Assembly: GCF_900168025.1 (NCBI RefSeq)
Contig: NZ_FUYN01000002.1
Coordinates: 150,343-214,342, forward strand
Source: Acetoanaerobium noterae
GTDB lineage: Bacteria; Bacillota; Clostridia; Peptostreptococcales; Filifactoraceae
Reading direction: 5' to 3'
DNA: 64,000 bases
The position numbers and the translations under genes are program-made. Positions 1-64,000 of this stretch are shown here, piece after piece. Positions within the stretch are counted from its first letter, which is position 1; every line of letters begins with the position of its first letter. The notes under the pieces were generated by a model. It did not search any database, was not told where the DNA came from, and saw only the letters and a list, made by a program, of their open reading frames with translations.

Positions 1-164
1 TGTCGCCCCTCACGCAGGGGCGTGGATTGAAATTATAATGAAGATGGAATTACAGGAACTATTCCTCGTCGCCCCTTACGCAGGGGCGTAGATTGAAATC
101 TCAAAATCTATATTTAAGGAAGTGTTGAAAAGCCACTCATGAGTGAGGGGGTAGATTTGAAGAT
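1..164 (+). CRISPR. 3' (trailer) end of a CRISPR array, type I-C-like repeat
   Basis: Two 32-nt repeats are visible at 2-33 and 68-99, separated by a 34-nt spacer (34-67). They start GTCGCCCC and end with ATTGAAAT. They differ at two positions (C/T at repeat position 10, G/A at 23). After a second spacer of about 33 nt, a strongly decayed third copy (about 133-164) keeps only the GGGGGTAGATTTGAA-like end. Loss of repeat identity at this side, and the ATTGAAA end pointing right, place the leader and the rest of the array left of the window. The GTCGC...GCG-GGATTGAAAT pattern resembles type I-C repeats, but no cas gene is in view, so the type is inference. Confidence 0.9.
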
Positions 165-204
165 TATGTTGTATATGTTTAAAAGATACTTGAAATCTTC
201 AATA

Positions 205-238
205 AAAAAATAGTACTGGCATAAAGTACTATTTTTTT
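205..238 (+). terminator. Intrinsic terminator after the CRISPR array
   Basis: The stem AATAGTACT / AGTACTATT with a 7-nt loop is followed by a run of eight T. It is flanked by A and T tracts, so it could work in both directions. It would end the array transcript. Confidence 0.75.
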
Positions 239-250
239 TGTTGCTTATTT

Positions 251-348
251 GAGTATAAAGTTTTATTTTCCTTGCTTGTGAATAATATATAAAGTTATAA
301 TGAAAAAATAACTTGAAAAAAAGATACGATTTGAGAATAAAGTTATAA
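251..348 (+). repeat. Three short direct repeats upstream of the GGDEF/HD-GYP gene
   Basis: ATAAAGTT-like units occur at 255-262, 289-296 and 337-344; the last two extend to ATAAAGTTATAA. They lie in the AT-rich leader between the CRISPR terminator and the first gene. They may be regulator sites or simply low-complexity sequence; no function is assigned. Confidence 0.3.
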
Positions 349-368
349 AACTAGAATACTATATATAT

Positions 369-2867
369 TTGAAATGTATATTAAAATTTTTGAAAAGGAG
401 AGGATATATCATAAAAAAGTTTATTATAAAGCTATACTTGTATACCATTATAGCCGCTCTTATTGCGATAGGATTAATATTTAGTCTATTTAAGACTTTT
501 GATACACGTTTACTTGAGGAGATAGAAAAAAATCTTACCATAGAAAACGAATACTATAAAACTAGTATTAGCTCACAATTAGAAAAAAAGTCTGAAATAA
601 TCAATAATTTAAGTACATATATGGAGTCGAAACGTCAGCTGGATTATGATGAATTGCTAGATTACATGAAGGCAATGCTGAATAAAAATAGCAATATTGA
701 ATCGATATATTTTGGTTCAACAGATAATTTACTTGTAAATGGAAGTGGATGGATTCCGCCAGAGGATTTTGATTTAAGAACTAGACCGTGGTATGTAAAA
801 GCGATAAATCATGGAAAATTAGTTATTACAGATGTATTTTTAAATGCGACCAGTGAGAAGCATATCATTACTATTGCAAAACCTGTGTATAGTAATAAAG
901 GTCAAGTTATAGGGGTTTTAGGGGCTGATTTATCATTGGATTCAATCGTAGATATGATTTCAGTTCAAGATGACTCTTATGGGGAGTTCTTTATACTAAA
1001 TGAAGAGCTTGAACTCATTGCTAAATCTAGAACACAAGATGGTGGAAAATCAATTCTTGAAGATACTTCTTTAAAAATATCAAGCAATATATCAAGCATA
1101 GGAACTTCAGTAGCAGAAGCCACTCTAAATAATGAAAAGGGTTATGTTTCTATATCCAAAATTGATGGAACAAATTTATATGTAGGTGTATTCAATCCAA
1201 TAAAAAGCTACAACTATTATGATACACAGTGGAGAAATATCTTAATTATCTCAGTTATATTTCTAGTAGGGTTACTGCTTATAATGTTCCTTATTCAAAA
1301 TAAAATCATAATAAAACCAGCGTATACATTGGAAAATGACATAAAACAGATATCTGTCACAGATAATATAAATTATAGACTGGAAGAGTTAAAACGTGAC
1401 CCTTTTGAAAATATCAGAAAAGCAGTAAATGCAAGGCTTGCTCAGACTGAGGTTTATTTTAGTGATTTACTTGAAAGCAAGCTATTACTTGAAAAAAGCC
1501 AAAAGAGAAATGCTGCTATAATAAATGTACTACCCGACATAATCTTCATGTATGATTCAAAAGGAGTTTTTATTGATTGCCAAACAAATGATGAAGCTGG
1601 ACTTGTTTTAAGCAAAGATTTGTTTATAGGAAAAAATATAAGTGAGGTTATGCCTCCTGATATTTCTGAAAAAGCTATAATGAGTATTACTAAAACTATA
1701 GCAACAGGGCAGCTGCAAAAATTTGAATATAATATTAATATAGATGGCTCAGAGCGAACCTATGAAGCGAGAATGGTAAAAAGTAATGATAATGAAGTAC
1801 TAGCTATTTCAAGAGATATTACTTCAGAAAAGCAAGAACAAGAATATATTCTAAAGCTAACATACAAGGATCAATTAACAGGACTCTACAATAGAAGGTA
1901 CTATGAGGAGCAAATTGAAAAGCTAAGTGGAAGTGAGTTTTTGCCTCTTGCTATTATTATGGTTGATGTCAATGGACTAAAGCTTACAAATGATGCTTTT
2001 GGACATCATATTGGAGATGAATTATTAAAAAAAGTAGCTAAAAATCTAATATCGTGTGATTCCAAAGGAGGCTTTGCATGCAGAGTAGGTGGAGATGAAT
2101 TTTTAATGGTATTTCCAAATACTGACGAGAAAGAGGCTGAATATATTGTTGATAAACTATATGGGCTAGTAAGTGCTGAAAGATTAGAAAATATAGTTAT
2201 ATCAATATCAGCTGGATGGCAAGTTAGGACTGATGAAAATCAATCTATACGAGACACTCTTATAAAAGCTGAGAATCACATGTTCAGAAAGAAAATAGTT
2301 GAAAGCCAAAGTATGAGAAATCAAACTGTAAATATAATCATGCAGACCCTAAGTGAGAAGAACGAGAGAGAAAAAAGACATTCTGTAGAGGTTGCAAAGT
2401 GGGCAAAAGAGATAGGCGTATCTATGGGATTAAGTGTTCAGAAAGTAAAGGAGATAGAGCTAGCTGGACTACTTCATGATATAGGCAAAATAGCGATTAA
2501 AGAAGATATTTTAAATAAGCCTGGCAAATTAACAGAAGAAGAGTATGACGAGATAAAAAGACATCCTGAAAGTGGATATCATATTCTAAAGTCTGTTGAT
2601 GAGTATTCATCGCTTGCTCAGTGCGTCCTCGAACATCATGAGAGGTTTGATGGAAAGGGATATCCAAAGGGTATAAAAGGAAGTCAAATATCTCTGATAG
2701 CTAGGATAATAGCAGTAGCAGATGCTTTTGAAGCTATGATAGCTCAAAGACCATATAGGAAGTCTTTAACTGAGGAGATGGCTATCGAAGAAATAAAGAA
2801 AAATTCAAATACACAATTTGATCCAGAAGTGGTGACTGCTTTTTTAAAAATATTTGATAAAAGCTAA
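369..2867 (+). CDS. Membrane c-di-GMP protein: Cache-PAS-GGDEF-HD-GYP
   Basis: Predicted membrane receptor able both to make and to degrade c-di-GMP. Two membrane segments (about residues 20-45 and 287-312) enclose a dCache-type sensory region. A PAS domain (about 380-490), a GGDEF domain with an intact RVGGDEF (572-578) and an HD-GYP domain with intact LHDIGK (about 702) and HHERFDGKGYP (about 755) follow. Both catalytic motif sets look functional. The longest frame begins at TTG 369, which has no ribosome binding site. A good one (AAAGGAGAGG, 394-403) precedes an in-frame ATA at 411 by 7 nt, giving a neat MKKFIIKLYLY start, so translation may really begin at 411. Transcribed alone; shares the downstream terminator with mgtE. 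Confidence 0.9.
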   Translation: MKCILKFLKRRGYIIKKFIIKLYLYTIIAALIAIGLIFSLFKTFDTRLLEEIEKNLTIENEYYKTSISSQLEKKSEIINNLSTYMESKRQLDYDELLDYMKAMLNKNSNIESIYFGSTDNLLVNGSGWIPPEDFDLRTRPWYVKAINHGKLVITDVFLNATSEKHIITIAKPVYSNKGQVIGVLGADLSLDSIVDMISVQDDSYGEFFILNEELELIAKSRTQDGGKSILEDTSLKISSNISSIGTSVAEATLNNEKGYVSISKIDGTNLYVGVFNPIKSYNYYDTQWRNILIISVIFLVGLLLIMFLIQNKIIIKPAYTLENDIKQISVTDNINYRLEELKRDPFENIRKAVNARLAQTEVYFSDLLESKLLLEKSQKRNAAIINVLPDIIFMYDSKGVFIDCQTNDEAGLVLSKDLFIGKNISEVMPPDISEKAIMSITKTIATGQLQKFEYNINIDGSERTYEARMVKSNDNEVLAISRDITSEKQEQEYILKLTYKDQLTGLYNRRYYEEQIEKLSGSEFLPLAIIMVDVNGLKLTNDAFGHHIGDELLKKVAKNLISCDSKGGFACRVGGDEFLMVFPNTDEKEAEYIVDKLYGLVSAERLENIVISISAGWQVRTDENQSIRDTLIKAENHMFRKKIVESQSMRNQTVNIIMQTLSEKNEREKRHSVEVAKWAKEIGVSMGLSVQKVKEIELAGLLHDIGKIAIKEDILNKPGKLTEEEYDEIKRHPESGYHILKSVDEYSSLAQCVLEHHERFDGKGYPKGIKGSQISLIARIIAVADAFEAMIAQRPYRKSLTEEMAIEEIKKNSNTQFDPEVVTAFLKIFDKS

Positions 2868-2876
2868 TAAATAGTA

Positions 2877-2931
2877 AAAGCCATAAGAATTAGAAATGTA
2901 TTGTTTGATTTCTAGTTCTTATGGCTTTTTT
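2877..2931. terminator. Bidirectional terminator between convergent genes
   Basis: A long stem (AAAAGCCATAAGAA ... TTCTTATGGCTTTT) with A-tract and T-tract flanks lies between the convergent ends of the GGDEF/HD-GYP gene and mgtE, and can serve both. Confidence 0.85.
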
Positions 2932-4265
2932 TATATCAAGTATTGAAGCATTATTGTTGCAAGTCCTAGGAAAAAGAAAAAGCCTAGAACATCAGTTACA
3001 GTAGTTACAAATACAGCAGAGGCTAGAGCAGGGTCTATGCCTACTTTTTTTAGCAGAATTGGAACTAGGTATCCAGATATAGTAGCTACTATGAGGTTAA
3101 GTAGCATTGCAGTTCCGATTACAAAGCCAAAGACAAGACTGCCTACCCAGAAATATCCCAGTACTCCAACTACTAATCCAAGACAAAGTCCATTTATGAT
3201 TCCTATAGCTATTTCTTTTTTTAAGATATCAGCTTGATTTTCATAGCTAATTTCCCCTATGGCAATACCTCTTATGATTAATGTAAGTGTCTGAGAGCCT
3301 GCGTTTCCTCCCATACCTGCAACCATAGGCATGAAGGTAGCAAGAGCTACTATCTGAGCGATAGTATTTTCGAAAAGACTTACGGTTTTAGCAGCTAGGG
3401 TAGCTGTTACGAGGTTTACTAAAAGCCATGGGAGACGAGATTTGATAGCTCCTATGACGGTACCAGCTACTTTTTCCTCTTCATCTAGTCCAGCAAGTCT
3501 GAACATATCCTCTGTATACTCTTCTTTCATTATTTCCATTACGTCATCGACTGTTATTATACCTAGGATTTCTCCATTATGGTCTACTACAGGAATAGCC
3601 ATAAAGCCGTATTTTTCAAATATATGGCTGACTTCTTCCTGATCCATATCTACAGGAGCACTTATGATATTTTCTATCATAATATCTTTTATGAGAGTGT
3701 CTGGAGTAGATACTATGATTTGTCTTAGAGGCACTACCCCTTTTAGTACATCTAGGTCATCAACTACATAAATATAATATGGAGTTTCTGAATCGGGAGC
3801 CATAGTTCTAAGGTAGTTTATGGTTTCATTTACTGTATCTGTTTCTTTTATGGATATGAACTCTGTAGCCATGATACCGCCGGCAGACTCGGGGTCATAG
3901 GATAGAAGGGTTTTTACTTCCTCCACTTCCTCAGTGTTCATATTAGTGATTATTTCATTTTGCTCATCTTCATCTAGGGTTCCAAGTAAGTCGACTAGCT
4001 CATCTGAAGACATTTCAGATATAATCTGAGCTTGTCTATTTTTAGAAAATAGAGAAAGCAAATTGAATTTTTCATCGTCCTCTGCATAATCTAGCAGTAA
4101 GGCTACATATTCGTCTGGAAGCTTTTCTAGTATTATGAGTGGATCATCGTCAAATTCTCCTAATGCTTCTAGAAAATCTACGGGATGGATTTCGTCTATT
4201 TGTTCCAATATAGTTTCAAATGGACTTTCTAAGATGAACTCCAGTATTTGATTTTTATCCTCCAC
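2931..4265 (-). CDS. mgtE: Magnesium transporter MgtE
   Basis: Channel-type Mg2+ importer of the inner membrane, 444 residues, the usual size. Order: MgtE N-terminal superhelical domain (about 30-135), two CBS domains (about 137-255), then five hydrophobic segments (about 275-440) including the PMVAGMGGNAGSQ stretch typical of the family pore region. In characterised homologues the N and CBS domains close the channel when cytosolic Mg2+ is high. The start is GTG at 4265 with only a weak GGTGG upstream. I looked for an M-box Mg2+ riboswitch in the 5' region and do not see one, so regulation is probably at protein level. Confidence 0.93.
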   Translation of the reverse strand: MEDKNQILEFILESPFETILEQIDEIHPVDFLEALGEFDDDPLIILEKLPDEYVALLLDYAEDDEKFNLLSLFSKNRQAQIISEMSSDELVDLLGTLDEDEQNEIITNMNTEEVEEVKTLLSYDPESAGGIMATEFISIKETDTVNETINYLRTMAPDSETPYYIYVVDDLDVLKGVVPLRQIIVSTPDTLIKDIMIENIISAPVDMDQEEVSHIFEKYGFMAIPVVDHNGEILGIITVDDVMEIMKEEYTEDMFRLAGLDEEEKVAGTVIGAIKSRLPWLLVNLVTATLAAKTVSLFENTIAQIVALATFMPMVAGMGGNAGSQTLTLIIRGIAIGEISYENQADILKKEIAIGIINGLCLGLVVGVLGYFWVGSLVFGFVIGTAMLLNLIVATISGYLVPILLKKVGIDPALASAVFVTTVTDVLGFFFFLGLATIMLQYLI

Positions 4266-4420
4266 AATACCACCAACTTTCTGTTTTGCATATATTACTT
4301 GATTTTCCTTTATTTTAAAGCTTTACAAAGCGTATGTCTAGCAATTTAGATTATAAATGAGAAGGGAGCTTTTGCAAATATGTAATAATAAATCCTGAAG
4401 TTATAAAGAAACAAAAAATA

Positions 4421-4440
4421 ATTTGAATAAATATTCAAAT
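4421..4440. promoter_or_regulatory. Perfect 9-2-9 palindrome upstream of the hydrogenase-like chemoreceptor
   Basis: ATTTGAATA-AA-TATTCAAAT is a perfect inverted repeat. It ends 27 nt before a TATAAT at 4468-4473 whose -35 region (near 4445) is poor. The core TGAA-N6-TTCA resembles ArsR/SmtB-family operators, while the placement just upstream of a weak -35 would also fit an activator. The identity of the regulator is unknown. Confidence 0.5.
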
Positions 4441-4507
4441 AGTAGTGGATTTTATCGAATATTTATTTATAATATGAATAAGGTCATATAGTAGGAGTGT
4501 GGTAGGA

Positions 4508-6394
4508 ATGGCAAGGGAAATTATTACTACGGATATCGATAAATGTATAGGGTGCAACAAGTGTATCAGGGTATGTCCCCAGTTACTTGCAAACAAGGTA
4601 GTTGACGAAAAAATCGTCGTTGATAATCAGTACTGCGTAGTATGTGGAGAATGCATCAAAGCATGTGAACATGATGCTAGAGGCTATATAGATGACAGTG
4701 AACGCTTTATGAAGGATTTAGCTAGTGGAGTTAGCATTGCGATGATTGTCGCTCCAGCTTTTATGCTCAATTATCCCAAAATCTACAAGAAGGTGTTTGG
4801 GTGGCTAAAATCAAAAGGAGTAAAGTTCATATACGATGTTAGCTTTGGAGCAGATATAACTACATATTTATACATGAAAGCTATAAAGGATAAGAAGCTA
4901 TCTACAGTAATAGCTCAGCCCTGTCCAGTCATAGTGAAAAGCATAGAACAGTACTATCCTAATTTGCTAAAATACCTCAGTCCTATAGGCTCGCCTATGC
5001 ACTGTACAGCTGTTTATCTAAAGAAATACGATAGATTTGCTGGGAAAGTTGCAGCACTTTCGCCGTGCATAGGAAAAGCAAATGAGTTTGAAAAGGATAA
5101 ATCCATAGATTACAATGTGACGTTTGTAGAGCTCATGAAGCTGTATGAAAAGGAAGGTGCTGGGCATAAGGAGGCTGATTTTGATTCTCCAGAAAGTCTT
5201 GTTGGATTTTGGTATCCTTCACCTGGAGGGCTGAAAGAAAGCGTAGAGCAGGTTTATGGAAAAGGTTTTCATATTAAGAAGATAGAAGGACCTAAGCTCA
5301 CTCAAGAATATCTAGAAAGCATAAATAAACACTCTGGGTACTTGCCTCAGCTTATAGATATTTTAAATTGCTCAGAGGGGTGTATAGGAGGGACAGCAAC
5401 TGACCATGATATAAGAGTCGATGAAATGGAAAAGATGCTTTATCTTAAGACGGAAGAAATCCACAGCAGAAGAAAGAACATGCTTAAAAAACTGACTCCA
5501 GCAGAAATAGTAAAGAGTTTTGATGCAAAATTAAAGCTAGAGGATTTTGTGGTTACATATGAGGATAAGCATAAGGACATAAGCTATTCTCAAAAAGATT
5601 TAACTCCTATATATAAAAGCATGCTAAAGGAAACAAAGGATGAAATAACCTTAAACTGTGCTGCCTGTGGCTATGAAACCTGTGAGCATATGGCAATTGC
5701 TATAGATAGAGGAAATAATGTAAAAGAAAACTGCATCCAGTACAACAAAAAAGTTCTAGAAGAGGACAAGAAGCTGATTGAAATAGAGCATGAAAAGACA
5801 GAAGATTTGCTCGAAAATATCAGTCATCTATCTGATAAAAGACAGCGCTTTGTTGAAAAGCTAAACAGTGATATATCAAACATAAATCAAGTAATAGCTG
5901 AAATATCTCAGGCAACAGATAGCAACACCTCGGATTTGGCAGAAATAAGCCAGCAGATTGACAGCTTAAATGTTGCATCGGAGCATTCTCTAGGGAGCAT
6001 GAAGTCGTTAATATCAGCTTTTGAAAGCTATTATCATATGTCTCAGGATATAGTATCCATTGCAAATCAGACGAATCTACTGGCACTTAATGCTTCTATT
6101 GAAGCAGCTAGAGCAGGAGAATCCGGAAGGGGATTTGCGGTAGTTGCCGATGAGGTTAGAAAGCTAGCTGAAAGCTCTACACTTACAGTGTCTCAGGCTC
6201 AAAATAACAATATTAAAATAGAATCAGCTCTTAAGAGCTTTGATGATATGGTTCACAAGCTAAAGGACTCAGTAGCCGAGATAGGCTCAAGAGTTAGCAA
6301 TGTGTTTGCTTCTATAGAGCAAACGAATGCATCGATGCAGGAACTAAGCTCGACTACAGAGATTCTAAAGGATGAAGCGAAAAAAATGCAATAA
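4508..6394 (+). CDS. Soluble [FeFe]-hydrogenase-like / methyl-accepting chemotaxis fusion protein
   Basis: A cytoplasmic redox or H2 sensor candidate. Two ferredoxin-type clusters ([12 protein letters not shown] at 13-24, [11 protein letters not shown] about 43-53) lead into a hydrogenase large-subunit domain. The four H-cluster ligand cysteines are recognisable (QPCP about 139, SPCIG about 186, NCSEGC about 288-292). The residue that is the proton-transfer Cys in active enzymes is Pro here. A CGYETC Fe-S motif (about 383-392) and a full MCP signalling domain (about 440-628, with the conserved hairpin tip) follow. There is no membrane segment. ATG 4508, 10 nt after TAGGAG, is preferred over GTG 4499, which abuts the binding site. 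A sensory rather than catalytic role is inference from the fusion and the missing Cys. Confidence 0.88.
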
Positions 6395-6410
6395 TGAATA
6401 TAGTTATTTC

Positions 6411-6438
6411 AGGTACCTTATAAAAGGTGCCTTTTTTT
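6411..6438 (+). terminator. Intrinsic terminator
   Basis: AGGTACC / GGTGCCT stem (one G-U pair) followed by seven T, just after the hydrogenase/MCP gene. Confidence 0.8.
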
Positions 6439-6530
6439 GTAAAAAATAGTATAATTTTAGACATAAAGTACTATTAATGAGTTATAATAAATGGTAAATA
6501 CACTTTAACCTACGATTTAGGAGAAAACTC

Positions 6531-8858
6531 ATGAAGTCAATTAAATCTCAAATACTCATATATCTGGTACTAGTAGCAGTCTTGATTTTTTCAAGCCTAG
6601 CTTATTTTAGCACCAAACAACTTGAGAAACTGAACCCTTATGTTGAGGCTCAGTATCTGGAGATAGCTACTGCGCGCTCAGACCAAATAAGCAAGGAGCT
6701 TACTGGAGCCCTCGAGCAAGTTAAGATGTTAAGCCAGTCAAATGTAGTGCAAGATATGAATAAAGATGAAATGATGGACTTTCTTACAAGCGTAAATCTT
6801 GGGGACAAATATAGAAACATGAGCTTTTCTGATATAGAAGGAAAAGGGATGAACACCAAAGGTGTAGAGCTAGATATTTCTGAGCAGGAGCAGTTTAAGG
6901 AAATTATTTTGGGAGATAAGGATTACTGGATTTCTGATCCCTTTATCAGTCCGTACATAGAGGAAAATATCCCAATCATAACTGTATCTCATGTAGTAAA
7001 AAGAGATGGTGTAAAGGTAGGGCTTATTAATGCAGTTTTTTCTACGGCTTTTTGGGATGAAGTAGTAGGTGGTATAGACGTAGGGAAAAGCGGATTTTCA
7101 TGGATTTTAGATGACAATGGAAATATAGTTGCTCACCCTTCTAGGGATATTAGCATACATACTAAAGCAACTCATTTAATTCCAAATCAAGAGGATATAG
7201 ATAAAGTTATTAAGGATGAAAAGGGAACGATGATTTACACTTGTCCAGAGGGACATAAATTTATGGCTTCATTTTCAAATATAAAAGGCTCTCCTGGCTG
7301 GACATTTATAGTATCCATACCATATGAAGAAGCCTTTAGTGAAATAAGCACAATCATAGCATTTTTCAAGCGTATGACTCTTGTATATTTTATTATTGTT
7401 GCTTTTATTCTTTATCTTTATGCTAGAACATTATCAAAGCCTATCGAAAATCTTAAGAAGGTTTTTGAACGTGCGGCAAATGGAGATTTAAATGTAAAGG
7501 CGGATGAAAAAATTAATAATGAGCTAGGTGAAGCCGGAAAAAGCTTTAATGCGATGCTCTCTCATATAAAAAATCTCACATATAGAGATCCAGTTACTGG
7601 GCTTTATAATTTTAACAGCTTTATGCTAGAGCTTCCATACAAAATGGAAGGCTTAAGAGGGGAGTATGGAATAGCTTCTATTTCAATAATATCAATAGAT
7701 GATTTTAAACGCATAAACAGTATAAGTGGATATCAAACTGGAAATAAAGTACTTGAAACTCTTTCGAAGAGAATACTCAACTTTAAGATGCCTTCTGAGA
7801 TGGTGGCTAGGTATTTTGGCGACGAGATAATAGTATTTTTATGGGAAGCAGATTATGAAAGCTTAGAAAACAGGATAATCAAGCTCTGGCAGCTATGTGG
7901 TCTTCCTATAGATATGAATCAGCACAGATTCAGACTTAAAACTAGTATAGGAACCAGCATAATGTCTATGGAAAAAGGCAGCTACGATGAGGTAATTCAC
8001 GAAGCTACCATGGCAAAGCTAAAGGTAAAAAATTCTGGTGGAAACGGATATGAATTTTATAATGAAGCCATCAGCAAGATGATTAAAGAAGAGGAAGAGC
8101 TAGATGATGCAATTTCAAAGGCTCTTGAAAAAGAGGAGTTCTACCTTGTTTATCAGCCTATAGTAGATATAACAACAAGTGAAATAATATCAAATGAGGC
8201 ACTTCTTAGATGGGATAATGAAAGCTATGGCAGACTTCCTATACCTGTAGTTATTGAATTTGCTGAGAGAAAAGGCTATATAGAGGATATAGGATTTTGG
8301 ATTCTAAAGGAAGCTTGTAGGCAAAATAAAGCTTGGCAGGACGAAGGACTTGGACTTACTGCTATTTCTGTAAATATATCAGTTCACCAGCTAGAAAAGC
8401 CGGACTTTGTGGACAAGGTAAAAATCGCTCTGGAGCTTTCTAATTTAGCTCCTGAGTATTTAGAGCTTGAGATAACAGAAACTACGGCTATGGAAAATGT
8501 AAACGAAAAGCTAGCAACTATGTTAAAATTAAAAAGACTAGGAGTAAAGATTTCAATAGACGATTTTGGAACGGGTTATTCTTCACTTTCTTACTTTACA
8601 AAATTTCCTATCGATACCTTGAAAATAGACAAGAGCTTTGTAAGAGATATGCTAGAGGATAGTAATGCGATGACTATCATAGATACAATAATAAATATGG
8701 CAAAGGCTATGGACGTTGCAATAACAGCTGAAGGAGTAGAGACACTAGAGCATATGGAAAAACTTAAAATCATGGGCTGCGATAAAATTCAGGGGTATTA
8801 CATCAGTAAACCTCAGAAGGCATATGTATTAGAACAAATGCTTAAAAAATTACCTTAA
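6531..8858 (+). CDS. Membrane Cache-HAMP-GGDEF-EAL protein, probable c-di-GMP phosphodiesterase
   Basis: 775 residues. A membrane segment (about 10-27), extracellular dCache region (about 35-270), second membrane segment (about 280-300) and HAMP linker are followed by GGDEF (about 360-520) and EAL (about 530-770) domains. The GGDEF active-site loop reads RYFGDEI (about 427), so the cyclase site is degenerate and probably only binds GTP or signals. The EAL domain keeps NEALLRW (about 554), EITETTAM, DDFGTGYSS (about 676) and AEGVET, so c-di-GMP hydrolysis is likely. Start ATG has TAGGAG 8 nt upstream. It lies 38 nt before another c-di-GMP gene with no terminator between, suggesting co-transcription of opposing activities. 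Confidence 0.92.
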   Translation: MKSIKSQILIYLVLVAVLIFSSLAYFSTKQLEKLNPYVEAQYLEIATARSDQISKELTGALEQVKMLSQSNVVQDMNKDEMMDFLTSVNLGDKYRNMSFSDIEGKGMNTKGVELDISEQEQFKEIILGDKDYWISDPFISPYIEENIPIITVSHVVKRDGVKVGLINAVFSTAFWDEVVGGIDVGKSGFSWILDDNGNIVAHPSRDISIHTKATHLIPNQEDIDKVIKDEKGTMIYTCPEGHKFMASFSNIKGSPGWTFIVSIPYEEAFSEISTIIAFFKRMTLVYFIIVAFILYLYARTLSKPIENLKKVFERAANGDLNVKADEKINNELGEAGKSFNAMLSHIKNLTYRDPVTGLYNFNSFMLELPYKMEGLRGEYGIASISIISIDDFKRINSISGYQTGNKVLETLSKRILNFKMPSEMVARYFGDEIIVFLWEADYESLENRIIKLWQLCGLPIDMNQHRFRLKTSIGTSIMSMEKGSYDEVIHEATMAKLKVKNSGGNGYEFYNEAISKMIKEEEELDDAISKALEKEEFYLVYQPIVDITTSEIISNEALLRWDNESYGRLPIPVVIEFAERKGYIEDIGFWILKEACRQNKAWQDEGLGLTAISVNISVHQLEKPDFVDKVKIALELSNLAPEYLELEITETTAMENVNEKLATMLKLKRLGVKISIDDFGTGYSSLSYFTKFPIDTLKIDKSFVRDMLEDSNAMTIIDTIINMAKAMDVAITAEGVETLEHMEKLKIMGCDKIQGYYISKPQKAYVLEQMLKKLP

Positions 8859-8896
8859 GTTTTGTGTGAAAAATCATCAATGGGAGGGGGAGCCCA

Positions 8897-10963
8897 GTGA
8901 TTAAGAATTTAGGTAAAAGAAAGCTTTCTATAAAGCAAGAGGTTTTTTATCTTGGCGTTGTTTTTTCACTGGTTACCTTACTTTTGTTTGGTGGCATACT
9001 TTGCACGAGCATTTATTACATGCAAGTAAATCATGCAAAGCAAGCACTTCACGATTCAAACTACCATATGGCTATGATAGCTAAAAATCAAAGCAGAGCC
9101 ATATCAAATACACTTCAGGTGCTTTCAAACAATCCAGATGTAAGAACTGCTGGCTTAAGTGATGACGAAGCTTTAGTTTCAAAGGTGCGCTCACTTTATA
9201 GAGATTACTATAATTCAGATAAGAATATAATGTACATTTACTCTGGCTACGAAAATGGCAGGATAATCATAGATAACTGGGCATCACCACCAGAGTTTGA
9301 TCCTAGAGAGAGACCTTGGTACAAACATGCAACGGATATAAAAGAAAATAAAGTAGTTCTAGGAAGAGCTTATCAAGATGCAAGCACTAAGCAGTGGCTT
9401 GTTTCTTCGAGTACTCCGCTGTATGGTATGGACGGAGAGTTTGTAGGCGTGCTTTCTATTGATAGAACAGTTGAAAATATGAGCAGTATTATAAATGAAA
9501 AAAATCTATACAAAAGCCAATATAGCTTTATTATAGATGGATATGGGAAAATCTTAGTTCACCCTAATCAAAATATGATTCAAAAGACTTTTTCATATTT
9601 TGGAGCTGAAGTGCCGTCGCTTAGTGGAGAAATCAACTTTGATGAGGGCGGAGAACCGTCATGGGCTTTTTACAGCGCTTTAGGAGACAGCGAATGGTAT
9701 TTAGTTACCATAGTAAACAAGCACGAGGTACTGCTTCCTCTATATCAGACTATATTTATTCTAGCTGTGATTAGCATTATCATTGCACTGATGTTGGGAG
9801 CTTTTCAAAGTAGAGTTCTAAATACTAGACTTGGAAGGCCGCTTATAGTGCTAGGAAACAGAATAAGAAAGATATCAAATGGAGAGAATCTAGAAAAGCT
9901 CAAATATTATCATTCAAATCATGAGATAGTTGAGATAGCACAAAACATTGAAAAGCTAGCAAGCATTGCTGTTAAGGACAAGGAAGAAAAGCTGAAAACC
10001 ATACTATTTTCAGTTGCAGATGGAGTAATAGCAACGGATAGAAAAGGGATAGTCGAGTTTGTAAATCCGGTAGCAAAGGCACATATAAATAGATTGGAAG
10101 ATAGGATTGTAGGCAGAAAAATAGAAGAGATTTTCGACATATATAGTGAAACTGATAACTGCAAGGTGGCTGTAGGGCTTCCTAAATCATGGAGCGAAAA
10201 TCAATATTACAATAAGGAATACTATGCCAAAATGAGAACTCAAAGTGGAGCAGAGATTCCAATAGAGTACAGCATTTCGCCTATTAAGGATTCGAAATCC
10301 AAAATAACGGGTATGGTTATAGTGTTTAGGGACTATACAGTGAAGAAGAAAAAACAGGAAAAGATAGAGTATATGAGCTATCATGATCCACTTACTGGCA
10401 TCTATAACAGAAGATATTTTGATGAACAGATAATTGAGCTAGACAAAGAGGAGAATCTTCCACTTACCATAATATATGCTGATATAAATGGACTTAAGCT
10501 TGCCAATGATTTAAAAGGCCACGCAACTGGAGACAAGCTAATAAAGCTTGCTGCGAGCAGTATAAAAAAAGAGCTAAGAACAAATGATATTTTCTCTAGA
10601 ATAGGAGGAGATGAGTTTGGAATAGTTCTTCCTCAAACTGGTGCTGAGGCTGCTGGACTTTTGATAGAGAGAATAAGAGCAAGTCTAGAGGATAAAAAGG
10701 TTGAAGGAATCTCCCTTTCCATATCCTTTGGCTATGCTACAAAATATAAGCCAGAGGAGAAGATAAGCAGTATAATTACTGATTCAGACAGCAATATGTA
10801 CAGTAATAAAATAACAGAAAGTGCAATCTTTAAGAAAAATACTATAATAGATTTTAGAAATGCCCTAGAAAATAAGCATTCAATGACACTTGAGGATAAG
10901 CTTAGAACAAAGAAAATTTGTGATGTAGCTATGATTGAAATGGGTATTAAAGGAGATGAGTAG
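8897..10963 (+). CDS. Membrane Cache-PAS-GGDEF diguanylate cyclase
   Basis: 688 residues. Two membrane segments (about 18-42, 290-310) bracket a dCache sensory region with the FDPRERPWYKHA motif typical of that fold. A PAS domain (about 365-485) and a GGDEF domain (about 490-650) with intact IGGDEF (569-574) follow, so c-di-GMP synthesis is likely. GTG start with a strong GGGAGGGGG 6 nt upstream. Follows the GGDEF-EAL gene closely and is followed, with a 1-nt gap or slight overlap, by a small membrane protein gene. Confidence 0.92.
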   Translation: MIKNLGKRKLSIKQEVFYLGVVFSLVTLLLFGGILCTSIYYMQVNHAKQALHDSNYHMAMIAKNQSRAISNTLQVLSNNPDVRTAGLSDDEALVSKVRSLYRDYYNSDKNIMYIYSGYENGRIIIDNWASPPEFDPRERPWYKHATDIKENKVVLGRAYQDASTKQWLVSSSTPLYGMDGEFVGVLSIDRTVENMSSIINEKNLYKSQYSFIIDGYGKILVHPNQNMIQKTFSYFGAEVPSLSGEINFDEGGEPSWAFYSALGDSEWYLVTIVNKHEVLLPLYQTIFILAVISIIIALMLGAFQSRVLNTRLGRPLIVLGNRIRKISNGENLEKLKYYHSNHEIVEIAQNIEKLASIAVKDKEEKLKTILFSVADGVIATDRKGIVEFVNPVAKAHINRLEDRIVGRKIEEIFDIYSETDNCKVAVGLPKSWSENQYYNKEYYAKMRTQSGAEIPIEYSISPIKDSKSKITGMVIVFRDYTVKKKKQEKIEYMSYHDPLTGIYNRRYFDEQIIELDKEENLPLTIIYADINGLKLANDLKGHATGDKLIKLAASSIKKELRTNDIFSRIGGDEFGIVLPQTGAEAAGLLIERIRASLEDKKVEGISLSISFGYATKYKPEEKISSIITDSDSNMYSNKITESAIFKKNTIIDFRNALENKHSMTLEDKLRTKKICDVAMIEMGIKGDE

Positions 10964-10964
10964 C

Positions 10965-11195
10965 TTGAAAAGAATAATACCTATAGTTATAACGATAGTA
11001 GTTTGCGTATATTTATTTGTATATGCGGTAATGACATTAAAGGGGATGAGCCTTTCTGAACCACTTGGAATAAAGCTATTTATGCTGTCTATAGGAGCGA
11101 TATCCATAGGAGTTATGTTTGCTATGGTTATAGCTTTATTTAGAAGGCTAAGAGAAATTAAGGAGGAAGAGGACGATGATATTAGTAAATACTGA
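10965..11195 (+). CDS. Small two-helix membrane protein
   Basis: About 76 residues, not recognised. Two hydrophobic helices (about residues 4-23 and 34-58) are followed by a short charged tail rich in Glu and Asp. The frame is open from 10935. TTG 10965 is preferred because AAGGAG lies 9 nt upstream (10950-10955), whereas ATG 10956 abuts it. It lies between a diguanylate cyclase and a YbjQ-type gene, overlapping the latter by 20 nt, so the three are probably one transcript. Confidence 0.65.
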   Translation: MKRIIPIVITIVVCVYLFVYAVMTLKGMSLSEPLGIKLFMLSIGAISIGVMFAMVIALFRRLREIKEEEDDDISKY

Positions 11196-11493
11196 TTATA
11201 TAACTGGCAAGGAACTAGAAATGCTTTCACTTGTAAAGGGCTCTACCATTAGGTCTAAGCATGTCGGAAGTGACATAATGAACAGCTTAAAGACTTTGGT
11301 TGGTGGAGAGCTGGATTCATATACTGAAATGATGAATGAAGCTAGAGCTATAGCAACAAAGAGAATGGTAGAAGAAGCATATAATCTGGGGGCTGATGCT
11401 GTTGTTAATATTAGATATGCATCAAGTGCAGTTATGCAAGGAGCTGCAGAGGTCATAGCCTATGGAACCGCAGTAAAATTCATCAATAAATAG
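11176..11493 (+). CDS. YbjQ/UPF0145 family protein
   Basis: 105 residues matching the YbjQ fold: IITGKELEML-like start, central RSKHVGSDIMNSLKTLVGG and GADAVVNIRYAS near the end. Members form small oligomeric cytoplasmic proteins sometimes called heavy-metal-binding, but the biochemical role is not established. ATG start after AGGAGG-like sequence; the first codons overlap the end of the small membrane protein gene, consistent with translational coupling. Confidence 0.85.
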   Translation: MILVNTDYITGKELEMLSLVKGSTIRSKHVGSDIMNSLKTLVGGELDSYTEMMNEARAIATKRMVEEAYNLGADAVVNIRYASSAVMQGAAEVIAYGTAVKFINK

Positions 11494-11507
11494 TTAGGGG
11501 ATAATAA

Positions 11508-12374
11508 ATGAGATATGAAGGAACGGTATATAGGCCACCTAGCGAGGCGAGGAGCTTAATCGTACAGGTGACTATAGGATGTGCTCACAATAGATGTACA
11601 TTTTGCAGTATGTATAAAGATAAGCAGTTTAGAATAAGAGAGCTAGAAGAAGTATTTGAGGATTTGGAATCTGCTAGATTAGTTTATCCTAAAGTAAAAA
11701 GGGTGTTTTTGGCAGATGGAGACGCTCTGGTACTTCCTACTGATAAGCTTATTGCTATTTTGGACAAAATAAATGAGCTTTTCCCTGAGCGCGAGAGGAT
11801 AAGTGCCTATGCAACTCCGCAGGACATAATGAGAAAGAGTAATGAAGACCTAGCGCTATTAAAAGAAAAAGGTCTGCTAATGCTATACATGGGTATAGAA
11901 TCAGGCGATGATACTATTTTGCAAAAGATAGATAAAGGGGTAGCCAGCGCCGACATGCTAGAAGCTGGAAAGAAAGCTAAAGAAGCTGGGCTTATTCTCT
12001 CTGTCACTATGATATCAGGACTAGGCGGCCCTAGAGGCTCGGCAGCTCATGCAATAGGATGTGCAAGGATAGTAAATGAAATGCAGCCAGAATATGCATC
12101 CTTTCTTACTCTTATGCTAGAGGAAGGTACAAAGCTCTATGAAGATTATCAAAGTGGAGAATTTTTACTTCTTGAGCCTAGAGCAGTTCTTTTAGAGCTT
12201 AGATTATTTATACAAAATACTAATCTTAAAAACTGCATATTCAGAGCTAACCATGCCTCTAATTACGTAGCTCTTGCAGGGACACTAGGCGCAGATAAAC
12301 AAAGACTGTTAAATGAAATAGATACTGCCCTAAAGGAAGACGATTTTAAACCCGAGTATTTAAGAGGTCTGTAA
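11508..12374 (+). CDS. Radical SAM protein (COG1032-like)
   Basis: 288 residues. The cluster-binding cysteines lie in CAHNRCTFCSMYKD (C25, C30, C33), a CX4CX2C spacing rather than the common CX3CX2C. Downstream GIESGDD and the SVTMISGLGG strand fit the radical SAM half-barrel. Substrate unknown; no second Fe-S or B12 domain is present. Starts 15 nt after the YbjQ gene with GGGGAT as a modest binding site and ends just before a strong terminator. Confidence 0.88.
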   Translation: MRYEGTVYRPPSEARSLIVQVTIGCAHNRCTFCSMYKDKQFRIRELEEVFEDLESARLVYPKVKRVFLADGDALVLPTDKLIAILDKINELFPERERISAYATPQDIMRKSNEDLALLKEKGLLMLYMGIESGDDTILQKIDKGVASADMLEAGKKAKEAGLILSVTMISGLGGPRGSAAHAIGCARIVNEMQPEYASFLTLMLEEGTKLYEDYQSGEFLLLEPRAVLLELRLFIQNTNLKNCIFRANHASNYVALAGTLGADKQRLLNEIDTALKEDDFKPEYLRGL

Positions 12375-12380
12375 ATATAA

Positions 12381-12433
12381 AAAAGGATTGCCAGAATAAA
12401 GAACATAGTTCTCTATGGCAATCCTTTTTTTAT
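12381..12433. terminator. Strong terminator between convergent genes
   Basis: AAAGGATTGCCA ... TGGCAATCCTTT stem with seven T on the plus side and an A-tract on the other, serving the radical SAM gene and possibly the ABC-F gene. Confidence 0.85.
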
Positions 12434-12496
12434 ACTTAGAAAACTGAATATTTTCTTAAGTATTAAGTTTTACTTATGTTTTTTAAGTTAATTCAG

Positions 12497-14107
<1,611 letters not shown>

Positions 14108-14181
14108 TTAATTTACACACAGATTCCATTTTAACATATATAATGGATAAAATAAACAAATTTACACCCATATAGGAAAGT

Positions 14182-14321
14182 TTTTCCACAATTTTGGAAG
14201 TTTTTGTTGTGGATATGTTGATAAAATAGTGTATAATATCTGTGGATAAGTGGATAACATTGTGCAAAAGTCCAATTTTAGCCACTGATTTAACAAGAAT
14301 TTTATATTTTTCTGTGGATAT
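14182..14321. promoter_or_regulatory. Cluster of six DnaA-box-like 9-mers
   Basis: Intergenic region 14081-14399 contains one perfect box (TGTGGATAA, 14241-14249, reverse of TTATCCACA). Five more have a single mismatch: 14182-14190 (forward), 14208-14216, 14216-14224, 14249-14257 and 14313-14321 (all reverse). Five of six share orientation. No dnaA, dnaN or other origin genes are adjacent, so this looks like a non-origin DnaA-binding cluster or DnaA-controlled promoter region. Binding itself is inference. Confidence 0.55.
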
Positions 14322-14399
14322 GAATTTAAAAGTAAAATATAGCAATATATTGTTATAAATGATAAAATAAATTTTATGTTAATTTTAAGGAGACAATTT

Positions 14400-15635
14400 A
14401 TGAAGAAAGATTTTATAGAATTAGGGATTACAAATGAACTTAGCGAAAGACTTTTACAGCTTAGAATAGATACGCCTACTCAGGTACAGGTCAAATCCAT
14501 TCCATATATATTAGAGGGAAGGGACGTAATAGCTCAGGCTCAAACTGGAACGGGAAAAACCCTTGCTTTTTTACTTCCGATATTGGAAAAAATCGATGTG
14601 GACTCAGAGGATACTCAGGCACTTATTATTTCGCCAACTAGAGAGCTTGCAATCCAAATCAGTGAAGAGGCTCAAAAGCTGATATCCGTAAAAGGCATCA
14701 ATATCCTATCTGCCTATGGTGGACAGGATGTAGAAAAGCAGCTTAACAAATTAAAGAAAAATATTCCACTTGTTGTGGGCACACCAGGAAGAATCCTTGA
14801 TTTAATTAGAAGAGAAAGTCTAGACCTTAGCAAGCTAAAGATGCTGGTACTAGATGAGGCTGACCAGATGCTTCACATGGGATTTTTGGATGAAGTGGAT
14901 GCGATATTTTCTTACACTCCATCAGAAAAACAAGTGATGTGCTTTTCAGCTACCTTTAATAAAGAAGTAAAAAAATTAGCCAGGACTTATATGAATGAGC
15001 CTCATTATGTGAGTGTAAAAGGACAAAATGTAACGCTTGACGAGATAGATCAGATTATAGTCCACACTACGGACAGAAAAAAGCAAGAAGCTCTATGTGA
15101 GATGATTGATACTCAGCAGCCATTTATGGCAATAGTTTTCTGCCGTACTAAAAGAAGAGTAACTGCTCTTTATGAAGACCTTTCTCAAAAAGGCTATAAC
15201 TGTGACCAGCTTCACGGAGATTTAAGCCAAGCTAAGCGTGAAAAGGTCATGAAGGATTTTAGAAACGCCAAGATTCAGCTTCTTATAGCTACAGATGTTG
15301 CGGCTAGAGGAATAGATGTAGATGGAATCACTCATATCTACAACTACGATATGGTACTTGATACTGACACCTACATCCACAGAATAGGAAGAACAGGAAG
15401 GGCTGGAGAAAAGGGCACAGCAGTGACCTTTGTAACGCCAAAGCACAATGCATCACTTGAAAAGCTAGAAGGGGATATCAAGGCAGATGTAAAAAAGATA
15501 GAAATGCATAAGGCAGTAAAGCATGAGGATAGTAAAGCAAAGCCTAAGGCAAAGAAAAAGCCATCATTTGATGACTTTTTAAAGAAGAATTCAAAGAAAA
15601 ATTCAAGACATAAAGGAAGAGCTCCTAAAAGATAA
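14400..15635 (+). CDS. DEAD-box RNA helicase, CshA-type
   Basis: 411 residues. ATP-dependent RNA helicase with all motifs: Q motif (FIELGITNEL...TPTQVQ), AQTGTGKT, PTRELA, TPGR, DEAD, SAT, and in the second domain GIDVD and HRIGRTGR. A short Lys/Arg-rich tail (last ~40 residues) probably binds RNA. No DbpA-type RNA-binding domain is present. ATG 14400 has AAGGAG 7 nt upstream and is preferred over ATG 14376. Likely roles are cold adaptation, ribosome assembly or mRNA decay. Its upstream region carries the DnaA-box-like cluster. Confidence 0.9.
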   Translation: MKKDFIELGITNELSERLLQLRIDTPTQVQVKSIPYILEGRDVIAQAQTGTGKTLAFLLPILEKIDVDSEDTQALIISPTRELAIQISEEAQKLISVKGINILSAYGGQDVEKQLNKLKKNIPLVVGTPGRILDLIRRESLDLSKLKMLVLDEADQMLHMGFLDEVDAIFSYTPSEKQVMCFSATFNKEVKKLARTYMNEPHYVSVKGQNVTLDEIDQIIVHTTDRKKQEALCEMIDTQQPFMAIVFCRTKRRVTALYEDLSQKGYNCDQLHGDLSQAKREKVMKDFRNAKIQLLIATDVAARGIDVDGITHIYNYDMVLDTDTYIHRIGRTGRAGEKGTAVTFVTPKHNASLEKLEGDIKADVKKIEMHKAVKHEDSKAKPKAKKKPSFDDFLKKNSKKNSRHKGRAPKR

Positions 15636-15637
15636 GG

Positions 15638-16159
15638 CTAATTTTTCTTTTGTTTTAAATAATCTTTTTTGAGTATTGCCATGATGAAGATAGAGTCGTA
15701 TTTTCCATTGTGAAATACAGCTTCTCTTAGAAGACCCTCCTGAGCAAAGCCAAGGTATTTATAAAGGCTTTGAGCAGAGTAGTTGTATTCTTTGACATCT
15801 AGCCATACTCTATTAGCACCTAGTGTATCAAAGGCATAGGCAAGTAGCAGTTTAATACTGTCACGGCCGAAGCCTTTATTTTTTTGGGATACTGCGATTC
15901 TCATTAGCTCTATGCTCTTATGAGGACTGAGAACTCCTGCCACTATCATATAGCCAGCAGGCTCACTTGTATCTTTATCTTCTATTAATAGATGAAGGAT
16001 ATCTGGATTTTCCATAGCAGCCTTGTGCTGGTCATAGGTCCACTGAAATACATAAGGGGAATTGCTAGGGTCGCTCTCTGTTTTCATAATGTAGTCTATA
16101 TCGCTTTCTAAAGAAGCTCTGACTCTTACTATGTCGTTTTCTAATAGTAGGTTTTGCAC
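15638..16159 (-). CDS. GNAT acetyltransferase, RimJ/RimL-like
   Basis: 173 residues of the GNAT fold: VSQKNKGFGRDSIKLLLAYAF is the acetyl-CoA pyrophosphate-loop region, followed by RVWLDVKEYNYSAQSLYKYLGF, typical of RimJ/RimL N-acetyltransferases that modify ribosomal proteins or small amines. GTG start with GGAGG upstream. Ends 2 nt from the convergent helicase gene. Substrate unknown. Confidence 0.82.
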   Translation of the reverse strand: MQNLLLENDIVRVRASLESDIDYIMKTESDPSNSPYVFQWTYDQHKAAMENPDILHLLIEDKDTSEPAGYMIVAGVLSPHKSIELMRIAVSQKNKGFGRDSIKLLLAYAFDTLGANRVWLDVKEYNYSAQSLYKYLGFAQEGLLREAVFHNGKYDSIFIMAILKKDYLKQKKN

Positions 16160-16253
16160 AATACATCGCCTCCATGACCTTTTAGTATTTTACATAAATA
16201 TTGTATCATATAATTACAGTCAGGAAGCGACAAGAAAATTACATAAGGGCTTA

Positions 16254-17450
16254 CTAAGCAGCAAGCTCAAGCTCTTCAAATATTTCGGACAATGTTTCTA
16301 TGAGCAAATCTATTTCACTAGTTCCTATTATAAGAGGTGGAATAAATCTGAGCACATTTGTGGCAGTGCAGTTTATAAGGAAACCTTTGTACAAAGCTTT
16401 TTGAACTACAGCTGCTCCAGGTATGCTAAGCTCAAGTCCAAGCATAAGACCGTGGCCACGCACAGCTTTTACTACTGAATATTTTTGAGACAGATATTGA
16501 AGCTTTAATTTAAAATATTCGCCGATTTTTTCAGCATTTTCAGCAAGCTCATCACCTAGGATTGTCTCAAGTGTGGCAACACCTGCGGCGCAAGCTAAAG
16601 GATTTCCGCCAAAGGTACTGCCATGGTCTCCACTTTGAAAAGCATCTGCCACTTCTACTTTAGCTATTACAGCTCCTATAGCACATCCACCCGCAAGACC
16701 TTTTGCCACTGTCATGATGTCTGGGGTGATATCGTGATGCTGGTAGCCAAATAATTTCCCTGTTCTGCCCATGCCTGTTTGAATTTCATCAGCTATGAGA
16801 AGAACATCATTTTGCTTGCAAAGTTCAGATACATTCTTGATAAAGTCGCTATCTACTGGAGTTATTCCGCCTTCACCTTGGATGGGCTCAAAAATAACAG
16901 CGCAGGTATTTTTTGTTAGGACCTGCTTAAATGAATCTATATCATTGAACTTTGCAAACTTAAAGCCTTCTGGATGAGGACCAAAGCCTTCCTTGTATTT
17001 GGGATTGTCTGTTAGGTTAAGCGTCGCTAAGGTTCTGCCATGAAATGAGCCTGTCATAGCTATGACTTCATTTTTTTGGATACCATATTTTCTGTAGGCA
17101 TATTTTCTAGCTAGCTTTACAGCCCCTTCGTTTGCTTCTGCACCAGAGTTACAGAAAAAAGCTTTGCCATCGAAGGAGTTTTCTACGAGCAGTTTTGCTA
17201 GCTTGACTTGAGTATCTATCCAGAAATAATTGGATATGTGAATCAGCTTCTGACTTTGGGCAGCTATTGCGTCATTTAGTTTTTTGTTGTTATAGCCGAG
17301 GATGTTTACAGCTACTCCTCCAAGAAAATCTATATATTCTCTTTGATTGTAGTCATATACTCTGCAGCCTTCCCCATGGCTAAAGCTTATTGGAAATCTG
17401 CCGTAGTTTGACATTAGATATTTTTGACCTTCATATATTATATTTTGCAT
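16254..17450 (-). CDS. argD: Acetylornithine aminotransferase
   Basis: 398 residues. PLP enzyme converting N-acetylglutamate semialdehyde to N-acetylornithine. Visible features: FCNSGAEANEGAVKLAR, FHGRTLATL, EPIQGEGG, LIADEIQTGMGRTGK, the PLP lysine in TVAKGLAGG, and GDHGSTFGGNPLAC. The frame is open to 17561, but ATG 17450 preceded by AAAAGGAG fits known ArgD lengths and the upstream residues look non-coding. Last gene of the argG-H-C-J-B-D operon; starts 23 nt after argB. Confidence 0.95.
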   Translation of the reverse strand: MQNIIYEGQKYLMSNYGRFPISFSHGEGCRVYDYNQREYIDFLGGVAVNILGYNNKKLNDAIAAQSQKLIHISNYFWIDTQVKLAKLLVENSFDGKAFFCNSGAEANEGAVKLARKYAYRKYGIQKNEVIAMTGSFHGRTLATLNLTDNPKYKEGFGPHPEGFKFAKFNDIDSFKQVLTKNTCAVIFEPIQGEGGITPVDSDFIKNVSELCKQNDVLLIADEIQTGMGRTGKLFGYQHHDITPDIMTVAKGLAGGCAIGAVIAKVEVADAFQSGDHGSTFGGNPLACAAGVATLETILGDELAENAEKIGEYFKLKLQYLSQKYSVVKAVRGHGLMLGLELSIPGAAVVQKALYKGFLINCTATNVLRFIPPLIIGTSEIDLLIETLSEIFEELELAA

Positions 17451-17473
17451 GAATACAGCTCCTTTTATATTTT

Positions 17474-18334
17474 TTATGCAGTTATCATTGTGCCGATACC
17501 AGTGTCTGTGAATACCTCCAGCAAAATGGAGTGAAATTGTCTGCCGTCGATTATATGGCATTTTTCTACGCCGTTACTTACAGCATTGAGACAGCAGAAC
17601 ATTTTAGGAATCATTCCACCTTTGATTATTCCTTTTTTTATGTAGGAATAGGCTTCGTTGATATTAAGTGCAGATATTACAGTGTTTGGATCTTGATGGT
17701 TTTCAAGCACACCGGCTACGTCTGTTATAAGAATTAGTTTTTTAGCATTTAGGCTTATAGCTATTTTCCCTGCGACTTCATCAGCATTTATATTGTAGCT
17801 TTCTCCGGTTTCACCTATTCCTATAGGTGAAATTACTGGCACATAGCCTTTTTCTATCACAGATAGGATAAGCTCTGGATTGATGCTAGTGATTTCGCCG
17901 ACTAATCCCAGCTCCTCGCTTTTTTGCTTGGCTTTTATTATATTTCCGTCTTTTCCGCTAAGCCCAAGAGCTTTGATGTCGTGATTGCTAAATAGAGAGA
18001 CTATCTCAGGTGCTATTTTACCTGTTAGTACCATTTCAGTGATTTTCATAGTCTCTTCATCTGTAACTCTAAGACCATTTATAAATTCTGGTTTTTTCTT
18101 GTAAAGAGTCATTAGTTCATTTATTTCAGGCCCTCCTCCATGCACTATCACAGGGTTTATTCCTATGTACTTAAGAAGAGCAATATCTCTAATTACGCAT
18201 TCCTTGAGCTGATTGTTAATCATAGCGTTGCCACCGTATTTTATTACTACTATCTGTTTATGAAAGGTTTTGATATAGGATAGACTCTCAAGCAGTACAT
18301 GAGCTTTCTGCTGAGGAGTAAGCTGATTTACCAT
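17474..18334 (-). CDS. argB: Acetylglutamate kinase
   Basis: 286 residues. Phosphorylates N-acetylglutamate, the second arginine-pathway step. Family motifs: VIKYGGNAM, NPVIVHGGGPEIN, LRVTDEETM, NINADEVAGKIA and KGGMIPK. Length is typical. An N-terminal helix is present, as in arginine-sensitive hexameric enzymes, so feedback inhibition is possible but not proven. Strong GGAGG before the ATG; 12 nt after argJ. Confidence 0.95.
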   Translation of the reverse strand: MVNQLTPQQKAHVLLESLSYIKTFHKQIVVIKYGGNAMINNQLKECVIRDIALLKYIGINPVIVHGGGPEINELMTLYKKKPEFINGLRVTDEETMKITEMVLTGKIAPEIVSLFSNHDIKALGLSGKDGNIIKAKQKSEELGLVGEITSINPELILSVIEKGYVPVISPIGIGETGESYNINADEVAGKIAISLNAKKLILITDVAGVLENHQDPNTVISALNINEAYSYIKKGIIKGGMIPKMFCCLNAVSNGVEKCHIIDGRQFHSILLEVFTDTGIGTMITA

Positions 18335-18346
18335 GAATTTTTCCTC

Positions 18347-19573
18347 CTAACTTATATGGCTAGAGTTTATTTTTACATAATCATGTGATAGGTCACAGCC
18401 CCAAGCGATAGAGTTTTGACTGCCTGTTTTGAAGTCTACAAGGATAGTTATATTTCTCTCTTTGAGAAGTTTTTTTGCTGATTCCTTGCAAAATATAGTA
18501 CTTTGACCATTTTCTACTATTTTTATGGTTTCTTTATTATCTCCTACAAGGCTGATTTCTAATTTATCCACATCAAACTGAGCTCCTGAGTAGCCTATAC
18601 TGCAGAGAATTCTGCCCCAATTGCTCTCTTCGCCAAATAGTGAAGTTTTGACAAGATTAGAGGTCAAAATAGATTTTGCAGCGAGCTTGGCTGAAGCCAG
18701 AGTGTTGCTGTTAACAACTTGCACCTCTATAAATTTTGTAGCTCCTTCTCCATCAGCAACTATTGATTTTGCTAGGTATTCATTTACAAAGGCAAAGGCA
18801 TTTGCAAAGCTTTGTACTTCTGGATGATTTGCATTTAGCTCATTATTACAAGCCTTGCCATTAGCCATAACAGCCACCATATCATTTGTGCTTGTATCAC
18901 CGTCTATGGATATCATATTGTAGGTTTTTTCAGTAGTGTCATTAAGAAGATATTTGAGATAAGCCTTATCTATATTAGCATCTGTAGTTATTATGCTGAG
19001 CATAGTTGCCATTTGAGGATGTATCATTCTAGAGCCTTTTGCCATGCCACCTATAGTTACGACTTTATTGTCTATAGTTACTTGCACAGCTATGGTTTTG
19101 AGGTGTGCATCTGTAGTTATTATGCCTTTGGCAGCTTCCTTGCTTCCGTTTGCTGATAGAGCCTCTGCGGCTTTAGTTATTCCTGATTTTATTTTATCCA
19201 TCTCAAGAGGTAGGCCAATCAGTCCAGTTGAAGATACAATTACATTTTGAGGAGCAATATTTAGAGCACTTGCTGTCACCGTAGCCATTTCGTAGGCATC
19301 ACTTAGCCCTTTTTGACCGGTACAGGCATTTGCATTGCCACTATTTATTACTATTGCTTGGATATTTTGGTCTTGGATATGAGATTTTGATAAAGTTACA
19401 GGAGCGGCGCAGGCTTTATTGGTAGTAAACATTGCCCAGCTATATGCAGGAACCTCGCTATATACTAGGCTAAGGTCGTTTTTTCCACTTTTTTTGACTC
19501 CACTGTGAATTCCGCTGGAAAGAAAGCCTTTTGGAGAGCTTACTCCTCCATCTATTACTATATATTTATTCAT
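18347..19573 (-). CDS. argJ: Bifunctional ornithine acetyltransferase / N-acetylglutamate synthase
   Basis: 408 residues. Transfers the acetyl group from acetylornithine to glutamate, allowing the acetyl cycle to run; may also use acetyl-CoA. The autocleavage site is visible as PQMATML, whose Thr becomes the nucleophile of the beta chain. KGSRMIHP and DGDTSTNDM are also conserved. ATG 19573 with AAAAGGAGGAG upstream is chosen over the longer frame start at 19600. No argA homologue is in the operon, consistent with a cyclic pathway. Starts 17 nt after argC. Confidence 0.95.
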   Translation of the reverse strand: MNKYIVIDGGVSSPKGFLSSGIHSGVKKSGKNDLSLVYSEVPAYSWAMFTTNKACAAPVTLSKSHIQDQNIQAIVINSGNANACTGQKGLSDAYEMATVTASALNIAPQNVIVSSTGLIGLPLEMDKIKSGITKAAEALSANGSKEAAKGIITTDAHLKTIAVQVTIDNKVVTIGGMAKGSRMIHPQMATMLSIITTDANIDKAYLKYLLNDTTEKTYNMISIDGDTSTNDMVAVMANGKACNNELNANHPEVQSFANAFAFVNEYLAKSIVADGEGATKFIEVQVVNSNTLASAKLAAKSILTSNLVKTSLFGEESNWGRILCSIGYSGAQFDVDKLEISLVGDNKETIKIVENGQSTIFCKESAKKLLKERNITILVDFKTGSQNSIAWGCDLSHDYVKINSSHIS

Positions 19574-19590
19574 AGGTATCTCCTCCTTTT

Positions 19591-20637
19591 CTATGGCCAC
19601 ATAGGAAGCTGATTGATACCTGTATGCTCACCTAAGCCAAACATAAGGTTCATATTTTGGACAGCTTGTCCAGATGCGCCTTTGATTAAATTATCTATTG
19701 CACTTACGATTATTATTTTTCCAGTTCTTTTATCTATATCAAATCCTATATCGCAGTAGTTTGAACCAGATACAGCTTTTGTCTGAGGAAGCTTACCGCC
19801 TGAAAGCAGTCTTACAAAATATTCATCTGAGTAGTAGGTGCTGTATAGGTCATAAACCTCACTGCAGGAAAGATTTTTATTCATATCTGCATATATAGTG
19901 CTTAGGATACCTCTATTCATAGGAATCAAATGAGGGGTGAACTGCAAAGCAAGAGAGGTATCGGCATATAAGCTTAGCTGCTCTTCTATTTCTGGTATGT
20001 GTCTATGCTTGCAGAGGCTATAGGCTCTTATGTTTTCATTGCACTGTGAAAAAAGGTTGGCATCTGAAAGATTTCTGCCTGCGCCTGAGATGCCGGATTT
20101 TGAATCTGCTATTATGCCTTGGGCTTTTATTACACTTTCCTTAAGAAGGGGATAAAGAGCCAGCAGAATGCTTGTAGGATAGCACCCAGGGTTTGCAACT
20201 AGATTTGCAGCTTTAATTTTTTCTCTATTTATCTCACATAGACCGTACACAGCAAGCTTTACTTCTTCTTTTGCCAAATGCTCAACCTGATACCAATGTT
20301 CATATGAAGCTATATCAGATATTCGAAAGTCAGCGGATAAATCAATCACTTTAACTTTATTTTTTAGTCCCTGCTTTACTGCTATTTGGGACAGCCCATG
20401 AGGCAGAGCGCAAAATAAAAGATCTAGGTTTTTGAAATGAGAATCATCCATAAGGTCTATAGATGAGCAGTTTTTATCTAGCTTTGACTCAAGATGTGGA
20501 TAGATGTCTGTGTAGGATTTATTTTCATAGCTTCTAGAATCCAGAAATACAATTTCTGCATAAGGGTGAGAGCTAAGTAGCCTTACGAGTTCACTTCCTG
20601 CATATCCAGTTGAGCCTAATATTCCGATTTTTATCAT
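19591..20637 (-). CDS. argC: N-acetyl-gamma-glutamyl-phosphate reductase
   Basis: 348 residues. NADPH-dependent reduction of acetylglutamyl phosphate. The N-terminal GSTGYAGSELVRLL is the nucleotide-binding loop; VANPGCYPTSILLAL carries the catalytic Cys; SGISGAGR is the conserved substrate region. ATG 20637 (MIKIGILG), with GAAAGG upstream, is chosen over the longer frame start at 20679. Separated from argH by 108 nt with no clear promoter or complete terminator, so it is probably part of the same operon. Confidence 0.95.
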   Translation of the reverse strand: MIKIGILGSTGYAGSELVRLLSSHPYAEIVFLDSRSYENKSYTDIYPHLESKLDKNCSSIDLMDDSHFKNLDLLFCALPHGLSQIAVKQGLKNKVKVIDLSADFRISDIASYEHWYQVEHLAKEEVKLAVYGLCEINREKIKAANLVANPGCYPTSILLALYPLLKESVIKAQGIIADSKSGISGAGRNLSDANLFSQCNENIRAYSLCKHRHIPEIEEQLSLYADTSLALQFTPHLIPMNRGILSTIYADMNKNLSCSEVYDLYSTYYSDEYFVRLLSGGKLPQTKAVSGSNYCDIGFDIDKRTGKIIIVSAIDNLIKGASGQAVQNMNLMFGLGEHTGINQLPMWP

Positions 20638-20745
20638 AAGTTCACACCTTTCTTCCGGATTTTGGGTAAAAAAAATCAAGGAGCAATAGTATCACCTACC
20701 ATTCCAAGATTTTATGAAGTCCTATATGATGTTTTGAAATTGTAA

Positions 20746-22062
20746 TTAAAGCATATCTGGTTTAGTGCCTTGCTTTAGTATAGAAGAAGGCTCTATATAG
20801 CTGTACACATCTTCCTTTATATGAGGGCTAAAAGCTTTTAATTCTTCAAGTGAAAGCTGGTCTATTTCCATAGCTTTTGCTTCGCAGTGCTTTACTACCT
20901 GCCCCACTATGCTATGAGCATCTCTAAATGCTATTCCTTGCTTTACTAAGTAGTCTGCAAGCTCTGTAGCATTTAAAAAACCTCCCTTTGTAGATTTTTC
21001 CATATTTTCAGATTTTACTGTTAGAGTACTTACTACTCCTTCTATGATGGTTATGCAGTCTATAACTGTGTCTAGGCTTTCAAAGTAATACTGCTTATCC
21101 TCTTGCATGTCCTTGTTGTAGGTTAGAGGAAGAGCTTTCATAGTAGTTAGGATTCCCATGAGATTGCCATAAAGTCTGCCGGTTTTGCCTCTTACTAGCT
21201 CTAGCGAATCTGGGTTTTTCTTTTGAGGCATTATACTACTTCCAGTACTGTAGGCATCAGATAAAGCTATAAAGTCAAACTCTTTGGTTGAAAAAATTAT
21301 AAATTCCTCTGATAGTCTGCTAAGATGCATCATGATGATGCTAAATGCAGAAATCATCTCTATTATATAATCTCTGTCGCTTACTGAGTCCATAGTGTTT
21401 TTTTGTACAGCTTCAAATTCGAGCATAGCTGCTGTGAACTCTCTGTCTATAGGGTAGGTAGTTCCTGCTAGGGCGCAGCTTCCAAGAGGACAAGTATCCA
21501 TTATGGATAGGGCGTTTTCTATACGCTTCATATCTCTAGTTAGCATTTCGTAATAAGCCATAAGATGATACTTAAAGGTAACTATCTGAGCTCTTTGCAA
21601 ATGAGTGTAGCCTGGCATAGGAAAGCTAGATTCATTTGATTTTTTTTCTATAGATGATATGAGCTTTTTTAAGCTTTTTATTACTTCCTGACCAGAAAGC
21701 TTTACATATAGCTTCATATCAAGGGCAACTTGATCGTTTCTGCTTCTTGCAGTATGCATTTTCTTTCCTACTGCTCCAGCTTTTTGAGTTACTTGATATT
21801 CTAAAAAGCTGTGAATATCTTCAAACTCACCTTCAAGTAAAAGACTACCATCTAGAATTTCTGAGTGTATTTGTTCAAGTGCCTTTATTATTTTTTCAGC
21901 CTCATCACTACTTAATATGTGACACTTGCTGAGCATGGACACATGGGCTATAGAGCCCTTTATGTCCTGCTCCCAAAGTCTTTGGTCTATATTAAACGAG
22001 CTGTTGAACTTATCCATAAAACTGTCTTCTTCTGTTTTAAATCTGCCGCCCCAAAGTTTCAT
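20746..22062 (-). CDS. argH: Argininosuccinate lyase
   Basis: 438 residues. Cleaves argininosuccinate to arginine and fumarate. Motifs: MKLWGGRF start, TARSRNDQVALD, YTHLQRAQ and the fumarase-superfamily signature GSSIMPQKKNPD. Length is slightly below many homologues (about 450) but no segment is missing. AGGAGG precedes the ATG; 19 nt after argG. Confidence 0.95.
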   Translation of the reverse strand: MKLWGGRFKTEEDSFMDKFNSSFNIDQRLWEQDIKGSIAHVSMLSKCHILSSDEAEKIIKALEQIHSEILDGSLLLEGEFEDIHSFLEYQVTQKAGAVGKKMHTARSRNDQVALDMKLYVKLSGQEVIKSLKKLISSIEKKSNESSFPMPGYTHLQRAQIVTFKYHLMAYYEMLTRDMKRIENALSIMDTCPLGSCALAGTTYPIDREFTAAMLEFEAVQKNTMDSVSDRDYIIEMISAFSIIMMHLSRLSEEFIIFSTKEFDFIALSDAYSTGSSIMPQKKNPDSLELVRGKTGRLYGNLMGILTTMKALPLTYNKDMQEDKQYYFESLDTVIDCITIIEGVVSTLTVKSENMEKSTKGGFLNATELADYLVKQGIAFRDAHSIVGQVVKHCEAKAMEIDQLSLEELKAFSPHIKEDVYSYIEPSSILKQGTKPDML

Positions 22063-22081
22063 ACTTCCTCCTATTTTTAGC

Positions 22082-23347
22082 TTATCCTACTGCTTTTATA
22101 TTGTTTTTAAGAGCTTCTTGTTGCTGAACTTTTTTCTTCATCATGCTTTGTATCTTAGTAGGCAGTGAATATAGATTTATAAAGCCTTCTGCATCCTTGT
22201 GGTCATAAAGAGGGCTCTCTCCAAATGATGAAATAGCTTCATCGTAAAGTGCGAAAGGACTGTCTATTGATGCTGGCATTATATTGCCTTTGTAAAGCTT
22301 GATTTTTACTGTGCCACTTACCATCTCTTGAGTCTTTTCAAAGAAAGCATCTAGCGATTCACGAAGTGGACTAAACCATAAGCCATCGTAGATTAGCTTT
22401 GCATATTCAAGAGCTAGGATGCTTTTAGTATGAGTTGTATTTCTGTCTAGAGTAAGGCTTTCAAGCAAGCAGTGAGCCTGAACTAAAATACTTCCACCAG
22501 GAGTTTCATATACACCTCTTGATTTCATTCCTACTAGACGATTTTCTATCATATCTAGTACCCCAATACCGTGATTTGAACCTATTTGGTTAAGCTGAGC
22601 TAGCATTTCGTGTGGCTCAAGTGATACTCCGTTTAGCATTACAGCCTCGCCTTTATCAAAGGTAAGCTCTACATATTCTGCTTCATCTGAAGCCTTTTCT
22701 AGAGTTTTTGTCATCATATAAAGGATATCTGCTTTGTGTTCGTTTTTAGTATCTTCCAAATCTCCGCCTTCATGGCTGATATGAAGAAGATTTTGATCTC
22801 TTGAGTAAATTTTTTCTTTAGTACAAGCGATTTCTATTCCTTTTTCATTTGCATAATCTATTGCATCTTCACGGGATTTGATGTCCCAGATTCTCCATGG
22901 AGCAATTACTTTTATATCTGGGTCAAAAGCTGCTATTCCTACTTCGAAACGAACCTGGTCATTTCCTTTTCCAGTACATCCGTGGCAGATATAAGGAGCG
23001 CCTTCTATATGAGCTATTTCTACTAGCTTCTTAGCTATTAAAGGTCTAGCTAGAGCTGTTCCTAGAAGATATTTACCTTCATAAAGAGCATTTGCTTTAA
23101 TCGATTTATATACATAGTCTTTTACAAATTCATCCACTACATCAGCTATATATACCTTTGATGCTCCTGATTTTATAGCTTTTTCCTGAACCTTTTGCAT
23201 ATCTTCATCTTGTCCTACGTTTATGCAAGCAGCTATTATATCTGCATTGTAGTTTTCTTTTAGCCATGGAATGATTATAGAAGTGTCAAGTCCACCAGAG
23301 TAAGCAAGTACTATTTTATCTTTTTTAGTTATATTATTTGTTTTCAT
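22082..23347 (-). CDS. argG: Argininosuccinate synthase
   Basis: 421 residues. ATP-dependent joining of citrulline and aspartate. [16 protein letters not shown] is the PP-loop; [13 protein letters not shown] and the ESLTLD/YETPGGS regions are conserved. ATG 23347 with GGAGG 8 nt upstream is preferred over 23362. First gene of the arginine operon, 28 nt downstream of the T-box terminator, so its expression should follow the charging state of a tRNA, most plausibly tRNA-Arg. Ornithine carbamoyltransferase (argF) is not in the operon. Confidence 0.95.
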
Positions 23348-23375
23348 TATATTTTCCTCCATTATTTTAGAAATT

Positions 23376-23636
23376 AAAAAAATCCGCCTCTTCGTATTAC
23401 AAAGAGACGGATTTATATCCGCGGTACCACTCTAATTAATTGTATTTGTGCACTAATACAATTCACTCGATATCGTTAACGGCGACAGCCGTGCCTTCAT
23501 ACTTTGATTTCAAAAGGCATCCTCAGGGTCCCTTGTTCGGTTAAGGTGAGACTGTCGGCCTTCCACTCTGTGCCGACTCGCTGGAGTCATCTCTTAGCTT
23601 ACTTTTCCCATCACTGGATATGCATATACTTGTTTT
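23376..23636 (-). promoter_or_regulatory. T-box leader of the arginine operon
   Basis: On the minus strand the hallmark AGAGTGGTACCGCGG (plus 23419-23433 region) is followed by a terminator (about 23376-23413: AAATCCGTCTCTT / AAGAGGCGGATTT then seven T) that competes with an antiterminator using GCGGAT/ATCCG. Upstream, Stem I shows a kink-turn (CCAGUGAU...CUGAGG), an AGUA-type loop and the distal AGCGAG...GGAAG loop pair. The specifier loop reads GAACAAGGGACC; an AGG arginine codon (plus 23531-23533) fits context, with AAG as the competing register. Uncharged tRNA should allow readthrough into argG. Confidence 0.92.
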
Positions 23637-23642
23637 TTTCTG

Positions 23643-23671
23643 ATTATAGGGATTTAATTTTTACTTGTCAA
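23643..23671 (-). promoter_or_regulatory. Consensus sigma-A promoter of the arginine operon
   Basis: TTGACA (23666-23671) and TATAAT (23643-23648) read on the minus strand with a 17-nt spacer, a perfect match. The start point would fall near 23636, at the beginning of the T-box. Confidence 0.9.
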
Positions 23672-23812
23672 CATCAAAAAATATATTTTTATGTTTTAAA
23701 AAATTATTTTTATATATAAATAATCGGGGAATAACCATGAAATTATTATGAAAAACATTTTCCTAAAGCTTAAAAATTTTTTAAAATATTTTTACAAAAG
23801 TTAAAGTTTTTG

Positions 23813-23841
23813 TTTACAATTGAGCAAATTTTGTTTAATAT
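23813..23841 (+). promoter_or_regulatory. Possible promoter for the TfoX-C and GIY-YIG genes
   Basis: TTTACA, 17-nt spacer, TAATAT on the plus strand, about 115 nt before the first gene. The rest of 23672-23957 is very AT-rich and I see no other feature in it. Confidence 0.4.
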
Positions 23842-23957
23842 AATTTAAATTATATATATTTTTAGTAAGTAGATGATTTATTATATGAGGTATTAAATTT
23901 TGGTAGATTAATAAATATATAGAATGAATAGAGTATATATTAAAAGGGGAGAGTAAT

Positions 23958-24215
23958 ATGAGCAAGCTATCAGATATGGAAAACATAGGACCAACACTAG
24001 AGCAACGATTAATAAATGCAGGGATAACTACTCCTATGGAGTTGAGAAAGCTAGGTTCAAAATCTGCATATGTGATATTAAAAGAGCATGATATAGATGC
24101 CTGCATTAACACCCTGTATGCATTAGAAGGAGCTATACAAGGGATAAGATGGCATGATCTGGCAGACGATATCAAAGCTGATTTAAAGAGATTTGCAGAC
24201 TCAGAAAAAAAGTAA
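23958..24215 (+). CDS. TfoX C-terminal domain protein
   Basis: 85 residues covering only the TfoX/Sxy C-terminal domain: LSDMENIGPTLEQRLINAGI (a helix-hairpin-helix-like start), TPMELRKLGSKSAYV, and LYALEGAIQGIRWHDL. The N-terminal TfoX domain is absent, as in many stand-alone Firmicute copies. In gammaproteobacteria TfoX regulates competence; the role here is unknown. GGGGAGAG precedes the ATG; a GIY-YIG gene begins 12 nt downstream. Confidence 0.82.
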   Translation: MSKLSDMENIGPTLEQRLINAGITTPMELRKLGSKSAYVILKEHDIDACINTLYALEGAIQGIRWHDLADDIKADLKRFADSEKK

Positions 24216-24227
24216 AGCTGGGATTAA

Positions 24228-24515
24228 ATGAAAAAACAAGAAGAATTACTACAAAAAAATATTAGGCAGTTTTATGTATATATGCTAAGATGTAAAGATA
24301 ACAGCTTGTACACTGGATACACGGTGGATATCGATATGAGGTTTAAACTTCACTGTGAAGGAACAGCATCAAAGTACACTAGAGCAAGGCTTCCAGTTAG
24401 CTTGGTTTATGTGGAAAGGCACGATACAAAAAGCAGTGCAATGAAAAGAGAGTGCAGTATAAAAAAACTCTCAAAGCTTCAAAAAGAAGCATTAATTAAA
24501 AACTCAATAGTATGA
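24228..24515 (+). CDS. GIY-YIG domain protein, YhbQ/UPF0213-like
   Basis: 95 residues: FYVYMLRCKDNSLYTGYTVD is the GIY-YIG core in its YxY...YTG form, followed by RFKLHCEG, KYTRARLP and the conserved Glu in AMKRECSIKKL. Single-domain proteins of this type are presumed DNA-acting; no biological role is known. Co-directional with the TfoX-C gene and likely co-transcribed. The SAM riboswitch begins 2 nt after its stop, so transcription from here could read into that element. Confidence 0.85.
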   Translation: MKKQEELLQKNIRQFYVYMLRCKDNSLYTGYTVDIDMRFKLHCEGTASKYTRARLPVSLVYVERHDTKSSAMKRECSIKKLSKLQKEALIKNSIV

Positions 24516-24516
24516 T

Positions 24517-24661
24517 TCTTATCGAGAGAGACGGAGGGATATGGCCCTGTGAAGTCTCAGCAACCTTCAGCCCAGACTGAAAAGGTGCTAAATCCAACTG
24601 CGTAGCAGGAAGATAAGAGAAAACTTATAACTTAGGCTTTCTCTTTGAGAAAGCTTTTTTG
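24517..24661 (+). promoter_or_regulatory. SAM-I (S-box) riboswitch with terminator
   Basis: The aptamer (24517-24618) has the P1 pair TCTTATC / GATAAGA and the S-box core GAGAGACGGAGGGA...GGCCC...CAGCAACC. The expression platform is explicit: terminator GCTTTCTC / GAGAAAGC (24636-24654) plus T-run. An antiterminator can form by perfect 8-bp pairing of AAGAGAAA (24615-24622, overlapping P1) with TTTCTCTT (24638-24645). High SAM stabilises P1 and so terminates before the methionine synthase genes. Confidence 0.95.
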
Positions 24662-24721
24662 TTTTTAAAAAGCAAAAAATATTTTATTGAACTATGAGAT
24701 ATCCATATTCTTAATAATGGG

Positions 24722-24768
24722 CTAGATTTTATTGTGAATATGACAATGGTTCCCCATTAGAAATCTAG
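24722..24768 (+). other. Hairpin between SAM riboswitch and methionine synthase
   Basis: CTAGATTT (24722-24729) pairs perfectly with AAATCTAG (24761-24768). Inside lies a second hairpin AATGG-TTCC-CCATT (24745-24758). There is no T-tract, so it is not an ordinary terminator. It could be a processing or stability element, or a second regulatory structure in the 5' UTR. Confidence 0.4.
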
Positions 24769-24815
24769 AATGCTTTAATGGATAGTTTATTATTTAGTTA
24801 AAGAAGGAGAGAGCA

Positions 24816-27128
24816 ATGATAAAAATATTCGATGGTGGATTTGGAAGTCAGCTTATTAGCAAAAGTATATGTTTTGAATGCCCTGAGGAGCTAAACCTAA
24901 CTCAAGCCGAAGTAATCAAGCAAATACATAAAGAATATGCAGATAATGGAGCAGATATAATTACAACCAATACCTTTGGAGCAAATCCTCTTAAGCTAAA
25001 AAGCTATGACCTTGAGGATAAAGTAATTGAGATTAACGTTGCAGGAATAAATTTAGCTAAAACTACAGGCAAAGAGACAGCTTTTTCTGTAGGACCTACA
25101 GGTGAATTTGTAAAGCCTGTAGGGGATGTGAGCTTTGAAGAAATGTACGAGATATTTTACAGACAGCTTGAAGCTATAACGATATCTCAGCCTGATTATA
25201 TAATCTTTGAAACCTTTAGTGATATAGCAGAGCTAAGAGCAGGAATAATAGCCTTAAAGGATATTTTTAAGAAGCACACTATAAAAATTCCTATACTCGC
25301 CTCTATGACCTATGACAGCATCTATACCTTGACTGGAGTATCACCAGCTGCCCAAGGAGTTATTTTAGATGCTCTAGGAGTGGATGCCATAGGAATAAAC
25401 TGCTCAAAAGGACCAAAGGATATACTTGAGCTACTTGCAGAGATAGAAAAGTATACCAGTGTAAAGCTTATTGCTCAGCCAAATGCAGGGATGCCTGAGA
25501 TTGTAGGAGAAGATGTAGTTTATAGCATGTCAGCTAGTGAATTTGCAAATCAAATGAAGCCATATTTTGAGCTTAATATGGGATATATAGGCTCTTGCTG
25601 TGGGTCTACTCCTGAGTTTACTAAAGAGCTAAGAAGGTTAGCGGATAGCATAGAAGTAAAAAATAATAAGGAGAATAAAACTAATTCTCATGGATATCTT
25701 GCTTCAAAGGGCAAGGTAGTTTCTTCAGAAGCATTTATTTTAATTGGAGAAGCCATTAATCCTCATGCAAGAAAATCTGTAAAGCAGTATATGGAAGAGT
25801 TTGATATAAAAGGACTTACAAGCGTTATATCAGAGCAGTGCTTAAAAGGTGCAGATGTAATTGATATCAATGTCAATGCAGAGGGAGCAGATAAAAAAGC
25901 ATTAGCAAGGGAGCTAGTTATAAGTGGACAGTTAAATTCTGATTTTGTACTTTGCATAGATTCAAAGGAGCCTGAAATAATAGAAGAGGCCCTTAAAAAT
26001 TATGCAGGAAAGGCTCTTATAAACTCAGTTGCTTTGGACGAAAAGGAATTAAGAGAAATCCTTCTTCTTGCAAAAAAATATGGTGCTAGTGTGATAGGAC
26101 TATGCATAGAAAATGAAATCCTGCCAACTACCATAGCTGAAACTGTAGAAATAGCAGAAAAGCTTCAGAGCAGACTCCTAAGTGAAGGAATAAAGGCTGA
26201 GGATATCTATATAGACCCACTGCTTTTTACAAATAAAACCTACAGCATATCGCCACTTGATACAGTAGAGATTGTAAGGCAGTTATCAAATAAAGGAATA
26301 AAGACCTCTCTTGGGCTTAGCAATGTTTCTTATGGCATGAAAAATAGAGATAGATTAAATCAAACCTTGCTTTCTATGCTAATAGGAAGTGGACTTTCCA
26401 TGGTAATTGCAAGTGCTAGTTCAAAAGGTATAGTGGAAACCATAGAGTCAGCCCAGATACTTATGGGAAAAGAAAAACTATCAAATAAAACCTATATAGA
26501 GCTAGAGGATATAAATAAATTGACAATAGAAGGAGAGCTGATCTATCAGCTTATTAATAAAGAAGAGCCAACTGCATTTGATAGCTTGCTAGCAGAAAAA
26601 ACAGAGCAAGAAGTCATAAATACAATGCTAATAGCACTTGACAAGGCAGGTAGGCTTTACGATGAAAAGATAATATTTTTGCCAGATATGATGCAGGTAG
26701 TTGAAAAAGTTCAGGGATTATTTGACAGGCTTGAAAACAAAGCAAAATCTAGTCATACCTTAGTTTTTGGAACGGTATATGGGGATATTCACGATATAGG
26801 TAAAAATATAGTAAAATCAGTGCTAAAGCCTTTTGGCTACAATATTATAGACCTTGGAAAAAGCGTTACAAAAGAAGCTTTTGCGATAAAAGCAAAGGAA
26901 GTAAATGCTGATATTATAGGCATCAGTGCTCTTATGACTACTACCATGGTAAATCTAGAGCCAACTATAGAGTATATTAAATCAGAGCTTCCGAATGTAA
27001 AAATAATAGTAGGTGGAGCAGTTGTAACTGAAGATTATGCAAGAAAGGTAGGAGCTGATGGATATTCTAAAGACGCTATAAAAGCTATAGGTCTAGTAAA
27101 ATCTTTGACGGAAGTGGATGAAAAATAA
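24816..27128 (+). CDS. metH: B12-dependent methionine synthase lacking the reactivation domain
   Basis: 770 residues. Transfers methyl from methyltetrahydrofolate via cobalamin to homocysteine. Domains in order: homocysteine-binding barrel (about 1-285) with zinc ligands in GINCSKG and GSCCGSTP; pterin-binding barrel (about 305-560; GEAINPHARKS, DINVNAEGADK); cobalamin cap and B12 domain (about 570-770) with the cobalt-ligand motif DIHDIGKNIV. The SAM-binding reactivation domain of E. coli MetH (about 1,200 residues) is missing and is encoded by the next gene. ATG with GAAGGAGAG. Controlled by the SAM-I riboswitch. Confidence 0.95.
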   Translation: MIKIFDGGFGSQLISKSICFECPEELNLTQAEVIKQIHKEYADNGADIITTNTFGANPLKLKSYDLEDKVIEINVAGINLAKTTGKETAFSVGPTGEFVKPVGDVSFEEMYEIFYRQLEAITISQPDYIIFETFSDIAELRAGIIALKDIFKKHTIKIPILASMTYDSIYTLTGVSPAAQGVILDALGVDAIGINCSKGPKDILELLAEIEKYTSVKLIAQPNAGMPEIVGEDVVYSMSASEFANQMKPYFELNMGYIGSCCGSTPEFTKELRRLADSIEVKNNKENKTNSHGYLASKGKVVSSEAFILIGEAINPHARKSVKQYMEEFDIKGLTSVISEQCLKGADVIDINVNAEGADKKALARELVISGQLNSDFVLCIDSKEPEIIEEALKNYAGKALINSVALDEKELREILLLAKKYGASVIGLCIENEILPTTIAETVEIAEKLQSRLLSEGIKAEDIYIDPLLFTNKTYSISPLDTVEIVRQLSNKGIKTSLGLSNVSYGMKNRDRLNQTLLSMLIGSGLSMVIASASSKGIVETIESAQILMGKEKLSNKTYIELEDINKLTIEGELIYQLINKEEPTAFDSLLAEKTEQEVINTMLIALDKAGRLYDEKIIFLPDMMQVVEKVQGLFDRLENKAKSSHTLVFGTVYGDIHDIGKNIVKSVLKPFGYNIIDLGKSVTKEAFAIKAKEVNADIIGISALMTTTMVNLEPTIEYIKSELPNVKIIVGGAVVTEDYARKVGADGYSKDAIKAIGLVKSLTEVDEK

Positions 27129-27763
27129 TGCGTATAAATCTTAACCTAGATGCAAAAGAGCTACTAAAATATATAGATAGACCCTATGATGTAGCAGAGG
27201 TATCTGAGCTTACATCGGAAATCAAACCTAGTCTAGGTTACAAGGTTTTGCCTGTATCTATTATAGATGGCAAGATAGAGCTTGGTGGACATGATATAAA
27301 GTCACATTATCTTGCGAAAGGTCTTGAAAATTCTACTGAGGCAATATTTTTGTGGGCTACTCTAGGAAAAGAGCTAGACGATAAAATTCATGACTTGCTA
27401 AGCGAAGATAAAATATACAAGGCGACACTCCTCGATGAATTAGCTTCATTTGCAGTGGATTTTTTGATAGAAAAGCTTTACTTGAGATTAAAACAGGACT
27501 ATATCAAAAAGAGAAAATTTCTAACTCTTAGATATAGTCCTGGGTATGGAGATATTGCTCTAGATGAATCTGAAAGGATTATAAAGCTAGATTATGCCTG
27601 CCCTATAAGCTACAACGGGTCCATGCTTGTACCTCAAAAGAGCATAACTGCAATAGTTGGAATCTCATCTACTCCTGAGCTTAGGAATTATCCAAAAGGC
27701 ATAGGACTGTGCAGAGGAGAAAATTGCTATGCTTGTAAGACCTGGGCATGCATGAAAAACTGA
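27128..27763 (+). CDS. Stand-alone methionine synthase reactivation-domain protein
   Basis: 211 residues resembling the SAM-binding activation region of MetH, as a separate protein (TM0269-like). Supporting segments are the mixed alpha/beta core, LRYSPGYGDIALDES (the RxSPGY-type SAM-binding motif of MetH) and VPQKSITAIVGIS. The start codon overlaps the metH stop (TAATG), indicating translational coupling. The last 20 residues contain four cysteines spaced CX4CX2CX4C, absent from the E. coli domain, which could bind a metal or Fe-S cluster. Role inferred: reductive remethylation of oxidised cobalamin. Confidence 0.85.
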   Translation: MRINLNLDAKELLKYIDRPYDVAEVSELTSEIKPSLGYKVLPVSIIDGKIELGGHDIKSHYLAKGLENSTEAIFLWATLGKELDDKIHDLLSEDKIYKATLLDELASFAVDFLIEKLYLRLKQDYIKKRKFLTLRYSPGYGDIALDESERIIKLDYACPISYNGSMLVPQKSITAIVGISSTPELRNYPKGIGLCRGENCYACKTWACMKN

Positions 27764-27768
27764 AAAAT

Positions 27769-29415
27769 TTAAATTTTAAATTTTGTGATTTGGCCATCTA
27801 GCTCTTCAGCCTTTGTAAACAATTCCTCAGCTAGAGAGCTCATTTCTTGCATAGAAGCCGTTTGCTCCTCAGTAGATGCTGATACCTGCTCGGCAGAGGC
27901 AGCGTAGTCTGATATTATAGCATTTATTTCTGTTAGGTTTTTTATGATATTTTCTTTGCTGTTAGTAAGAAGTTGCAAGCTGTTTCCGAGATTGCTCATA
28001 TTATCTATGTTCATTTTAAAAGTGGACTGGACATTTTTTACTGATGAAGCCACTTGATGTACTACTTCTTTACCTTTACTGCTTTCTTGTTGACCTTGAG
28101 CTATAGAATCTCTAGATTTTCCTATAGTCTGCTGAGTAGTTTTAATAAGCTGGGATATATCGTTAGCAGATTCTATGGATTTTTGAGCTAGCTTTCTAAT
28201 TTCATCGGCAACAACGGCAAAGCCTCTTCCTGCTTCTCCAGCTCTAGCTGATTCTATAGCGGCATTTAGAGCAAGAAGGTTAGTTTGATTAGCAATGTCG
28301 TTTATAACCTCAACTATATTTCCGATTTGGTTTGATATCAGGTCCATATCCTTAATTGTATGAAGGGATTTTTCAGTGCTGTCTGAAATTATATCCATTT
28401 GCATTTCCATGCTTTGCATACTTGTAAGAACCTCATCTAAATCCTTGTTCATAATCTTTGAGCTGCTAGAAAGCTTTTGCATTTCTCCATCAACTTGATC
28501 AACTTGCTGTCCTATGTCATTTGCATTTTCCATGATTTCTTCCATGAAATCAACTTGCTTTTCTGAGCCTTCAGTTAGAACACCTATAGCAGAGGCTATG
28601 TGCTCAGATGTCTGAGTCAGTTGTTCAGAGGATACATTTATCTGCGAAGAAGAATCCTTTACTGTGTTTGATATATCTACTATGCTTCTTACCATGGATT
28701 TTAGATTTTCTTTCATGGTATTAAAGCCTAGACTCATTTCGCCGAGCTCATCAGTTCCAAAGGCAGGAGTTTCATTGGTTAAATCTCCGTTAGCAAGCTC
28801 ATTGCACGATAGGGATAAGCTTTGTATAGGACTAATTATTTTTTTAGAAATAGTTAGTAAAATTATAAAAGAAACAGCAAGTATAGCAGCTGTAACTACT
28901 AAAAAAGCCATCATCAAGGTTCTTACGCTGTTATGTACATTATCAAGAGAAAGACCTATGTGAAAAAATGAGCCTGCCTGAGCATTAAGAGGAATAGATA
29001 TATTTAGTACCTCTTTTTTTATTGCTGGATAATAATAATTAGCAGAGCCACCTTTTTTTGTCTCCATCAATCCTAGTATGGTTTTGTCTGTGTATTTTTG
29101 GTCGCGCATTTCTTCGTTGCTGTGATAGGTTATAGTGCCATCGCTTCTAGAAAAACTAGCATATATTAGGTATTCTGATTCGCTAATCTCTCTCAGGTAT
29201 TTATTAATTTCCTTGTCGTTTACAAATTTCATACGCCTGTAGTTTTCAAGAGCATTATTTGCAAAGAGCTCTCCATCTTGGACCATCTGCTGATTTAGAT
29301 ACATCTGAGCTACATAAGTAGATACCCCAGCCAGAAGAATGTTTGATATTATTAAGATAGCTAGAGGAATAACGAGGATTTTTGTTCTGATTTTCAAATT
29401 CATGAGATTAAGCAT
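27769..29415 (-). CDS. Membrane methyl-accepting chemotaxis protein
   Basis: 548 residues. Signal anchor (about 12-33), extracellular sensor of about 130 residues (single-Cache size), second membrane segment (about 165-190), HAMP (about 190-245), then a long coiled-coil signalling domain with the conserved tip ([36 protein letters not shown] split across about 365-405). Ligand unknown. Ends 5 nt from the convergent methionine synthase partner gene; no good terminator is visible in that gap. Confidence 0.93.
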
Positions 29416-29724
29416 TGATTCACATCCTTATTAGAAAATTTATACAAAATGTAAATTTAATATGATAGGTATTAATAACTATTATATTAGTTAAAGAATT
29501 TTAACACAAGCTAAAAAGAGAATATTAACAAAATTAAATAATTTAAAATAATTCTGATAAATTATGAGATTTGATAGTTATAATAAAAAAAGGGTAGTAA
29601 TATTTATGTAGTTATAAGATATAATAAGGATACATAAACATAAATATGATACTTAAGTTCTATGGATAAATATACTATTGTTGCCGATAAATTAGGAAAA
29701 GTATGTGACGGGAGTGGGAAATAT

Positions 29725-30747
29725 ATGAAGGTATCTATTAAAGAATTAGAAAAAGGCATGATTATTGACAGCGATATTTTTAGTAAAAAAGGAGCATTAT
29801 TGTTATATAAGGGCTTCAAAATAGAGAATCCTGATCTTGTTGCAATCGTTTTACACAGAAATGGAATAGATGAAATTTTAGTGAAAAATGAGGTGCCTTC
29901 TGAAGTTGTAAAGGTAGTAGAATCAGAGGATGTAAAGCAAAGGATTGCTCATGAAGTAAGACTATTTAAAGAAGAATTTGCTCAGATTATGAATGAAGTA
30001 AAAGAAGATGTAAAACGTTTTGAAGAAACAAATGACATATCTGAGATTAAGGATTTAGATAAAGGATTAGAGCTAGCTCATGAGTATGAAAACTCAATTT
30101 TTACTCTATTCCAGATGATAGAAAAAATTAAGCTAGAAAACCAAGATGATTATGCTCAGATAGTAGAAACTTCACTTCTTGCATATTCTATTGGAAAGTG
30201 GCTGTATCTTAGCGAAAAAGAACTTAAGGAAATTTCTGAGACTGCACTTCTTAGTCAGATAATGGAGTATGCTCATTTTGATTTTAACCAAGACCCTGCA
30301 AGTGTAAAGGGAGCAAATTCAGTATCAGCAGATATATTAAAGGCAGCATTTCAGATTCAAGAGAGAATGGACGGCTCAGGCTATCCAAAAGGACTCACTA
30401 GAACTCAGATTCATCCATATGCAAAGGTGATAGCTGTTGCAGATGTATTCCAAAACCTTACAACTGGAGGAGAGCTTGCAGAAAAGCTTTCAGTTTTTGA
30501 GGCTGTAAGAATAATGGAAAGAGAATATATTACAAAGCTAGATGTAAAGTCATTATATGTATTTTTACACAGAGTTGGAAGCAAGTTTATAGGAAGCTCT
30601 GTGAGATTAAGCGACGGAACTGTAGGAGAGATAGTTTTTGTGCCAGAAAATGAGGTTTCTATGCCTTATATCAAGCTAGAGGATGGACATGTAGTCAACC
30701 TTCAAAGCCCTGAGTATAAGGATAAACATATAGTAGAAATTTTTTAG
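29725..30747 (+). CDS. Degenerate HD-GYP-type protein
   Basis: 340 residues, paralogous to the protein at 32727. N-terminal domain (about 1-60, VSIKELEKGMIIDSDIF), linker, HD-GYP-like domain (about 120-285) and a C-terminal small domain (RLSDGTVGEIVFV). The domain keeps DGSGYPKGL and IAVADVFQNLT but lacks the HD pair (SQIMEYAHF in its place) and the HHE motif (QIQERMDGSGYP). It is probably catalytically dead and may bind c-di-GMP or partners. ATG 29725 is preferred over 29662 because of GGGAG upstream and alignment with its paralogue. Followed after 33 nt by an unknown helical protein. Confidence 0.85.
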   Translation: MKVSIKELEKGMIIDSDIFSKKGALLLYKGFKIENPDLVAIVLHRNGIDEILVKNEVPSEVVKVVESEDVKQRIAHEVRLFKEEFAQIMNEVKEDVKRFEETNDISEIKDLDKGLELAHEYENSIFTLFQMIEKIKLENQDDYAQIVETSLLAYSIGKWLYLSEKELKEISETALLSQIMEYAHFDFNQDPASVKGANSVSADILKAAFQIQERMDGSGYPKGLTRTQIHPYAKVIAVADVFQNLTTGGELAEKLSVFEAVRIMEREYITKLDVKSLYVFLHRVGSKFIGSSVRLSDGTVGEIVFVPENEVSMPYIKLEDGHVVNLQSPEYKDKHIVEIF

Positions 30748-30780
30748 TATTTTTTAAAACTTAATAGGGGGCGCATTTAT

Positions 30781-31395
30781 ATGTATGTTATGGAAATGAA
30801 CCTGGAAGACATCATCGCAGAAAAAGACGAAAAAGATCAACGACTTTTGATGGCAGAATTTAGGAATCTAGGAGGCTATGAAACCCTAGGAGAATTTTTT
30901 GAGGACCTTGAAGAAATGTCGGAAAAAAATGATCCGAAGGCAATAAGACTCTATAGGTTTGCAGAGTGGTTATCCCACGAAAGCTTATTCTATAGTCTAG
31001 TCAATCTACTAGAAGACTTAAAGAGTTCAGTTCATACGGAATATGCAATAAAGGCGATAACTAAAATCCCTAACGAACCTAAAGCTTTATGTGAAGCTGT
31101 ATCTAAGGTTTTAGACTCTGTACAGAGATTTCAGGAGCCAGGAGTTTTATATCAAGCAGTAGCACTTCTTCACCGTATGGAGATGGTAGATAGCAGTGTG
31201 AGAGCTTGTCTTAGAACTCGCAGAAGGATTACTCTAGATGAAAATGTACTAAGAGAAGTGAGCAATAGAATGGAGAACCTTGCTAAGTACGAGGAGGATT
31301 TCCATAAAAACAGTGATGTAAGAGCAGATTTTGCATCCAAAGATAAATTTATTGAATTTGCAAATGAATTCATAAACTTTAAAAATACCCTTTAA
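30781..31395 (+). CDS. Hypothetical helical-repeat protein
   Basis: 204 residues, not recognised. Almost entirely helix-forming, with repeated 25-35 residue units (for example LYRFAEWLSHESLFYSLVNL and AVSKVLDSVQRFQEPGVLYQ) suggesting a HEAT/ARM-like solenoid; acidic N-terminus. No signal peptide, membrane segment or Cys pattern. TAGGGGG lies 10 nt before the ATG. It follows the degenerate HD-GYP gene by 33 nt and its stop lies in the loop of the terminator, so the two form a bicistronic unit; it may be a scaffold partner. Confidence 0.7.
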   Translation: MYVMEMNLEDIIAEKDEKDQRLLMAEFRNLGGYETLGEFFEDLEEMSEKNDPKAIRLYRFAEWLSHESLFYSLVNLLEDLKSSVHTEYAIKAITKIPNEPKALCEAVSKVLDSVQRFQEPGVLYQAVALLHRMEMVDSSVRACLRTRRRITLDENVLREVSNRMENLAKYEEDFHKNSDVRADFASKDKFIEFANEFINFKNTL

Positions 31396-31409
31396 TGGGT
31401 ATTTTTTTT
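31381..31409 (+). terminator. Intrinsic terminator overlapping a stop codon
   Basis: AAAATACCC / GGGTATTTT stem with eight T. The TAA stop of the preceding gene is in its 6-nt loop. Confidence 0.85.
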
Positions 31410-31484
31410 ACCAAAATTAGTTCCCACTAAAAGGGTATAATATGTTATATTAAAAATACTATATGCGAAAGCCTGTGAAGAAAA

Positions 31485-31997
31485 ATGATAGATATATTTG
31501 TTTTAGAATTTATGAATAGTATTTCGAATCCTTTATTTGACAATGTCATGCCTTTTATAACAAAGCTAGGAGACAAGGGCCTGATTTGGATTTTATTAGC
31601 ACTAATAATGCTATATTACAAACAAACAAGGACCTATGGCATCGCTATAATTATGGCTTTGCTGCTCACCTTGGTTTTAGGAGAAGGAATAATAAAAAAT
31701 ATAGTACAAAGAGATAGACCTTTTATAAAGCACAGCTTTGATGTGATTATTAATCATCCTATAAGCTATTCATTTCCTTCTGGACATACAGCTTCATCAT
31801 TTACCGTTTTAGGAATCTTTTTATTTGGTATAAAGAAATATAGAGTTAGTTGTTTTATTCTAGCCTTTCTAATTGCTTTTTCTAGGCTGTACCTAGGAGT
31901 GCATTATTTCACTGATGTACTAGGAGGAGCGGCTCTTGGCTTAGTGGATGCCTATTTAGTGTATAGGCTATATCTTAGAAAAAAACTCCAGACATAA
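31485..31997 (+). CDS. PAP2-family membrane phosphatase
   Basis: 170 residues, about five membrane segments. The three phosphatase motifs are present: KNIVQRDRP, SFPSGHTAS and SRLYLGVHYFTDVLGG, so it should dephosphorylate a lipid pyrophosphate such as undecaprenyl-PP or phosphatidic acid. Short N-terminus typical of bacterial BcrC/PgpB-like enzymes. It is the first of three closely spaced genes (34-nt and 2-nt gaps). Confidence 0.9.
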   Translation: MIDIFVLEFMNSISNPLFDNVMPFITKLGDKGLIWILLALIMLYYKQTRTYGIAIIMALLLTLVLGEGIIKNIVQRDRPFIKHSFDVIINHPISYSFPSGHTASSFTVLGIFLFGIKKYRVSCFILAFLIAFSRLYLGVHYFTDVLGGAALGLVDAYLVYRLYLRKKLQT

Positions 31998-32031
31998 ATT
32001 CGAAATTTAAGAAAAAGAGAGGAGACAGATT

Positions 32032-32724
32032 ATGGAAAATAATTGTGTTCCAAAGGATAAAAAGTTTGTTCCTGTTATAGAGTCAAAGCTCAGAAAAAAA
32101 ATAGTAGAGGTTCCAAAGGAAATATATCAAGCAAGTGGGATTAATATTTTTGCCAAACGTATTAAGTCGCTTATGTTTTCTACCGATGTAGCACTTATAA
32201 AGAATTCAAATGCAGATGGGGTTATTGCGGTATACCCTTTTACACCTCAGCTATCAATAACTCAGGCTATAATAGAGGTTTCTCCTAGCCCTGTATTTTG
32301 CGGAGTAGGAGGAGGGCTTACAACAGGACAGCGCTCTATAGATATTGCTCTTCATGCAGAGCTAAACGGTGCTTTTGGAGTAGTACTTAATGCACCTACA
32401 CCAAATGCTCTTATTATGGAAATGAAAAAACGTATAGATATACCAATAGTTATAACTGTGGTATCTGAAAAAGAAGATATAGCAGCTCGAATAAAAGCTG
32501 GAGTGTCCATATTTAACGTATCTGGAGGAGCTAAAACTGCTTCCATAGTTTCAAAGATAAGAAATGAATTTCCAGAAATGCCAATTATAGCTACGGGAGG
32601 ACCTACGCCAGAGAGCATACTTGAAACTATAAATGCTGGAGCAAACGCTATAACCTATACTCCACCTAGCAGTGGAGAGCTATTCTCGCAGATTATGGAA
32701 AACTACAGAGGGGGACTTAAGTAG
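32032..32724 (+). CDS. TIM-barrel protein of unknown function (aldolase-like)
   Basis: 230 residues. Repeated beta-alpha units with glycine-rich phosphate-binding strands near the C-terminus (FNVSGGAKT, IIATGGPTPESI, NAITYTPPSSGE) suggest a (beta/alpha)8 barrel of the KDPG-aldolase or thiamine-phosphate-synthase type. I do not recognise the substrate. An unusual hydrophilic start (MENNCVPKDKKFVP) is present. RBS GAGGAG precedes the ATG. Tightly followed (2 nt) by an HD-GYP gene. Confidence 0.7.
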   Translation: MENNCVPKDKKFVPVIESKLRKKIVEVPKEIYQASGINIFAKRIKSLMFSTDVALIKNSNADGVIAVYPFTPQLSITQAIIEVSPSPVFCGVGGGLTTGQRSIDIALHAELNGAFGVVLNAPTPNALIMEMKKRIDIPIVITVVSEKEDIAARIKAGVSIFNVSGGAKTASIVSKIRNEFPEMPIIATGGPTPESILETINAGANAITYTPPSSGELFSQIMENYRGGLK

Positions 32725-32726
32725 GA

Positions 32727-33791
32727 ATGAGAATTCAGATTGAAGATATTCAAAAGGATATGATTATCGACGAGGATGTATATAGTAATCAGGGAAACCT
32801 CATAGTAGGCAGGGGTTTCTCTGTTTCCAATGCTATGATACTAAAAAATCTTCTAAGGCAGCATAAGGTGGACAAAGTAAAAGTATTGACTTTATCTGAG
32901 GAAGTAGCACAGCCATCACCTCAAGAGAAAATTGAGCAGGAAATAGTGGACTTTAAATTGGAGTTTCACGACACAGTAAGCACTATAGAAAATGAAATTT
33001 CAAGCATATTAAGTGGTGAAATTGAGGAAGAAAAATTAAACAATCTTGTGGAGTCCAGTCTTAATATGCAATCAGGAACTACCTTGAATATTTTTCAGAT
33101 GATGCAAAAGGTAAAGGACAGCGATGATGTTACCTATTCACATTGCTACAGTGTATCATTATCCGCCTATGCTATAGGAAAATGGCTTAAGCTTTCTGAA
33201 GAAGAGCTAAAGGAATTGACTTTAAGTGCAATTTTAGCTGATGCTGGCAAGGCCTCAGTTCCAAAGGAAATCCTTATGAAAAAAGGATTTTTGACAGAGC
33301 AAGAGCTGAGTGAAATGAAAAAGCACGTTCAGTATTCATATGATATGCTAGACAATTATCCTATAAGCAAAAAGGTTAAGGATGCTATACGCTACCATCA
33401 TGAGAGAGAAGATGGTTCGGGCTACCCAGAGGGATTAAAAGGGGATAAGATACCTTACTATGCCAAGATTATAGCTATAGCAGACGTGTATACAGCACTG
33501 ACTTCAAAAAGACCACAAAGAGAGAAGCTCACTCCTTTTGAAGCTCTTAAAATCATGGAAAGAGATTTCATGGATAAGCTAGACGTGACCATACTTACTG
33601 AATTCTTGAAGCGAATAGCGGAAAACTACATAGGAAATCCTGTAAAGCTAAATGATGATACGATAGGTGAGATAGTGTTCTTATCTGTACATAAGTTGTC
33701 AAGACCAGTTATTAAAACTACTCAGGGCGATAAACTGATAGATTTAGGAAATAAAGAAAACGCTAAATTAGAAATAGTAGAATTTTTATAG
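32727..33791 (+). CDS. HD-GYP domain protein with altered HD motif
   Basis: 354 residues, same layout as its paralogue at 29725. Most HD-GYP residues are kept: H in SHCYSVSLSAYAIG, KKHVQYSYDML, YHHEREDGSGYPEG and IAIADVYTALTSKRP. The HD pair of the usual LHDIGK, however, reads LADAGK, losing one metal ligand (His to Ala). Reduced or altered phosphodiesterase activity is therefore expected; c-di-GMP binding may remain. AGTAGGA from the end of the preceding gene serves as RBS, so expression is likely coupled to the TIM-barrel gene. Confidence 0.88.
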   Translation: MRIQIEDIQKDMIIDEDVYSNQGNLIVGRGFSVSNAMILKNLLRQHKVDKVKVLTLSEEVAQPSPQEKIEQEIVDFKLEFHDTVSTIENEISSILSGEIEEEKLNNLVESSLNMQSGTTLNIFQMMQKVKDSDDVTYSHCYSVSLSAYAIGKWLKLSEEELKELTLSAILADAGKASVPKEILMKKGFLTEQELSEMKKHVQYSYDMLDNYPISKKVKDAIRYHHEREDGSGYPEGLKGDKIPYYAKIIAIADVYTALTSKRPQREKLTPFEALKIMERDFMDKLDVTILTEFLKRIAENYIGNPVKLNDDTIGEIVFLSVHKLSRPVIKTTQGDKLIDLGNKENAKLEIVEFL

Positions 33792-33796
33792 AACTT

Positions 33797-33854
33797 AAAA
33801 AGCCTAAATCCAACTAAGTTTCAAATGAAACCATTTAGTGAGATTTAGGCTTTT
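33797..33854. terminator. Bidirectional terminator
   Basis: AAAAGCCTAAATC / GATTTAGGCTTTT outer stem with a further inner stem, between the convergent HD-GYP and rpsD genes. Confidence 0.8.
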
Positions 33855-33867
33855 GCTATTAATTATA

Positions 33868-34446
33868 CTACTTAGAGTAAAACTCTATGATATATGAATC
33901 AGTCACCTCTATAGGTACCTGGTCTCGTTTTGGCTCAGCAATTAGCTTTCCAGAAAAATCATTTAGATTTTTCTCTAGATAAGGTAAATTGGTTGTTGTG
34001 CTTGTAAAGCTATCTTTGAAAATAGCTATGCTTTTTGATTTTTCTTTTAGAGAAATGGTATCTTCCACTTCTACTTTATAAGATGGTCTGTCTACTTTTT
34101 TTCCATTCACTAGGATATGACCATGAACTACCATCTGCCTAGCTTGCCTTAAGGTAGATGCAAAGCCCAGTCTATATGTCATATTGTCCAGTCTTTGCTC
34201 TAGTCTTTGAACTAGCTTTTCACCAGAGTTTCCCTTTGAATGCATAGCAGCTTCCACATAGATTTTAAATTGTTTTTCCAGTACGCCATAATAGGCTTTT
34301 AGTTTTTGTTTTTCTCTTAGCTGTTTTCCATATTCTGATATTTTCTTTTGTGGCTTTACCCCTCTATTTAACGCTTTAGGGTGATCAAATACATTTACGC
34401 CCAGACTTCTTGCCACTTTAAATCTAGGTCCCATTGGTCTTGCCAA
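33868..34446 (-). CDS. rpsD: 30S ribosomal protein S4
   Basis: 192 residues. N-terminal S4 domain without the zinc-binding Cys cluster, then the S4 RNA-binding domain (LRQARQMVVHGHILVNGKKVDRP). A little shorter than common S4 (about 200-208) in the central region. TTG start with GAGGAGG 8 nt upstream. Transcribed alone from its own promoter rather than inside a ribosomal operon; some clostridia carry two rpsD copies, so this may be the alternative, zinc-free one. S4 organises 16S rRNA and can repress its own mRNA; I do not see a clear leader pseudoknot. Confidence 0.9.
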   Translation of the reverse strand: MARPMGPRFKVARSLGVNVFDHPKALNRGVKPQKKISEYGKQLREKQKLKAYYGVLEKQFKIYVEAAMHSKGNSGEKLVQRLEQRLDNMTYRLGFASTLRQARQMVVHGHILVNGKKVDRPSYKVEVEDTISLKEKSKSIAIFKDSFTSTTTNLPYLEKNLNDFSGKLIAEPKRDQVPIEVTDSYIIEFYSK

Positions 34447-34504
34447 TATGTTTCCTCCTCAAAAATACTAAACATAATAAAATTACGTCCAGCAGCCGAT
34501 TATT

Positions 34505-34533
34505 ATTATACGATAAAATCTAAGAGATGTAAA
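34505..34533 (-). promoter_or_regulatory. Promoter of rpsD
   Basis: Minus strand TTTACA (34528-34533), 17-nt spacer, TATAAT (34505-34510), about 60 nt before the TTG start. Confidence 0.75.
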
Positions 34534-35942
<1,409 letters not shown>

Positions 35943-36007
35943 ACAAAAAGCTTTATTAAAATACATGCAAAGGACAGACTTGATAAAAAGTCTATGAGGT
36001 AGTCAAA

Positions 36008-36913
36008 ATGGACAAAGAGACAAAAAGCTATTTAAAGATTGCCCTAGCAGGCAGTTTATGGGGCATGATTGGTATTTTCGTTCAGACACTTAGAGGATTT
36101 GGATTAAGTGCAGAATTTGTAGCATTTTCTAGAGTTTTTCTGGGATTTGCTTTGCTTGCAGTATGGTTTTTAATAAAAGATCCGAGCATTTTAAAAATAG
36201 ACCTAAAAGGACTGATTTCTGCTTGCGTTATAGGTGTGATTTCGCAGGGATTATTTAATCTTACTTATTTTGCGTCTATTCAAAGAGTAGGAACCTTTAC
36301 AGCGGTAGTTTTGCTTTATTTTTCACCTGTGTTTATGTTTTTGCTAGGAACCTTTATGTACAAGGAAAAAGCTGATAAAAGAAAAATAATTTCAGTGCTG
36401 ATATGTTTTGCAGGCTGTATATTTGGAGTAACTGGTGGAGACTTTTCAGCACTGAAAGCAGATTTTCCTGGAATAGCTCTAGGACTTATTGCATCTCTTA
36501 GCTATTCACTTATGCCAGCACTTAGCAAGAAAACAGCATCCTCGTATAATCCTTTTACTATTATAATCTACAGCTTTATGTTTGGAAGCCTTATGCTGCT
36601 TCCATTTGCAAAGCCGATGAACGAGCTATATATGCTTCAAGATTTAAGACTTGTAGTATTGCTTATAGCCTTTAGTATATTTGTAGCAGCTATGCCTTAC
36701 TGCCTTTACATACCGTCACTTCACAATGTACAGGTTTCAAAGCTAGGAGTTATTGCATCTGTTGAGCTAATAGTATCGATTGCAATAGCTGCAGTATTCT
36801 TAAAAGAACCTGTAAGACTGGGCAATCTTATAGGTGTAGCCATAATACTGGTGTCTATAGGAGCAATGAACAAGCCACCTGTGAAGATGATTAAGAGAGA
36901 AATATCACAGTAG
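36008..36913 (+). CDS. EamA/DMT-family transporter
   Basis: 301 residues forming about ten membrane helices as two EamA repeats (LAGSLWGMIGIFVQTLRG at the start; PGIALGLIASLSYSLMPALS opening the second). Drug/metabolite transporter superfamily; substrate unknown, many are amino-acid or metabolite exporters. Modest RBS (ATGAGGTAG). Follows mnmA without a clear terminator. Confidence 0.9.
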   Translation: MDKETKSYLKIALAGSLWGMIGIFVQTLRGFGLSAEFVAFSRVFLGFALLAVWFLIKDPSILKIDLKGLISACVIGVISQGLFNLTYFASIQRVGTFTAVVLLYFSPVFMFLLGTFMYKEKADKRKIISVLICFAGCIFGVTGGDFSALKADFPGIALGLIASLSYSLMPALSKKTASSYNPFTIIIYSFMFGSLMLLPFAKPMNELYMLQDLRLVVLLIAFSIFVAAMPYCLYIPSLHNVQVSKLGVIASVELIVSIAIAAVFLKEPVRLGNLIGVAIILVSIGAMNKPPVKMIKREISQ

Positions 36914-37006
36914 ATGAGAGAATAATTTCGCAATTATATATTAAGCCTTGATAAAAATCACAGACGAATCAGCTTAATTTCTTTACTGTGAATATATTAA
37001 GGTTCA

Positions 37007-37038
37007 AAGTCCAATCGCCTATTAACCTGATTGGACTT
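37007..37038 (+). terminator. Terminator-like hairpin
   Basis: Perfect 10-bp stem AAGTCCAATC / GATTGGACTT with a 12-nt loop, followed only by AATTATTTAAT, so termination may be weak. A second possible stem (CTTAAT / ATTAAG) precedes it. Confidence 0.5.
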
Positions 37039-37081
37039 AATTATTTAATACGAGATTATCAAATCATCTGGAGGGTAATAA

Positions 37082-37390
37082 ATGAAAATAGCTATATTAG
37101 TAAATGAAGATACTATGAAAAGATGTACAGGAAAAGGTTGCTTCAATGCGTTTTTCAATAGGCTTGATTCGTTTTCAGACTATGGACCAGAGGCTCAGAT
37201 TCTAGGCTTTACTCATGTGGGCGGAGATTTGGAGCATAAAATAGAAAAATTAAAGAAAAATAAAGTTGAAGCAGTTCATCTTTCGAGTTGTCTTAGAAGA
37301 CGCTACTCAGGATATCAGGAGCTTTTAGAAAGGCTCTCAAAGGACTTTGAAGTTAAAGGCTATACTCATGGAAGAGCGATATTGGATTAA
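37082..37390 (+). CDS. CGGC domain protein, putative metal-binding
   Basis: 102 residues. Typical family pattern: [31 protein letters not shown] and [11 protein letters not shown]. The conserved Cys and His positions are thought to bind metal; function is unproven. GGAGGG precedes the ATG. A zinc-binding-domain chemoreceptor starts 22 nt after its stop, making a metal-sensing pair plausible. Confidence 0.85.
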
Positions 37391-37412
37391 TATCTTAGGA
37401 AGGAAGATGATT

Positions 37413-38792
37413 ATGGGTTTATTTTCTTCAGGGCAAAAGCAAGTAAAAGAACATAGCACTATAGAGCAAAAAGCTGATATAGGTGCGATTAAAGAGGTAC
37501 TTAGAAGAATATCCATTGGAGAGCTGTGCAAAGTATCGGCAGATGAGATTAAGGACAAAGAGATTGCTGAGCTTTTGAACACTATTATGAGCAGAAATAT
37601 ATCGAAAAAAGATGAGATTCTACATCTTAACTCAATATTAAATGAAGTAGTAAAGATGGTAGAAGTAAAAACCATGGTCGAAGGTATAGAAACTCAGTCA
37701 GACACCCTTCAGTCTATGTCAGCTAGCAGTGAGCAGCTTTCAGCTTCTGTTGAGGATGTAGCCCAGATGACTCTTAAGGCATCAGAAATGGCGTCAGAGC
37801 TTTATGATACCTCACAAAAAGGCTCTGAAAATATATCAAAGGCAATGGATTTTGTAAAAACTTCATTCGAAGATATTGAATCAGTAAACCTAATGATGAG
37901 CGAAGTAAAGAAGAAAACAGAAACGATAAATCAAATAGTAGATATAGTAAAGGGAATAGCAGATCAGACGAACCTTTTAGCTCTAAACGCAGCTATAGAA
38001 GCAGCTAGAGCAGGAGAATCAGGAAGAGGATTCGCAGTAGTTGCTGATGAGGTTAGAAAGCTTGCAGAGCATACTAAAAACTCTGTAGATGATATCCAAA
38101 AAAATGTTGGAGAGCTTCAGGTATCTATAGATTCTTCTGTTGTAAGTATAAATAATACTACAGCGCAGCTTCATTCAGGCTCAAAGCTAGTAGATGAATC
38201 TCTAGAATCCATGGGGCAAATAGGCTCAGCTGTTGGAAACTTAAGTGATATAGTGACTCAAGTTGCTGCCAATACTCAGGAGCAAACAGCGGCTATTGAT
38301 ACCTTTGCAAGTGGGACTAGCGAAATAGCAGGGCGTTCTGATGACATAGTGAATAGCTGTAATCAGGTAGGGGAAAAAATCTTTGAAGTTAGTAAGGATA
38401 TAGACAAGCTTAGGATTGAAATGGTTGCAGAAAGTTCATGTCTAGACAATAGAGAAAAGATAGAAATCTACAAGGTAGACCACTTGATTTGGAGATGGAA
38501 GGTATATAACATGATTCTTCACTATGAGGTGGTGGATAAAGAAAAAGTAGCAAGCTACAAAGGATGCAGGCTAGGTCAATGGTATTATGGTATAGAATGC
38601 AAGGATTTAGAACACATTTCTGCCTTTAAATCTCTAGAAAAGCCACATATAGCTTTGCATGAAGCTGCTTCAAAGGCTGCGGATGCATATACTAGAGGAG
38701 ATCTAAAGCTTGCAAATAATTATCTAGAGGAAATGGATAAGCACTCAGCCGAGGTGTTTAGATATTTAGACGAAATAAAAAAATCTATATAA
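37413..38792 (+). CDS. Cytoplasmic chemoreceptor with C-terminal CZB zinc-binding domain
   Basis: 459 residues, no membrane segment. A short N-terminal region, the MCP signalling domain (about 100-340, with [18 protein letters not shown]), then a chemoreceptor zinc-binding domain (about 350-455). Its ligand set is visible: H357 in DHLIWRWK, C385 in GCRLGQW, and H412/H416 in HIALH, plus a later His. CZB domains sense zinc, oxidants such as hypochlorite, or pH. The frame is open from 37347 (overlapping the previous gene); ATG 37413, or 37407, after AGGAAGGAAG is preferred. Probably co-transcribed with the CGGC gene. Confidence 0.9.
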
Positions 38793-38800
38793 GCAATTAA

Positions 38801-38849
38801 AAAACCCTCCTTGAAGCTTAAGCTGATTCTTAAACTTCAAGGAGGGTTT
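38801..38849. terminator. Strong bidirectional terminator
   Basis: AAACCCTCCTTGAAG / CTTCAAGGAGGGTTT perfect stem between the convergent chemoreceptor and dps genes. Confidence 0.85.
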
Positions 38850-38874
38850 GATTATTTATTAGCTTAGAATTTAT

Positions 38875-39330
38875 TTATGCTAGATACGCTTTAATCATCC
38901 ATAAATTCTTTTCATAGCCAGCTAGCATTCCTGTCAGCATATCTTCTGTTACAGGGTCATCTGCTTCTCCAGCTATATCAATACCGTTTTTAAGAGATTC
39001 TATTACATACTCATAATCCTTTTGAAGAGCAGATAGCACTTCGTCTGGGCTTATGCCTTTGCTTTCAACTTCCTTAATTTTTGCATTTGCTAGATAGTCC
39101 TTCATAGTTGCAAATGGACGCTCACCTAACTGTAGGATTCTTTCAGCAACTTCATCAAGCTCTCCTGCTACGCCATCATATAGCTCCTCTAGTTTTGCAT
39201 GTAGCTGGAAGAAACCTCTTCCTTCTACGTTCCAGTGATAGTTGTGAAGCTTAGTATACATAACGTGAAGATCTGATAGATGAACATTTAGAAACTGAGT
39301 TACAGTGTTAGCGTTTTTCTTGTTAGCCAT
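38875..39330 (-). CDS. dps: Dps/ferritin-like DNA protection and iron storage protein
   Basis: 151 residues. A four-helix ferritin-like subunit forming a hollow dodecamer that oxidises iron with peroxide. The intersubunit ferroxidase ligands are visible in LHNYHWNVEGRGFFQLHAKLEELYD cut across residues about 28-52 (His, His, Asp/Glu). No Lys-rich DNA-binding tail beyond MANKKN. GGAGGA precedes the ATG. Two imperfect operator-like sequences lie in its upstream region (39414-39451). Confidence 0.92.
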   Translation of the reverse strand: MANKKNANTVTQFLNVHLSDLHVMYTKLHNYHWNVEGRGFFQLHAKLEELYDGVAGELDEVAERILQLGERPFATMKDYLANAKIKEVESKGISPDEVLSALQKDYEYVIESLKNGIDIAGEADDPVTEDMLTGMLAGYEKNLWMIKAYLA

Positions 39331-39413
39331 AATAAAATTCCTCCTTAAAATTATATAAAATTTATTTTTATCATATTAATTAGTTTACCCAAAAATGATT
39401 TAATTAAACTAAA

Positions 39414-39451
39414 TTGTAATCATTTCAAAGTTGTCTATAATACAATTATAG
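39414..39451. promoter_or_regulatory. Operator-like inverted repeats upstream of dps
   Basis: TTGTAATCATTTCAA (39414-39428) matches the PerR box TTATAATNATTATAA at 11 of 14 defined positions. CTATAAT-ACA-ATTATAG (39435-39451) is a perfect 7-3-7 inverted repeat, close to a Per box but with 2 extra spacer bases. Peroxide or iron control of dps is common in Firmicutes; binding here is inference. Confidence 0.45.
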
Positions 39452-39492
39452 CCAATTAAAATAAGTTTAAACATCTTTTTAAAAAAATTTTT

Positions 39493-39520
39493 TTGAATAA
39501 GTTTTTTTGTGGTATATAAT
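39493..39520 (+). promoter_or_regulatory. Promoter for the glyoxalase-type gene
   Basis: TTGAAT (39493-39498), 16-nt spacer, TATAAT (39515-39520). The start site would lie about 90 nt before the ATG. Confidence 0.65.
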
Positions 39521-39618
39521 ATTTATGAGGATTGTTAAAAGCCAACAATTTCAAAACAGATTCAAAACAGACAATTTAGAACTAATCCGGTTGTAAACAT
39601 AAATATAAGGAGGGCACA

Positions 39619-39990
39619 ATGGAATTTAAATTTGCACATAACAATATAAACGTACTAGATTTAGAAAAAAGCATGGCTTTTTATGAAAAAGCACTAGGGC
39701 TTAAAGAAGTAAGAAGAAAGGAAGCTTCTGACGGAAGCTTTATACTCGTATATCTAGGAGATGGAAGCTCAGCTCATCAGCTAGAGCTTACTTGGCTTAG
39801 AGACTGGGACAGACCTTATAATCTTGGAGACAATGAGTTTCATATAGCCTTTACTGTGGATGATTATGAAAAGGCTCATGAGCATCACAAGCAGATGGAC
39901 TGCATAGTATTTGAAAATCCATCAATGGGTATTTATTTTATAGCAGACCCAGACAATTATTGGCTAGAGATATTGCCTCAAAACAGATAA
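39619..39990 (+). CDS. Glyoxalase I / VOC family protein
   Basis: 123 residues, a full two-module vicinal-oxygen-chelate subunit close to lactoylglutathione lyase. Probable metal ligands: H in AHNNINV, E in HQLELTWL, H in NEFHIAF, E in NYWLEILPQ. Methylglyoxal detoxification is the most likely reaction, though thiol cofactor use in this organism is unknown. AAGGAGGGC precedes the ATG; own promoter and terminator. Confidence 0.85.
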   Translation: MEFKFAHNNINVLDLEKSMAFYEKALGLKEVRRKEASDGSFILVYLGDGSSAHQLELTWLRDWDRPYNLGDNEFHIAFTVDDYEKAHEHHKQMDCIVFENPSMGIYFIADPDNYWLEILPQNR

Positions 39991-40017
39991 GAGATAAATC
40001 AATAGGGTAAAATACCA

Positions 40018-40053
40018 GGGTGTCCTCATATAAAAATATGGGGGCACTCTTTT
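40018..40053 (+). terminator. Intrinsic terminator
   Basis: GGGTGTCCTCATA / TATGGGGGCACTC stem with G-U pairs, then TTTTG. Confidence 0.7.
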
Positions 40054-40130
40054 GAATTCAAAAAAACTTAGCAAGCCAGTTTAGAAATGAAAAAATAGGC
40101 AATAATTAGGATAGAAAGTGAGGCGATTTC

Positions 40131-40634
40131 ATGCTTTGTCAAAATTGTAAGCAAAACGAAGCATCTATTTCATATATGCAGGTTATAAATGGTGCAGTTA
40201 CAAAGGTATCGCTGTGTGAAGACTGTGCAAAGGAGAAAAAAATAAAGCCTATAGATATAAATATACCTTTTTCAGTCAAGGATTTGTTTGCAAGTCTAAT
40301 GGATATGGACAAGAGCAGTACCTATGAGGCTGAAAAAGAAAAGGCCTGCCCAAAATGCCGCTCTACCTACAGCAGATTTCAATCTCTTGGAAAAGTGGGC
40401 TGTGAAGCTTGCTATGAAACCTTTAAGGATGAGCTGAGTCCTCTAATAAGAAGAGTGCAAATAAAAGGAGAGCATATAGGAAAAATACCTGAGCATGCGG
40501 CCTTTGACATAAAGCGAAAAAGAGAAATCACTAAGCTCAAAACGGAGCTCTCTCATGCTATACAGGCAGAAGAATTTGAAAAAGCAGCTGAGCTAAGAGA
40601 TAAAATCAAGCTCCTTGAGAAAGAGGTGGGATAA
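40131..40634 (+). CDS. mcsA: McsA, activator of protein arginine kinase
   Basis: 167 residues. Four CXXC pairs (CQNC, CEDC, CPKC, CEAC) for zinc, then a C-terminal UVR motif (AIQAEEFEKAAELRDKIK). McsA activates McsB and joins the ClpC stress system. The gene normally preceding it, ctsR, is absent: the upstream region is a VOC gene with a terminator. No CtsR heptad repeat is seen before the ATG. The stop overlaps the start of mcsB (ATAATG). Confidence 0.92.
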   Translation: MLCQNCKQNEASISYMQVINGAVTKVSLCEDCAKEKKIKPIDINIPFSVKDLFASLMDMDKSSTYEAEKEKACPKCRSTYSRFQSLGKVGCEACYETFKDELSPLIRRVQIKGEHIGKIPEHAAFDIKRKREITKLKTELSHAIQAEEFEKAAELRDKIKLLEKEVG

Positions 40635-41668
40635 TGAACGAAAATGTAGAAGCAAGCAAGCTTGAGGACATGAGAAAAAGCATAGTTGTGAGCTCTAGAG
40701 TAAGACTAGCTAGAAATTTGGAGGACTATAATTTTCCAAATAAATTAGAAACAAACGAAGCAAAGGACATTATCTCAAAGGTGAAAAAAAGCCTGGATGG
40801 CTATGATATAAACTTTGACGCTGTAATAATGGCTGAGGCAGATATGCTTTACAAGGAATATCTGCTTGAAAATCATTTGATAAGCAAGGAAATGTCAGAA
40901 GAAGCAAAAGGAGCAGTATTTATAAATGAGCAAAATACCCTGTCGATAATGGTAAATGAAGAAGACCATCTGAGAATTCAAGCTCTTCTTCCAGGACTCC
41001 ATATGGATAATGCTTATGAGATGTGCGATAAACTGGATGATTTACTGGAAAAAAACTTAAGATACGCATTTAGGGAGAACCTAGGGTATTTGACTTCTTG
41101 TCCTACAAATCTAGGCACAGGAATGAGAGCCTCTGTAATGGTTCATCTGCCAGCGCTAGTTGAGATGGGCTTTATAACTCCAATACTTGAAAATGCTACT
41201 CAGATAGGCCTTGCAGTTAGAGGGCTTTATGGAGAGGGAACAAAGTTTATAGGTTCGCTTTTTCAGGTTTCAAATCAGCTTACTTTAGGCTTCAAGGAAG
41301 AAGAAATAGTAAACAGCATCATGGGTATAACTAGGCAAATAATTGAAAAGGAAATAGAGGCAGAACGAATATTAGTTTCAAAGCTGGGTATAGGATTACA
41401 AGACAGAATTTCTAGATGCCTTGGGATATTAGCGACTAGCAGGGTCATGAAGATAAATGAATCTATGAACTATCTTTCTAAAATCAAGCTAGGAATACGA
41501 TTAGGCTGGATTACAGGAATATCAGATGAAGAAATAAACAGACTCATGATAAAGGTACAGCCAGGAAATCAAATCATAGATTACAAAGCAAAAAGCCAAG
41601 AACAAATAGATACAGGTAGAGCAAATCTGCTCAGGACGATTTTTAAAGATGTTGACTTTGTAGGATAA
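40634..41668 (+). CDS. mcsB: McsB protein arginine kinase
   Basis: 344 residues. Phosphorylates arginine on misfolded proteins, marking them for ClpCP. The guanidino-kinase signature is intact (TSCPTNLGTGMRAS), as is SSRVRLARN at the N-terminus. The C-terminal part carries the pArg-binding region of McsB rather than creatine-kinase features. Translationally coupled to mcsA by 1-nt overlap. Confidence 0.95.
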   Translation: MNENVEASKLEDMRKSIVVSSRVRLARNLEDYNFPNKLETNEAKDIISKVKKSLDGYDINFDAVIMAEADMLYKEYLLENHLISKEMSEEAKGAVFINEQNTLSIMVNEEDHLRIQALLPGLHMDNAYEMCDKLDDLLEKNLRYAFRENLGYLTSCPTNLGTGMRASVMVHLPALVEMGFITPILENATQIGLAVRGLYGEGTKFIGSLFQVSNQLTLGFKEEEIVNSIMGITRQIIEKEIEAERILVSKLGIGLQDRISRCLGILATSRVMKINESMNYLSKIKLGIRLGWITGISDEEINRLMIKVQPGNQIIDYKAKSQEQIDTGRANLLRTIFKDVDFVG

Positions 41669-41682
41669 GGAGGATTACAAAA

Positions 41683-44148
41683 ATGATGGAAAATTTTACA
41701 GAAAGAGCAAAGCAAGCCATAGAGCTTGCAAAGAGGGAAGCTAGCAAGCTAGGCCATAATATTGCTGGCAGTGAGCATATTCTTTTAGGACTGATGGCTG
41801 AAGGTCAAGGAATAGCTTATCAAGTACTATATAAATTTGGTCTTACCTTAGAATCGCTAGTAAGAGAAATAATAGATTTAGAGGGTATTGGACTTCCAAA
41901 TACTCATTTTCAAGGCTTTAGCCCTAGAACCAAGGGGATTTTTGAGCTGAGTATAATGGAAGCAAAGATGCTAGGCCATAGCTATATAGGTACTGAGCAT
42001 TTACTTCTAGCCTTACTAAAGGAAAAAGAGTGCATAGGATGCAGGCTTCTTATGGAAAAAGGTATAGACTATAATCTGGTATTTAAAGAGATTATAAATC
42101 TTCTTGGAGGAAGCAGTGCAGGCAAAGAGCCTAATCAAGCTGGAAATACAAGCTCTATGAATAGCCAAAATCCAAATACACCAACACTTAATCAGTACGG
42201 TGTGGATTTGACCAAAGAAGCTGACGAAAACAGACTTGACCCTGTAATAGGTAGAAGCAAGGAAATAGAAAGAATAATTCAAATCCTAAGCAGAAGAACT
42301 AAAAACAACCCTGTGCTTATAGGCGACCCTGGTGTAGGAAAGACAGCTATAATAGAAGGGCTAGCTCAAAAAATAAACTCAGGAGATATACCATCTACTC
42401 TTAAAAATAAGCGTATTATGACTCTAGAGATGGGGACTCTTTTGGCAGGAGCTAAGTACAGAGGAGAGTTTGAAGAGAGAGTTAAAAAAATAGTCGAGGA
42501 ATTGAAAGCAAACAAAGATGTGATTATATTTATAGATGAAATCCATAATTTAGCAGGAGCTGGTGGAGCTGAAGGCGCTATAGATGCATCAAATATCATG
42601 AAGCCTGCACTAGCTAGAGGAGAAATCCAGGTTATGGGAGCTACTACTATAGATGAATACAGAAAGCATATAGAAAAGGATTCTGCTCTAGAGAGAAGAT
42701 TCCAGACAGTAATGGTAGATGAGCCTAACACTGAGGATTCTATAAAAATACTTCACGGCCTTAGAGATAGATATGAAGCTCACCATAAGGTAAAGATTAC
42801 TGATGAAGCAATAAAGGCGGCCGTTGATTTATCACATAGATATATCACAGATAGATTTTTGCCTGACAAAGCTATAGATTTAATAGATGAAGCGGCTTCT
42901 AGAGTAATGCTTAGAAAATATATGGAGCCTGATAATATCAAGGAGCTAGAGGATAAACTATCTAAGCTTTCTATGGAAAAAGAAGAAGCAATAGCTACTC
43001 AGGATTTTGAAAAGGCTGCTAAAATTAGAGATGAAGAAAAGCAAATCAAAGAACAGCTAGGCGAAAATAAAGAGCAGTGGACTAAGAAAAATTATACTAG
43101 CACTGAGGTAGTATTAGAAAAGGATATAGCAGAAATAGTATCTTCATGGACAGGTGTTCCAGTTACTAGACTTCAAATGGAAGAATCTACTAAGCTTTTA
43201 GATTTAGAAAACATACTTCACAAAAGAGTTATAGGGCAAGAGGAAGCAGTAGAAGCTATATCTAGAGCCATAAGAAGAGCTAGAACAGGTTTGAAGGATC
43301 CAAAGAGACCTATAGGCTCATTTATATTCCTAGGACCTACAGGAGTAGGAAAAACTGAGCTTTCAAAGGCTTTAGCAGAAGCAATGTTTGAAGATGAGGA
43401 TTCTATAGTTAGAATAGATATGAGTGAGTATATGGAAAAGCATTCTGTATCAAAACTCATAGGCTCTCCTCCAGGATATGTAGGCTATGATGAAGGCGGA
43501 CAGCTTACAGAAAAAATCAGAAGAAAGCCATATTCTGTGGTATTATTTGATGAGATAGAAAAAGCTCATCCAGATGTATTTAATATGCTGCTTCAGATTC
43601 TAGACGATGGAAGACTTACAGATTCTAAAGGACGTACTGTCGATTTCAAAAATACAGTGCTCATCATGACTTCAAACGTAGGTGCAACTACTATCCAAAA
43701 GCAAAAGACTCTTGGATTTAGCACTGTAACAGATGAGGAAAAGAAAGAAAAAGCGGCTTACGAAAAGATGAAGGACAATGTTATGGTTGAGCTTAAGAGA
43801 AGCTTTAAACCAGAGTTTCTAAATCGTGTAGACGATATTATAGTATTCCATGCGCTTACAGATAGAGAGCTTGAAAAAATCGTATATCTAATGATATCAA
43901 ATCTGGAAAAACGTCTTATGGATAAAAATATTACTATAGAGCTAGATGAGGCTGCAATGAAGCTCATCACTAAAAATGGCTATGATTTAGAGTTTGGAGC
44001 AAGACCTCTAAAGAGAGCTATTCAAAGACTGCTTGAAGATGAAATCTCTGAAAAGCTTTTAAGAGGAGAAATAAATGATTCTGACAATATAAAAGTTACA
44101 GCAGTGGATGACAAGCTAGATTTCGTAGTAAAGACAAAAACAGTTTAG
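41683..44148 (+). CDS. clpC: ClpC AAA+ unfoldase
   Basis: 821 residues. Clp N domain in two repeats (about 1-145), first AAA+ (GDPGVGKTAI, about 205; DEIHN), M domain with a UVR-like coil (DFEKAAKIRDEEKQ), second AAA+ (GPTGVGKTEL) and C-terminal D2 cap. The ClpP-docking loop is LGF. Unfolds arginine-phosphorylated and adaptor-delivered substrates for ClpP. AAGGAGG 8 nt before the ATG; 14 nt after mcsB, in one operon. Confidence 0.96.
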   Translation: MMENFTERAKQAIELAKREASKLGHNIAGSEHILLGLMAEGQGIAYQVLYKFGLTLESLVREIIDLEGIGLPNTHFQGFSPRTKGIFELSIMEAKMLGHSYIGTEHLLLALLKEKECIGCRLLMEKGIDYNLVFKEIINLLGGSSAGKEPNQAGNTSSMNSQNPNTPTLNQYGVDLTKEADENRLDPVIGRSKEIERIIQILSRRTKNNPVLIGDPGVGKTAIIEGLAQKINSGDIPSTLKNKRIMTLEMGTLLAGAKYRGEFEERVKKIVEELKANKDVIIFIDEIHNLAGAGGAEGAIDASNIMKPALARGEIQVMGATTIDEYRKHIEKDSALERRFQTVMVDEPNTEDSIKILHGLRDRYEAHHKVKITDEAIKAAVDLSHRYITDRFLPDKAIDLIDEAASRVMLRKYMEPDNIKELEDKLSKLSMEKEEAIATQDFEKAAKIRDEEKQIKEQLGENKEQWTKKNYTSTEVVLEKDIAEIVSSWTGVPVTRLQMEESTKLLDLENILHKRVIGQEEAVEAISRAIRRARTGLKDPKRPIGSFIFLGPTGVGKTELSKALAEAMFEDEDSIVRIDMSEYMEKHSVSKLIGSPPGYVGYDEGGQLTEKIRRKPYSVVLFDEIEKAHPDVFNMLLQILDDGRLTDSKGRTVDFKNTVLIMTSNVGATTIQKQKTLGFSTVTDEEKKEKAAYEKMKDNVMVELKRSFKPEFLNRVDDIIVFHALTDRELEKIVYLMISNLEKRLMDKNITIELDEAAMKLITKNGYDLEFGARPLKRAIQRLLEDEISEKLLRGEINDSDNIKVTAVDDKLDFVVKTKTV

Positions 44149-44170
44149 AATGAAAGGCTAGGGTTAAAAT

Positions 44171-45532
44171 ATGGCAAAGGTAAAGACCAAATATATCTGT
44201 CAGCAGTGCGGCTATGAATCCGCAAAATGGTGGGGGATCTGTCCAGAGTGCAATAGTGGGGGCTCTATGGTAGAGGAAGCTTATACCCAAAAGGAAACTG
44301 CTAGAGCAAAAAAACAAAGCTCACATTTGCAAAAATCTGTGGATTTAAAATCTGTAGAGGGAACTGAGGCTGATAGATTCACTACTCATATTTCTGAATT
44401 TGACAGAGTGCTTGGTGGAGGTATAGTAAGAGGCTCTCTTGTTCTTATAGGAGGAGATCCAGGAATAGGAAAGTCCACTTTGCTGCTTCAATTAGCCCAC
44501 CATATTTCAAAGGAAAAAAAGGTGCTGTATATCTCAGGTGAGGAGTCAGCTCAGCAGATTAAGCTAAGGGCTTCTCGCCTTTTTTCTGGTGATATGAATA
44601 TGCTCATACTGGCAGAGACGAATCTAGATACTATAGAAGGAGAGATACTTGCAGTTATGCCTGACGTAGTAGTAATAGACTCTGTTCAGACGGTATCATC
44701 GCCAGAGCTTACATCTCTTCCAGGAAGTGTTTCTCAGGTTAGAGAAGCAACTGGAAGGCTTATGAATATAGCAAAGGCAAATAACATCAGCTGTTTTCTA
44801 GTAGGCCATGTAACAAAAGAAGGAGCTATTGCAGGACCTAGAGTTCTAGAGCATCTAGTGGATACTGTGCTTTATTTTGAAGGCGAGAGATTCAATACCT
44901 ATAGAATGATAAGAGCTGTAAAAAATCGTTTTGGCTCTACAAATGAGCTTGGAGTTTTTGAAATGACGGATAAAGGCTTGATAGAGGTAAGCAATCCATC
45001 CAAAATTCTATTATCTGAGCACAGTGTGGGAGCTCCAGGAACTGCTATAGTTTGTACTATGGAAGGCACAAGACCTATGCTAGTGGAAATCCAAGCTCTT
45101 GTTGCTCCAACTACATTTGCAGTGCCTAGAAGAACAGCTACAGGGATTGATTTTAATAGGCTAAACATGCTTCTGGCTGTATTAGAAAGAAGAGCTGGGC
45201 TTAGAATTCAGAGTCAGGATGTTTATGTGAATTTGACTGGAGGCATAAAAATTTACGAGCCTTCACTTGATTTAGGGATAGCCTGTGCAGTGGCATCGAG
45301 CTTTTCAAACAGAGAAATCAAAAACAATGTGGCATTTTTTGGAGAGATAGGCTTAACAGGTGAGATTCGCTCAGTGAGCTTTGGAGAAAAGCGTATTAAT
45401 GAAGCCTTAAAGCTTGGATTTGAAGAGGTTATAGTGCCTTATAGCACTGCAAAGGACCTAAAAAATATAAATTCAATTAAGATTACAGGAGTGAAAGATG
45501 TAAAGATGGCTCTTGCTGAAGCATTTAAATAA
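44171..45532 (+). CDS. radA: DNA repair protein RadA
   Basis: 453 residues. N-terminal zinc finger (CQQCGYESAKWWGICPEC), RecA-like ATPase (GGDPGIGKSTL; KNRFGSTNELG motif) and C-terminal Lon-protease-like domain. Promotes branch migration in recombination and, in transformable species, DNA uptake processing. Follows clpC by 22 nt, the usual Firmicute order; disA, which normally follows, is absent. Confidence 0.95.
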   Translation: MAKVKTKYICQQCGYESAKWWGICPECNSGGSMVEEAYTQKETARAKKQSSHLQKSVDLKSVEGTEADRFTTHISEFDRVLGGGIVRGSLVLIGGDPGIGKSTLLLQLAHHISKEKKVLYISGEESAQQIKLRASRLFSGDMNMLILAETNLDTIEGEILAVMPDVVVIDSVQTVSSPELTSLPGSVSQVREATGRLMNIAKANNISCFLVGHVTKEGAIAGPRVLEHLVDTVLYFEGERFNTYRMIRAVKNRFGSTNELGVFEMTDKGLIEVSNPSKILLSEHSVGAPGTAIVCTMEGTRPMLVEIQALVAPTTFAVPRRTATGIDFNRLNMLLAVLERRAGLRIQSQDVYVNLTGGIKIYEPSLDLGIACAVASSFSNREIKNNVAFFGEIGLTGEIRSVSFGEKRINEALKLGFEEVIVPYSTAKDLKNINSIKITGVKDVKMALAEAFK

Positions 45533-45601
45533 AAGGATTATCAATAATTTAAATATGAATTGTAATAAGCTCTAGAAATCTTCATTTATTTACAATAAAA
45601 A

Positions 45602-45634
45602 AGGTAAAAGTCTAGTTAAAATAGACTTTTACCT
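45602..45634 (-). terminator. Terminator, mainly for the minus-strand gene
   Basis: Perfect 13-bp stem AGGTAAAAGTCTA / TAGACTTTTACCT. The T-run lies on the minus-strand side; radA may also end here. Confidence 0.75.
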
Positions 45635-45733
45635 AAATTTACATATTATTTTCCTCAGAATTTCCACAGTATTGTAAGTCATTTGTAAATCATAACAGGG
45701 TTAATATATTGTAAAATAGTACTGTGAAGATGT

Positions 45734-46120
45734 TTAAAAAAGACTGAACTTGCCTAGGGTTGTTATTTCGTCATGTTTTTTGCTTAAGATATCGCCAGGG
45801 CTTAAATTCAATGTGTTGCACAGTGCAGATATATAAAAAATATGATCGCCTATTTCATGAACTAGCTGTTCTTTGCATCTAGGGCAAAGCTCTCCATCTA
45901 TATGATTACTTGTAAATTTATCAAGCTCAGAGTAATCCACTTCTGTAGATAGTTGCTGTTTGGAGGCCTTGATACTGATACAGCCACACTCTGTAACGGC
46001 TTTTGCTACAGCTCTAGTTGTTCTGGCATCAGTTTCTTGAAGCTTTGTCATTATGTCGAGTATACTTTTATGTCTTATTAGAACCTCTTCAACTTTTTGG
46101 GTAAATTCATTTAGCTCCAT
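45734..46120 (-). CDS. MazG-like protein of unknown function
   Basis: 128 residues. The C-terminal half (HEIGDHIFYISALCNTLN, then DILSKKHDE) resembles the MazG/all-alpha NTP pyrophosphohydrolase helix pair. The central part has ECGC and CPRC cysteines that might bind a metal. A complete EXXE...EXXD catalytic set is not evident, so activity is uncertain. AGGAGG precedes the ATG. Stands alone between radA and yacL, on the opposite strand. Confidence 0.65.
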   Translation of the reverse strand: MELNEFTQKVEEVLIRHKSILDIMTKLQETDARTTRAVAKAVTECGCISIKASKQQLSTEVDYSELDKFTSNHIDGELCPRCKEQLVHEIGDHIFYISALCNTLNLSPGDILSKKHDEITTLGKFSLF

Positions 46121-46251
46121 CTTTTTACCTCCTTGTATTTATATATTATTATACTTAAAGATGCTGTAAAAGGTCAACTGCGAAGATTGGATTAAATTGT
46201 GCTATAATGTACTAGGGTCTAGGCAAAAAAATTAGAAAGGTAGGTGAACAC

Positions 46252-47331
46252 ATGGTAAAGAAGATTTTAAGAATAATCGTATCTTTAGTTGGAGTAACTA
46301 TAGGTGCAGCATTTTATATTTATTTGGAACGTATTGTTCCACAATATGCGCCTGAAAGTTTAGTATTAAAAATAGGATTAGCCTCTATTATTTCACTTTC
46401 ATTCGGACTTATATTTTATTTTTTCTCTCCTTATATCATGAATCTAGGCCAAAAAGCAGCAAACAAAATTGAGAATGAGGTTTCATCAATGCCCACGGGT
46501 GAAATTCTAACCTCGAGTATAGGACTTATAATAGGACTTATAATAGCGTATTTTATAAGCGGTTTGGTTATTAATATTCCACTTGTTGGAACTCCTATAG
46601 CCACTCTTATTTATATATTCTTCGGATATATAGGCTATAATATAGCAAGCAGAAGAAAAGAGGATTTAGCCAATTTAATAAATGCAGTTAAACCAATTGG
46701 GGGCAAAGAAAAAGGTAGCAGCAAGAAAAGCAGTCATGCTATACCACCTAAGATTTTAGATACTAGCGTGGTAATCGATGGAAGAATAGCTGATATTGCT
46801 CAAACGGGATTTGTAGAAGGCAAGCTAGTGGTACCGACTTTCGTTTTAGAGGAGCTAAGACATATAGCTGACTCTGCAGATGATTTAAAAAGAGCTAGAG
46901 GACGTAGAGGCCTCGATATATTAAACATGATGCAGACAGAGCTTAAGCTAGATGTAGAAATTTGTGAAATGGATTTTGACGATATAGCTGAAGTCGATAT
47001 GAAGCTTTTAAAATTAGGACAGGTACTAGATGGAAAGGTACTTACAAACGATTATAACCTAAATAAAGTAGCTCAATTTCAAGGCGTAAAGGTTCTAAAT
47101 ATCAATGAGCTGGCAAACTCTATCAAGCCACTTGTAATTCCTGGAGAAGAGATGCTAGTTACTATTGTAAAAGAAGGTAAAGAGCAAAATCAAGGTATAG
47201 CATATCTAGATGATGGAACGATGATAGTAGTTGAAGGAGCTAGAAAGCTCATCGGCCAGACTTTCCAAGTTCTTGTTACCTCAGTTCTTCAGACAGCAGC
47301 AGGTCGTATGATATTTGCAAAGCCAAAATAA
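46252..47331 (+). CDS. PIN/TRAM membrane protein, YacL-like
   Basis: 359 residues. Four membrane helices (about 1-130), a PIN nuclease-type domain (about 170-290; LDTSVVIDGRIADI, DGKVLTNDYNLNKVA) and a C-terminal TRAM RNA-binding domain. Acidic PIN residues are intact. In Bacillus the homologue yacL follows radA-disA; here a MazG-like gene lies between. Probable membrane-bound ribonuclease of unknown target. Confidence 0.88.
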   Translation: MVKKILRIIVSLVGVTIGAAFYIYLERIVPQYAPESLVLKIGLASIISLSFGLIFYFFSPYIMNLGQKAANKIENEVSSMPTGEILTSSIGLIIGLIIAYFISGLVINIPLVGTPIATLIYIFFGYIGYNIASRRKEDLANLINAVKPIGGKEKGSSKKSSHAIPPKILDTSVVIDGRIADIAQTGFVEGKLVVPTFVLEELRHIADSADDLKRARGRRGLDILNMMQTELKLDVEICEMDFDDIAEVDMKLLKLGQVLDGKVLTNDYNLNKVAQFQGVKVLNINELANSIKPLVIPGEEMLVTIVKEGKEQNQGIAYLDDGTMIVVEGARKLIGQTFQVLVTSVLQTAAGRMIFAKPK

Positions 47332-47338
47332 AGTTAAC

Positions 47339-48172
47339 TTAGCCCTCCAATGGTTTTTGGAGGGTTTTTAAGTTTTTGATATGAGGGATAGATATTCCAA
47401 GCATTGCCATCCACAAGAAGCCCATCTGAAATATATAGCCGTAATTAATAGCTAGTGCAGTCGATGACATAAGTAGCAGTATTCCTGCTAGCTTTATTCT
47501 TTTTGGACTTAGAAAATACTTATCTCTATCAGAGGTAGAGAGGATATTTTTTAAAGTAGATAGTCTAAATGCAAACATAGGTGTGATTAAAGACACCATA
47601 AGTATATCTATTATAGAGGTTTCTGTTTTTTCTATAGTATACAGATTCAAAAAAGAAAGCAATGAAATAATAAGCATGAAGCTAGCATAAGGAATATTTC
47701 TTTTTTGACCTCCCTTTAGCTTGTAATCAGCAAATATAAATATAGAGGCGCTAAGAGGAAAAATAAAGCTATAAAAAAAATAGAGATACACTGAAAAAAA
47801 CAAGACGAAAATCAAATCAAAATTTGTGACCATACTTCCTGAGCTTCTAGTTAGAATTCTAGTGAGAAGCAAAAAAAATATTCCTGGCAGTATGAGAACC
47901 TCATCTACAAAAATAAATATTATAAAAAGAGGAGCAAGTCCATAAAAAGCTTCCACTTTTGCATCAGGGTCTAGCTCTCTTGCAAAGCACCAGCTAAGAT
48001 AAAATCCCATAGTTTTTACTAGGCTGTGTTTTACAGCCTCAAGAATACCATTTCCACTATATATACTCCAAATATAAAAGCTTATTAGAGAAGCTATCAA
48101 AATGCCTATAAGCCATTTGCTGGATTTTTCTTTTATATCAAAACTTCTGATTAAGCTTGAACGTACTACCAT
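47339..48172 (-). CDS. Hypothetical multi-pass membrane protein
   Basis: 277 residues, not recognised. About seven or eight hydrophobic helices with short loops; N-terminus basic (VVRSSLIRSFDIKEKSSKW). No catalytic motif stands out. ATG 48172 with GGAGG upstream is preferred to the frame start at 48205. Single gene between yacL and another unknown gene. Confidence 0.65.
   Translation of the reverse strand: MVVRSSLIRSFDIKEKSSKWLIGILIASLISFYIWSIYSGNGILEAVKHSLVKTMGFYLSWCFARELDPDAKVEAFYGLAPLFIIFIFVDEVLILPGIFFLLLTRILTRSSGSMVTNFDLIFVLFFSVYLYFFYSFIFPLSASIFIFADYKLKGGQKRNIPYASFMLIISLLSFLNLYTIEKTETSIIDILMVSLITPMFAFRLSTLKNILSTSDRDKYFLSPKRIKLAGILLLMSSTALAINYGYIFQMGFLWMAMLGISIPHIKNLKTLQKPLEG
47342..47370 (+). 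terminator. Intrinsic terminator after the YacL-like gene
   Basis: CCCTCC / GGAGGG stem with a 10-nt loop and five T. It overlaps the last codons of the convergent membrane protein gene. Confidence 0.75.
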
Positions 48173-48310
48173 ATTATTTCCTCCAAACCTACTACAAATA
48201 GCCATTTTAAATAAAATCTAAACCTAATTTTCAAAACTACTGATATATAGTGTATAATACCATTATAAAACAGTTATTTAAATATATTTTGTGAAAAGGA
48301 GGTATAAGCT

Positions 48311-48709
48311 ATGTATCAAATTTTAGGCGATGAAGTCTATGACAGCCAGGATATAGCAAAGAAGATTGAGCAGTACACTAGCTTTACAGTAAGAGAAGAT
48401 ATGAGCAAGAGAACAAAGCGCGATGATGCACTTGCATTTAAGCTGAGCATACCAGTGAAAAAATTAGATCCTACAGCAAAGGATTATATTGAGGACGATA
48501 CAGAAATCAATCATCTAATGGTACTTGCAGACGAGATGAGCAACTCTCAAATGGAAAATTTAGGGCTTAAATTTGCAGTTCAAAAAAGCTATGCCTATAC
48601 GTACGATGAGGTAAAAAACGAAATCCTCCTTGTAAGCGGAATCATGCATATTTCAAATGGAAGAAGAAAACTTCCTGATGTTATGAAGAGGCTACTTAGC
48701 CAAGTCTAG
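48311..48709 (+). CDS. Hypothetical cytoplasmic protein
   Basis: 132 residues, not recognised. Soluble, highly charged, without Cys; a C-terminal basic helix (GRRKLPDVMKRLLSQV). AAAAGGAGG lies before the ATG, so it is very likely translated. It precedes the glycosyltransferase cassette but is separated from it by a terminator-like hairpin. Function unknown. Confidence 0.65.
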   Translation: MYQILGDEVYDSQDIAKKIEQYTSFTVREDMSKRTKRDDALAFKLSIPVKKLDPTAKDYIEDDTEINHLMVLADEMSNSQMENLGLKFAVQKSYAYTYDEVKNEILLVSGIMHISNGRRKLPDVMKRLLSQV

Positions 48710-48767
48710 ACTCCATCCAACTTTAAATCAAAACATAATATGTTAATTTTTGTTAATTTTGGGTAAA

Positions 48768-48798
48768 AACTTCTATCAAGAGCGATAGAAGTTTTTTT
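48768..48798 (+). terminator. Terminator hairpin immediately before the glycosyltransferase cassette
   Basis: AACTTCTATC / GATAGAAGTT stem, 6-nt loop, seven T. The T-run ends only 18 nt before the next start codon, leaving no room for a promoter in between. It therefore acts either as the end of the upstream gene or as an attenuator of the cassette. Confidence 0.8.
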
Positions 48799-48815
48799 AG
48801 TGGAAAGGAGAAAGT

Positions 48816-50024
48816 ATGAAAGTAGCATTAGGATTAATTACAAAATATATAAATGCCGACATTTCTATTTTAGACTTTGTTAAGAACGCCAATAAATTTG
48901 GGCATGAAATCGATGCTCTTATTATCTGCTATTCTCATGGGTATGACAGACCCTTTGTTGAAAAACTAGAAAGAGAATTTCCAAAGACCCATTTAATCAA
49001 GGTAAACCATAGCTATGATATGGAAAGAGACCTTAGAAAAAGAGGAATAAGAGCCAAGGATTTTATGCCTCTTATCTATGCAGAAACCTTGGAAAACTAT
49101 GGACTTTTGCCATATAGCACATATAGAAATACAGTTCTAATCAAAGCAATGCTCTTAGAAATGGACGCATTATTCTTCGTAGATACGGACGTTTATCCCC
49201 TGCTTTTAAAACCAAGTCATAGAAAGTCAAATCTTCCAGATTATATATCACTAAAAGATACCAAAGAACTCGAAGACTATGAACTTGAAGAAATTGATTT
49301 CTTCGAAAGACATTTTAAATATCTGAATCAAAACGATGTAATGGTCACAACTAGCGACTACTCGGGCTATTACATCATTCCACCTATGGAGTATTCATAT
49401 CTAGATGAGTATCTAGGAGGACTTCAAAAGGAATCGGCTATAGATTTTGTAAAGAGCTGTAGTGGAACTGGCTGCATAAATTTTGCTTCTAAGGAAGAAA
49501 AGCCATATAGCACAGATAAGTTCTTAGGTGGAAATATGGCAATAAAGCTCAAAGCATTTAAGGAGCTTCCGCCATTTTTCTCCACTACCTATATGGCAGG
49601 AGATGAGCTTGTACTAACTAGAGGCGAGGATACCCTTATGGGAACATTTGCAAAAAACAATCAGCTAAAAGCTGTGGATATAGATACTTTGATATTTCAC
49701 AACACCTATTCGGATTTTCCGAAAGTGCCTGACATTGTAAACAGTGTGGCTATAAAGGATAGATTCTATTATGCATCTCTAGGCTGGATAGGCAGGAATC
49801 CATTTATGAACTATATAAATGGAAATGACTACAAGGCTCTTTATGAAAAACAAAAAGAATTCCTTGTAAAAAGTAGTGTCCATACAGCTAGATACCTAAA
49901 GGACAGAAGGTTTTTGATTATGCCAACTGCAATAGACAGTGCTATGAAAAGCTTTAACAGGGTATTAGATGAATATGAGCTTTCTATGGAAGGCTTTGAT
50001 CACATCAAAATGAAGCTTATTTAA
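48816..50024 (+). CDS. Putative GT-A-type glycosyltransferase
   Basis: 402 residues. No signal peptide. The N-terminus (MKVALGLITKYINADISILDFV) and FFVDTDVYP (D123-T-D125, a DXD-type nucleotide-sugar/metal motif) suggest a GT-A glycosyltransferase; GGNMAIKLKAF resembles the acceptor-side strand of GT2-like enzymes. Not a clear member of a family I know. First of three co-directional genes (17-nt and 26-nt gaps) flanked by terminators. Substrate unknown. Confidence 0.7.
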   Translation: MKVALGLITKYINADISILDFVKNANKFGHEIDALIICYSHGYDRPFVEKLEREFPKTHLIKVNHSYDMERDLRKRGIRAKDFMPLIYAETLENYGLLPYSTYRNTVLIKAMLLEMDALFFVDTDVYPLLLKPSHRKSNLPDYISLKDTKELEDYELEEIDFFERHFKYLNQNDVMVTTSDYSGYYIIPPMEYSYLDEYLGGLQKESAIDFVKSCSGTGCINFASKEEKPYSTDKFLGGNMAIKLKAFKELPPFFSTTYMAGDELVLTRGEDTLMGTFAKNNQLKAVDIDTLIFHNTYSDFPKVPDIVNSVAIKDRFYYASLGWIGRNPFMNYINGNDYKALYEKQKEFLVKSSVHTARYLKDRRFLIMPTAIDSAMKSFNRVLDEYELSMEGFDHIKMKLI

Positions 50025-50041
50025 AAAGGAGGATTCTAAAA

Positions 50042-51235
50042 ATGAAGGTATTACTTGTAAATCATTTTCCTCTTGAGGGTTCAGGAAGTGGTATTTATAC
50101 CAAGAATATAGCTTCTAAACTTACTGAGCTAGGTCATGAGGTAATGGTGATTCTTCCAGAACATACAAATATCAGTAAGCCTTATATAACCAAGAGCATA
50201 CTGTTTCGAAGCGAAGCAAATAAAGGTGAAAAGGTAGATGCAGAGTTCAATTTCCCTTGCTTTACGACGCATCCTAAAAGCAATAACACCTTTTATCAGC
50301 TTACAGATGAGCAGATGCACCATTATATAGATTTGATGCAGATAGCTATAGATGAAGCTGTAGCTATCTTTAAGCCCGATATCATACATTGTCAGCATCT
50401 GTGGATAGCGCCTTATTGCGCTAGCAAGACAGGAGTTCCCTATGTAGCTACAGCTCACGGGACAGATTTAAAAGGTCTTGTACTCGACTCAAGATATGTG
50501 CCTTATGCCCTTGAAGGAGCTCAAAAATCTAAAAAAATAATAACTATCTCCAAGCAAGTGGATTATGAGGTAGGCGAAAAATACTCAGTCCCTGATTCTC
50601 TTAGAAGACTGATTTTAAATGGATTTGATGAGAGCATATTCAATCTAAAGCCTGTAAGCAGAAAAGAAGTTCTTGCTAGCTTTGGACTGCCTGATGCAAG
50701 GCATGTAGTTTCTTTTGTAGGCAAGCTAGCTCATTTCAAAGGGGTAGACCTACTTCTAAAAGCCGCAAAGATTTACGAGGAAGAAGTGGAAGATGTAATG
50801 ACACTTATTGTAGGTCATGGAGAGCTTTATGATGAGCTTAATAATTTAAGAAGAAGCCTAGGGCTAAAACACGTATATATGCTAGGGCATCAGCATCAAG
50901 AAAAGGTAGCTGATATCTATAACATAGCTGATGTATCGACAGTCCCTTCTAGAAAGGAACCTTTTGGACTTGTGGCTATAGAGGCATTAGCCTGCGGAAC
51001 TCCAGTCGTAGTTACAAATGGAGGCGGACTAGTGGATTTTGTAGATGATACTATAGGAAGCGTAATAGATGAAGAGGACTATGAAGCTCTAGCAAAATCC
51101 ATAATTTCAGAAATAAAAAACCCTGACAAAAAAGCCAAAAGAAAACGAGCTCATGAGTTTGCTATGAAAGAGTTTTCATGGAACAGAGTCATAGATGAAG
51201 TGATTGACGTATATGAGAAGGCTATAAAAGGATAG
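50042..51235 (+). CDS. GT4-family glycosyltransferase
   Basis: 397 residues, GT-B fold. N-terminal half with NHFPLEGSGSGIYTKNIA (nucleotide-loop region) and C-terminal half with SFVGKLAHFKGVDLLLKA, and the GT4 donor-binding signature PSRKEPFGLVAIEALACGTP (E-X7-E). Retaining transferase using a nucleotide sugar; product unknown. AAAAGGAGG precedes the ATG. Middle gene of the cassette. Confidence 0.9.
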   Translation: MKVLLVNHFPLEGSGSGIYTKNIASKLTELGHEVMVILPEHTNISKPYITKSILFRSEANKGEKVDAEFNFPCFTTHPKSNNTFYQLTDEQMHHYIDLMQIAIDEAVAIFKPDIIHCQHLWIAPYCASKTGVPYVATAHGTDLKGLVLDSRYVPYALEGAQKSKKIITISKQVDYEVGEKYSVPDSLRRLILNGFDESIFNLKPVSRKEVLASFGLPDARHVVSFVGKLAHFKGVDLLLKAAKIYEEEVEDVMTLIVGHGELYDELNNLRRSLGLKHVYMLGHQHQEKVADIYNIADVSTVPSRKEPFGLVAIEALACGTPVVVTNGGGLVDFVDDTIGSVIDEEDYEALAKSIISEIKNPDKKAKRKRAHEFAMKEFSWNRVIDEVIDVYEKAIKG

Positions 51236-51261
51236 TAGAATTTTGCGAAAGGAGAACTTCT

Positions 51262-52998
51262 ATGAGACGAGTAATGGTGATACCTGTTTATTATTCTAGA
51301 CCTAAATCAGAAGGGCATCAAGACGGAGACTCGGTATATGACCACCCCACACCTATAGATGAAGATGGTACCTTAAAGCGGACCTTAGAAAGTATTAGAA
51401 TCATTAAAAATCAAGATTTTCAGCTGGTGATATTAGTTTCGCCTACAAGTGAAGAGCTTACAGATAGAGCAAAGGAGAAAGTAAACAAAATTCTATCTGA
51501 AGTGAATCTAGACATTCAGACTTTTATCTTTACTCCTGCAGAGCTTGAAAAAATTAAAGCTCTAGCGGCAGAGCAAGATGTAGACCAGAGCGTTATTAAG
51601 CTTATGAATATAAGAGGGTATGCAAATGTTAGAAACATGTGCATTTATACTGCATATATACTAGGCGCAGAAATGGCTATGCTCATTGATGACGATGAGC
51701 TATTTGAAAAAGAGGATTTTGTGGATTTGGCATCTCAGTATATAGGTGGAAGGCTTTACGGAAAGACTATAGATGGAGTAGCTGGATACTATCTCAACAA
51801 ATATGGCAATTACTATGATGATGTAGATATAGAGCCATGGATGACTTACTGGGATAGATTTGGTTTTAAAGGAAAAGCCTTTGATAAAATAATCGGGCAA
51901 GAGCCTAGAATAAAGCTTACTCCGTTTGCATTTGGTGGAGCAATGATAATTCATAGAAATCTTTTTAAAACAGTGCCATTTGATCCGAATGTAACTAGAG
52001 GAGAGGATATAGATTATCTTATAAATGCAAAGATGTTTGGCTTTCACTTTTTCTTAGATAGAGAGCTTTCTATCAAGCATTTGCCACCTAAGAAAACTCA
52101 TCCAGTTTGGAAGAGATTTAGAGAGGACATATACAGATTCCTCTATGAAAAAGCCAAGATAGATTCACAAAGAGACCTTCCGAATATGAACAAGGTAACG
52201 AGTCACGATTTTGACCCATATCCAGGAAATTTCCTTACAAATGAACTAGAGGATATGATATTTAAAGCAAATATCATGTTGGCTATGGATTATCTTAGCA
52301 ATGGAGATATAGAATCAGCAAAGCAAACTATGAACAATATCTATCTTTCAAAATACGATGCTATGCCAAAATTCAATGTTTTTGATGCCTTTATAGAACT
52401 TCAAAAAGACTGGAAAAGTCTGTTGAGTTTTACAAAGCAGTACATGATTGATATAAGAGCTATTATGGATATGGCAGAGTTTGGTTATGTCAAAAAATAC
52501 GATAAAAAATCTGAGCTGGTATCTATGTCTAGAGATGAGATGGAAATTATTCTTAAATCCATGGATTTCTTTAATAATTTAGAAGAAGATGAAATAGATA
52601 CCCTTGCGGCAATAGCAAAAATGAAGGAATATCCTGAAAATACTTTCATAGGCAAGGCCAATGAAAAAGTTGTCAGAATGAGAATAATATATAAAGGTGT
52701 GGTTAGGATTCAGAAGGAAACCTTGTCAGGAGATTCTGTAGACCTTGCTATACTTGAAAAGGGAGATTATTTTGGAGAGAGCTTTGATAAGAACTTCACT
52801 TCCTATGTGGATATAATAGCTGAAGAGGATTGCGAGCTTATAGAAATAGAGCATGCGGACCTTGTGAGCCTCATAGAGTCTCAGCCAATGCTAGGTATTA
52901 GAATACTTCAGATGCTAAATGCGAAGCTATCGCTCAAGCTAAAAACTTTAAATGAACGCTATACCTTGCTTTCGGATAGAGGAAGTAGTATATATTAA
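51262..52998 (+). CDS. Glycosyltransferase fused to a cyclic-nucleotide-binding-type domain
   Basis: 578 residues. The N-terminal ~330 residues look like a GT-A/GT2 enzyme: MLIDDDELFE (D143-D145) as metal/nucleotide motif, FAFGGAMIIHRNLF and TRGEDIDYL as acceptor/catalytic strand. A helical linker (about 340-430) leads to a CRP-like domain (about 435-565; FFNNLEEDEIDTLA, then YFGES about 503-507). The phosphate-binding cassette lacks its usual Arg (reads FTSYVD), so cAMP or cGMP binding is doubtful; another ligand or a structural role is possible. The fusion is unusual. Last gene of the cassette, before a terminator. Confidence 0.78.
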   Translation: MRRVMVIPVYYSRPKSEGHQDGDSVYDHPTPIDEDGTLKRTLESIRIIKNQDFQLVILVSPTSEELTDRAKEKVNKILSEVNLDIQTFIFTPAELEKIKALAAEQDVDQSVIKLMNIRGYANVRNMCIYTAYILGAEMAMLIDDDELFEKEDFVDLASQYIGGRLYGKTIDGVAGYYLNKYGNYYDDVDIEPWMTYWDRFGFKGKAFDKIIGQEPRIKLTPFAFGGAMIIHRNLFKTVPFDPNVTRGEDIDYLINAKMFGFHFFLDRELSIKHLPPKKTHPVWKRFREDIYRFLYEKAKIDSQRDLPNMNKVTSHDFDPYPGNFLTNELEDMIFKANIMLAMDYLSNGDIESAKQTMNNIYLSKYDAMPKFNVFDAFIELQKDWKSLLSFTKQYMIDIRAIMDMAEFGYVKKYDKKSELVSMSRDEMEIILKSMDFFNNLEEDEIDTLAAIAKMKEYPENTFIGKANEKVVRMRIIYKGVVRIQKETLSGDSVDLAILEKGDYFGESFDKNFTSYVDIIAEEDCELIEIEHADLVSLIESQPMLGIRILQMLNAKLSLKLKTLNERYTLLSDRGSSIY

Positions 52999-53024
52999 AA
53001 AAGATGGGCTTAGCCCATCTTTTC
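52999..53024. terminator. Terminator after the glycosyltransferase cassette
   Basis: AAAAGATGGGCT / AGCCCATCTTTT near-perfect palindrome starting at the stop codon. Confidence 0.8.
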
Positions 53025-53108
53025 TAATATATAGAATATAACACTATTAAGCTTGAATTTACTATATTTAAGCTATAAATGCTTTAATTAGTAATAGATA
53101 GCTTTTAA

Positions 53109-54605
53109 TTAATAGCTAGATTTTTTGAAGAAATGATAAAGGAGAGAAACCCCAGCACCAGTTCCACCGTATGGGCATAGGCTACTTGCTTTGTCTGTCC
53201 ATGAAGGCCCTGCTATATCTAAGTGAACCCAAGGAAGCCCACTTGTAAACTCTTCTAAAAATAGGGAAGCTGTAATAGTACCAGCTGGTCTTCCAGGAGA
53301 GTTTTTAAGGTCAGCAACTTCAGATTTAAGCATTTTTTTGTATTCCTTTTCAAGAGGAAGTCTCCAGATTTTTTCGCTTGCTAGCTTTGATGCGGTGTCA
53401 AACTGGGCAAACATATCGTCATCAGAAGAAAGTGTAGCTATTACTTTTTCTCCAAGTGCAACTATAGCTGCTCCCGTAAGCGTAGCTATGTCTATGAGCT
53501 TAGTCGCTTTTTCCTCTTTTACAGCATAAGTCAATGCATCAGCAAGAGTAAGTCTTCCTTCTGCATCTGTATTAGTGATTTCTATATATTTTCCAGCCAT
53601 AGAGCCTATTATGTCTCCTGGTTTGTATGCATGACCAGAAATCATATTTTCACAGCTTGCAACTACTGCTGTAACGTTAATTTTTAATTTCTGAGAAGCT
53701 ACCATTATCATAGCACCTATAACTGCAGCAGCTCCGCCCATATCTGATTTCATAGTGTGCATTCCATCAGTAGGCTTGATTGAGTAACCACCACTGTCAT
53801 AAGTCAGACCCTTGCCTATAAGACCGTAGATTTCAGGGTCGTTAGGGTTGCCGTGGTACTTCATAGTGATGAGCTTCATTGGCGCAGCTGAGCCTTTGCC
53901 AACAGAAAGAAAGGCTTGCATATCCAGCGCCTTTATATCTGCTTCGTCCATCACCTTAACATCAAATCCATATTCCTTGCCGTATTTTTGAGCTTCTTCA
54001 GCAAGCATAGTAGGAGTCATGATATTGGCAGGTTCATTTACTAGAGCTCTTGCCACACAGATGCTTTGACCTTCCATTACACCTTCGTCTAGAGCTTTTT
54101 CTAAAATACTCATATCCTCATCAGGACCAACTAGAATATTTACTTCTAGTATATCTACACTGTCTTCTTTAGGAGCTTTGTAGTCTCCAAAGTCATAATT
54201 TGAAAGTATGGTGTACTTGGCAACTAGGCTCACCATTTCCTTAGAAGAGGTACTGCAGGAATTGAAAATCTGGTGAATTTCTATAACCTTTGATTTTAAT
54301 TGTTTAGCTTTTCTTATAGCTGAGCTTATAGCTAGCTTTACTGTTTCTTGGTCTATGCACTGGTCATCGCCAAGGCCTACCAAAATTATGTTTCGAGGGT
54401 TTTCTTCTCTTGCAAGTCTAAAGGATTCTATCTGTTCTTTTTTTCCTGTAAATATCTTGTCCTTAACTAGATAGCTAATCATAGCCTCGACATCTGAATC
54501 TAAATAGAGCAGACCTTCTGATATTTCTATTCCCTCAGTAAATGGGATTATAGCTGTATCACAAAGTACAGTGGATTCGCCGTGCTTGGAAATTCTAATA
54601 TCCAT
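53109..54605 (-). CDS. pepA: Leucyl aminopeptidase (M17)
   Basis: 498 residues. Two-metal cytosolic aminopeptidase. Signature NTDAEGRLTLADAL plus KGLTYDSGGYSIKP and KSDMGGAAAV carry metal ligands and catalytic Lys. N-terminal regulatory domain is present and length is normal. ATG 54605 with TAGGAGGGG upstream is preferred over the frame start at 54653. Single gene. Fits an amino-acid-using anaerobe, but peptidase housekeeping suffices. Confidence 0.95.
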   Translation of the reverse strand: MDIRISKHGESTVLCDTAIIPFTEGIEISEGLLYLDSDVEAMISYLVKDKIFTGKKEQIESFRLAREENPRNIILVGLGDDQCIDQETVKLAISSAIRKAKQLKSKVIEIHQIFNSCSTSSKEMVSLVAKYTILSNYDFGDYKAPKEDSVDILEVNILVGPDEDMSILEKALDEGVMEGQSICVARALVNEPANIMTPTMLAEEAQKYGKEYGFDVKVMDEADIKALDMQAFLSVGKGSAAPMKLITMKYHGNPNDPEIYGLIGKGLTYDSGGYSIKPTDGMHTMKSDMGGAAAVIGAMIMVASQKLKINVTAVVASCENMISGHAYKPGDIIGSMAGKYIEITNTDAEGRLTLADALTYAVKEEKATKLIDIATLTGAAIVALGEKVIATLSSDDDMFAQFDTASKLASEKIWRLPLEKEYKKMLKSEVADLKNSPGRPAGTITASLFLEEFTSGLPWVHLDIAGPSWTDKASSLCPYGGTGAGVSLLYHFFKKSSY

Positions 54606-54785
54606 AGTTTCCCCTCCTAATAATATAAGTAATACATATAATGTGTTTTTCACATACCTAAATTATACCCCAAGAAACAATCACCCACCACAAAGATTAA
54701 TATAATAAAAATTAAAAATGTTAAATTTTAGAAACTAATGGGTAGTAATATATAGGAGTCTAAAATTTTGAAAGGAGCAATACAA

Positions 54786-55364
54786 ATGAAACTAATGAAA
54801 AGAGACGAAAAAGCTGGTGCACTGAGAAAACAGGATATGATACCAGGGGTAGTTTATGGACATGGAATCGATGCAATTAGCGTTAAAGTTCCAAGGAAAG
54901 AGTTTGTAAAATCCTATGAGAAATTCAGACAGACAAAAACCTTCAATTGTGAGATAGATCAAAGTCCTCATCAAGTGTATATCAAAGATGTTCAAAGAGA
55001 TGTACTTAATCCAGAAAAAATTACTCACTTTGATCTTTTAAAAGTATCAGCATCTGACAAAATCCATACCAGATTGCCGATAGTTCTTTTAGGAAGAGAG
55101 AATATCGAAAGACAAGGGCTGATTGTCCAGCAGAGTTTAAATGATATAGATGTAAAATACCAAGTAGGAAAAGGACTTGAGTCTATAGAGGTCGATATTG
55201 CTGATTTTAAAGATGGGGATACTCTTAAGGTATCAGATGTTAAAGTGCCAGATTATGTAGATGTTTTAGAGGATATGGATATGCTGGTTGCATCTATAGC
55301 TCATCCTAGAGTAGAAGCAGAGCCTGTAGAGGGTGAAGCAGCAGAAGTACCTCTAGTAGAGTAA
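54786..55364 (+). CDS. rplY: 50S ribosomal protein L25/general stress protein Ctc
   Basis: 192 residues of the two-domain TL5/CTC form: 5S-rRNA-binding beta-barrel domain (about 1-90; GVVYGHG, ITHFDLLKV) and a second beta-rich domain (about 95-180) ending in an acidic tail. ATG 54786 after GAAAGGAG is preferred over TTG 54768. In Bacillus ctc is stress-induced; no sigma-B-type promoter was recognised here. Confidence 0.92.
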   Translation: MKLMKRDEKAGALRKQDMIPGVVYGHGIDAISVKVPRKEFVKSYEKFRQTKTFNCEIDQSPHQVYIKDVQRDVLNPEKITHFDLLKVSASDKIHTRLPIVLLGRENIERQGLIVQQSLNDIDVKYQVGKGLESIEVDIADFKDGDTLKVSDVKVPDYVDVLEDMDMLVASIAHPRVEAEPVEGEAAEVPLVE

Positions 55365-55443
55365 TAGTAAAATAATAAACTAATCCACTAGAGTAATGCG
55401 GATTGCTCTTGGAATTTAGAAATCTTATATTATGTACAAAACT

Positions 55444-55469
55444 AAAGCGAGCCGTTTGGCTCGCTTTTT
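55444..55469 (+). terminator. Intrinsic terminator after ctc
   Basis: AAAGCGAGCC-GTTT-GGCTCGCTTT with five T. Confidence 0.85.
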
Positions 55470-55481
55470 AAATGCATTTAT

Positions 55482-56504
55482 TTAGTCAACCTTTACTACC
55501 CAGCCTTCTGGGCCCTCAACGTCTCCGAATTGGATGCCGTAAAGAGTATCATATAATTTTTTAGTCACAGGACCTACTTCAGTTTCACTGTGGAATACAT
55601 GAAGCTTGCCATTGTGTGAGATGCCTCCGATTGGAGTGATAACAGCTGCAGTACCACAAGCACCAGCCTCTTTGAACTCATCTATATTGTCGATTAAGCA
55701 ATCTCTTTCTTCTACTTCCATACCTAGATATTCCTTAGCAATGTGTAGCAGAGAATATTTAGTGATACTTGGAAGAATAGATGGAGATATAGGAGTTACA
55801 AACTTATCGTCTTTAGTTATACCAAAGAAGTTAGCAGCGCCTACCTCTTCTATTTTAGTATGAGTAGCTGGATCTAGGTAGATACAGTCAGCAAAGCCTG
55901 CTTTTACAGCTAGTTCATGAGGATAAAGGCTTCCTGCATAGTTTCCACCAACTTTTGCTGCGCCAGTTCCATAAGGAGCTGCACGGTCATACTCAGAAGT
56001 AATAAAGTTTACAGGAGTCATTCCACCCTTGAAGTATGGACCAACTGGCATACAGAAAATACAGAAGATATATTCTGGAGCTGGCTTAACACCTATGTTG
56101 TCGCCTACACCGATTAGGAAAGGACGTAGATACATAGTAGCGCCGCTTCCGTATGGAGGCATAAATCTTTCATTAGCCTTTACAACCTTTTTACAGGCAT
56201 CTACGAATCTCTCTACAGGAAACTCAGGCATCATGATACGATTACAGCTTTTAATCATACGCTTAGCATTTTCGTCTGGTCTGAATAATTGAATCTCACC
56301 GTTTTTTGTTCTATATGCTTTTAAGCCTTCAAATGTTTGCTGTCCGTAATGTAATGCTGCAGCAGACTGGCTGATAGTTAGAGTATTTTCTTCTATAAGC
56401 TTACCCTCGTCCCATTGGCCGTCCTTGTAGTATGATATGTAGCTAAAGTCAGTTTTCATGTAGCTAAAACCTAGTTTGCCCCAATCTATGTTCTCAATTT
56501 GCAT
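55482..56504 (-). CDS. ilvE: Branched-chain amino acid aminotransferase
   Basis: 340 residues, fold-type IV PLP enzyme. The PLP lysine lies in [32 protein letters not shown] and [12 protein letters not shown] are conserved. Interconverts Leu/Ile/Val and their 2-keto acids; could serve biosynthesis or Stickland-type degradation. GAAGGGAT before the ATG. Single gene. Confidence 0.94.
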
Positions 56505-56625
56505 AGATTATCCCTCCTTCAAATTTAATATCATTAAATATATTATAGCATAGAAAAAACGTTTGCCTAAAGATTAGAATATTCAAAATAATTAGAAATA
56601 CAATTTCCTAAAGTTTTTTCAATCA

Positions 56626-56667
56626 AAAAAGAGATTGTCTCGTATTTTAAAGACAATCCCTTATAAG
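56626..56667 (-). terminator. Terminator for the NADH oxidase gene
   Basis: Minus strand GGGATTGTCT / AGACAATCTC stem followed by TTTTTT. Confidence 0.75.
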
Positions 56668-56733
56668 ATAATGGTAAAACTTTAGATTATAAAACCAAGC
56701 TAAAGCTTTATTTGATTACTAAAGTTGATTTTA

Positions 56734-58068
56734 TTATTTTGCTGATATAGCTGCCATAGTTATATAGTTATATGGCTTGTTAAAGTGAGGAAGGAAGAAA
56801 ATGTCAGTAAGAGCAAGCTTATCGATAGTCACTTTTTCCTGAATAGCAAGTGAGAACATATGGATACCCATAGACATATCATAAGTTGATGCCATCTGAG
56901 CACCTATTATAACTCTTGTGTTTTTATCATATACTATTCTGATTTTTACTGATGGATTTTCTGACTCTATAAACTCTGGTTTTTGAAGGTCATCGTAATC
57001 AGTAGCTAGAGCATCGATTCCTAGTGACTTTGCTTTTGCAAGAGTAAGTCCAGTAGATACCATTTTTAAATCGTAGATGCATATGCCGTTTGAGCCTTGA
57101 ACACCAGCAGATTCTAAAGCAGTGCCTCCTGCATTGTGAGCAGCAACTATACCTGAACGTACAGCATTTGTTGCTAGAGCTATATAGTTAGTATCTTGGA
57201 TGCTGTTGTCGTAAACAGTAGCGCAGTCACCTATAGCGTAAACGTCCTTGATGCTTGTTTCTTGATTTTTATTTACAACATAGGCACCATTTCTAAATAG
57301 CTCAAGCTTGTCTTTTCCTAGCTCGTTATTTGGTCTAAAGCCTATAGAAAGAACTACCATATCTGCTTTATGAGTGCCTTTATCAGTAACTACCTCTTTA
57401 ACCTTTGTATCGCCCTTTAGCTCAAGCACTTTTTCTCCAAAAGCAAGTTTAATACCGTGGTCTTTTAGGTTCTGCTTCATAAGCTCAGTAAATTCTTCAT
57501 CGTAATATGCAGGAAGACAAGTATCTGCGATATCTATTAGAGTAACATTTTTTCCATGTCTTTCAAAAGCTTCAGCAAGCTCTACGCCTATATATCCAGC
57601 GCCTACTACTACGACATCCTTTATATCTTCTGTTTTAAGTTTTTGGATTACCTCGTCAGCGTGTTGGTACAGCTTTACTTTTTGAACATTTTCTAAATCT
57701 CTGCCAGGGATATCTGGGATGATAGGCATAGAACCAGTTGCTAAGATAATTTTATCGTAGCTTTCTTCTACCTTAGAGCCGTCTTTTAGGGTAGCGTAAA
57801 CTATTTTTTTATCAAAGTCGATGCTTTCAACTGGAGCTTCCATGTGAACTACAGCACCTTGAGCTTCTAACTTTTCTTTGTTTGAATAAAATAAGCCTTC
57901 AGCTCCAGCTATCTGCTCGCCTATCCAAAGAGCCATACCACAACCTAAAAAGCTTATATTTGAATTGGCATCAAATATAGTTACCTTGGCATCCTTGTAG
58001 TTCCCCATAATAGTGTTAGCAGCAGCAGTTCCAGCGTGATTAGCACCTACGATTACGATTTTGTTCAT
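56734..58068 (-). CDS. NADH oxidase / CoA-disulfide reductase family flavoprotein
   Basis: 444 residues. FAD- and NAD(P)H-dependent pyridine nucleotide disulfide oxidoreductase with a single redox Cys (C43 in [10 protein letters not shown]). The [12 protein letters not shown] form resembles water-forming NADH oxidase more than CoA-disulfide reductase. FAD motif [15 protein letters not shown] motif [15 protein letters not shown], and [11 protein letters not shown] are present. Likely detoxifies oxygen in this anaerobe. Own transcript; AGGAGAG before the ATG. Confidence 0.9.
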
Positions 58069-58349
58069 GTTAACTCTCCTCTCAAATTAAAAACAATTAA
58101 GAATTAAAATTAGTTAAAACTAAAGTTAAAAATGATTATATTTTAAAATTAAAAAGTATACTAAAACAGTATTGATTACAATTTGAATTTATTATATCAC
58201 TGGTTAAAAAAATAGCAATAGGTTTTTAAAAAAATTTTAAAAAATATCCAAAAATGGTATAATCTAGAGTTGAATGAGGAATTTATGGGTATAAAATATA
58301 TTCAGTTAAAAATTTATAAATTGATATGAAACAATGGAGATGAAACTTG

Positions 58350-60611
58350 ATGAAAAAATGTTCAGTATGTAAGAAGAATATAGCTATGCTTTTTGCTTCG
58401 ACATATGAAAATGGTAAACCAGAAATGAAAGGGCTATGCCTTAACTGTGCTAAGAAGATGAATATCCCAGGGATAGATGATCTTATAAAGCAGACAGGTA
58501 TGTCAGAGGAAGAGCTATCTGCAATCACTGACCAGATGAATGATTCTATGAGTATGTTTGATGAGGATAGCGAGATGGATTTTTTATCAAATTTTAAGGA
58601 TGCTGATAAGGAAGACGAGGTTCAAATAGAAGAAAATGAAGAAGCTGAGGCTCATCAAGATGAAGTAGAAGATAAAGAGCCGTCTAAGAAAAAGAAGAAG
58701 AAAAAGAAATACCTAGATACCTTTGGAACTAACCTTACTGACAAAGCTTCAAAAAATCAAATAGATAAGGTTATAGGAAGAGATAAAGAAATTCAAAGGG
58801 TAATACAGATATTAAATAGAAGAGCAAAAAACAATCCAGTACTAGTAGGAGAGCCAGGAGTAGGAAAAACTGCTATTGCAGAAGGACTAGCTGTTAGGAT
58901 AGCTGAAAAGCAAGTGCCATCAAAGCTACTAAACGCAGAGGTATATCTGCTGGATATGACTGCTGTTGTTGCTGGAACTCAGTTTAGAGGCCAGTTCGAG
59001 GGAAGAATGAAGTCTATAATCACTGAAGCTCAAAGCTACGGCAATATCATTTTAGTAATAGATGAGCTTCACAATATCATGGGTGCAGGAGAGGTTCATG
59101 GTGGAACTATGAATGCTGCCAATATCCTAAAGCCAGCTCTTGCAAGAGGAGATGTCCAAATCATCGGAGCAACTACTTTATCAGAGTATAGAAAGCATAT
59201 CGAAAAGGACTCTGCGCTTGAAAGACGCTTTCAACCTGTAATCGTAGATGAACCTAGTGAAGAAGAAAGCATAGAAATACTAAAAGGAATAAAAGTCTAC
59301 TACGAGGATTATCATCAAGTGAGTATTTCTGATGAAGTAATAGAAGCGGCTGTAAAGATGTCTAATAGATATATCACAGATAGATTTTTGCCTGATAAAG
59401 CCATAGATGTAATAGATGAGGCAGGCTCTAGAGCCAATCTTGTAAATGAAGTGCTAACTAGCATCGAGGATTACAAAACTCAGCTGATGCAAAGCACCTA
59501 CCTAAAAGATCAAGCTTCAGAAAAAGGTGATTTTGAAGGAGCAGCTTATTACAAGGCTGAAGAAATTCGTCTTACTCAAAAAATTGAACTGCTTGAAAAG
59601 AGTTCAAAGACACCTCTTACGATAGAAGATGTAGCTCATATCATAGAAGCATGGACTAAGATTCCTCTTAAATCCATAACCGAGGAAGAGGCTATAAAGC
59701 TTCTGAATCTAGAGCAAAGACTTCACCAAAGAGTAATAGGTCAAGATGAAGCTATATCTAGCATCTCAAGAACAGTAAGAAGAAATCGTTCTGGCTTTAG
59801 AAAAAGAAGAAAGCCAGCATCCTTTATATTTGTAGGCCCTACAGGAGTAGGAAAGACAGAGGTAGTAAGAGCTTTAGCAAAAGAGATGTTTGGAAGCGAA
59901 GATGATATGATAAGAATCGATATGAGTGAGTATATGGAAAGACATACAGTATCAAAGCTCATAGGCTCACCTCCTGGATATGTAGGCTATGATGAGGGTG
60001 GACAGCTGACAGAAAAAGTAAGAAGAAGACCTTACTCTGTAATTTTATTTGATGAGATAGAAAAAGCTCATGCAGATGTATTTAACATGCTGCTTCAGAT
60101 TTTAGAGGATGGAAGACTTACTGATGCACAAGGCAGAACAGTATTCTTTGAAAATACCATTATAGTTATGACCTCAAATGCTGGAACTTCATATAAAAGT
60201 AAGAGCATGGGCTTTGGAAATGCAAACACTCTAGAAGAGAGCGAGCATATCAAGGATGCCCTTAAGGAAGTCTTCAGACCTGAATTTTTAAATCGTGTAG
60301 ACGATATAGTTGTGTTTACTAGACTTTCAAAGCCTCAGCTAAGAGAAATAGTAGACCTTATGATAAAGGAAGTTCAAACTGAGCTAGCAGAAAAAGGAAT
60401 CAGTCTTCATGTGAGCGATGAAGTAAAAGAATTCTTACTAGAAAAAGGCTATGATGACAAATATGGAGCAAGACCTCTAAGACGAGTGATACAAAGATAT
60501 ATTGAAGATGAAATATCGGAGCTATACTTGCGTAAAGAGATTCTGGATAAAGACTCAATATCAGCAATCATGCTAAATGCACAGGTAAGTATAGTAAAAA
60601 GCCATGAATGA
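58350..60611 (+). CDS. clpE: ClpE-like AAA+ unfoldase
   Basis: 753 residues. N-terminal zinc finger (CSVC at 4-7 and CLNC about 28-31) replaces the Clp N domain; a strongly acidic stretch (about 75-110) and a run of lysines (about 113-121) follow. Two AAA+ modules (GEPGVGKTAI; GPTGVGKTEV) with an intervening short coil (DFEGAAYYKAEEIR) and C-terminal D2 domain. The ClpP-loop reads MGF. ATG 58350 with GGAGA 9 nt upstream is preferred over TTG 58347. No CtsR box was found. Its stop overlaps the next gene by 8 nt. Confidence 0.9.
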   Translation: MKKCSVCKKNIAMLFASTYENGKPEMKGLCLNCAKKMNIPGIDDLIKQTGMSEEELSAITDQMNDSMSMFDEDSEMDFLSNFKDADKEDEVQIEENEEAEAHQDEVEDKEPSKKKKKKKKYLDTFGTNLTDKASKNQIDKVIGRDKEIQRVIQILNRRAKNNPVLVGEPGVGKTAIAEGLAVRIAEKQVPSKLLNAEVYLLDMTAVVAGTQFRGQFEGRMKSIITEAQSYGNIILVIDELHNIMGAGEVHGGTMNAANILKPALARGDVQIIGATTLSEYRKHIEKDSALERRFQPVIVDEPSEEESIEILKGIKVYYEDYHQVSISDEVIEAAVKMSNRYITDRFLPDKAIDVIDEAGSRANLVNEVLTSIEDYKTQLMQSTYLKDQASEKGDFEGAAYYKAEEIRLTQKIELLEKSSKTPLTIEDVAHIIEAWTKIPLKSITEEEAIKLLNLEQRLHQRVIGQDEAISSISRTVRRNRSGFRKRRKPASFIFVGPTGVGKTEVVRALAKEMFGSEDDMIRIDMSEYMERHTVSKLIGSPPGYVGYDEGGQLTEKVRRRPYSVILFDEIEKAHADVFNMLLQILEDGRLTDAQGRTVFFENTIIVMTSNAGTSYKSKSMGFGNANTLEESEHIKDALKEVFRPEFLNRVDDIVVFTRLSKPQLREIVDLMIKEVQTELAEKGISLHVSDEVKEFLLEKGYDDKYGARPLRRVIQRYIEDEISELYLRKEILDKDSISAIMLNAQVSIVKSHE

Positions 60612-62103
60612 AAAAAAAGCTCGTTTTATTAGCATAGGAATGGTAGCTCTTGCTGTACTTGTTGGAATATTTGGATATACGCGCCCTGAAAAGCTTCTTA
60701 GTAAAGAGGGCGTGTACTACTACATACCTGTAGGAGATTACATTGATTCAAATGGAGATGGAGTAGGAGATATCCAAGGAATAATCAGAAACCTAGACAG
60801 CCTAAATGATTCCAATCCAAATACCAGTACGGACCTTGGTGTAAATGGAATAGTAATTAGCCCAGTATACCTAGCAAAAGGTCCAAATAAAAGCGAGCCT
60901 TTAGATTATTATAAAATCGACCCTGAATATGGGAACCTAATCGATCTAGAAGAGCTTATTTCAGAGGCGAATAAGCGTGGTATGAAGGTCATCATGGAAA
61001 TGGAGTTTAACCATACTAGCATAGATCATGAGTGGTTTAGGCAGGCTTTATCAAGCGCAAAAAGCCCATTTAGAAGCTATTACAATCTAAAAGGCTTAGA
61101 TTATCAGCCTAGAACTGAGTCAAGGCTTGTCAATGAAGAGTCTCTATGGCACAGATTAAACGGCTTAAAGTACTTTAGCTACAAAGATTATATGACAGCT
61201 GATTTAAATTATGAAAGTGCTGAACTTAGAAATGATATCAAGGAAATAGCTATATTTTACCTTGAAACTGGACTAAATGGACTTAAGCTGAAAAATGCCA
61301 ACAACATCTATACCTATTATGAAGAGCCTAATGAAGATTCTAGACTGGAGAAAAATTTGGACTGGTGGCAGTCCTTTAGATTAGCTTGTAAAGAAGTAGA
61401 CCCAGATGTTTATTTAATAGCTGATGTAAATGATAGAGCTGCAGTTATAGCGCCATATTTCAAAGAATTTAACACAGTTATGAATGTCTTCGCAGGTGAA
61501 AGAGCTATTCCATACATGATTAAATCTGGCAAGGATATGTCAGCAGATAATGGTATGTTTGCAAAGCAGATGGATAATATAAGCTCGTCATATAAAAAAT
61601 ATGGCAAAAATCCTATAGACGGAATTTACTTATCTGATGAATCAGGAACTATAATGAGCAAGGTAGGAAATCATGCTAAAAAATCTAAGCTGGCAGCTAG
61701 CATAATGATGACGCTACCTGGAAATCCATTTATCTACTATGGCGATGAGCTAGGAATGAATGATGAAAAAATCCAAAACCCAGACTCTACTATATACAAT
61801 CACTACACTGATTTGATAAGGCTAAGACAGCTTCATCCTGCATTAAAAACAGGAAGTCTAATTGAAACCTCAGATGACAATGTACATGTACTTTCGTATA
61901 TCAGATACGATTCAAAAGAAAAAGAGAATCTTTTAGTGATACATAATCTTTCTGATGATACTCAGTCAGCCTATATAAGAGAGCTTAAATCCTATGATGA
62001 AAAGAATATAATTCATTCCACATCAAATCATGATGTCATGGACAAAAATCTCAGCAAGGTTCAGCTCAGTGGATATTCTACATTGGTAATTTCATTGAAG
62101 TAG
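60604..62103 (+). CDS. Membrane-anchored GH13-like protein lacking catalytic residues
   Basis: 499 residues. A signal anchor (8-25) precedes an alpha-amylase-family barrel. The calcium-loop motif DSNGDGVGDIQG (48-59), FNHTS, DLNYESAE and NPFIYYGDELGM are retained. The catalytic positions are not: the nucleophile region GFRLDAA reads GLKLKNA (nucleophile Asp to K230), the acid/base Glu is D274 in LIADVN, and the NHD triplet is S344-D345-E346. Region I Asp is E132. Hydrolysis is therefore unlikely; sugar binding or a scaffold role is possible. The start lies inside the clpE stop region, so it is translationally coupled to clpE. It is predicted to be extracytoplasmic. Confidence 0.85.
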   Translation: MNEKKARFISIGMVALAVLVGIFGYTRPEKLLSKEGVYYYIPVGDYIDSNGDGVGDIQGIIRNLDSLNDSNPNTSTDLGVNGIVISPVYLAKGPNKSEPLDYYKIDPEYGNLIDLEELISEANKRGMKVIMEMEFNHTSIDHEWFRQALSSAKSPFRSYYNLKGLDYQPRTESRLVNEESLWHRLNGLKYFSYKDYMTADLNYESAELRNDIKEIAIFYLETGLNGLKLKNANNIYTYYEEPNEDSRLEKNLDWWQSFRLACKEVDPDVYLIADVNDRAAVIAPYFKEFNTVMNVFAGERAIPYMIKSGKDMSADNGMFAKQMDNISSSYKKYGKNPIDGIYLSDESGTIMSKVGNHAKKSKLAASIMMTLPGNPFIYYGDELGMNDEKIQNPDSTIYNHYTDLIRLRQLHPALKTGSLIETSDDNVHVLSYIRYDSKEKENLLVIHNLSDDTQSAYIRELKSYDEKNIIHSTSNHDVMDKNLSKVQLSGYSTLVISLK

Positions 62104-62151
62104 GTACTAAGCTAATTAGAGGGATAAAGACTGCTTATAAATTGCTGGGAT

Positions 62152-62171
62152 CTTATTGCATTCGCAATAAG
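62152..62171. other. Short perfect hairpin after the GH13-like gene
   Basis: TTATTGC-ATTC-GCAATAA with an A-run on the plus side; the T-rich side is missing on the plus strand, so it is at best a weak terminator for the clpE unit. Confidence 0.45.
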
Positions 62172-62184
62172 AAAAATCAGGTTC

Positions 62185-62213
62185 TTGAATAAATTGGAAA
62201 ATTGGTATATAAT
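62185..62213 (+). promoter_or_regulatory. Promoter of the mutS2 leader
   Basis: TTGAAT (62185-62190), 17-nt spacer, TATAAT (62208-62213). Expected start near 62220, 300 nt before the mutS2 ATG. Confidence 0.75.
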
Positions 62214-62271
62214 ATTTTCAGATAAAACTAGAGTTACTATAGATACTCAGGATAAAATTATGAGGTGTTTT

Positions 62272-62295
62272 ATGAGTGTGATTGTTCTTTTATAG
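62272..62295 (+). CDS. Possible leader peptide (MSVIVLL)
   Basis: Seven codons, ATG to TAG, with GAGGTG 4 nt upstream. An in-frame upstream ATG at 62260, with CAGGA 7 nt before it, would give an 11-residue version starting MRCF. The peptide is all hydrophobic Val/Ile/Leu after Ser. Its stop codon lies inside the 5' strand of the TAGTGAA stem, so a ribosome stalled or terminating here would mask that strand. Translation is unproven. Confidence 0.4.
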   Translation: MSVIVLL

Positions 62296-62447
62296 TGAAT
62301 TAAATAAAATCTAACAGGTACGAGGTCATATGAGCATTTGCTATATGTCTATTTGACTTGCTTGGATTTCACTGATAAAAGACGATACTAACTGTATGAA
62401 CCTTGTAAAGCAAAAGGCTACATTGCCTTTACTTTTAGATGGTTATT

Positions 62448-62479
62448 AACTGCAGCTATTTAGTCTGCAGTTTTTTTGT
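62448..62479 (+). terminator. Intrinsic terminator in the mutS2 leader
   Basis: AACTGCAG / CTGCAGTT stem with a 9-nt loop and seven T, between the leader and the mutS2 RBS. Confidence 0.85.
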
Positions 62480-62519
62480 TTTTGAAATAACCCATAATTT
62501 TATTTTTGAGGAGATTAAC

Positions 62520-64000
62520 ATGAATAAAGCGATACAAACATTAGAATTTAATAAAATAAAAGAACGACTAAGTGAATTTTGCCAAAGCTCATTAGGTAAG
62601 CAGCTAGTAGATAACCTATATCCTGCTGTAAATATAAAAGCAGTAGAAACTAGACTCAAAGAAACAAAAGAAGCAGTGAGGCTTCTAAAAGCTGGAATGA
62701 TACCACCTCTTGGAGGGCTCAGCAATATATCCATGCTACTTGAAAAAACTGAAAAAGGCATGATATTAGAGGCTAGTGAGCTAACTGCCATCAATGATTT
62801 TCTAAGAGCCTGCAGAAACCTAGAGCAATTTATGAATAAGCATAAAGAGCTGATACCCCTCATATCTGAGTATATACTTTCTATGAAAAGCTATAAGGAT
62901 ATAGAAGAGGAGATTTCCTACAGTGTAAGCGGAGCAATAGTTCTCTCTCAAGCGTCCAAAAACCTAGGAAGAATAAGAAGGCTAAAGGAAAATCAAAAAG
63001 AGAAGATTGAAAAGACCCTTCAGGCATTTTTATCATCTAACTCAAACAAATCTCTTATTCAGGAGTTTTTTATAAGCGAAAAAAATGGTCATTACACCAT
63101 ACCTATAAAATCAGCATATAAAAATCATGTAGAGGGGAGCATAATTGAGACCTCATCTACAGGCTCTACAGTGTTTATAGAGCCAAAAGCAATAGCAAAG
63201 CTCTCAGGAGAGATGCAGATGCTGGAAGCCGAAGAATTGGCAGAGCAGTATCAGATACTAGCAGGGCTCACTGGACTTATATATGAAAATATAAGCAGTA
63301 TCAAGCAAAACATGGAGCTTATGGCGACTTATGATTTAATATTTGCAAAGGCGAGATATGCAATCAGCATAAATGCAGCAATGCCTGAAATAAATCTAAA
63401 AAGGCATATAAAAATAGTAAATGGAAGACATCCTCTGCTAGAGGGAAGAGTGGTGCCGCTTAATATAGAGGTAGGACCTGATTTTAATACCCTAGTGATA
63501 ACAGGACCAAACGCAGGAGGAAAGACAGTGACGCTAAAAACAGTTGGCCTTCTTATCCTCATGACTCAGTGCGGATTATTTATACCAGCAGATGAGAGTA
63601 GTCAGATACCAGTTTTAGATGATGTGCTAGTAGACATAGGAGACAATCAAAGCATAGAAAATGCCCTTAGTACTTTTTCATCCCATATGCAAAATCTCGG
63701 AATCATACTCAAAAAATCATCAAACAACACCTTGGTTCTAATAGATGAAATAGGAACAGGAACAGATCCGGCAGAGGGAGCGGCTATAGCGGCGGCTATA
63801 CTTGAAGAGCTCAGCAGAAAAGGAAGCCTTACCATAGCAACTACTCACTATGGAGAAATAAAGGAATTTGCTGTGAGGCATCCTCTGTTTAGAAATGCAT
63901 CTGTACTATTTGATAAAGAAACTCTGTCACCCTTGTATGAGCTTATTATGGGTGAAAGTGGAGAGAGCAATGCCTTTTGGATAGTGGAAAAATTTGCATT
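62520..64000 (+). CDS. mutS2: MutS2 ATPase (5' part, runs off the window)
   Basis: About 493 residues are visible with no stop. N-terminal core and clamp helices (about 1-310), then the ABC-type ATPase: Walker A GPNAGGKTVTLKT (about 327), a conserved LSTFSSHM region and Walker B LVLIDEIGTGTDP. The C-terminal Smr nuclease domain would lie beyond the end. GAGGAG 6 nt before the ATG. MutS2 proteins suppress homologous recombination and, in Bacillus, recognise and split collided ribosomes. Expression probably depends on readthrough of the leader terminator. Confidence 0.95.
   Translation, partial: MNKAIQTLEFNKIKERLSEFCQSSLGKQLVDNLYPAVNIKAVETRLKETKEAVRLLKAGMIPPLGGLSNISMLLEKTEKGMILEASELTAINDFLRACRNLEQFMNKHKELIPLISEYILSMKSYKDIEEEISYSVSGAIVLSQASKNLGRIRRLKENQKEKIEKTLQAFLSSNSNKSLIQEFFISEKNGHYTIPIKSAYKNHVEGSIIETSSTGSTVFIEPKAIAKLSGEMQMLEAEELAEQYQILAGLTGLIYENISSIKQNMELMATYDLIFAKARYAISINAAMPEINLKRHIKIVNGRHPLLEGRVVPLNIEVGPDFNTLVITGPNAGGKTVTLKTVGLLILMTQCGLFIPADESSQIPVLDDVLVDIGDNQSIENALSTFSSHMQNLGIILKKSSNNTLVLIDEIGTGTDPAEGAAIAAAILEELSRKGSLTIATTHYGEIKEFAVRHPLFRNASVLFDKETLSPLYELIMGESGESNAFWIVEKFA

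Follow-up and report, generated by a model that had tools for sequence, protein, structure and literature searches.

The window, i.e. the whole stretch of 64,000 nucleotides of Acetoanaerobium noterae DNA that was analyzed, contains three consecutive glycosyltransferase-like genes, here called G1, G2 and G3 (Table 1). An earlier note had described three tight genes between terminators. ORF coordinates and the gaps of 17 bp (G1-G2) and 26 bp (G2-G3) agree with this description, and a hairpin was found on either side, the terminators being seen by hairpin scan and in the sequence, not by consensus scan. A simple consensus terminator scan reported neither hairpin, probably because the T-runs are largely counted as stem. 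The hairpin after G3 is likely an intrinsic terminator, and the 115-nt stretch that contains it has a folding z of -3.82. The upstream hairpin (about 48767-48794) ends 21 nt before the start of G1, just 5' of its ribosome-binding site, and is a possible attenuator; hairpins likewise lie within 30 nt of the start in L043 and L046, two other loci of this type. A Shine-Dalgarno-like sequence is present 5' of each gene.

Table 1. Features of the locus, in window coordinates.
Feature	Position	Strand	Description	Basis
Upstream hairpin	48767..48801	+	28-nt hairpin resembling a terminator, with T-run	sequence, hairpin scan
G1	48816..50024	+	GT-A fold glycosyltransferase-like, 402 aa, DTD 123-125	ORF, model, GT-A structure matches
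G2	50042..51235	+	GT4 glycosyltransferase, 397 aa	PF00534, PF13439
G3	51262..52998	+	578 aa: GT-A domain (about residues 1-390), CNB domain (about 426-565), C-terminal helix	Pfam, model, alignment
CNB domain of G3	52537..52956	+	residues 426-565; Arg position is residue 514 (Ser), Glu506 kept	Pfam, alignments
Hairpin 3' of G3	52999..53023	+		hairpin scan, sequence

Over 19-residue Kyte-Doolittle windows, the three proteins show no transmembrane-like segment (best means of 1.15-1.62, versus 2.51 for a membrane control). This supports the first half of the earlier idea of a cytoplasmic, allosterically controlled system, while the second half, allosteric control, is something that we infer and regard as plausible.

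G2 is a GT4 enzyme. Both GT4 domains are present (PF00534 with an E-value of 7.5e-38, PF13439 also above cut-off) and there are relatives in the PDB, although G2 stays below cut-off for all 25 NCBIfam models shown out of 54. For G1, family scans gave no Pfam or NCBIfam assignment, and a search of PDB sequences with a G1 profile returned three hits, none of them meaningful (best E-value 0.81). Its structure model (pLDDT 93.6) matches GT-A structures, Asp123 and Asp125 are invariant in 48 aligned G1 rows, and G1 is a remote GT-A paralog of G3. The GT-A-like DDD motif claimed for residues 143-145 of G3 is indeed there, invariant in all 75 aligned homologs, and GT-A structures were matched; Arg246, Glu248, Asp249 and His273 are invariant in the same 75 rows. 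G1 and G3 would thereby both belong to one GT-A superfamily that is as yet unclassified. Both models resemble ppGalNAc transferases among others, a GT-A resemblance that is generic.

The CNB domain of G3

The C-terminal domain of G3 had been proposed to be of the cyclic-nucleotide-binding (CNB) type, and profile and structure matches confirm the fold. PF00027 matches residues 455-540 with an E-value of 7.7e-12 (45.5 bits versus a gathering score of 27.5), and the G3 model matches solved CNBs (PKG CNB-B with TMt 0.79; 3gyd with Z 19.5, 160 aligned residues, 2.7 Å). Counting a PF00027 match at E up to 5 as a CNB-bearing row, 52 of the 75 aligned homologs have the domain. Two residues of the enzyme part, Arg164 and Arg199, are each found in 52/52 of these rows and in 0/23 and 1/23 GT-only rows, respectively. 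Since they are confined almost wholly to CNB-type rows, the enzyme changed along with the fusion.

The loss of the phosphate-binding Arg, also proposed earlier, extends far beyond the window. With the register of the phosphate-binding cassette taken from alignments, the window protein has Ser at this site, and Arg is absent in 51/52 CNB rows (H 24, F 12, Y 9, S 2, I 2, V 1, M 1, R 1), His, Phe or Tyr accounting for 45. Glu506 is kept in 48/52 rows and Ala520 in 51/52. The window G3 itself differs from the family at residues 464 and 467, which are otherwise conserved. No class III cyclase (PF00211) was found in 15 of the 25 genomes examined, including that of the window; in the other 10 it is present, and cAMP may be available there. 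Together, the Arg loss in 51/52 rows and the missing cyclase in 15/25 genomes indicate that the CNB of G3 is probably not a cAMP sensor.

One explanation, possible in our view though on the unlikely side, is that the CNB binds no ligand at all and only dimerizes or scaffolds G3; it concerns the sensor only and is compatible with any product. Apart from the lost Arg and the four rows in which Glu506 is replaced, it draws on the low conservation of the domain: its mean top-residue fraction is 0.45, versus 0.69 for the GT domain, a difference that could reflect a structural rather than a ligand-binding role. A long helix (residues 542-572) ends six residues short of the C-terminus, and CRP dimers have a long C-terminal helix as well. 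The CNB-homology domain of a KCNH channel (6syg) is also among the structure matches of G3, and domains of this type are not known to bind a cyclic nucleotide. However, the retention of Glu506 and Ala520 and the prevalence of His, Phe and Tyr at the Arg site look as if the pocket were still used.

Occurrence and genomic context of the trio

The gene trio recurs in Bacillota, Atribacterota, Cloacimonadota and one Armatimonadota bin, and its conservation across phyla argues that it is not due to chance. G3-type loci were the best 80 of 92 from a pattern-based, non-exhaustive scan, and neighbor counts were made over 82 loci. G3 candidates with a length of 385 aa or more numbered 78, of which L067 and L086 (G3 frame split in two) and L095 and L110 (beginning at a contig end) were left out of the alignment; contig ends had cut L092, L094 and L108 below the length it required. 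Among these loci outside the alignment, tblastn found both partners for L067, L086, L092 and L094, only G1 for L108, and neither for L095 and L110, with L095, L108 and L110 sitting at contig ends.

Both partners adjoin G3 in 47 of the 52 CNB rows, counting L079, in which the G1 match is weak and broken. Three of the remaining rows are at contig ends, and two are exceptions (L091 without adjacent G1, L093 without adjacent G2). The GT-only homologs (n = 23, 14 of them archaeal) have G1 beside them in 0/23 cases and G2 in 1/23, where L106, L111, L120 and L121 show less than 2.3 kb upstream, so that G1 could be out of sight. Within the order, 297 genomes were compared: G3 (E < 1e-140) is present in 19, all of which are among the 21 with G1 (E < 1e-120); this count leaves out six weak G1 matches (E-values 4.8e-32 to 2.9e-21) and a distant GT-only relative in G007 (E-value 1.0e-44), and the genome samples behind occurrence counts were drawn from larger groups. 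A tally of 40/59 does not measure occurrence of the fusion, as ordinary CRP-type proteins are counted in it along with true relatives. Two stretches of viral contigs matched the pattern, and neither encodes a relative.

The CNB-bearing proteins cluster on the GT tree: the CNB label changes twice, versus a mean of 22.7 after shuffling, and we interpret the two changes as a single gain and a single loss. L096 forms a long branch, and its placement in the CNB clade is somewhat doubtful.

The earlier note had also reported no sugar-nucleotide, flippase or polymerase genes nearby. This holds for the four flanking genes scanned in the window and not for all loci elsewhere. A GalU-type gene lies directly 3' of G3 in 8/82 loci, and in two genomes of one genus G3 is gone while G1 and G2 are kept, again with a GalU-type gene 3' of them. 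All three GalU-type neighbors scanned exceed the TIGR01099 cut-off, and the adjacency, which is limited to Bacillota loci, suggests UDP-glucose as donor. A MurJ-type gene (one representative of the cluster scanned, PF03023) is divergent beside G1 in six loci, all from Cloacimonadota and one Armatimonadota bin. Apart from this gene (6/82 loci), no Wzx/Wzy-type flippase or polymerase was seen among the neighbors scanned, which are a part of all neighbor genes. Other scanned neighbors were mixed and mostly housekeeping.

As to novelty, the suggestion that the system is undescribed agrees with searches of open-licence PubMed Central literature, in which no paper appeared to deal with the trio (subscription papers were outside their scope); passages of PMC12419801 and PMC7159879 do not describe it either.

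A possible glycosylation cascade

Our preferred reading, to which we assign a probability of roughly 42%, is a cytoplasmic, glucose-based glycosylation cascade in which the G3 step is gated or organized by a CNB with a non-cyclic ligand or by dimerization. G1, G2 and G3 would form a soluble cascade on the cytoplasmic side, adding sugars one by one to a common acceptor, with at least one sugar probably being glucose, from UDP-glucose. The step of G3 is probably a late or separable one, given that the two genomes of one genus keep G1, G2 and GalU without it. Its CNB, which has kept the CRP-type fold and C-helix, would no longer recognize a cyclic phosphate, most likely gating or organizing G3, and hence the cascade, through another ligand (perhaps ribose-containing) or through dimerization alone.

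A more far-reaching version makes G3 the founding member of a class of CNB-gated glycosyltransferases, in which the CNB, re-tuned to a non-cyclic ligand such as a nucleoside, a nucleotide-sugar or the product of the pathway itself, would switch a soluble glycosylation cascade. We put this forward tentatively, as something we would rather not expect. If true, glycan synthesis would be tied straight to a metabolite pool, without cyclase or transcription factor. A CNB-glycosyltransferase fusion with two fixed partners in at least four phyla is in any case a test case for CNBs adopting non-cyclic ligands in bacteria, and the fusion offers a ready test of allosteric control over soluble glycan synthesis. 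In addition, G1 and G3 mark two GT-A families without Pfam or NCBIfam assignment.

The product is a separate question. Soluble GT-A and GT4 enzymes commonly build the sugars of glycolipids and envelope glycans, and the trio may accordingly build a glycolipid sugar head group or an envelope glycan at the cytoplasmic face, with export enzymes encoded elsewhere. We consider this somewhat improbable. GalU adjacency, the MurJ-type gene beside G1 and matches of G2 to envelope-enzyme models such as TuaC (far below cut-off) are in line with it, but the Bacillota neighbors scanned, a part of all neighbor genes, include no polymerase, flippase or lipid-priming gene, and the MurJ-type neighbor is divergent and confined to the two groups mentioned above.

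It is less probable still, and in our opinion unlikely, that the trio glycosylates a cytoplasmic protein, with flagellin as prime candidate in motile species. Flagellin is found in 20 of the 21 G1-positive genomes, versus 148/297 across the order (raw counts, uncorrected for kinship and genome size), and G150, G165 and G171, all from a single genus, each have a flagellin-like gene that is divergent and adjoins G1. For protein glycosylation as such, the likeness of the G1 and G3 models to ppGalNAc transferases would count, were it not generic. Flagellin modification, one of the roles suggested earlier, was rejected as the general role, as five genomes with trio-type loci have no PF00669 match (G245, G300, G301 and G304, and also G302, with G3-G2 at a contig end; completeness of the G300 series is unstated).

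A storage glucan as alternative to glycogen, also suggested earlier, is very improbable, since for all the GalU neighbors and sub-threshold matches of G2 to glycogen synthase models, a GlgA-like gene sits elsewhere in the genome (PF08323, E-value 1.6e-91 on C4), G2 scores 93.6 bits against a cut-off of 328.45 (TIGR02095) and is below cut-off for the other GlgA models shown, and the four flanking genes scanned include no glycogen-branching gene.

Comparison with known systems

The CNB of G3 shares fold, length and C-helix with CRP/PKA-type CNBs (PF00027), as well as the cassette Glu in 48/52 rows. Unlike these, it lacks the cassette Arg in 51/52 rows and is fused to a glycosyltransferase, with no DNA-binding or kinase part. 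CRP/FNR transcription factors have a C-terminal helix-turn-helix past the C-helix; for G3, the Pfam scan found no HTH family and there is no DNA-binding domain at this place.

A CNB with replaced Arg is also known from the trypanosomatid PKA regulatory subunit, which, according to PMC10959531, binds nucleosides, cyclic nucleotides not being its ligand, and in which nucleoside binding hinges on a second Glu (E311/E435). The comparison is of the works-like kind only. In contrast to the trypanosomatid protein, Glu does not figure at residue 508 of G3 (equivalent by eye) in the listed residues, which cover 51/52 rows. Entries 6hyi and 6ftf are among the structure matches of G3.

On the enzyme side, the top VIA matches are GT75 proteins, 7yua for G1 (Z 20.4, 277 aligned, 3.5 Å) and 7xpr for G3 (Z 20.6, 276 aligned, 3.4 Å). 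GT75 comprises the NDP-pyranose mutases MtdL and UAM/RGP, and, according to PMC9937993, a DDD motif and a later His occur there in similar sequence order as in G3. In hhalign, a GT75 profile of just three sequences gave probabilities of 0.2 and 0.4, with no sequence signal at this small profile size, and the families shown by the Pfam scans include no RGP match. By eye only, the autoglycosylated catalytic Arg of GT75 type might correspond to Arg164 of CNB-type G3.

G3 also resembles mannosyl-3-phosphoglycerate synthase (GT55), a GT-A enzyme of similar length (2wvl, Z 18.4, 285 aligned, 3.7 Å), although the window's protein has no GT55 Pfam match. The GT55 pathway is two-step, with a phosphatase partner; the scanned flanks contain none directly beside the trio, though the pair of L096 has a HAD-type gene opposite it. 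Cellulose synthase BcsA is a membrane polymerase whose C-terminal PilZ domain senses c-di-GMP. G3 differs from it in having no membrane stretch and a CNB instead of PilZ, and shares with it, in a works-like sense, the fusion of a nucleotide-sensor domain to a GT-A enzyme.

Layout of the trio and folds of its products

The three glycosyltransferase-like genes G1, G2 and G3 are separated by 17 bp (G1-G2) and 26 bp (G2-G3) and have a hairpin on each side (see the table), confirming the tight, terminator-flanked unit of an earlier note based on sequence alone, even though both hairpins are absent from the list of the terminator consensus scan. Hydropathy reveals no transmembrane-like stretch in any of the three proteins.

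Features of the trio and its flanks
Feature	Coordinates	Description
Gene 5' of the trio	48311-48709	132-aa protein, no family assignment
Terminator-like hairpin	48767-48801	immediately 5' of the G1 ribosome-binding site; end 21 nt from the G1 start
G1	48816-50024	+ strand ORF, 402 aa, Shine-Dalgarno-like sequence
G2	50042-51235	+ strand ORF, 397 aa, Shine-Dalgarno-like sequence
G3	51262-52998	+ strand ORF, 578 aa, Shine-Dalgarno-like sequence
Closing hairpin	52999-53023

Lying between gene 48311 and the trio, the upstream hairpin could act as an attenuator or a leaky terminator. A hairpin within 30 nt of the G1 start was also found in L043 and L046 among 47 loci scanned; of the close relatives L044 and L045, the former has none and the latter has one 71 nt from the G1 start. 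In the window and L043-L046, five loci in all, the 132-aa-protein gene precedes the trio and an M17-type aminopeptidase gene follows it. The hairpin leaves scant promoter space before G1.

G2 is a GT4 enzyme by Pfam scan, with all NCBIfam scores below cut-off among the best 25 of 54 matches. Neither Pfam nor NCBIfam assigned anything to G1 or the N-terminal part of G3, and a minority of the G3 homologues match any GT model (at most 8 of 75 for the best one, E up to 5). Structure models built from family alignments are of good quality (mean pLDDT 93.6 for G1; pLDDT 89.7, pTM 0.74 for G3) and look like GT-A folds in both proteins. The best VIA match was the GT75 mutase MtdL for G1 (7yua, Z 20.4, 277 aligned, 3.5 A) and G3 (7xpr, Z 20.6, 276 aligned, 3.4 A), with plant UAM2 and ppGalNAc transferases among the lower-ranked matches of both and mannosyl-3-phosphoglycerate synthase among those of G3; the common fold does not give the function of either protein. 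By profile comparison, G1 and G3 are remote paralogues (hhalign probability 93.7, E 1.8e-7 for a single comparison). At L132:7648-10439, a distant G1 homologue (26% identity) overlaps a gene with Anp1 and GT2 model matches.

The cyclic-nucleotide-binding (CNB) domain previously proposed for the GT-A-like G3 is confirmed by Pfam (residues 455-540) and by matches of the modelled C-terminal part to solved CNB domains. No DNA-binding domain follows it; a 31-residue helix lies near the C-terminus, and the protein stops six residues beyond.

Occurrence of the trio and history of the fusion

A pattern-based scan of one genome per species (84,980 species) identified 92 relatives, of which 80 were kept; with the window and L032, they make up 82 loci, and clustering placed G1 in 53 and G2 in 55. 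Loci of Bacillota and Atribacterota read G1-G2-G3, whereas G2 comes last (G1-G3-G2) in Cloacimonadota and one Armatimonadota bin. The earlier note proposed a search for the trio elsewhere; by tblastn on 51 loci and the window, both partners adjoin G3 in 47 of these 52 CNB-type homologues (counting L079, whose only G1 match is weak and broken). Of the other five, three (L050, L078, L084) are at contig ends, L091 has no adjacent G1, and L093 no adjacent G2. Among the 23 homologues without CNB (GT-only), G1 was found in none and G2 in one (L096), the upstream flank being short in four.

Among 297 genomes of the window's order, G1 occurs in 21 (E <1e-120) and G3 in 19 (E <1e-140), all among those 21. 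G1 is scarce in the class-wide sample (3 of 391, including the window's own genome). Two genomes of one genus with strong G1 and no G3 (G089, G153) retain G1-G2-galU, and G3 was therefore probably lost by itself; in G245, two other genes separate G1 and G2.

The GT-domain tree requires two changes of CNB presence (shuffled mean 22.7, with 0 of 500 shuffles that low), here interpreted as a single gain and a single loss. The sole GT-only member of the CNB clade, L096 from an Anaerolineaceae bin, has a long branch and also lacks an adjacent G1. All 75 G3 homologues have DDD143-145, Arg246, Glu248, Asp249, Asp251 and His273, and Arg164 and Arg199 are present in 52/52 CNB-type proteins versus 0/23 and 1/23 GT-only ones, respectively. 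The simplest reading would be a joint origin of fusion, partner genes and altered active site.

Four distant GT-only relatives (L034, L035, L036, L130; 28-34% identity) adjoin ABC permease genes and GH92 mannosidase, alpha-amylase or NAGPA-domain genes, odd surroundings for a glycosyltransferase. In a Thermodesulfobacteriota bin, an inositol-3-phosphate synthase-type gene (L119:1541-2641) lies just 5' of a GT-only homologue.

Donor, acceptor and predicted role

A GalU-type gene lies immediately 3' of G3 in 8 of the 82 loci, all assigned to Bacillota from record titles or tree labels, and each of the three GalU proteins scanned (L032, L051 and, from a genome without G3, L123) scores above the TIGR01099 cut-off; UDP-glucose is thus most likely the donor of at least one step. 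A MurJ-type gene adjoins G1 divergently in six loci; the remaining scanned neighbours are mixed, mainly housekeeping, and vary by lineage.

A storage-glycan role, one of the earlier suggestions, is unlikely given a GlgA-like gene separate from the trio. Flagellin modification, another, had to be rejected as a general role: flagellin occurs in 20 of the 21 G1-positive genomes of the order versus 148 of 297 overall, and a divergent flagellin-like gene (open frame of 249-261 aa) lies beside G1 in three genomes of one genus (G150, G165 and G171; L053:6711-7457), but no flagellin match was found in the trio carriers G245, G300, G301 and G304, nor in G302. The earlier observations stand, and their interpretation holds in part. 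The best-supported prediction is a cascade of three soluble glycosyltransferases, probably fed by UDP-glucose, whose third member, G3, would be controlled or organised by its CNB domain.

The putative sensor domain of G3

The phosphate-binding Arg, already noted as missing in the window, is generally replaced. By sequence alignment, the cassette position, residue 514, is H in 24 of the 52 CNB-type proteins, F in 12, Y in 9, S and I in 2 each, and V, M and R in 1 each; Glu506 is retained in 48. A search for class III cyclases only (PF00211) in 25 genomes, two of them G3-less, found one in 10 and none in 15; the window's own genome is among these 15, as is A. pronyense (G001, sharing its contig with L043). 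With the Arg replaced and PF00211 absent from these 15, a cAMP sensor is unlikely.

That the CNB domain dimerises G3 without ligand is a live alternative, because conservation (mean top-residue fraction) is lower in this domain, at 0.45, than in the GT part, at 0.69. For control by a ligand, the trypanosomatid PKA offers a comparison: there, a CNB domain lacking the cassette Arg is able to serve nucleosides, a second Glu being decisive (PMC10959531), but that Glu has no evident counterpart in the G3 domain.
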